From positions 1 through 23,056 of the IMG/VR virus record IMGVR_UViG_3300010885_002461: 23,056 nt of DNA. One strand, 5' to 3'. Shown here piece by piece: positions 1 through 23,056 of this stretch. The DNA is from a virus. The notes under the pieces were generated by a model. The model was not told the DNA's origin and did not search any database. It saw only the letters and a list, made by a program, of their open reading frames with translations. The translations under genes and the position numbers were made by a program. How positions within the stretch are numbered: the first letter of the stretch is position 1; each line of letters starts with the position of its first letter.

Positions 1-664
1 AACATCGTTATCTAGTAATTTGGTAACAGCAACTCAGATAGTATCACGTTATATTACAGCAGGTAGCGGATTAACAACTGGTACAATTACTGGCAATTGG
101 ACTGTTGATGCATTAACAACACCTTTGTTGACAGCAACAAACATATCAGCATCCGGAGTGTTTACTCCAAATTTAACTGCTACTAATATTATATCAACAT
201 TAATATCCACCGGCGGCTATAATTCTCCTGGAACAATTACTGGTGATTGGGGACTTTCCGCTGGTTCAAAATTAACATCAACATATGCTGACTTGGCAGA
301 AAATTATACCGCAGACGATACTTACAGTCCTGGTATGGTTATGGAATTTGGCGGATCTGCTGAAACTACATTATGCCAAACTGATATGAGTACACGAGTG
401 GCTGGAATTATTTCAACTGCTCCTGCGTTTTTGCTAAATGATCAATATGAACTTGAAGGTTATACTTATTCACTCGCATTGTCTGGCAGGGTTCCTTGTT
501 ATGTTAAAGGTATTATCAGTAAAGGTGATATGTTGGTATCGGGTGCAGGCGGATATGCTCGTTCTGAATCAAATCCAAAACCTGGAACTATTATTGCTAG
601 AGCAATTGATAGTTATGATTCTAATGAAATCGGTATGATCGAAGTTCAGGTTTGTAGAGGATAA
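1..664 (+). CDS. Tail-fibre-like structural protein, 3' part (cut by left edge)
   Basis: The reading frame is open to the left edge (codons run in frame from base 2), so the start lies outside the window and the TTG at base 20 is not needed as a start. The visible 220 residues begin with a Thr/Ser/Ile-rich, low-complexity beta-type stretch in which G-T-I-T-G-(N/D)-W occurs twice. An 11-bp direct repeat at 83-93 and 233-243 encodes these copies. The C-terminal ~120 residues start at T-Y-A-D-L-A-E-N-Y and form a compact domain also found at the end of the next gene. Repetitive shaft plus compact end domain is typical of phage fibres or other virion appendages. The stop lies 3 nt before the next ATG, so the two are probably co-transcribed. 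The exact fibre role is inferred. Confidence 0.75.
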   Translation, partial: TSLSSNLVTATQIVSRYITAGSGLTTGTITGNWTVDALTTPLLTATNISASGVFTPNLTATNIISTLISTGGYNSPGTITGDWGLSAGSKLTSTYADLAENYTADDTYSPGMVMEFGGSAETTLCQTDMSTRVAGIISTAPAFLLNDQYELEGYTYSLALSGRVPCYVKGIISKGDMLVSGAGGYARSESNPKPGTIIARAIDSYDSNEIGMIEVQVCRG

Positions 665-667
665 AAA

Positions 668-1885
668 ATGGCGTATGTAATTACAAAAACAACTGGGGAA
701 AAATTAACCATCGTCAATGATGGCACAATTGATCAAACAACTAGTCTTACCCTTGTTGGTAGGAACTATAGCAATTTTGGTCAAATTATAAACGAAAACT
801 TTGTTCAACTTTTAGAAAACTTTGCAAATACAACTCCGCCAAGTAATCCTATTGTTGGTCAACTTTGGTACGATTCTTCTAAGAAAAAATTAAGAGTAAA
901 TACAGGAAGCGCATTTAATATTAGTGCAGGTCTTCCTCAATTAATTGCGACTGATGCACAACCCTCTGGACAAACTGCCGGGGATATGTGGTATGATACT
1001 TCTGTACAAAAATTATATCTGTATGACAATTCAAAATATAATTTAATTGGCCCACAGTATACAGGAATAGCAGAACTAAATGCTATTGTTCCTGCTCAAG
1101 TATTTGATGACCAAGGAGTATTACATTATATTTTAAAACACAATCTAGAAAATGTGTTAACAGGGGCAGTAGAAACGATTGCTATCACAGCCGCTGATCC
1201 GTTTAAACTTGCACCAGCCGCAGTTACAGGTTTTGATTATATCAAACGAGGTCTAAACTTATATAGTGCAAATGCTAGCGGAGTTTCTAAACTCGGAAAT
1301 GCTCAAACAGATACAATTTTATGGGGTACCGCTCAATCGGCCTTAAACTTAGTTGATGCATCTGGTAACCCTAAGGTGTTTGTAACACAAGATGCTCCTG
1401 TAATTTCTGGATCTCTATTGCCAACTAACCCAAATACAGTCGACGTCGGTAGTTCTACTGTACCTATGCGAGTAGTATATGCCCAAACAAATGTGGCTAC
1501 CTATGCTGACTTAGCAGAACGTTATAGGGCAGATGCAACATACGAAGAAGGAACCGTGCTAGTAGTAGGCGGAACACACGAAGTTACAATTTGCAGAACT
1601 TATCAAGATGACCGTGTGGCAGGTGTAGTTAGTCTATACCCCGCTTATGCAATGAATGAAGATATGGCAAGTCTTGAACCCCCAGAGCTTGCTCCATATA
1701 TAGCATTAAAAGGCCGAGTTCCATGTAAGGTAAAAGGACCAATTAAAAAAGGTGACCTATTAGTTACAAGCGAGTTTCCGGGACATGCTGAATCTAAAAA
1801 ACCGGGATCTCCGTATATGGGAATCATTGGAAAGGCACTCCAAGATTTTCCAGGTGCTTACGGAATAATAGAAGTAATGGTATAA
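668..1885 (+). CDS. Virion structural / tail-fibre-like protein
   Basis: This 405-aa protein starts at an ATG preceded by AGAGGA. Residues 36-70 contain F-G-Q-I-I-N-E-N-F and G-Q-L-W-Y-D, and a second G-D-M-W-Y-D copy lies at 105-110. I recognise this repeated (G-x-L/M-W-Y-D) module from structural proteins of T4-like phages of aquatic bacteria. Residues 279-405 form a compact end domain beginning Y-A-D-L-A-E-R-Y and containing G-R-V-P-C-K-V-K-G and G-I-I-E-V, parallel to the end domain of the upstream gene (which has G-R-V-P-C-Y-V-K-G). The two genes therefore have different shafts but related tips. The gene ends at the terminator at 1887-1914. It is probably a late virion gene; receptor binding is only a possibility. 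Confidence 0.75.
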   Translation: MAYVITKTTGEKLTIVNDGTIDQTTSLTLVGRNYSNFGQIINENFVQLLENFANTTPPSNPIVGQLWYDSSKKKLRVNTGSAFNISAGLPQLIATDAQPSGQTAGDMWYDTSVQKLYLYDNSKYNLIGPQYTGIAELNAIVPAQVFDDQGVLHYILKHNLENVLTGAVETIAITAADPFKLAPAAVTGFDYIKRGLNLYSANASGVSKLGNAQTDTILWGTAQSALNLVDASGNPKVFVTQDAPVISGSLLPTNPNTVDVGSSTVPMRVVYAQTNVATYADLAERYRADATYEEGTVLVVGGTHEVTICRTYQDDRVAGVVSLYPAYAMNEDMASLEPPELAPYIALKGRVPCKVKGPIKKGDLLVTSEFPGHAESKKPGSPYMGIIGKALQDFPGAYGIIEVMV

Positions 1886-1886
1886 T

Positions 1887-1914
1887 AAAAAAGCCGCTTA
1901 ACGCGGCTTTTTTT
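1887..1914. terminator. Bidirectional rho-independent terminator
   Basis: A perfect 7-bp stem (AAGCCGC / GCGGCTT, 1891-1897 with 1903-1909) and a 5-base loop are flanked by an A run on the left and a T run on the right. The T tract is therefore in place on either strand. It separates the convergent + strand tail genes from the - strand genes and overlaps the end of the 223-aa gene. Confidence 0.9.
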
Positions 1915-2584
1915 ATGCTTCGGCTTTTGCCTTCTTTTTAACTGTCGGAACTAACTCCTCAGCCTTTCGACGCATTTCTGCGGCTTGTTTGGCTAATTTG
2001 TCTGCCTGACTGCGATAAAGTTTTGCCTGTTGCTCTGGAGTAGAGGCTTCTGGAACTGCAAATGTTTCTGGTTCTGCTGTAACAACTGCTGGAGTTTGTT
2101 TAGTAGACTCAGTTAACTTAGCGGCCTTTTCTGCTCTTGCTTTATCCCATTTGCTTTGATACTCTGATGGAGGTAATTCAACCGTTTCTGGAACTGTCTC
2201 ACCTTCTGGAATAACTGCTAGTTCTTCTAGTGTCACGCCTTTTTGTTGAGCAATTAATTTGTTTAACTCATCTAAAGGAATTTGCGTAGTTGTATTAGGC
2301 ATTACAATAACCATGTTGGTAGCAACTTTTTTAAGGTGCCCATGTGTATGTAAGTATTCTAACATATTGCTTCCATCTGGAAACTTACGCACGGCGATAA
2401 TATCGGCAAGTTCGTTCGCTTGCTGACCGCTATCGCTTTCTAACACACTCAGTAATGAGTCGTGAAGGAAATCAACTAAGCCTTGTGTTCCTACAACCAA
2501 AGCATTATGAGGGTCTCCTGGTAACGTTCTGTAGACAATAACGACCCTTGCGCTATTGTTTTTCATTCTGCCGATATGTTTCAT
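1913..2584 (-). CDS. Conserved phage protein of unknown function, 223 aa
   Basis: Not recognised as a named family. The start ATG has AAGGAAA upstream. Residues 1-110 look globular (V-V-I-V-Y-R-T-L-P-G-D-P-H-N-A-L-V-V begins it). The rest is rich in Ala, Glu, Lys and Pro, and residues ~175-223 (R-S-Q-A-D-K-L-A-K-Q-A-A-E-M-R-R-K-A-E-E-L) read as a charged helix or coiled coil ending in a Lys/Ala tail. It is the last gene of the three-gene unit behind the T4-type late promoter at 3124-3131, and its stop lies inside the bidirectional terminator. Late expression would fit a virion or assembly role, but that is inference. Confidence 0.75.
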   Translation of the reverse strand: MKHIGRMKNNSARVVIVYRTLPGDPHNALVVGTQGLVDFLHDSLLSVLESDSGQQANELADIIAVRKFPDGSNMLEYLHTHGHLKKVATNMVIVMPNTTTQIPLDELNKLIAQQKGVTLEELAVIPEGETVPETVELPPSEYQSKWDKARAEKAAKLTESTKQTPAVVTAEPETFAVPEASTPEQQAKLYRSQADKLAKQAAEMRRKAEELVPTVKKKAKAEA

Positions 2585-2596
2585 ATTGTTTTCCTT

Positions 2597-2818
2597 TTAT
2601 TGGGCCGCTTGTTGAGCCGCCTGAGCTGGTACAACGGCATTTAAGAAAGCATCAAGTTTGGCATAAACTTGACCAACACCTACCATTTCTGATGCTTTGA
2701 ATGTTCCGCGGGTTGCGGAAATATCAATAATGGCTCTAATGTTCTGTAAATCTGTTACAGTTAACTCTGGTGCCTTTGGGGCTTCTTGTGCCGGAGCACT
2801 TTGTACTTCTTCTGACAT
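2597..2818 (-). CDS. Small conserved phage protein, 73 aa
   Basis: Starts at an ATG with a good Shine-Dalgarno (CAGGAGA), which lies inside the end of the preceding gene. The N-terminus is Ala/Pro/Glu-rich (E-E-V-Q-S-A-P-A-Q-E-A-P) and looks disordered. Residues ~18-60 (L-T-V-T-D-L-Q-N-I-R-A-I-I-D through V-Y-A-K-L-D-A-F-L) look like a helical bundle that I recognise as common among aquatic T4-like phages, without a known function. The C-terminus is A-Q-A-A-Q-Q-A-A-Q. It is the middle gene of a three-gene late unit. Confidence 0.75.
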   Translation of the reverse strand: MSEEVQSAPAQEAPKAPELTVTDLQNIRAIIDISATRGTFKASEMVGVGQVYAKLDAFLNAVVPAQAAQQAAQ

Positions 2819-2819
2819 G

Positions 2820-3110
2820 TCATCTCCTGTTATGTAAAATTGGGCATCCTAGGCTAAACATAGTCAACTCTTTTGGTTCTTCAAAACCAACTTCGTAAAC
2901 TGTAGTCATTTTGTTATCGTCAACTAAACCGGTGTTTTTACGAATACAAAAACGACTGTCTAAGTTTTGAAGAATCCAAAGTTCTAAAGTTCTAACACTA
3001 ATATGATCTAGATCACGTAATGTTATCTTAGCAAAATTTGGAGGCATACGCTTCAACTTTCTCATTTCTAAGAGCGCCAAAGCATTTACCCTTCCTCTAA
3101 CTAAAGCCAT
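2820..3110 (-). CDS. Small conserved phage protein, 96 aa
   Basis: Function not recognised. It is a basic protein (M-R-K-L-K-R-M-P-P-N at residues 16-25) with a compact body and no membrane segment. The stop codon overlaps the ribosome site of the next gene, so translation of the two is probably coupled. Its ATG lies only about 13 bases after the T4-type late promoter box at 3124-3131. A transcript starting there would have a leader of roughly 7 to 9 bases and would lose most of the weak AGTAGG ribosome site. The first gene may therefore be read mainly from longer transcripts, while the two downstream genes keep full ribosome sites. Confidence 0.7.
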   Translation of the reverse strand: MALVRGRVNALALLEMRKLKRMPPNFAKITLRDLDHISVRTLELWILQNLDSRFCIRKNTGLVDDNKMTTVYEVGFEEPKELTMFSLGCPILHNRR

Positions 3111-3122
3111 AATATACCTACT

Positions 3123-4385
3123 TTATTTATAATGTGCGTACTGGCCGAATGGTGATTTTATGGAATCGTCACCGTGGATAATAAACAGAGTATCGCAGTA
3201 ATCTTCATCACCCCAACTACCGCATGGATATCCGTCTGTAAACATCACAAACTTTTTAGGCTCAATACCCATTTCTTTCATAAAATCAAAGTTTACATCA
3301 AAATCTGTACCACCACCGCCTTTGCATTCATATTCCATGATCTCGTCAGCAGTGTCGCCTGTAAATTGTTTATAGCCGTAAACCTGTGTATCAAATGTCC
3401 ACAAGTCTAATTTAAAGTCTACATACTCGTCCATAATGCCTTTGACTTCACTCAAGAAGTCTTTGGCCATTGCGTCACTGATAGAGCCTGACATATCAAT
3501 ACAGACACTCACGTCTACGGTCTCGTCATTGGTCATACCTGGCAATACAGCGCCACAATGTTGGCTCTTGCGGTTAGGACGTTGGAAACTAAAATTGCTC
3601 TTAAGAATACTTTGGATATTCATACGCAACAATTCACGCCAGTCCATTTTAGGCTCAGTAAAGTCTGAGATAAGACGCTGAACACCTGCAGGTACACGAC
3701 CGGCACCTGCGGCCTGTGCGGCACTTACCATTGCTTCTTTAATCTCGTCTTTAATTGCTTTCTTTTCTTCAGCAGTTAATTTAGGACGACCTTTGCCCTT
3801 GCCACTGCCGTCAACTTCCTCGCCATCGCCTTCGGCGTCACCGTCGCCTTCACCGTCCAAATGCTCGTCTAATAACTCGCCTAATTTAGTTAAATCAATT
3901 TTCTCAGCATTGTCGTAAAGGTTTTGATAAATTTCTTCATAACTCCAACCGCGGTACTTGTTGTCTTGATAGATCTTCATCCAACTTGGGCTAATACCAA
4001 TACGCTCGTCTTTTAAGATTTGATTAACAGCATAGTCAGCGGCAATATTTGACAAGATAGGATCACGGTTTTCACGACGACCCAAATGGTCAAATACATT
4101 ATGTAGAACTTCGTGTGCAAAACCAAACTCGCACTCTTTAGGATTCATCTTATCGACAAATTCCATGTTAAAATAAAAGTTACGTCCATCTGTAGCCAGT
4201 GTCTGGCACCATTCTGATGCATCAATTAGGCTCATGCGTGTAGCCATATTGCCAAAGAAAGGATGACGCAACAACAGACCCACACGGGCTGTGATCAATT
4301 TGTCAATAATTTTGTTCTTCTCAGATTGAGTAAAGACTTTGGCAGGCTTTACTTTTTTGGATTTAGCGGTTGCTGTATTAGACAT
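3123..4385 (-). CDS. Putative metallopeptidase with VWA-like domain (COG3864/DUF2201 type)
   Basis: This 420-aa protein has three visible parts. Residues ~25-135 contain H-E-V-L-H (91-95), a zinc HExxH motif, followed by N-I-A-A-D-Y-A at 113-119, whose Asp is a likely third ligand. Residues ~174-195 are an acidic Gly/Asp/Glu linker. Residues ~288-420 form a von Willebrand A-like domain with the metal site D-M-S-G-S at 297-301. This matches the family of predicted metallopeptidases fused to VWA domains that pair with MoxR AAA ATPases. The start has an AGAGG ribosome site and its own promoter (4414-4442). The MoxR-type ATPase lies directly upstream. The substrate is unknown, and the domain calls are firmer than the role. 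Confidence 0.85.
   Translation of the reverse strand: MSNTATAKSKKVKPAKVFTQSEKNKIIDKLITARVGLLLRHPFFGNMATRMSLIDASEWCQTLATDGRNFYFNMEFVDKMNPKECEFGFAHEVLHNVFDHLGRRENRDPILSNIAADYAVNQILKDERIGISPSWMKIYQDNKYRGWSYEEIYQNLYDNAEKIDLTKLGELLDEHLDGEGDGDAEGDGEEVDGSGKGKGRPKLTAEEKKAIKDEIKEAMVSAAQAAGAGRVPAGVQRLISDFTEPKMDWRELLRMNIQSILKSNFSFQRPNRKSQHCGAVLPGMTNDETVDVSVCIDMSGSISDAMAKDFLSEVKGIMDEYVDFKLDLWTFDTQVYGYKQFTGDTADEIMEYECKGGGGTDFDVNFDFMKEMGIEPKKFVMFTDGYPCGSWGDEDYCDTLFIIHGDDSIKSPFGQYAHYK
3124..3131 (-). promoter_or_regulatory. T4-type late promoter box (TATAAATA)
   Basis: On the - strand this reads TATAAATA, an exact match to the T4 late -10 box, followed by AAG. It overlaps the stop codon of the VWA/metallopeptidase gene and precedes three small - strand genes that end at a terminator. 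In T4 this box is read by the gp55 sigma factor with gp33 and gp45. Neither gp55 nor gp33 is in this window. Confidence 0.65.
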
Positions 4386-4413
4386 AGGTTACCTCTTTGT
4401 AGTGTATGTATAT

Positions 4414-4442
4414 ATTATATACTCTTTTTGCTAAAAGAGCAA
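4414..4442 (-). promoter_or_regulatory. Sigma70-like promoter for the VWA/metallopeptidase gene
   Basis: On the - strand TTGCTC (4437-4442) is separated by exactly 17 bp from a perfect TATAAT (4414-4419), about 29 bp before the ATG. The -35 match is only TTG, so the -10 box carries most of the support. It lies just after the hairpin that ends the MoxR gene, which allows separate control of the two partners. Confidence 0.6.
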
Positions 4443-4450
4443 GTGAAACA

Positions 4451-4464
4451 GGCCCTTTCGGGCC
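4451..4464 (-). terminator. GC-rich hairpin after the MoxR gene, probable terminator
   Basis: Read on the - strand this is GGCCC-GAAA-GGGCC: a 5-bp GC stem capped by a GNRA-type tetraloop, 6 bases after the ATPase stop. The sequence after the stem (TGTTTC) is only a weak T tract. The run of T is on the other side (4467-4472), so the hairpin would terminate + strand transcription better. Likely a partial terminator for the ATPase gene. Confidence 0.5.
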
Positions 4465-4470
4465 CGTTTT

Positions 4471-5553
4471 TTAATTTTCCATTGCTTGGATAATGTACTT
4501 GCCGTACTTGTCATGGAACTTGTCAAAATGCTTCAATTTGCTAGCATCAAATGGCAAGTTATAATTTGTGAGCGCAATCTTTGCCCCCATAACAACCAAT
4601 TCAGTTGGGAAATTATCCATCATAAACTTAAAGAAGTTGTCTGCCATACCGTCCCAACCTTTGACCTTTTTCTGGTCCGCAGTTTGGAGTTCATAGCACA
4701 GGCTAATTGCCAAAGAGTACATTGCTGAGATCTCTTTGATGTTAACTTTCTCAACTTTGCCAGACAAGATGTCTTCGGGCTTAGGCATTTGTTTAGCAAC
4801 CTTGCGATGTGCCATAAACTTAATAGCAAGACCTTCACCAATTGCACCTGACACCAAATCTGTCAAAGTGTTCTCTGGCAAGTCATCATCTGCCAACAAC
4901 TCACTTACAAACGACCAACTACGGGGAGTAGCAAACGATTTGCTAGAGCTCTTTGGATCAAAGTCGTACAAGTCGCCCTTAGCAAAGCCAACATATCCGA
5001 CAACCTGCTCATGGATACGATTGCTAACAGCCCACTGATGCCAGTCTTCAAAGTCTGTACGCAATTCCAAGTGAACAAAGCGGTTAGCCAATGGGCTAGG
5101 CATACGATAAGTAACGCCCTTGTCAGTTTCACGGTTACCAGCGGCAACAATGCTAACACCTTTTGGCAATTTGTAAGTACCAACACGACGGTTAAGCACC
5201 AATTGAAATGCCGCCGCCTGTGTAGCAGGAGCCGCAGAGTTCAATTCATCCAAGAACAGGATAGCAGTGGACTCTGGATCTGTAGGCAATTCTGCAGGAG
5301 GTGCCCAAGTCATAGTGTTTTCTACACTATTGTAATAAGGGATACCTTTAATGTCTGTAGGTTCCCACAAACTCAAACGAACGTCGATGACCTCACGGTC
5401 TTGTTCATCGCCAATTTGCTTAACAATGTCAGACTTACCAATACCTGGGGCACCCCATAGGAAGATTGGTCGCTGGATTTTGATTGCTTTACGAACCGCG
5501 GCTTTTGCTTCGTTGGGAGAAACGGTGCGATTGGTACTGATTTTTTCTGCCAT
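4471..5553 (-). CDS. MoxR-type AAA+ ATPase
   Basis: This 360-aa AAA+ protein shows Walker A G-A-P-G-I-G-K-S (34-41), Walker B I-L-F-L-D-E (98-103), sensor 1 A-A-G-N (137-140) and the arginine-finger region L-A-N-R-F (155-159), in the order and spacing of the MoxR/dynein-related subfamily. The start has AAGGA upstream. MoxR ATPases usually act as chaperones that remodel or load metal-dependent partners carrying VWA domains. The next gene encodes exactly such a protein, so they likely form a working pair. It has its own promoter (5602-5630), and a hairpin lies behind the stop. What they act on in the infected cell is not visible. Confidence 0.9.
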   Translation of the reverse strand: MAEKISTNRTVSPNEAKAAVRKAIKIQRPIFLWGAPGIGKSDIVKQIGDEQDREVIDVRLSLWEPTDIKGIPYYNSVENTMTWAPPAELPTDPESTAILFLDELNSAAPATQAAAFQLVLNRRVGTYKLPKGVSIVAAGNRETDKGVTYRMPSPLANRFVHLELRTDFEDWHQWAVSNRIHEQVVGYVGFAKGDLYDFDPKSSSKSFATPRSWSFVSELLADDDLPENTLTDLVSGAIGEGLAIKFMAHRKVAKQMPKPEDILSGKVEKVNIKEISAMYSLAISLCYELQTADQKKVKGWDGMADNFFKFMMDNFPTELVVMGAKIALTNYNLPFDASKLKHFDKFHDKYGKYIIQAMEN

Positions 5554-5601
5554 TTTGAGTCCTTAAAAAGTAGTGTTTACTGCGTCTTTCACAGTGTATA
5601 T

Positions 5602-5630
5602 AGTATACTACAAAACAGCAGTCTTGTCTG
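5602..5630 (-). promoter_or_regulatory. Sigma70-like promoter for the MoxR ATPase gene
   Basis: On the - strand CAGACA (5625-5630, 4 of 6 to TTGACA) is separated by 17 bp from TATACT (5602-5607, 5 of 6 to TATAAT). It lies in the last codons of the 133-aa gene and leaves a leader of about 40 bases before the ATPase ATG. Confidence 0.55.
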
Positions 5631-6009
5631 TGGCTTTTTTGCTACTTTTAAACTTTGCGTGGCCGAATTTAGCCAAATTACCTGAAAAAAGAACCAGTTG
5701 TATAGCCATCCGCTCGCTAAACACGTATACGGACTTTCGGTTAACATAGAATGGACAGTCAATAAACTTGTCTAACCAAAGTATTTGATTGTTGTCAAAC
5801 TTTGGGTTCTTATCTTCCATGTCTATTTTGTAGGCTTTGATGTGCTTTTCAAATGCTTCAAACCCTGTATCTGTTAGTCGTAACCCGCCAACAGCCTTAT
5901 TTCTTTGGTTGACCCAAAATGTGGCATACAGTCTTTTGTAAGTTTTGGAGTCGTCAGGGTAACCTAAACACTTAATAATGTATTTGGTTAGTTCAATCTT
6001 CTGATTCAT
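5608..6009 (-). CDS. Conserved phage protein of unknown function, 133 aa
   Basis: I chose the ATG at 6009, which has AGGTGA about 11 bases upstream. A GTG at 6024 is also in frame and would add five residues. Notable segments are G-G-L-R-L-T-D-T-G-F-E, and I-L-W-L-D-K-F-I-D-C-P-F-Y followed by V-Y-V-F-S-E-R-M-A-I-Q-L-V-L-F-S-G. I recognise this as a conserved small protein of T4-like aquatic phages, without a function. It overlaps the upstream gene by 17 bases and ends the long modification/nuclease unit. The MoxR promoter lies within its 3' end. Confidence 0.75.
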   Translation of the reverse strand: MNQKIELTKYIIKCLGYPDDSKTYKRLYATFWVNQRNKAVGGLRLTDTGFEAFEKHIKAYKIDMEDKNPKFDNNQILWLDKFIDCPFYVNRKSVYVFSERMAIQLVLFSGNLAKFGHAKFKSSKKATDKTAVL

Positions 6010-6292
6010 CTTGAACTTTTTCACCTGTAGTTAGTTTATATACAGAAAAGTCCTGGCAATTAAAAGATTTATTGAGTTTTTCGGCGAGATTAAACGCATG
6101 ACCGCTATTTGAAAAACTAACCTTTTTGTATTTAGGGCCTACTTCAGCGGCTAGGATAGTGCTGGTTTTTAAGTTAACAGGTTTGTCTTTATAAAAGACA
6201 GCCCAAATGGCATCAGCCTCTAAAACTTGTTCTGTTTTATAAGTATTTTTATTTGTAATTTCTAACAAAACGGTTGGCCTAGGCCTGCTCAT
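5993..6292 (-). CDS. Conserved phage protein of unknown function, 99 aa
   Basis: The ORF opens at 6316, but I place the start at the ATG at 6292. The protein then begins M-S-R-P-R-P-T-V-L-L-E, the usual N-terminus of this small phage family as I recall it, and GGAG lies 10 bases upstream. It continues with Y-K-T-E-Q-V-L-E-A-D-A-I-W-A-V-F-Y and has no membrane segment or catalytic motif that I can name. The start codon sits right at the foot of a perfect 11-bp hairpin (6293-6323) that places the ribosome site in its loop, next to a late-promoter-like box. It is therefore a candidate for translational control. Confidence 0.75.
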   Translation of the reverse strand: MSRPRPTVLLEITNKNTYKTEQVLEADAIWAVFYKDKPVNLKTSTILAAEVGPKYKKVSFSNSGHAFNLAEKLNKSFNCQDFSVYKLTTGEKVQDESED

Positions 6293-6323
6293 AATAAGTA
6301 TGCTCCAAAAGTGCATACTTATT
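6293..6323 (-). promoter_or_regulatory. Leader hairpin over the ribosome site of the 99-aa gene
   Basis: A perfect 11-bp inverted repeat (6293-6303 with 6313-6323) has a 9-base loop. On the - strand the loop plus the first base of the 3' arm contains the ribosome site TGGAG, and the ATG follows the 3' arm with no gap. The stem would hold the start site in longer transcripts. No T tract follows, so it is not a terminator. Confidence 0.6.
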
Positions 6324-6327
6324 TATT
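6320..6327 (-). promoter_or_regulatory. Late-promoter-like box (AATAAATA) at the hairpin
   Basis: On the - strand this reads AATAAATA, one base from the T4 late box TATAAATA, and it overlaps the 5' arm of the hairpin at 6293-6323. Transcription from it would begin near 6312-6314 and lack most of the 5' arm. A single degenerate 8-bp match is weak evidence by itself. Confidence 0.4.
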
Positions 6328-6332
6328 GCAAA

Positions 6333-6560
6333 TTAGCGTAAACCGCCCCCGTCCATATTAAGAGTAATGACTTCTTCAGTAGGTGTTTTCTGAGCGGCTT
6401 CGTCTAGTTTACCTAATAAACGTGTCATTACCATGGTAATACTTTCCATCAATTGACTGGCTTCGTCAATTGTTAAAGTCATGTTTTTTTGATTTGATTT
6501 TGCCGCTATTCTTGCCTTATTGATAAAGTTTTCAATAGGAATTGTATTAAGAGGTTGCAT
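6333..6560 (-). CDS. Small conserved phage protein, 75 aa
   Basis: The start ATG has AGGAAAA upstream, inside the preceding gene, which it overlaps by 14 bases. Most of the protein reads as two helices (N-F-I-N-K-A-R-I-A-A-K and I-D-E-A-S-Q-L-M-E-S-I-T-M-V-M-T-R-L-L-G-K-L). It ends in a short acidic/Gly tail, L-N-M-D-G-G-G-L-R. The pattern is familiar among T4-like aquatic phages but carries no assigned function. No signal peptide or membrane span. Confidence 0.7.
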   Translation of the reverse strand: MQPLNTIPIENFINKARIAAKSNQKNMTLTIDEASQLMESITMVMTRLLGKLDEAAQKTPTEEVITLNMDGGGLR

Positions 6561-7035
6561 CTGATTTTCCTACGGTATTTAGAATTGTTCTCATTTCTAG
6601 TTCTGTTTTAAACGGACCTTTAAATGGATAACGTTCTAGTGTAATAAGTTTAGGGCAAAAACTTTTAACCCAGCCTTTGCGGAACTGAATAACATAGTAT
6701 CCAGCACAATACTGGCTTTTACTCTTAGTGCTCTTTGCGTAGATAGGTAGTTTCTTAACTACATTGTACAACGGACCGTAAGGCTTAGAACTACAGGGAT
6801 AATCGTATACTGAAAATTGAGTAGAAGCAGGTGCTGTTTTTGTTTTTGCAAACGGTTCAAACTGTACACCTAATTTGGCAATAACTTCGTCTAAGGTGCC
6901 TACTTCCATTTTAACACCCTCCTTATCTACGCTGTAGATTTTCTTTTCTTTTCTAAGGGTGCCAATTTTCCTGCCGTCTTGTTCTAAGATCCAGCATTTT
7001 CCGTCAATGATAGGTTTAGCATTAATTAATTTCAT
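6547..7035 (-). CDS. Conserved phage protein of unknown function, 162 aa
   Basis: The start ATG is preceded by AAGGT within the end of the nuclease gene, with a 14-base overlap. The N-terminal ~60 residues look like a small beta domain (I-D-G-K-C-W-I-L-E-Q-D-G-R-K-I-G-T-L). The middle is Tyr/Ser/Lys-rich, and the C-terminal half has Y-C-A-G-Y-Y-V-I-Q-F and F-C-P-K-L-I-T-L-E-R-Y-P-F. No family could be named. Its tight linkage to the 5' nuclease suggests a replication-linked or host-takeover role, but nothing in the protein proves it. Confidence 0.7.
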   Translation of the reverse strand: MKLINAKPIIDGKCWILEQDGRKIGTLRKEKKIYSVDKEGVKMEVGTLDEVIAKLGVQFEPFAKTKTAPASTQFSVYDYPCSSKPYGPLYNVVKKLPIYAKSTKSKSQYCAGYYVIQFRKGWVKSFCPKLITLERYPFKGPFKTELEMRTILNTVGKSDATS

Positions 7036-8017
7036 TTACATACCTTGCACTTAATGGCTCTGCGTAACTTTGTACCTGTTCGCTAATTTTTTGTAAGTCG
7101 TATTCGCCGCAGTATTTTAACAGTCGAGTTCCAACTTGGCTTAGATTCTTTTCTGAATCTTTAGATGCTTGAATTGTTTCAGCAATAAGTTTTTTAATAT
7201 CGTCTGGTTGTGCTGTTAAATCACACAACTGTACATTACGATTGTAATCGTCTAACACACGATGTTCGACACCTTCGTGATCAGACCACTTTTGGAGCAT
7301 CATGTTATTCCAAGACCACCCTTTGCTATTTCTGTCGGCAAAGGCTTCACGGAGACCAACCTTATTCTTTGTCCCTTTCTCACGTACTCCCGGATAAGCA
7401 GAAAAGATGTTGTCGGATGTGTCGCCACGCATACACTTCTCAAAGAGTAGCCATGTTGGGTCCGGAGCGGCTTTTTCTTCGCCAGTCTTTTTATCTTTGA
7501 CACGCTTACCTTTTTCATCAAAGTAGCCCTCGTGTGTAGTTGTAATCTGCATTACACCATTGTACTGTTTTACATTAGGTGCAATCAATTGTGCAAAATC
7601 GCCATCGGTTGAAATAATTACATGGTCATCGTTGGGATGACTTTGAATAAATCCTGCAATGAGATCGTCTGCTTCTAATTGTGGATGTTGTAGAACAGTA
7701 CAGTTAGTCTTATTGGTAATAAAATCTTTAAACTGATCAAATGTTTCCCAGAACACTCGGTCTTCTTCTTGTTCGCGAGGTGATTGTGCGGCACGAGCAT
7801 CTGAACGTTGACGCTTGTAGGGAGCATAGTAGTCTTTGCGCCAAGAACGCCCCTCCAAACAGAATACCACATGATGACCGTTAAAGTCTTTCCATGCTTT
7901 TCGGACACTGCTTAATACTGTATGTATACTCATACCGACTTTATCTTCAGTTGAACCTCTGATAACATGTCGTGCCCTAAAAAAAGTGTTTGCTGTGTCT
8001 ACTAAAATATATGTCAT
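7022..8017 (-). CDS. rnh: 5'-3' exonuclease / T4 RNase H-type flap nuclease
   Basis: This 331-aa protein carries the acidic metal-binding pattern of the FEN/5' nuclease family: D7 in I-L-V-D-T-A-N, E115/D117/D118 in L-E-A-D-D, D138/D140 in S-T-D-G-D-F, and D199/D202 in R-G-D-T-S-D-N. The stretch D-G-D-F-A-Q-L-I-A-P-N-V-K-Q closely resembles T4 RNase H (D-G-D-F-T-Q-L-x-x-x-P-N-V-K-Q). R60/K61 and K68-R71 fit the basic substrate-binding stretch. In T4 this enzyme removes RNA primers and flaps on the lagging strand. Its ATG shares one base with the stop of the 147-aa gene (TAATG), with GAGGT upstream. It lies in the folE/queE unit. Confidence 0.9.
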   Translation of the reverse strand: MTYILVDTANTFFRARHVIRGSTEDKVGMSIHTVLSSVRKAWKDFNGHHVVFCLEGRSWRKDYYAPYKRQRSDARAAQSPREQEEDRVFWETFDQFKDFITNKTNCTVLQHPQLEADDLIAGFIQSHPNDDHVIISTDGDFAQLIAPNVKQYNGVMQITTTHEGYFDEKGKRVKDKKTGEEKAAPDPTWLLFEKCMRGDTSDNIFSAYPGVREKGTKNKVGLREAFADRNSKGWSWNNMMLQKWSDHEGVEHRVLDDYNRNVQLCDLTAQPDDIKKLIAETIQASKDSEKNLSQVGTRLLKYCGEYDLQKISEQVQSYAEPLSARYVNEIN

Positions 8018-8460
8018 TAACTGACCTCGGCTTTTCCGTTACCTAAACTTGTTACATCAACAAAGCCAGATCCTCGTCTGTCCATATTGACTCCTTCTTC
8101 GGCTCCAACGTTTCGACAAAGTTCACTGAACCATTGGTCCACAATCTCTTCGTCTGACTTACCGTTGTAACCTGCTGATTTTAATTGTAACACAAAGTAC
8201 TCATTCCAGTCAAGTTCAAAGAATCCATTGCGGATGTTTTCTGCATTGATATGAGTATCCAATACTGCTACCCACGGTTCTTTCTTTTCTGTAGCAATCT
8301 CTTTTGGTGTTTTTAGAACTTCAGTAAGTTTGGCTTCAGTTTCGGCAACTTTTTTATTAGCCTCATCAACATGTCTTGCCATTTGCTGAGCCGCCTTCTC
8401 CATACGGTCTGCTCGTTCTTCGATCTTATCAATACCAAATAACCGTTTAATAAATGTCAT
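8017..8460 (-). CDS. Conserved phage protein with N-terminal coiled coil, 147 aa
   Basis: The ORF is open from 8508, but the start at 8460 is preferred. It follows the queE stop by one base, has GGGGGA upstream, and gives the expected N-terminus M-T-F-I-K-R-L-F-G. Residues ~8-55 are a charged helix (I-E-E-R-A-D-R-M-E-K-A-A-Q-Q through E-A-K-L-T-E-V-L), probably a coiled coil. Residues ~60-147 form a conserved globular part with E-P-W-V-A-V-L-D-T-H and G-F-F-E-L-D-W-N-E-Y-F-V. I recognise this as a conserved T4-like phage protein with no known function. It sits between queE and the 5' nuclease. Confidence 0.75.
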   Translation of the reverse strand: MTFIKRLFGIDKIEERADRMEKAAQQMARHVDEANKKVAETEAKLTEVLKTPKEIATEKKEPWVAVLDTHINAENIRNGFFELDWNEYFVLQLKSAGYNGKSDEEIVDQWFSELCRNVGAEEGVNMDRRGSGFVDVTSLGNGKAEVS

Positions 8461-8461
8461 T

Positions 8462-9301
8462 TTAAGTCCCCCACTCATTTTTAAATAATGGCACCTGCAA
8501 TCTATCACTATAACGCCACCCTCGATTCATTGCGGCAATGGCAACGGATTTAGCATTGAGACTATAAACAGACTCAACACCGCCGACAGGCATAAGATAT
8601 ACATGACCTGTAAAGCCCTCATTTCTATACTCTTCCACTGCTTTTTCTGCATCTTTAATATCCTCTTCTGTTGCTACCACAAACTTCAAATATACTGTAC
8701 CGTAATTTTCGTAATCACAAACAACCTGAGGTTTGATAGCATCCTTCCATGGCTCGCCACTGCATGGCAGTTTAGCACTTACTGAGAATGTAATTTCTCT
8801 TTGGGCTCTCCATCTGGTCAGGTATTCTTTGAAATCTTTGGTAAGACGCATAGTACCATTTGTTTCAAATGTAATTTCTTTAAGATTATGCATTTTAGGA
8901 TGATCAAGCAAATCTGGATATTGCTTTTGCCAGCCTAGCAATGGCTCACCGCCTGTAATAACAAGATGTTCATCTCGCCATTCTTTGTGCGGAAGCATTT
9001 CTGCAATCCTATCTGCAATTGCATCTGTTGTAACCAATGGGCTAAGGTGTTTAAAATCTGGATGCCAACTAGCATAACTGTCACACCCGGTACTCACTAG
9101 TGGAAGTTGTTTATAGTCGTTAAACATATGAACAACTCCGGCAATATCATCTGCTTCACTACTGGATTCTCCGCGGGGTAAACCAAATCCTTGACAAGTA
9201 AAATTACAGCCAAAGGTTCGCATGAAGACTGATGGGACGCCCATATATCTTCCTTCTCCTTGTACACTGTAAAATAGTTCTGATAGTTTAATATTAGCCA
9301 T
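8462..9301 (-). CDS. queE: 7-carboxy-7-deazaguanine synthase (QueE), radical SAM
   Basis: This 279-aa radical SAM enzyme would convert 6-carboxytetrahydropterin to 7-carboxy-7-deazaguanine. The N-terminus L-F-Y-S-V-Q-G-E-G-R-Y-M-G-V-P-S is the family signature. Two cluster cysteines lie at C32 and C36 (G-C-N-F-T-C). The usual third cysteine two residues later is missing. The only plausible third ligand is C73 in S-T-G-C-D-S-Y, after a 36-residue insertion that is rich in Ser/Glu/Asp. The SAM-binding I-T-G-G-E-P lies at 115-120 and F-E-T-N-G-T after it. The same layout appears in other phage QueE proteins as I recall. It shares one base (TAATG) with the 62-aa gene. With folE and the QueD-like gene it completes three steps of deazaguanine synthesis. 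Confidence 0.9.
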   Translation of the reverse strand: MANIKLSELFYSVQGEGRYMGVPSVFMRTFGCNFTCQGFGLPRGESSSEADDIAGVVHMFNDYKQLPLVSTGCDSYASWHPDFKHLSPLVTTDAIADRIAEMLPHKEWRDEHLVITGGEPLLGWQKQYPDLLDHPKMHNLKEITFETNGTMRLTKDFKEYLTRWRAQREITFSVSAKLPCSGEPWKDAIKPQVVCDYENYGTVYLKFVVATEEDIKDAEKAVEEYRNEGFTGHVYLMPVGGVESVYSLNAKSVAIAAMNRGWRYSDRLQVPLFKNEWGT

Positions 9302-9489
9302 TAGTTAGTTCCTAGATGAAATCTTGATAAAAACGCATCAACTAAACAATTGTGTTCTTGTCCTGTTGCGGAGTTAACGTAGTATACCCAAGTTCCATCT
9401 TCTTTGTCAACTACACTGGTAACATTAAATTGTGTTAAATCTGCTGATGTCCAAATGCTGGGTACATCGATAATTTGTTTAGCCGGCAT
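9301..9489 (-). CDS. Small protein of unknown function, 62 aa
   Basis: Not recognised. It begins M-P-A-K-Q-I-I-D-V-P-S-I-W-T, reads as a small mixed alpha/beta protein, and has one Cys. The start has AAAGGAAA upstream and overlaps the cupin gene by 11 bases, while its stop shares a base with the queE ATG. This tight coupling on both sides supports that it is a real gene of the folE-queE unit. A role in base modification is possible only by position. Confidence 0.65.
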   Translation of the reverse strand: MPAKQIIDVPSIWTSADLTQFNVTSVVDKEDGTWVYYVNSATGQEHNCLVDAFLSRFHLGTN

Positions 9490-9943
9490 TGTGTTTCCTT
9501 TCTGCTAGATACTGTTCGTAGTGTATCCATTTGTTATTAACCAAAAATCCCCATTCACGTTTGCGTGGACCTACAAAAAACAATGTCCATGCAGTAATAG
9601 CAGGATCTAATTCAACACGATGATAAGTGTGCATCTTACCAAATCTAAAAGTTCCGGCTCCTCGCCAAACTTTATATTCAGTGAGCTTCTCACCTTTTTC
9701 ATTGAATACAGGAAGCCATTCCCAATAACCACCTTTTAGAATAAGGCTAGCATAGTTCCAAGGATGATCATGAACATCGTCTGGATCTGATTTTAAGAAC
9801 TTATGCAAGAATACATTATAGGGGAAATTTACACGTTCTTTAAACAGAACATAATACCGTTCTAGATACGGTTCTTGTTCGGTACGATCCATGATAATAC
9901 GCTTACGGCCATTGCGCTCGAGCCAATTAAGAAACCATTTCAT
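9479..9943 (-). CDS. Cupin-like protein, 154 aa
   Basis: The motif H-K-F-L-K-S-D-P-D-D-V-H-D-H-P-W-N-Y at residues ~47-64 carries the H-x-H type metal ligands of a cupin. G-K-M-H-T-Y-H-R-V-E-L about 40 residues later would give the third histidine. The Trp/Tyr-rich body (G-G-Y-W-E-W-L) fits a small beta-barrel. The substrate is unknown; cupins range from sugar epimerases to oxygenases. The ATG overlaps the folE stop by 4 bases (ATGA), so the two are translated together. It could act on a pterin, a deazaguanine or a sugar intermediate, but this is inference. Confidence 0.65.
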   Translation of the reverse strand: MKWFLNWLERNGRKRIIMDRTEQEPYLERYYVLFKERVNFPYNVFLHKFLKSDPDDVHDHPWNYASLILKGGYWEWLPVFNEKGEKLTEYKVWRGAGTFRFGKMHTYHRVELDPAITAWTLFFVGPRKREWGFLVNNKWIHYEQYLAERKHNAG

Positions 9944-10686
9944 CGCGGTGCAAACTCCTGTTGTAGTTTAATGTTGTCAAAGAATTCTTTCTTTGTATTG
10001 CCGTCTGTATTAAATGCACCTTTCAATACTGTAGTTTGTGTCAAACTAGAGTGCGCCATAATACCGCGGTTCTCACAGCACCCGTGTGTCATTTGAATGT
10101 ACACGCCTAAGTTTTCTGCTCCGGTGGCTTTTTGTATTTCCCTAGCAATGTCATTGCAAAGTTCCTCCTGGAGAGTACCTCTTCTTGCACACCACTGTGC
10201 GATACGGGTATACTTAGATAGACCAATAAGTTTATTGGCAGCAATAATACCAATATAAGCCACACCAGCCACAGGTTGGTGATGATGACTGCACATACTA
10301 CGCAATTCACTACGTACAACAAGCATACCTTCATAACGGTCTGCCGAATCATTTGGGAACGCTGTTGCGTCTGGTGCTGGGTCATATCTACCTGCCATTA
10401 CTTCATTAAAATACATTTTGGCCAGTCGTCTTGCTGTACCTTTTGAGTTAGGATCGGTTTCACGATCTATAAGCAACCGATCAAGAACTTGTTCAAATGC
10501 TTCTGTTGCTTCGTCAATTAGGCGGTCTTTATCACCTTCGTGCAAGTAGTCACTGATGTTGTCGCCTGCCCAAAAACGTTTACCCTCACGTTTCATTTTA
10601 AAGCGAAGATGGTCGCCTAAGTAGGCTTCTTCATATCCGCCGTCACCTGCCATGGCGTCTAATGCTGTTTCTTTTTTCTCTGTCAA
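9940..10686 (-). CDS. folE: GTP cyclohydrolase I (FolE)
   Basis: Converts GTP to 7,8-dihydroneopterin triphosphate, the first step toward both folate and deazaguanine bases. The zinc site is visible: M-C-S-H-H at 131-135 and H-G-C at 201-203, which match the Cys/His/Cys ligands of the E. coli enzyme. The family stretch A-N-K-L-I-G-L-S-K-Y-T-R-I follows (150-162), and G-T-A-R-R-L-A-K-M lies earlier. The start is TTG with GGAG 7 bases upstream. The next in-frame ATG (10653) has no ribosome site. An N-terminal extension of ~40 residues precedes the core. It heads the transcription unit behind the promoter at 10727-10755, together with queE. Confidence 0.92.
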   Translation of the reverse strand: MTEKKETALDAMAGDGGYEEAYLGDHLRFKMKREGKRFWAGDNISDYLHEGDKDRLIDEATEAFEQVLDRLLIDRETDPNSKGTARRLAKMYFNEVMAGRYDPAPDATAFPNDSADRYEGMLVVRSELRSMCSHHHQPVAGVAYIGIIAANKLIGLSKYTRIAQWCARRGTLQEELCNDIAREIQKATGAENLGVYIQMTHGCCENRGIMAHSSLTQTTVLKGAFNTDGNTKKEFFDNIKLQQEFAPR

Positions 10687-10726
10687 TTTAATCTCCGATG
10701 TTAAGGCAGTGGATTGCCAATTGTTA

Positions 10727-10755
10727 ATATTACACTTTATTTAGGTTTCTGTCAA
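10727..10755 (-). promoter_or_regulatory. folEp: Sigma70-like promoter for the folE-queE unit
   Basis: On the - strand a perfect TTGACA (10750-10755) is separated by 17 bp from TAATAT (10727-10732, 4 of 6). It straddles the 3' end of the dehydrogenase gene and leaves a leader of about 35 bases before the folE TTG start. It would make folE and queE expression independent of the upstream clamp/dpdA unit. Confidence 0.65.
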
Positions 10756-11538
10756 CCTCAGCAAAGTATTTTTCTTTACTGCGGCGTCAACTACATTCAT
10801 ATTTAGATTTAGGCTTTGAGCATATTTTAATAATGCCGCGGTATCTTTTGGAAAGCACATACCACCAAATCCAAATACACCATCCGGTCCGGGAACCTGC
10901 ATATGACTATTGCCAATTCGTGTGTCGGCTGTAACCATATGAGTAATCGTATTGTAGTCTAAACCTGCTTTAGTTGCCATTTTGTATAATTCATTCATGA
11001 AAACAACTTTAGTTGCTAAGAAAGAATTGATAGCATATTTGGCTAATGCGGCTTCTCCGATAGAGCAATAGTATACTGAACTTAATTCAGTTTGCGATTC
11101 TCTAATAATACGTTCTGCTTGATATTTGTGAGCAGATACTTTGCCTCCAATAAATGCAAATTTACCTTGAGCATAATCTGCAATAGCATTTGCCGCAGTT
11201 AAAAATTCTGGAGCATGAACTAGGTTAGGGTATTGATCGTTAAGTCGATTATAAACATCTGGCGGTGCAGTACATTTACTGATAATAGTACCGTTATAAT
11301 CAACAGCACTTAATTTAGATAATACATCTTCTAAAATACTTGTGTCACAACTACCGTCATCACCTTGCGGACTTGGAACACAAACAAATATACCATCACA
11401 TGATGCTAAATCTTCATATGTATTAGTATATCCTTTAGCAGGGTCTAATAGTACCAATGGATGTGGACCACCGTACTTATCAAATGCCATTCTAATAGCG
11501 TGACCTACAAAACCTAATCCAATAATTCCAACCTTCAT
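10741..11538 (-). CDS. Short UDP-glucose/GDP-mannose dehydrogenase-family protein
   Basis: The N-terminus M-K-V-G-I-I-G-L-G-F-V-G is a Rossmann NAD site (G7, G9, G12). The catalytic region G-G-M-C-F-P-K-D at 225-232 holds the family's nucleophile C228 with K231 and D232. K167 and N171 lie in A-K-Y-A-I-N-S-F-L, and P-E-F-L at 110-113. At 265 aa it is far shorter than bacterial enzymes (~390-450 aa): the C-terminal nucleotide-sugar-binding domain is missing, as in other phage homologues. It probably oxidises a nucleotide sugar, or has another NAD-dependent role. The ATG overlaps the glycosyltransferase stop by 4 bases, so the two act in one pathway. Confidence 0.85.
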   Translation of the reverse strand: MKVGIIGLGFVGHAIRMAFDKYGGPHPLVLLDPAKGYTNTYEDLASCDGIFVCVPSPQGDDGSCDTSILEDVLSKLSAVDYNGTIISKCTAPPDVYNRLNDQYPNLVHAPEFLTAANAIADYAQGKFAFIGGKVSAHKYQAERIIRESQTELSSVYYCSIGEAALAKYAINSFLATKVVFMNELYKMATKAGLDYNTITHMVTADTRIGNSHMQVPGPDGVFGFGGMCFPKDTAALLKYAQSLNLNMNVVDAAVKKNTLLRLTET

Positions 11539-12635
11539 TTTATTCTTTCTAATAATAATTTAGCAGAGAAAAAATTGTTAGTTAGATCCTCTGTTTGTTT
11601 ACGTAATTGTGGGAGTCTTTGCTCGTAATAATCCATATGAGTCATAATAGCACGGCACAAATCGGGACGATATACATTATATGCATCCCAACTTTCGGTC
11701 CATTTACTTTCATATTTAAAAATGTCGTAATACATTTCGCTGTATGACAAACGATCTGGAACCATAGGAATAGCATCTACAATGGCACCTTCGTAGCAAC
11801 CAATTCCTAATGTTTCTTGTAGACTGCAACTGAATACCATTTTTGCCTCGCCTAACAAATTATGATATTCATTTTTAGTTAACTCTTGATCTTGACAAAC
11901 AACAAACTCATATTGAGGTAGATGTGTAGCCAAGTCACGGAAAATTTCAACCTGTTTCTCAGGAGCAATTCGATGAGGAAAAACAATGAGATTACGCTTG
12001 GGCATATTCTTGTACATGGTTAATGTATTATCCATATACTCCATAGGCCAGCCTGTACGTACAAATCTAGGATCTTCACCATTTAAGATTTCATCTAGAT
12101 GTTCACTAAACCAAGGATTTTCTGTAGGATAATCATTTAGTAAATTAGCATAGAACATCTCAATATGAAAGTCTGTAGCAAAATAATTATGATCAAATGC
12201 ATGAAAGAAACTCTTCTCAGCATTTCTAACCCAAGGCTTATTACCTACAAGACGTCCTAAGAAGTCTTGAGGATCATACGATCCAGCATGCCATAGACCA
12301 TGAGTGACTACTGGAATATTCAGCAGTTCACTCATATACTTTAAGTTTATAATGCCTGGATGCCAAGCATCAGTAAAAATAAAGTGGTCGCCAGCATGAA
12401 CGGATCCACTACAAAATAGGCGACCCATCTGTTCCACTTGACTAGATTTGTATATATTCGTACCGCCAAAATTAAGAAAAGCACCAGGAGTGGTACTGTT
12501 AGGAATATCAGTAGGTCCTGAAAGAATTGTGACATTGTGTCCTGCCTTTTTAAGTAATGCAGGTACATGAGTCTTCCATTGACCGGTGTACCTGGTCTCA
12601 ACTGATTCTAAGTCAACTAAAAAGACTCTTGCCAT
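11535..12635 (-). CDS. GT-B glycosyltransferase
   Basis: This 366-aa protein has a Rossmann-like N-terminal half and a C-terminal donor-binding half with H-R-I-A-P-E-K at 221-227. The E-x7-E pair is at E274 and E282 (Q-E-T-L-G-I-G-C-Y-E-G-A), followed by A-I-P-M-V-P-D-R-L-S-Y. This is the pattern of GT4-like retaining GT-B enzymes. The acceptor is unknown: candidates are phage DNA bases, virion proteins or host glycans. It is locked between the 73-aa gene (1-base overlap) and the sugar dehydrogenase (4-base overlap), and it is transcribed in the clamp/dpdA unit. A DNA-modifying role is therefore worth considering. Confidence 0.85.
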   Translation of the reverse strand: MARVFLVDLESVETRYTGQWKTHVPALLKKAGHNVTILSGPTDIPNSTTPGAFLNFGGTNIYKSSQVEQMGRLFCSGSVHAGDHFIFTDAWHPGIINLKYMSELLNIPVVTHGLWHAGSYDPQDFLGRLVGNKPWVRNAEKSFFHAFDHNYFATDFHIEMFYANLLNDYPTENPWFSEHLDEILNGEDPRFVRTGWPMEYMDNTLTMYKNMPKRNLIVFPHRIAPEKQVEIFRDLATHLPQYEFVVCQDQELTKNEYHNLLGEAKMVFSCSLQETLGIGCYEGAIVDAIPMVPDRLSYSEMYYDIFKYESKWTESWDAYNVYRPDLCRAIMTHMDYYEQRLPQLRKQTEDLTNNFFSAKLLLERIK

Positions 12636-12856
12636 TATCGATACTTTTTGTATTTGTTGTCAAACCTTGGTTTAAAATCTCCGCTATTCTTGCGAGAGAA
12701 ATACCGATACTCTTGCGACCTATACAAGTCAGCAGGATTAAAGGGGATTAAATTAAACCTACAATAATCTAACCATGCGTCGAGATCATCAAAGATCTTC
12801 TCCACTTCGGGTTTCATACGGAGAGTTTTCTGAACGTAGGCAGGAATATTCGCCAT
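12635..12856 (-). CDS. Small conserved phage protein, 73 aa
   Basis: The start ATG has AAGGAAA upstream. The protein contains K-P-E-V-E-K-I-F-D-D-L-D-A-W-L-D-Y-C-R-F and F-N-P-A-D-L-Y-R-S-Q-E-Y-R, a pattern I recognise from small proteins in T4-like aquatic phages near glycosyltransferase or deazaguanine genes. It ends in a basic Lys/Arg tail. No function is known. It overlaps the glycosyltransferase start by one base, so translation is coupled. Confidence 0.75.
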   Translation of the reverse strand: MANIPAYVQKTLRMKPEVEKIFDDLDAWLDYCRFNLIPFNPADLYRSQEYRYFSRKNSGDFKPRFDNKYKKYR

Positions 12857-12867
12857 TTTTAATTTCC

Positions 12868-13257
12868 TTAATATTTGATAAATGAACCATTTTCTCCATC
12901 TTCGGAGACTTCAATCCAGATTTCACGATCTGGATACTTTTGTGAAATAGTGCCATACAATTCGTCTGACATCATTTCGCAACTTTTATAATCTAGTTTA
13001 AGAATACTGTCTTTGTAAAGATTTTCCAACCAGCGTTTGAATTGAATAAACTCAATATCGCGATCGTTATGTACAACGCTAATCCATACTCTAAAATGAA
13101 AAATATGACGATGCGGAGTACCTAGAAATGACACATCGTATTCATCGCCTGTTGCTAGATTAGGATCAGTAGCCGCCGCTGGATAGCAGTGGATACCTTC
13201 TTTTTGGAAAGTAGTCCAAATCATTTTATTTGGACGGACATCTTGTTTAATTATCAT
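12868..13257 (-). CDS. queD: QueD-like protein (6-carboxytetrahydropterin synthase / PTPS fold)
   Basis: At 129 aa it has the length of QueD/PTPS proteins and a matching order of landmarks. F-Q-K-E-G-I-H at residues 17-23 corresponds to the first zinc His. H-R-H at 49-51 corresponds to the H-G-H pair, followed by an F-R-V-W-I-S-V strand. D-I-E-F-I-Q-F-K-R-W-L matches the 'V-D-F-x-x-L-K' segment. M-S-D-E-L-Y and I-E-V-S-E-D occupy the places of P-T-x-E-N and of the strand with the pterin-binding Glu. QueD makes 6-carboxytetrahydropterin, the QueE substrate, from the FolE product. Sequence identity to cellular QueD looks low, so the call rests on motif order and on neighbours. It overlaps the 178-aa gene by 11 bases. 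Confidence 0.65.
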   Translation of the reverse strand: MIIKQDVRPNKMIWTTFQKEGIHCYPAAATDPNLATGDEYDVSFLGTPHRHIFHFRVWISVVHNDRDIEFIQFKRWLENLYKDSILKLDYKSCEMMSDELYGTISQKYPDREIWIEVSEDGENGSFIKY

Positions 13258-13783
13258 TTAAAATCTCATCTCCTGTATACTGATCCCAATCAGTAAACTT
13301 ATCGGTTGATAAAAGGTCATGTAGTCTGTGACACCACACGCCCGGGTTAGTAGCGGCAAAGTCTTTGTCGTCTATCTTTATTGTAGCATTATATCCTAGT
13401 TGTTGTAAATAGGGCAATTTTACCGAAATTTGCGGAATAAATTTTCTGTTTTCAGTTAGGCCGGATTCCAAAAGACCCTCTGTTTCTTTTACATCAAAGT
13501 CTAGCGTACACCAATAACCTTTGTTCAAACAGGTAGTGATCATATCTTCCCAAAGTCTCCAAGTAACGGCATCGTTGACACCGCCTGTACGGAAACTCTG
13601 GTTGGCACCAAAATAGATGTGTTTGACATTCTCGGCTTTAGCCATAGATAATATTTCTTGTGCGTTTTGAACGCCTACTACAAATAGAGTTTCCATTCCG
13701 TATGCGGGAGTATGTTCTACTTCTACTCCCGCAAAGAATACTACATTATCTTCTATTTGACCTGCTTCGTATTCTCTTTTCAT
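13247..13783 (-). CDS. Conserved phage protein linked to deazaguanine genes, 178 aa
   Basis: I recognise this family from T4-like phages but know no function. It starts M-K-R-E-Y-E-A-G-Q and has the strands V-V-F-F-A-G-V-E-V-E and L-F-V-V-G-V-Q. These are followed by H-I-Y-F-G-A-N-Q-S-F, W-R-L-W-E-D-M, G-Y-W-C-T-L-D-F-D-V, I-P-Q-I-S-V-K-L-P-Y, A-T-I-K-I-D-D-K-D-F and N-P-G-V-W-C-H. The alternating strands and helices suggest a partial TIM-barrel-like or Rossmann-like enzyme. No cysteine cluster motif is present. It is welded between dpdA (4-base ATGA overlap) and the QueD-like gene (11-base overlap), which is the best hint that it works in the same pathway. Confidence 0.8.
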   Translation of the reverse strand: MKREYEAGQIEDNVVFFAGVEVEHTPAYGMETLFVVGVQNAQEILSMAKAENVKHIYFGANQSFRTGGVNDAVTWRLWEDMITTCLNKGYWCTLDFDVKETEGLLESGLTENRKFIPQISVKLPYLQQLGYNATIKIDDKDFAATNPGVWCHRLHDLLSTDKFTDWDQYTGDEILNDN

Positions 13784-15336
13784 GCTTTTACTTCTTCCTC
13801 TAAGGTTCTTAGGTTATTGTCATCTTGCTGATCAAATAGTGGTGTTCCGTCTGGAGCACGTTTTAAAAGAGGTTCGTCTTCAATAGTAAACAAATTATTA
13901 AATTCGTTTTGCGCAGGGCCGCCTTGTAGTCGAGCACCTTCTAGACTACGTAAGAAAGATAATCCATCTTCGATCATTTGAAACGCTTCTGCTTTTGTTT
14001 TGGTATTAAACAAATCTTCAATAAAACTAGCAAAATATAAAATTCTACGTGGAACCCAATCGCTATATTCTTTTTCTTTCTTGCCTTCGATGCCTGACAA
14101 TCTCCAATTAAGTTTGTGCTTGGCAATTTCAATATCCATTAATTGTTGAGCACGTTGTACAGCAACAATATGACATTCAACATTATGACCCATCATTAGA
14201 GCATACGCAAAACTATCCCAACTAGTTTTACCTTCTTTACCGATCTTGTTTAACATGCCTGGAGCATAATGACAGATGTCTGCCATTGTTAATCTGCGTC
14301 CGACTTCGCTTTCAAACGGGAATGGTATGTCGCTTCCAGCAAGGGCTTTATTGTCTGGGGCTTTGTCCATAATAACACTCCACCTTTTTGGACTGTGTTG
14401 GGCGTTGGTGTAGACAAGTCCGTGCGCTGTTGCAATGAACGGTGAGGCGCAGTCAAAAGATATGGTAAGTTCTTCATTGATATGTTTCCTAATTTGACGT
14501 TGAATTAAAGTTAGATAGCATGACCAATCTAACTGTGCTGTACCCAAGAAGTGGATCCAGTTTTTGCCCGTTAGCAAACCTTCCTCTCTCATCGTCATTA
14601 GACGCTTGAGAGTAATATCCATTTTACACATATTAGCGCCACCAAAGGCCCATCCTTCTGCTTCTTTACCTGCATAAGGACCTTTTGGATCGCTGAATTC
14701 TTTAACACCATTGTACCATTTTTCAGCGGTATCCCAATCACCGCCTTGTAGCACGTTGAGCCATTTAGTTTGACCTAACCGATTATCTAAAAAATACTTG
14801 TTATTAAAACGTGTTTTTTCTAAACAGTCTTCAAATGTTTTTAGTCCTGTTTTAGGACTATGAATATGGTCACATGCCCAAGTAGGAACGTCAAGCATCA
14901 TCGACCAGTCAGCAGTTAGTTCTAACCACTCTAAAATTTGCCTACGTGTTTTGTTAGCACTTTCACCTTCAAAATCTAGCCAATCAAATTTAAGAACACC
15001 TTTACCAATCTGGTATCCACCGGAATCGCCTAAGATCATTGTGTTTTTACGATCTCGATCTTGAATCATAGACTCTTGTGTAAGACTCTTTTGTAGATCT
15101 AACTGTGCGTGACCTGCTGAATACAAACCATACTTGTAGGTAAAATATCCTTGTTCTGGATTAAGAAAGTTCATGCCCTCAACACCGCGATCAAAACCTG
15201 CGGGGATACGATCGTCTGCAATAAACTTTTCTAAACGCTGTTTGGCAACATACGTACTGTAGAAACTACTAATGGCTGGCAAATAGACAGCATAGTCTTT
15301 CTGTAATGGGGTTAGGTTAACTGGTGGTTTTGTCAT
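13780..15336 (-). CDS. dpdA: DpdA-like (deaza)guanine DNA transglycosylase, TGT family
   Basis: Related to tRNA-guanine transglycosylases but of the phage DNA type. Numbered from the ATG at 15336 (AGGTG upstream; an in-frame GTG at 15348 is the alternative), I see D-S-G-G-Y-Q at 104-109, M-L-D-V-P at 147-151, L-Q-G-G at 196-199, A-F-G-G-A at 230-234 and F-D-C at 294-296. These match the TGT base-binding and catalytic landmarks (D-S-G-G-F-Q, Q-G-G, G-G-L, nucleophile Asp in F-D-C). The CxCxxC zinc site of tRNA enzymes is absent, as expected for DpdA. It would exchange guanine in DNA for a deazaguanine. It starts 4 bases after the clamp stop. Confidence 0.88.
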   Translation of the reverse strand: MTKPPVNLTPLQKDYAVYLPAISSFYSTYVAKQRLEKFIADDRIPAGFDRGVEGMNFLNPEQGYFTYKYGLYSAGHAQLDLQKSLTQESMIQDRDRKNTMILGDSGGYQIGKGVLKFDWLDFEGESANKTRRQILEWLELTADWSMMLDVPTWACDHIHSPKTGLKTFEDCLEKTRFNNKYFLDNRLGQTKWLNVLQGGDWDTAEKWYNGVKEFSDPKGPYAGKEAEGWAFGGANMCKMDITLKRLMTMREEGLLTGKNWIHFLGTAQLDWSCYLTLIQRQIRKHINEELTISFDCASPFIATAHGLVYTNAQHSPKRWSVIMDKAPDNKALAGSDIPFPFESEVGRRLTMADICHYAPGMLNKIGKEGKTSWDSFAYALMMGHNVECHIVAVQRAQQLMDIEIAKHKLNWRLSGIEGKKEKEYSDWVPRRILYFASFIEDLFNTKTKAEAFQMIEDGLSFLRSLEGARLQGGPAQNEFNNLFTIEDEPLLKRAPDGTPLFDQQDDNNLRTLEEEVKA

Positions 15337-15340
15337 GTCA

Positions 15341-16075
15341 TCAAGCACCTGCTGGAATAATGTATTCGTATTTTACTAAACCGCTATCAATATTAATTTT
15401 CAAAGCACCACCATCACTAATGCTCATCGAAGCATTTCCAACATCGGCAATTTTCAAAATGCTTAAGATAGGAGCAACTGGCCAAGCCCATGCTTTGCTC
15501 AGTTTACCTGTTACACCAGTAGCAAATACAAACTCACCGGCATGTGAGCTCATGTCACCAAATGTAAACTTCAATTTATCGCCATCTGTTTTGGCAATAA
15601 AAGTTGTATGTTCATTGTTAGCACCCGCTTGGAATGCAAAACGTTGAATAGACTGCAATGATGGTTGAATAGTTACATCCCATTTAACACCATTAAATTT
15701 AACGGCCTTAAGTTTTTCATTGATCTGTGCAACATTCATGAAGCGATAATCGTTCTTAAAATCACCGTCTTTGTTTTCAAAGTGAATGCCTGTTGGGATA
15801 GTTTCACCATTGCGCTCTTCTTGAACAATTTCAATCTTGGCACCTTCTTTGTATTCGTTGCCGTCTAACAAAAATTTTAATTTGTTAAGTTGTGGCATAC
15901 CAAATGTACCAATCATATCCGGATAGGGATCTGCGGTTTCTCCGTACATGATAACAGTACGGTCGTCTGCCATTGAATTAATTTTGGTAGATGTTTCATC
16001 TCCAGTAATTTTAACAATGTTAAGAAAGCCTAAATTGTGTGTATGGCTTACGATATCTTTAAGTAGGTCTTGCAT
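15341..16075 (-). CDS. 45: DNA polymerase sliding clamp (gp45-like)
   Basis: This 244-aa protein is close in size to T4 gp45 (228 aa), and I recognise the phage clamp pattern: an acidic DNA-clamp-type N-terminal half, W-A-W-P-V-A-P-I-L-S-I-L in the middle of the second half, and the ending S-G-L-V-K-Y-E-Y-I-I-P-A-G-A. It would form a ring that holds the polymerase on DNA and, in T4, also activates late transcription. AAGGAAA precedes the ATG, and a sigma70-like promoter lies just upstream (16093-16121). It is followed at once by dpdA rather than by the T4 clamp-loader order. No clamp-loader gene (44/62) is in the window. Confidence 0.85.
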   Translation of the reverse strand: MQDLLKDIVSHTHNLGFLNIVKITGDETSTKINSMADDRTVIMYGETADPYPDMIGTFGMPQLNKLKFLLDGNEYKEGAKIEIVQEERNGETIPTGIHFENKDGDFKNDYRFMNVAQINEKLKAVKFNGVKWDVTIQPSLQSIQRFAFQAGANNEHTTFIAKTDGDKLKFTFGDMSSHAGEFVFATGVTGKLSKAWAWPVAPILSILKIADVGNASMSISDGGALKINIDSGLVKYEYIIPAGA

Positions 16076-16092
16076 ATAATTTCCTTTTGTTA

Positions 16093-16121
16093 AGTATATT
16101 TAGAATTTTGTTCAAAGTCAA
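16093..16121 (-). promoter_or_regulatory. Sigma70-like promoter for the clamp / dpdA unit
   Basis: On the - strand TTGACT (16116-16121, 5 of 6) is separated by exactly 17 bp from TATACT (16093-16098, 5 of 6), in the short gap between the polymerase stop and the clamp ATG. The leader would be about 12-15 bases and includes the AAGGAAA ribosome site. Confidence 0.7.
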
Positions 16122-16128
16122 ATAAATT

Positions 16129-18798
16129 TTATTCAAAACTGAACAAACTGCTGAATGTGTTGTTCTGTGTAGTGGACTCTAAATCCCACTCCAGCACTCC
16201 AATAAGATTATCAAGTTTATTATTGATAATTGTTGCTTCCATTTCGCTGTGATTAAATGGTAAATCTTGAAACCATTTTGGTAGTCGTAATTCGTCTACC
16301 GGATAGGCTACTGATGTAAACCCTAACGGATTATCTTTTATTTTACAAACAATAACTTTCATTCCGTCTACAATCTGTTGACTGTATTTGTCACCGTTCA
16401 TACGTTTTAGTGTATTCCAGTTAATGCTGGCACGTACATGGCCAGGCATATTAGCCTTGCCAGCCTTGTGTTCTTTTTCTTGATATTCGGCAATATTGTT
16501 AGCACGTTTTGGACTACCTTTTTCCCAACCAGGCCTAGATTTAAATTCAGTTCTAAATTCATTAATCATATCAAGAATTTCTTTTTCTTGACTGCCATTT
16601 AGAACTTTAGTCAATACTTCCTCTAAGAACTTCTGCATAAATTCAGGAGTATCACTACGTTTAAGATCTAAGCCCATGGCCTTGATCTTGCCTGGCTTGC
16701 CATCAACATCTAATCGCTTGCCTTCTTTGTCATAATACAATACAGCATAACGTTTCTTGGTAATAAACAGACCTTTAATAGCCACAATCTCTCGACCTGC
16801 TTTAATAACTTCACCACGGCTCTTTGGACAGTGATGTGCATCTGCCATAAACTGTGGAAATGTATTATTCACTTCTGCGGCGACGGTGTCGTACAATTGA
16901 ACAACATTATCTTTGTCCCAAGGAATTTCTTTCTTTTCAATTTCTCGTTTCAGTGTATTGTAAGCACTGAAGTAAGCAGAATCAGTGTCACCGTAGATAA
17001 TTGATTTACCTAAATGATTATATTCGCCTGTAATTACTTCGTTGATTTTAGAGGCCATATGCCGGGCAATTCCTCGGCCTGTAAGGGTGGTAGACTGCCC
17101 GATCCGATTATCAAAGAAACGGCACCCAACGTTAAGAATAGCACCATACAGACTATTAAGGTTAATCTTTTTGACCAATTGTCGTTTGTCCCAGTATTCT
17201 TCTTCAATTTTATTCTCCGCTTTTATTGATTCTTTAAGTTTGGCCTGCATCTCTTTACGTTCAGCATACCAACGTTTCAGAAGTCCAGGAATAACACCTT
17301 CCACATCATGTGTAAAAATTGTTCCGTTAGCACTGAGCATCCACGGCCGATTACTTTCAAATATTAACTCGTATATTTGTGCGCCTGATAGTACATCAGA
17401 ACTGCCTGACTCCCAGTCAACAATAATTTCTTTTGCTATATCTTTAGCCATAACAAGTTCGTACTCATTGCTACCAAACTTACCCTCCCATGCCGCGGCA
17501 AACGAATCTCCTTTGGCTAGTTTGGCTTCAATTTCTGCCTTAGTATATGTTTGACGCAATTGTCCAACAATTGTTTCCGGTCCCATGTTTAATGCACGAA
17601 TTACGGAAGGATACAGACTGTTAATATCCATCGAGCCAATATAGTCATGTAGCCCTTTTTTAGGATAAGCAACATACGCACCTGCGGCCTGATTAGTAAT
17701 ATCTTCATCGCGCTTTGGTCGACTAGGAACAATCATACCTCTATGGTGTGCTTCATTAATAATGGCCTGCTCTGTGACAGCCACTGCACCCATAGTAGTT
17801 GCTAACAGCACAGTATTCTCATGAGCAACTGTATTAGCAAGGTCAATAAACTTTAGTTTCTTGTCTAACTTGTCAAGAAGCAAACAGTCTTGTCTGTTGT
17901 ATTCGATAAACTTCTTAAAGTCATTGTTATACAATTGATCAAGGGTACCTTCGTACTGTGTTTTATGTTCTCCTAGTTCATGTTCGGCAATTGCATCAAG
18001 TCTGTAACTATGACGTTCTTCGTATGTATACTTGCGATACAGTTCTAAACTATCCATGTGTACACGACCAATTAAATCATATGTTTCTGCTTTCTTACCG
18101 TATTTTTCGTATTCACGTTTCTTAGGAAATTTGTCAAATAAGCAGAGTCGGCGGGTATCTTCTTTGCTCAGTACTTTGATAATGCGGTTAACAGTATAGG
18201 GCATATCAAAGCCTTCACTGTTCCATCCGCTTAGTACATCTGCATCTTGTATAAGTTGTAAGAATGTTTCTAACAGGTCGCCTTCATTATCAAACAGGTG
18301 TGTATTAGGAAACTCTTTGACTTGTTCCTCTGCTTGTTCCATAGTTAATGTTTTAGGAGGAAGTGCAAGACATACCATTGTATCCATCCATTGTAGGTAA
18401 ACTGCAATCGCAGTAATGGGCATGAACGGATCATCCGGACTTGCATACCCACGTTCTGGATCAAAGTCTACCTCAATATCCCAAAACGCTACATTTAGTT
18501 TTGGAGCATCTTTTCCAAGATAGTTTTCTTCTAAACAACGGAAGATTGGATTAATATCATTTTCATACAGACGACTGCTGGAAAATGTTTTTTGTTCTTT
18601 GATGAATTCTTTATAACTTTTTGCTGTGACTCGGTTAAGTGTCTCGTTAAAGATTGAACGATACTTACCTTTAGCATCAGGATAATAAAACATATAGCGG
18701 GCTGGATAGTCCGTATATACTCTACCTTTTTTAGGATCTCGTTCAACGACGTGAACAATGTCCTTTTCGCGATCCCAGATCGCATCGACATAACTCAT
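16129..18798 (-). CDS. 43: Family B DNA polymerase (T4 gp43-like)
   Basis: The start is the ATG at 18798, six bases after AAGGAG. The ORF is open to 18828 but has no better site there. The resulting 889 aa match T4 gp43 (898 aa). Exonuclease motifs are intact: D107-I-E109, N193 with F-D198, and Y300-x3-D304. Polymerase motifs are D-I-N-S-L-Y-P-S (391-398), K-K-I-N-L-N-S-L-Y-G (543-552) and Y-G-D-T-D-S (602-607), and a K-K-R-Y follows. The tail ends F-S-S-L-F-S-F-E, which fits a clamp-binding C-terminal peptide like that of T4/RB69 gp43. It is a proofreading replicative polymerase. Read with the DsbA-like and membrane genes upstream. Confidence 0.95.
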   Translation of the reverse strand: MSYVDAIWDREKDIVHVVERDPKKGRVYTDYPARYMFYYPDAKGKYRSIFNETLNRVTAKSYKEFIKEQKTFSSSRLYENDINPIFRCLEENYLGKDAPKLNVAFWDIEVDFDPERGYASPDDPFMPITAIAVYLQWMDTMVCLALPPKTLTMEQAEEQVKEFPNTHLFDNEGDLLETFLQLIQDADVLSGWNSEGFDMPYTVNRIIKVLSKEDTRRLCLFDKFPKKREYEKYGKKAETYDLIGRVHMDSLELYRKYTYEERHSYRLDAIAEHELGEHKTQYEGTLDQLYNNDFKKFIEYNRQDCLLLDKLDKKLKFIDLANTVAHENTVLLATTMGAVAVTEQAIINEAHHRGMIVPSRPKRDEDITNQAAGAYVAYPKKGLHDYIGSMDINSLYPSVIRALNMGPETIVGQLRQTYTKAEIEAKLAKGDSFAAAWEGKFGSNEYELVMAKDIAKEIIVDWESGSSDVLSGAQIYELIFESNRPWMLSANGTIFTHDVEGVIPGLLKRWYAERKEMQAKLKESIKAENKIEEEYWDKRQLVKKINLNSLYGAILNVGCRFFDNRIGQSTTLTGRGIARHMASKINEVITGEYNHLGKSIIYGDTDSAYFSAYNTLKREIEKKEIPWDKDNVVQLYDTVAAEVNNTFPQFMADAHHCPKSRGEVIKAGREIVAIKGLFITKKRYAVLYYDKEGKRLDVDGKPGKIKAMGLDLKRSDTPEFMQKFLEEVLTKVLNGSQEKEILDMINEFRTEFKSRPGWEKGSPKRANNIAEYQEKEHKAGKANMPGHVRASINWNTLKRMNGDKYSQQIVDGMKVIVCKIKDNPLGFTSVAYPVDELRLPKWFQDLPFNHSEMEATIINNKLDNLIGVLEWDLESTTQNNTFSSLFSFE

Positions 18799-18875
18799 AT
18801 TTTTCTCCTTGTCATTTGCGGCTGACAAATACCAACATGATCATTTATGGCTGATCGAACCGTAGTTTAAAATAA

Positions 18876-18883
18876 TATTTATT
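18876..18883 (-). promoter_or_regulatory. Weak late-promoter-like box upstream of DNA polymerase
   Basis: On the - strand AATAAATA, one base from the T4 late box, overlaps the stop of the membrane-protein gene, about 80 bases before the polymerase ATG. A sigma70-type pair (TTGGAT, 17 bp, TAAACT) in the same stretch is equally weak. The strong promoter at 19465-19493 already explains polymerase expression. Confidence 0.25.
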
Positions 18884-19175
18884 AGGATCCAACAATCATC
18901 CTAATCAATCCGACAGTGTCGATACTGACCAGCAAGATATAATTAGCCAGCATACCAAAGGAACGCCGACTATAAGCACACCAAGCATATATAGCACACC
19001 CTGTAATCCAGATTGGGTACAAGACGAGAAGAGGAGGATTAGGCACGGTTGTGGCCATAGTGATAGCACAGCCAATAGATATAGCCCAAGCAACGACCTC
19101 AAGACAAAAACGAACTCGATGACTTTGCCAATCTTCTTTGATCCAGTTAAATGTTCCACTAAAGATCTCAATCAT
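18882..19175 (-). CDS. Small membrane protein, 97 aa, unknown function
   Basis: About three membrane segments are visible: residues ~24-44 (F-C-L-E-V-V-A-W-A-I-S-I-G), ~48-67 (P-L-L-V-L-Y-P-I-W-I-T-G-C) and ~74-94 (M-L-A-N-Y-I-L-L-V-S-I-D-T-V-G-L-I). A-Y-S-R-R-S-F-G lies between the last two. There is no signal peptide; the first ~20 residues are soluble. The layout recalls small phage inner-membrane proteins, and the last segment is slightly like PnuC-type transporters, but this is too short to claim. The ATG shares one base with the stop of the DsbA-like gene (TAATG), so it is co-translated with a DNA-binding protein just ahead of the polymerase. Confidence 0.75.
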   Translation of the reverse strand: MIEIFSGTFNWIKEDWQSHRVRFCLEVVAWAISIGCAITMATTVPNPPLLVLYPIWITGCAIYAWCAYSRRSFGMLANYILLVSIDTVGLIRMIVGS

Positions 19176-19444
19176 TAATTTTCTCTACGATGTGAATGCC
19201 CACTGATATCAACAATAGTTTCGAGGTCGTCAAACTCGCGGAATACTTGATCCCATGAATCCTTCATTGAGACTTTAATGGCTTTTTTGATAACACTAGG
19301 TTTAACTTCTAGTTCTTCTGCTACTGCTTTGATAGTTTCGTTAAGACCTTCTGTAAGATCTTGTATTTCCTGCATGACAGTCATGCCTTCGGAAACGATT
19401 TGTTTAATTTTGGCCTGTTCAGGGGCGCCGAAAACTTTGCTCAT
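19175..19444 (-). CDS. DsbA-like small double-stranded DNA-binding protein
   Basis: At 89 aa it has the same length as T4 DsbA and a similar order. A helical N-terminal part leads into E-T-I-K-A-V-A-E-E-L-E-V-K-P-S-V-I-K-K (T4: E-L-I-K-x-x-x-x-x-A-K-D-E-L-G-V), then a K-D-S-W-D-Q-V-F segment (T4: K-D-N-R-D-V-F) and an acidic E-F-D-D-L-E-T-I-V region. T4 DsbA binds DNA and assists late transcription. AGGAG precedes the ATG, and the strongest promoter of the window drives it. The similarity is short and partly from memory, so it could instead be another small helical phage protein. Confidence 0.5.
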   Translation of the reverse strand: MSKVFGAPEQAKIKQIVSEGMTVMQEIQDLTEGLNETIKAVAEELEVKPSVIKKAIKVSMKDSWDQVFREFDDLETIVDISGHSHRREN

Positions 19445-19464
19445 TTAAATCTCCTAGTTGATTA

Positions 19465-19493
19465 ATTATACGCTACTTGACTGCGGAAGTCAA
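19465..19493 (-). promoter_or_regulatory. Strong sigma70-like promoter for the DsbA-like / polymerase unit
   Basis: On the - strand TTGACT (19488-19493, 5 of 6) is separated by exactly 17 bp from a perfect TATAAT (19465-19470), about 20 bases before the DsbA-like ATG. It is the best promoter match in the window. The -35 box lies within a 7-bp dyad (19476-19494). It would drive the DsbA-like gene, the membrane gene and gp43 early, using host RNA polymerase. Confidence 0.8.
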
Positions 19494-19494
19494 G
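19476..19494. promoter_or_regulatory. 7-bp dyad across the -35 box, possible operator
   Basis: CTTGACT and AGTCAAG (19476-19482 and 19488-19494) form a perfect inverted repeat around a 5-base centre that covers the -35 box and most of the spacer. No T tract follows on either strand, so it is not a clear terminator. A regulator binding site is possible, but the match could also be partly chance. Confidence 0.4.
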
Positions 19495-19506
19495 TCTTTG
19501 GACAAT

Positions 19507-20295
19507 TTAGCGTTTGAATACAGGCCCGCCGAGTAGATTAACTCCGCCACCTTTCTTTTTCTTTTTGCCACCTAAGGGCATTGGTACACTGGCAATAGAG
19601 CCAGAACTGGTTCCGCCTGCTGAACCGTCTTCTTTATAAGGCATGCGAACTTTGGGTTTATGTTCACCGCTGTTAGGATTTTCGTGGTCGCCTACTTTGG
19701 CTTTTTTATAGACCTTTTTACCTGTGCTCGGACTAATATAATAGTCTTTACCACCCTCTGCACCTACACTTTTAATCTTATATTTTTCACCACCTTCTTT
19801 CATGTTAGCAATATATTGCTCTCCTAACATGATCAGTTGTTGCATCTCTTCGATACTCTCACAGTTCCAGCGACGGAGTGCTAGTGCTTTAGGAGTTGGT
19901 TTTCCATTGGGTTTTTTCATAGGACCTTTATTACCGCCCATTCTAGCACAAAAACTCTTTCGACGTTTGGCCGCCTTGCTACCTGCTTTTAATTTACTAG
20001 GTTTTGTAGTAACTGCTGTTTTTAATTTACTACCAGGATGTTCACGGCGATAAGCATTCACAGCCTTTTGGCTTAGTCCGTTAGTCTTATCGTGACGGTT
20101 AACCTTATTCCAGTCTTCTTCTACATCTTTTTCTTTTTTTGCTTTATCGGCAACATCTTGTTTGATCTTTGCCATATATTCTTCGCCACGTTTACGGCTA
20201 GCAGTAGACTTAGCCTGCTGACGCTCCCAAGCACCTTGTAATTTTACAGCCGCGCTTTTTCTTTTAGTTTCGGTAATGATTTCGGATGCTCTCAT
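19507..20295 (-). CDS. Basic phage protein with capsid-targeting-like N-terminus, 262 aa
   Basis: Strongly basic. It begins M-R-A-S-E-I-I-T-E-T-K-R-K, like the T4 capsid-targeting peptide (M-K-T-Y-Q-E-F-I-A-E) with I-x-E as a possible gp21-type cleavage site. A central conserved part includes K-A-A-K-R-R-K-S-F-C-A-R-M and G-P-M-K-K-P-N-G-K-P-T-P-K-A-L-A-L-R-R-W, a short basic module found in many phage proteins (I believe DUF6321, unverified). The C-terminal part has Y-Y-I-S-P-S-T-G-K-K-V-Y and a Gly/Lys-rich low-complexity end. Basic, small and possibly cleaved, it could be packaged with DNA. The ATG overlaps the upstream stop by 4 bases. Confidence 0.8.
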   Translation of the reverse strand: MRASEIITETKRKSAAVKLQGAWERQQAKSTASRKRGEEYMAKIKQDVADKAKKEKDVEEDWNKVNRHDKTNGLSQKAVNAYRREHPGSKLKTAVTTKPSKLKAGSKAAKRRKSFCARMGGNKGPMKKPNGKPTPKALALRRWNCESIEEMQQLIMLGEQYIANMKEGGEKYKIKSVGAEGGKDYYISPSTGKKVYKKAKVGDHENPNSGEHKPKVRMPYKEDGSAGGTSSGSIASVPMPLGGKKKKKGGGVNLLGGPVFKR

Positions 20296-20660
20296 TTTTT
20301 CTTATTCCAATTTGCTACAGGACTTACTTTGTGAGTGTCGTCTGGTTCAACACTCTTTGACCATGGCGTAACTTCTTTACTGTCTGTAGGGATTGTATTC
20401 ATTGCTGATTTGATCATTTTATGCTCTTCTTCTGTATAAGGATGGTGTGTATTATATTTTTCCATCCAAGATGCTTCATCCATATCGACAGGTTTTTCGC
20501 TTTCGCCGTCTGCCATTGCAGTGGCCATCATTAGTCTGTTCATATGATATACACGATCATAGCCGCCAACGTCGCGAGACCGCATAACACCCTGTTGAAC
20601 ACTAGCATGATGTTTGTGCATTTTACCTTTGCTTTCAGACATGAATTCTTTTGCTCGCAT
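20292..20660 (-). CDS. Conserved phage protein with capsid-targeting-like N-terminus, 122 aa
   Basis: Begins M-R-A-K-E-F-M-S-E-S-K-G-K, again like a T4 capsid-targeting peptide with an (M)-x-E possible cleavage site. The body contains R-D-V-G-G-Y-D-R-V-Y-H-M-N-R-L-M-M-A-T-A-M-A-D-G, M-D-E-A-S-W-M-E-K-Y-N-T-H-H-P-Y-T-E-E-E-H and E-P-D-D-T-H-K-V-S-P. I recognise this as a conserved T4-like aquatic phage family of unknown function. It is His- and Met-rich. The ribosome site is weak, with one base between the upstream stop and the ATG, so translation probably depends on the upstream gene. It overlaps the 262-aa gene by 4 bases. Confidence 0.8.
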   Translation of the reverse strand: MRAKEFMSESKGKMHKHHASVQQGVMRSRDVGGYDRVYHMNRLMMATAMADGESEKPVDMDEASWMEKYNTHHPYTEEEHKMIKSAMNTIPTDSKEVTPWSKSVEPDDTHKVSPVANWNKKK

Positions 20661-20661
20661 A

Positions 20662-21123
20662 TTATCTACGGGGCTCGCCTCTTATTGCTGTTAACACACT
20701 ATTTAAGTAATCTGCGGCTTTGGTAATCTTGCTTTGTTGCCAAGCATCTAAACCTTGTTGCTCGCTACGTTGTTTAATGATATCAAACAATTTTTTAGCA
20801 TTAATATAAACACTTTGTAATTCGCTTGTGGCCATTGAAATTTCGTGGTCTTCTGATACGTTATCGGATTGTCCAAATGGAGATACAGGCACCCATTTGG
20901 TTCCTTGTTTCTGTATCCATTTTTTAGGATCAAATTTACTACGAATAATACCTGCTACTTTAAGAGCACCTTCAATACTATCTCTATATCCCATACTACG
21001 TGCTTTTGGTTCGTCGAGATTATGGACCATACGTTGTTTAACTTTACCGGAGGCATTGTCATATATGTACCAAAGATTGGATTCGTCGTTTTGATAGGCT
21101 TCAAATAATTGTTCTATTTTCAT
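20662..21123 (-). CDS. Conserved phage protein, possible virion cargo, 153 aa
   Basis: The ORF opens at 21147, but the ATG at 21123 overlaps the Dps stop in a 4-base ATGA, typical of coupled translation. It gives an N-terminus M-K-I-E-Q-L-F-E-A-Y, which resembles a short capsid-targeting peptide with an L-x-E site. The body has W-Y-I-Y-D-N-A-S-G-K-V and S-I-E-G-A-L-K-V-A-G-I-I. The C-terminal helix contains G-L-D-A-W-Q-Q-S-K-I-T-K-A-A-D-Y-L, a module I recall from structural or prohead-associated proteins of T4-like phages. Function unknown. Confidence 0.75.
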   Translation of the reverse strand: MKIEQLFEAYQNDESNLWYIYDNASGKVKQRMVHNLDEPKARSMGYRDSIEGALKVAGIIRSKFDPKKWIQKQGTKWVPVSPFGQSDNVSEDHEISMATSELQSVYINAKKLFDIIKQRSEQQGLDAWQQSKITKAADYLNSVLTAIRGEPRR

Positions 21124-21554
21124 GATAAACTTGCCTTTAACATCCAACCGTGCTTGCGATGTGCATCCATGCGTTCTGCTAAGAAGTTGCTGAAACCGTG
21201 TTCTCCTGCGGCTTCGGAGCGATCGTAAACCATCTTGAATATTTTAATCATTTTTTCGTTGTCTTGTAGTAGTTCGGCAACCATGCCTTCTTTAGGCGGC
21301 AGTTGATTTTCGTCTGCTATTTGACTAAGCATATTAAAACGACTTAAACTAGCAGGCACAAATGTACCTAAACTACGAATCTTTTCTGCAAAATCGTCAA
21401 TACTCCCGTAAACTTCTTCATAGATACCGCCAAAAAGTTGATGATACTCTAAAAAATCAGGACCTGTAACATTCCAATGGAAATTATGCGCTTTCAGATA
21501 AAAACTGAATTCGCTTGCAAAGGCTATTTTGCTTGAGTTGAGTAGGTCTTCCAT
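21120..21554 (-). CDS. dps: Dps-like ferritin (DNA-binding protein from starved cells family)
   Basis: The start is placed at the ATG at 21554, 4 bases after the upstream stop. The ORF extends to 21614 only inside that gene. The protein of 144 aa carries the Dps landmark K-A-H-N-F-H-W-N-V-T-G-P-D-F at 21-34. H26, H38, D53 and E57 have the exact spacing of the E. coli Dps ferroxidase ligands (H51, H63, D78, E82). It would oxidise and store iron, with possible DNA binding or peroxide protection, in a 12-mer. The basic tail typical of DNA-binding Dps is not clear. It lies inside a cluster of possible virion-cargo genes. Confidence 0.88.
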   Translation of the reverse strand: MEDLLNSSKIAFASEFSFYLKAHNFHWNVTGPDFLEYHQLFGGIYEEVYGSIDDFAEKIRSLGTFVPASLSRFNMLSQIADENQLPPKEGMVAELLQDNEKMIKIFKMVYDRSEAAGEHGFSNFLAERMDAHRKHGWMLKASLS

Positions 21555-21558
21555 AGTG

Positions 21559-23056
21559 TTATTTATTTTCCAAAAGCCTAATAGCACGAGCCATTTCTCG
21601 TTCCCACGCCTCACCTATCTCTACATGTTTATGCTTTGCTTCTTTTTTCTTATTCTTGTGTGCTCCAGCGGCTCCGCCACCAATACCTGCCATAGCATTC
21701 TTGGCTACAGGGTTACGCGGCTTTGGTGGCTCAATGCCTTTTGGCTTTTTGGTATATTTCATGGCCTTAACTCCACGCTTGTGTTCTTGTATGCCGCCTT
21801 GTTGTTTCAACAACTCCTGTGCTTTTTCAACACTGAGTAAATATCGACCAACTCGTTCTGGATCGGAGGCTTTCTTTAGATAATCTATACTGTATCCGCT
21901 AGGAGTTTGGGGCTTTGGTTCTGGAGTAACTGTTTGTTGTTTGCCGTTTGCTCTAGCCTGCAGTTCTGCTTTAGCATCGTCAACACTAACCATTGGGCGA
22001 GGATGATCTCCGTTGGCTACCTGTTGTAGATAAGGCGTACCAAAATTACTCAAGTCGGCGGCCTGCGCATGTCCGGCTCCGCCTAACGCACCTAATCCCA
22101 TCATTGCGGCTCCCGCCAAAGTACTTTTCCATCCTTCGTCCATGTCTTCGCTTGCTGGAACACAGTTAGGTACAGTACGCTTACCTTTCTTCTTCATACC
22201 AATTTGTTTGTAACCTTTCCAGCAGGCCTCGTCAAGACTTTCCATAGGAACCTTAACACCACGCCTCTGGAGTTCTTGTTGTAATGCCTGCAGTTTGTTT
22301 GGAGCACGAGAAATAGCATTACGTATATCACCTGCTATCTTGCTCGGTAGTTTTCTCAGCACATCATTTACTATGTCTTCTGCTTGACTACGCTGTTTAC
22401 CTATTGCAGGATCCTTAGGAATCTTAGGAGCCTTTTCGACGTCATCGTCATCTTCATAGTCGCTTAATTCTAAGTCGTTTAGGTACTGTTCGTATTCTTC
22501 TCTGTTGTGCATCCACCGACGAGCATTGTTAGCCAAGGGAGCATACCCAATCTTAACACCAATGGTGGCAAGAATGTCAGGAAGTTCTCTACTAACAGCA
22601 TTAAAGCCTTTGGCATTTTCAAGTTTACCTTTTACTTCTGAACCACGTAGGAACTGTTGTAAATCTACAGTTAGTTTTGTATTTTGTTTAGTTAGGTCAT
22701 ACAATTCATTTTGCAGTCTATTAAAATAGAATGTCTGGAACCAGCGTCCACCTACACCTGCGGCAACCATACTAAACCCTTTTAAGTCTCCGTGGCTATC
22801 ATAGAAACGTTTAGCCATGTACTTTAATGTTTCGTATACGTTAGTAATTGGTTCGCCGATATCGTTTGTAATTGTTTTTAGCGTACCTTTGATATCGTTA
22901 GACTCGGACAGGTCTATATCCTGGCCTTCCGCTACATCTTTCTCTTTGTAGTTCTTCCAACGATTGACTCTATTGCCACAACTACAAGTTACTTTACCTT
23001 CCATATCATCGTGTTGGCTACGCTCTTGATACTTGTCTTTCTTACACTTCTCGCAA
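21559..23056 (-). CDS. Large modular phage protein with zinc ribbon, 5' end cut by right edge
   Basis: The frame has no stop up to the right edge, so the true start lies outside and the ATG at 23004 is internal. Reading in from the edge, C-x-x-C (23044-23055) and C-S-C (22978-22986) form a zinc ribbon. After ATG 23004 there follow a mixed helical region (1-170), an acidic patch D-Y-E-D-D-D-D (182-188), and a basic helical region. Next comes A-C-W-K-G-Y-K-Q-I-G-M-K-K-K-G (260-274) with V-P-N-C-V-P, a motif known in many phage proteins. A hydrophobic stretch at 294-315 ends A-Q-A-A, like a signal peptide or membrane segment. The tail is Lys/Pro/Gly-rich. It is probably a structural, prohead or injected protein; this is inference. 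Confidence 0.75.
   Translation of the reverse strand, partial: CEKCKKDKYQERSQHDDMEGKVTCSCGNRVNRWKNYKEKDVAEGQDIDLSESNDIKGTLKTITNDIGEPITNVYETLKYMAKRFYDSHGDLKGFSMVAAGVGGRWFQTFYFNRLQNELYDLTKQNTKLTVDLQQFLRGSEVKGKLENAKGFNAVSRELPDILATIGVKIGYAPLANNARRWMHNREEYEQYLNDLELSDYEDDDDVEKAPKIPKDPAIGKQRSQAEDIVNDVLRKLPSKIAGDIRNAISRAPNKLQALQQELQRRGVKVPMESLDEACWKGYKQIGMKKKGKRTVPNCVPASEDMDEGWKSTLAGAAMMGLGALGGAGHAQAADLSNFGTPYLQQVANGDHPRPMVSVDDAKAELQARANGKQQTVTPEPKPQTPSGYSIDYLKKASDPERVGRYLLSVEKAQELLKQQGGIQEHKRGVKAMKYTKKPKGIEPPKPRNPVAKNAMAGIGGGAAGAHKNKKKEAKHKHVEIGEAWEREMARAIRLLENK

Follow-up and report, generated by a model that had tools for sequence, protein, structure and literature searches.

A 23,056-nt stretch of viral DNA (IMG/VR record IMGVR_UViG_3300010885_002461; hereafter the window) carries a group of genes that we read, with somewhat better than even confidence, as a cassette for 7-deazaguanine modification of DNA with a glycosylation step. 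The deazaguanine part of this cassette is very likely, and the balance tips slightly towards glycosylation of the 7-deazaguanine by the cassette's own glycosyltransferase (GT). This reading draws on folds, conserved residues and gene linkage; the individual reactions, like the identity of the sugar and of the atom that accepts it, are all inferred from these. That many phages and some bacteria have the GT beside DpdA suggests a variant of this DNA modification that carries a sugar; the chemistry ending at base exchange that the initial annotation had proposed is incomplete, as it overlooked this GT that is co-conserved with DpdA.

Results

The window covers part of the genome of a PA5oct-like phage. 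The best synteny found was with the Pseudomonas jumbo phage PA5oct (Arenbergviridae), and 'T4-like', the label given initially, applies only loosely. The DNA polymerase gene (16129..18828, minus strand) was recognised by 43-69% identity, in three pieces, to PA5oct DNA polymerase genes, and the sliding clamp-like protein (15341..16075, minus strand), named from the initial annotation and its place beside the polymerase, is 38.7% identical to PA5oct gp170. As had been described, the cassette genes all lie on one strand (minus) in two units. Neighbouring genes are spaced by -11 to +11 nt in the series that begins with the clamp and ends with the UDP-glucose dehydrogenase-like gene, and by -11 to -1 nt in the series folE to queE; with 54 nt separating the two series, this spacing fits two units. 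Three genes within 9940-15336 had been overlooked, encoding the GT, a short UDP-glucose dehydrogenase-like protein and ORF178, a conserved protein adjoining DpdA (13247..13783, minus strand).

The dpdA ATG at position 15336 lies 4 nt past the clamp stop codon, a distance that had been given correctly. The special coupling of clamp and dpdA read into it did not hold up, and the gap was ruled out as a special feature: among relatives, it is at most 10 nt in only 16 of 77 and ranges from 131 to 1172 nt in the remaining 61. Members of the clade commonly have dpdA next to the clamp and polymerase genes, and phage 9g already has dpdA adjoining the clamp, in reversed order.

The 522-aa protein encoded at 13780..15348 (minus strand; starting with ATG at 15336 or with GTG at 15348) is, as judged from its model and conserved residues, a DpdA-type guanine transglycosylase with a predicted tRNA-guanine transglycosylase (TGT) fold, catalytic aspartates and no zinc motif. 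Structure prediction, which had been suggested as a check, gave an AF2 model (m193717e3ffff; mean pLDDT 68) that matched TGT with Z 18.4 and 4.1 Å over 303 aligned residues. Its three best Foldseek matches were Zymomonas TGT (top E-value 2.2e-6), and the 50 best VIA-align matches listed were all TGT, with no DpdA structure among them. The catalytic aspartates D104 and D295 were invariant in 27 sequences, the DSGG and FDC motifs lined up by eye with E. coli TGT, and DSGG and [FY]D-x-[SA]-S were kept in 53 of 53 full-length relatives. The tRNA-type zinc motif C-x-C-x2-C, present in E. coli TGT, was found in 0 of 53 DpdA relatives. Together with the fold match, this upheld the initial description of a TGT-family, DpdA-like enzyme without the tRNA-type zinc site, and the fold, the catalytic residues, the lack of the zinc motif and the gene linkage all support DNA modification with deazaguanine by such an enzyme.

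By sequence comparison with 9g, nt-1, X1 and ACP17, the window DpdA appears to form a separate subfamily that is not DpdA1 and not clearly DpdA2. A profile search, also suggested at the outset, gave a divided answer. No library model matched (Pfam, PHROGs, NCBIfam, PADLOC), a null result that says little because 9g DpdA likewise escapes the Pfam TGT model, but a profile of ACP17, X1 and GR7B did match (hhalign probability 96.4). Against single sequences, the hhalign probability was 0.2 for 9g DpdA (DpdA1) and, for DpdA2-like sequences, 2.4 (nt-1), 1.4 (X1) and 85.4 (ACP17). The closest single protein outside its own family was a TGT-domain protein of Vibrio phage GR7B (96.8), which has a C-x-C-x2-C zinc-type motif. 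PDB sequence searches with DpdA, and also with the DpdA2-like set, gave no meaningful match, and viral-contig scans with PA5oct DpdA alone and 2.275.O DpdA alone found nothing; these transglycosylases are too divergent for pairwise detection. Cui and colleagues are said to have named DpdA3 and DpdA4 in 2023.

The product of 11535..12635 (minus strand) is, on its structural model, a GT4-type glycosyltransferase with a predicted GT-B fold. Its AF2 model (mean pLDDT 90.7) retrieved glycogen synthases, BshA and other GT-B enzymes from the PDB with Foldseek, including the pterin glucosyltransferase 5zer at rank 19 (E 1.3e-7). The E-x7-E motif of GT4 glycosyltransferases was present in 66 of 66 relatives tested, linkage to DpdA agrees with the proposed action on the deazaguanine, and the X1 relative matched Pfam Glycos_transf_1 above its cut-off. 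At E 0.1, none of the Pfam models for GTs matched the window GT itself; weak Pfam matches in the family were most commonly to Rsbr_N (28 of 41 members), with Glycos_transf_1 in 5 of 41, and a PDB sequence search gave no meaningful match. The short UDP-glucose dehydrogenase-like protein (265 aa; 10741..11538, minus strand) matched the N-terminal NAD-binding and central domains (Pfam PF00984 and PF03721), with no Pfam match to the C-terminal UDP-binding domain.

FolE, GTP cyclohydrolase I (9940..10686, minus strand), had been placed in the set and was confirmed there by Pfam GTP_cyclohydroI (PF01227; 127.9 bits, where the cut-off is 27, E 3.8e-37); its listed start is TTG, and the first in-frame ATG comes 11 codons later. 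The assignment of a radical SAM QueE was likewise sustained by a match to phrog_2076 (E 6.4e-54), but the gene (8462..9301, minus strand) falls outside the interval 9940-15336 to which it had been allotted. Five NCBIfam QueE models scored 44-61 bits, all under their cut-offs. In an alignment of 17 sequences, C32, C36 and C73 were invariant with the third displaced, so that the canonical radical SAM cluster spacing CX3CX2C is not kept. The phrog_4786 protein (9479..9943, minus strand; 'cysteine dioxygenase'), assigned by its PHROGs match, looks cupin-like by eye. A PDB sequence search with ORF178 gave no meaningful match; in contig L076, ORF178 and DpdA lie within a single open frame.

The 129-aa protein (12868..13257, minus strand), initially called QueD-like, is probably not the pathway's QueD, judging by its sequence. 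No Pfam or NCBIfam model matched it, and its only PHROGs matches were phrog_17812 and, weakly, phrog_37707, families without assigned function. The catalytic Cys of the QueD motif CxxxHxH was found in 0 of 63 relatives, while all nine canonical phage QueDs keep it, as CxxxHG. The hhalign probability against a canonical QueD profile was 4.5%, and a PDB sequence search gave no meaningful match. In a sequence set (A6) that includes two canonical QueDs, 4 of 28 members matched PTPS at E 0.1. We rejected the protein as the pathway's QueD for two reasons: its family is a separate one that lacks the catalytic Cys, and 12 of 14 related records have a canonical QueD gene at another place. It might, as a guess, be an enzyme that modifies 7-carboxy-7-deazaguanine (CDG). 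We take it to be a candidate for the CDG decarboxylase that Cui and colleagues reportedly named DpdL in 2023, an identity considered because the protein is present in Cellulophaga phage phiST; our literature search found nothing on DpdL.

Shared ancestry inflates the locus counts, because similarity to the GT or to DpdA guided the choice of loci and 33 of the 160 repeat another locus almost exactly. Window-type DpdA was found in 72 of 80 GT-selected IMG/VR loci, DpdA2-type in 1, FolE in 60 and QueE in 47; in the 7 loci without DpdA, the GT lies at most 1.6 kb from the locus end. Relatives of the phrog_4786 protein occur in 70 of 160 loci, and those of a conserved 73-aa protein (12635..12856, minus strand) in 60 of 80 DpdA loci. 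In PA5oct the GT adjoins DpdA, and in ACP17, X1 and BUCT-ZZ01 it accompanies, within FolE/QueE clusters, a DpdA2 that is 33-37% identical to nt-1 DpdA2 (37% for the ACP17 protein). The GT of Phosso is near FolE and QueE, ~170 kb away from DpdA, and in PhiXhv-12 DpdA was only a weak match. Among GT loci in genome records, fetched flanks contained window-type DpdA in 16 of 17, and five of these 16, all bacterial, held no other cassette gene searched for. These bare pairs are in the same, convergent or divergent orientation, and the gene preceding the GT resembles Vut_1 in three of the five loci, those tested. Shimia ponticola is one bacterium with a GT-DpdA pair.

The GT was missing from 8 of 20 comparison records, among them that of phiST, which has the phrog_17812 protein, FolE, QueD and QueE together. 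We gave up the strict claim that QueC is absent from GT phages, owing to QueC-like PP-loop proteins in G004, with C-terminal cysteines, and, in similar form, in G020; weak relatives occur in G011, G012, G015 and G023. Because QueC-like proteins are present in 6 of 30 records and PhiXhv-12 has a full Gat-QueC, the base may differ between lineages. Many relatives also encode a phosphoribosyltransferase, which has no counterpart in the window.

Discussion

In the pathway that we propose, FolE would convert GTP to dihydroneopterin triphosphate, a canonical QueD, encoded outside the fragment or by the host, would yield carboxytetrahydropterin, and QueE would form CDG, whose carboxylate would perhaps be altered by the phrog_17812 protein or, in some relatives, by a QueC-like enzyme. 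The DpdA-type enzyme would then exchange guanine in DNA for the deazaguanine, and the GT4-type enzyme would transfer a sugar to it from a nucleotide-sugar donor, either ahead of insertion or once the base is in DNA. Genes that might tailor the donor vary by lineage, the window having the UDP-glucose dehydrogenase-like gene, and the freed guanine could be salvaged by the phosphoribosyltransferase of many relatives. If the 129-aa protein were a decarboxylase, the base would be left without a handle for the sugar because the carboxylate of CDG would be lost. By analogy with phage CAjan (PMC6884629), we infer that the modification would protect from restriction.

The same genes could also yield a base without sugar: FolE, QueD and QueE would provide either CDG or, if it is decarboxylated, 7-deazaguanine, DpdA would insert it, and the GT would be a passenger acting, for example, on host surface glycans. 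The GT-less gene set of phiST and the other comparison records without GT speak for this, and 7-deazaguanine is known from phage DNA both in carboxy and in unsubstituted form, as Cui and colleagues are said to have described in 2023. However, the GT accompanies two DpdA subfamilies in different phages and forms a bare pair with DpdA in five bacterial loci, repeated company that is not expected of a passenger, and we consider the sugar-free form rather unlikely. Glycosylation of a soluble pterin or free deazaguanine, giving a metabolite or cofactor and not a DNA base, is improbable. A cyanobacterial tetrahydrobiopterin glucosyltransferase does act on pterins, 5zer is among the Foldseek matches and FolE is nearby, but rank 19 is undistinctive among so many GT matches, and neither FolE nor QueE was found in the fetched flanks of the five bacterial pairs.

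Action of the TGT-fold protein on RNA (tRNA) instead of DNA seems more improbable still. Its fold is common to tRNA TGT, and the best outside match, GR7B, carries the zinc-type motif. Against this stand the lack of that motif in all 53 relatives, the place of dpdA next to clamp and polymerase and among biosynthesis genes, as in phage 9g, and the similarity to the ACP17 protein, itself related to nt-1 DpdA2.

DNA modification with a glycosylated deazaguanine, our preferred reading, has partial parallels in known systems. The DpdA2 system of Vibrio phage nt-1 (Hutinet 2019, PMC6884629) likewise combines a TGT-family enzyme without zinc motif with FolE, a PTPS-like protein and QueE, and according to that paper the nt-1 genome contains dPreQ0. 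Unlike the window, nt-1 has QueC and gave no GT match, and its DpdA2 alone does not detect the window DpdA, the link running only through ACP17 or the ACP17/X1/GR7B profile. Enterobacteria phage 9g (DpdA1) also has dpdA beside clamp and polymerase, in a stretch that contains FolE and QueD-type genes as well; in contrast to the window, its dpdA lies upstream and not downstream of the clamp, the DpdA1 sequence is not detectably related, and a strong QueC match is present (Gat-QueC according to PMC6884629). PA5oct and Paride share with the window the order polymerase, clamp, DpdA, GT, phrog_17812 protein and QueE, with small genes between, and PA5oct identities are 43% (DpdA), 42% (GT) and 57% (phrog_17812 protein). 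Their cluster is annotated mostly as hypothetical, however, and PA5oct has FolE, two PTPS proteins and an ORF178 relative elsewhere in its genome. The words 'deaza' and 'queuosine' were absent from the literature on Paride and PA5oct that was examined. Cultured phages with both GT and DpdA are PA5oct, Paride, ACP17 and X1.

Glycosylation of phage DNA bases is best known for hydroxymethylated pyrimidines. The modified base of T4 differs from the one proposed here and is made as a nucleotide, not exchanged in DNA. T4 glucosyl-5-hydroxymethylcytosine nevertheless resembles our proposal in that a phage glycosyltransferase acts on modified DNA bases (PMC13216743). Carboxymethylcytosine hypermodification in phage S-B43 similarly uses a DNA-base carboxyl as handle, but on cytosine, with amide bonds and no transglycosylase (PMC12783734). 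Titles and abstract openings, a coverage that leaves out most subscription papers, contained no description of glycosylated deazaguanine or of DpdA with a glycosyltransferase.

We regard as evenly balanced the wider proposal that a DpdA of a separate subfamily and a GT4 enzyme form a conserved functional pair that installs glycosylated 7-deazaguanine in the DNA of many large phages, with more than one DpdA subfamily and a sugar varied by lineage-specific nucleotide-sugar genes, and that a minimal transporter-GT-DpdA set in alphaproteobacteria possibly marks or protects bacterial or mobile-element DNA. If true, a sugar on 7-deazaguanine would add a new member to the known DNA bases, and a single cassette would unite two counter-restriction strategies that are otherwise separate; that bacterial genomes also carry the GT-DpdA pair hints at a use in bacteria.

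Gene order around the DpdA-like gene

On the minus strand of the window (virus record G000, 23,056 bases), polymerase, clamp, DpdA-like protein, GT4-type glycosyltransferase (GT), 129-aa protein, QueE and FEN-like exonuclease occur in the same order as in PA5oct, a Pseudomonas jumbo phage. QueE is 33% identical to its PA5oct counterpart; the values for clamp, DpdA, GT, the 129-aa protein and the exonuclease are 39-57%. FolE (9940-10686) and QueE (8462-9301), both named in the initial annotation, were clear from profile matches. The invariant cysteines of the QueE-like protein are C32, C36 and C73, and they are spaced much alike in PA5oct and Vibrio phage 2.275.O. Between FolE and QueE lies a conserved phrog_4786 protein (9479-9943; 'cysteine dioxygenase', by eye resembling a cupin), which occurs in 70 of 160 loci. 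Two plus-strand proteins (2-664 and 668-1885) have C-terminal stretches that look alike by eye (ATYADLAE-like).

Given the ATG at 15336, the 4-nt gap between clamp (15341-16075) and dpdA is correct. In 77 relatives whose fetched DNA includes both genes (ATG starts picked by script), this gap was ≤10 nt in 16 and 131-1172 nt in 61, 56 of these at 300-430 nt; in phage 9g, dpdA likewise adjoins clamp and polymerase, but in reversed order. Because gaps vary and 9g already shows the adjacency, the replisome neighbourhood of dpdA is a recurrent arrangement, and the special clamp-dpdA coupling previously proposed for the window is not borne out.

A separate DpdA-like subfamily

The 522-aa DpdA protein (13780-15348, minus strand) matched nothing in the profile libraries searched (Pfam, PHROGs, NCBIfam, PADLOC), whereas the top three Foldseek matches of its predicted structure (mean pLDDT 68) were Zymomonas tRNA-guanine transglycosylase (TGT), with Z 18.4 across 303 residues. 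D104 (DSGG) and D295 (FDC) never vary across 27 diverse sequences and lie in motifs also found in E. coli TGT, and the C-x-C-x2-C zinc motif was found in none of 53 full-length relatives, drawn from the 72 GT-selected loci with window-type DpdA. The initial reading as a transglycosylase without the tRNA-type zinc site therefore holds.

Compared with single proteins, the DpdA family profile gave its highest probabilities with the GR7B protein (96.8) and ACP17 (85.4), followed by E. coli TGT (12), BUCT-ZZ01 (5.6), nt-1 DpdA2 (2.4), X1 (1.4) and 9g DpdA1 (0.2); against a profile of ACP17, X1 and GR7B the probability was 96.4. ACP17, X1 and BUCT-ZZ01 are 37%, 35% and 33% identical to nt-1 DpdA2, and the GR7B protein has a zinc-type motif. 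On these sequence comparisons, the window protein is a DpdA-like enzyme in a subfamily of its own. In contig L076 (6975-9008), a stretch of 677 codons without a stop spans both DpdA and ORF178, which may be naturally fused there.

GT and DpdA pair in viral and bacterial loci

The GT (11535-12635, minus strand; 366 aa) gave a confident GT-B model (pLDDT 90.7), matching glycogen synthases and BshA in the PDB, with a tetrahydrobiopterin glucosyltransferase at rank 19. No GT Pfam model passed for the window protein; across 41 family members, Glycos_transf_1 matched weakly in 5 and Rsbr_N in 28, and the X1 relative passed the Glycos_transf_1 cut-off. E-x7-E was present in all 66 relatives tested.

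A virus-contig scan with a GT alignment returned at least 600 stretches, at least 592 of them confirmed. The 80 kept contained the 129-aa family in 77, window-type DpdA in 72, clamp in 63, FolE in 60, ORF178 in 59, QueE in 47, canonical QueD in 8 and DpdA2-type in 1; neither QueC nor QueF was found in their fetched flanks at E 1e-4. Together with 80 loci picked by DpdA (the best 80 of 575 encoding stretches), these make up the 160 loci. DpdA, GT and QueE occurred together in 68, all with the 129-aa family. Near-identical repeats make up 33 of the 160, and 55 of the 68 remain once these are dropped. The linkage counts are in part due to common descent, and other genomic contexts were therefore examined.

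A cut-off of E 1 gave GT matches in 20 of 50,697 phage records. Of these, 11 are Pseudomonas phages, PA5oct and Paride among them; the rest are Phosso, two ACP17 records, X1, BUCT-ZZ01 and four records of PhiXhv-12 type. With one record inspected for each of the six groups, FolE was encoded in all and an annotated QueE in five, the QueE model match being weak in PhiXhv-12. DpdA adjoins GT in PA5oct; in ACP17, X1 and BUCT-ZZ01 the GT lies near DpdA2. Phosso has GT by clamp, 129-aa protein, FolE and QueE, with DpdA ~170 kb away. In Xanthomonas phage PhiXhv-12 the DpdA match is weak and distant, and GT stands beside Gat-QueC and a PIG-L deacetylase; there (L092:5669-9755), Gat-QueC (annotated as L-glutamine-D-fructose-6-phosphate aminotransferase), deacetylase, GT and a Gfo/Idh oxidoreductase are consecutive. 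A GT profile search of 20 records found the GT in 12 and not in phiST, RHph_I1_18, 2.275.O, Bakedbeans, D479, Ahp1, MA9V-3 or nt-1.

Bacterial and archaeal genomes, scanned once, yielded 17 GT loci. In the DNA fetched around them, window-type DpdA was present in 16, the exception being a 4.6-kb contig with FolE, and the 129-aa family in 11. In L209, L210 and L212, polymerase, clamp and DpdA are ordered as in the phages; these three are probably contigs of phages that ended up in metagenome bins. Five others come from alphaproteobacteria (two from Sulfitobacter, one each from Shimia, Azospirillum and Pelagibacterium) and carry GT and DpdA without the other cassette genes profiled, in same, convergent or divergent orientation. 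In the three bare loci tested, the gene preceding GT resembles Vut_1 (one above cut-off, two just below); such a gene also lies within the deazaguanine cluster of phage 2.275.O. YhhQ is a Vut_1 protein. It is treated as a preQ0 transporter in PMC6884629. Three bacterial GT-DpdA loci (L214, L216, L221), possibly mobile elements, have short recombinase-like genes close by, as judged by eye; L214 also lies near a MASE1-type kinase and L221 near a CoiA-like nuclease.

The 129-aa protein and canonical QueD

The 129-aa protein (12868-13257, minus strand) had been labelled QueD-like, which the family does not support. CxxxHxH occurred in none of 63 full-length relatives, an H-[RFG]-H pair in all 63 and an SCE motif in 62; all 24 members of the family alignment matched phrog_17812 (unknown function). 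Of 14 related records (13 shown with GT, G002 ending before it), 12 had a canonical PTPS/QueD gene at another site by the Pfam model, with no match in G006 and G008. A profile built from phage QueDs matched elsewhere in 13 records of 18, and not in G008, G011, G012, G013 or G015; IMG/VR records may be fragments. ACP17 has a 129-aa family protein and canonical QueD in one cluster. The family matched 27 annotated phage records, among them Cellulophaga phage phiST, where it sits beside FolE, canonical QueD and QueE. Our guess is that the protein performs a step on the carboxylate of 7-carboxy-7-deazaguanine (CDG).

Near the phrog_17812 gene (L197, L198, L201, L202, L203), one protein is common to phiST and MA9V-3 (43% identity) and another to D479, Ahp1 and RHph_I1_18 (41-53%); 24% identity links the sets (259-422 aa). 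These might be the base-inserting enzymes of those phages.

Variable partners and the modified base

The genes between DpdA and QueE vary among relatives. A phosphoribosyltransferase is present in 43 of 160 loci, among them 37 of the 68 that hold DpdA, GT and QueE together. A HIT protein occurs in 25, and Gfo/Idh and alcohol dehydrogenase-like oxidoreductases in 12 each; an epimerase, a cytidylyltransferase-like protein and aminotransferases of two kinds were seen in 3-6 loci apiece. A UDP-glucose dehydrogenase-like protein is found in 20 of the 160. Cluster names rest on a single representative each. Guanine freed by exchange could be salvaged by the phosphoribosyltransferase, and the other partners could vary the sugar.

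In 30 records (29 shown with GT), only PhiXhv-12 gave a full-length QueC match. Partial matches passed the cut-off in G004, G010, G015 and G020; SGG-x-D and C-terminal cysteines mark a QueC-like protein found in G004 and G020, which has weak relatives in G011, G012, G015 and G023. No QueC was found in PA5oct, Phosso, ACP17 or BUCT-ZZ01, and X1 gave just a 16-bit match to a different kind of PP-loop protein. Several IMG/VR records are close kin and so not independent; G008-G010, for example, share near-identical loci, as do G011-G012. Judging from the QueC matches, the inserted base may be CDG or a derivative in most lineages and something else in some.

No report of glycosylated deazaguanine was found in the literature searched, including PMC6884629, PMC11079468, PMC12783734, PMC10761892 and PMC6950013, with Cui 2023 outside that scope. 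The cassette likely carries out deazaguanine DNA modification, and we propose that the deazaguanine is glycosylated because this best explains the persistent pairing of GT with DpdA.
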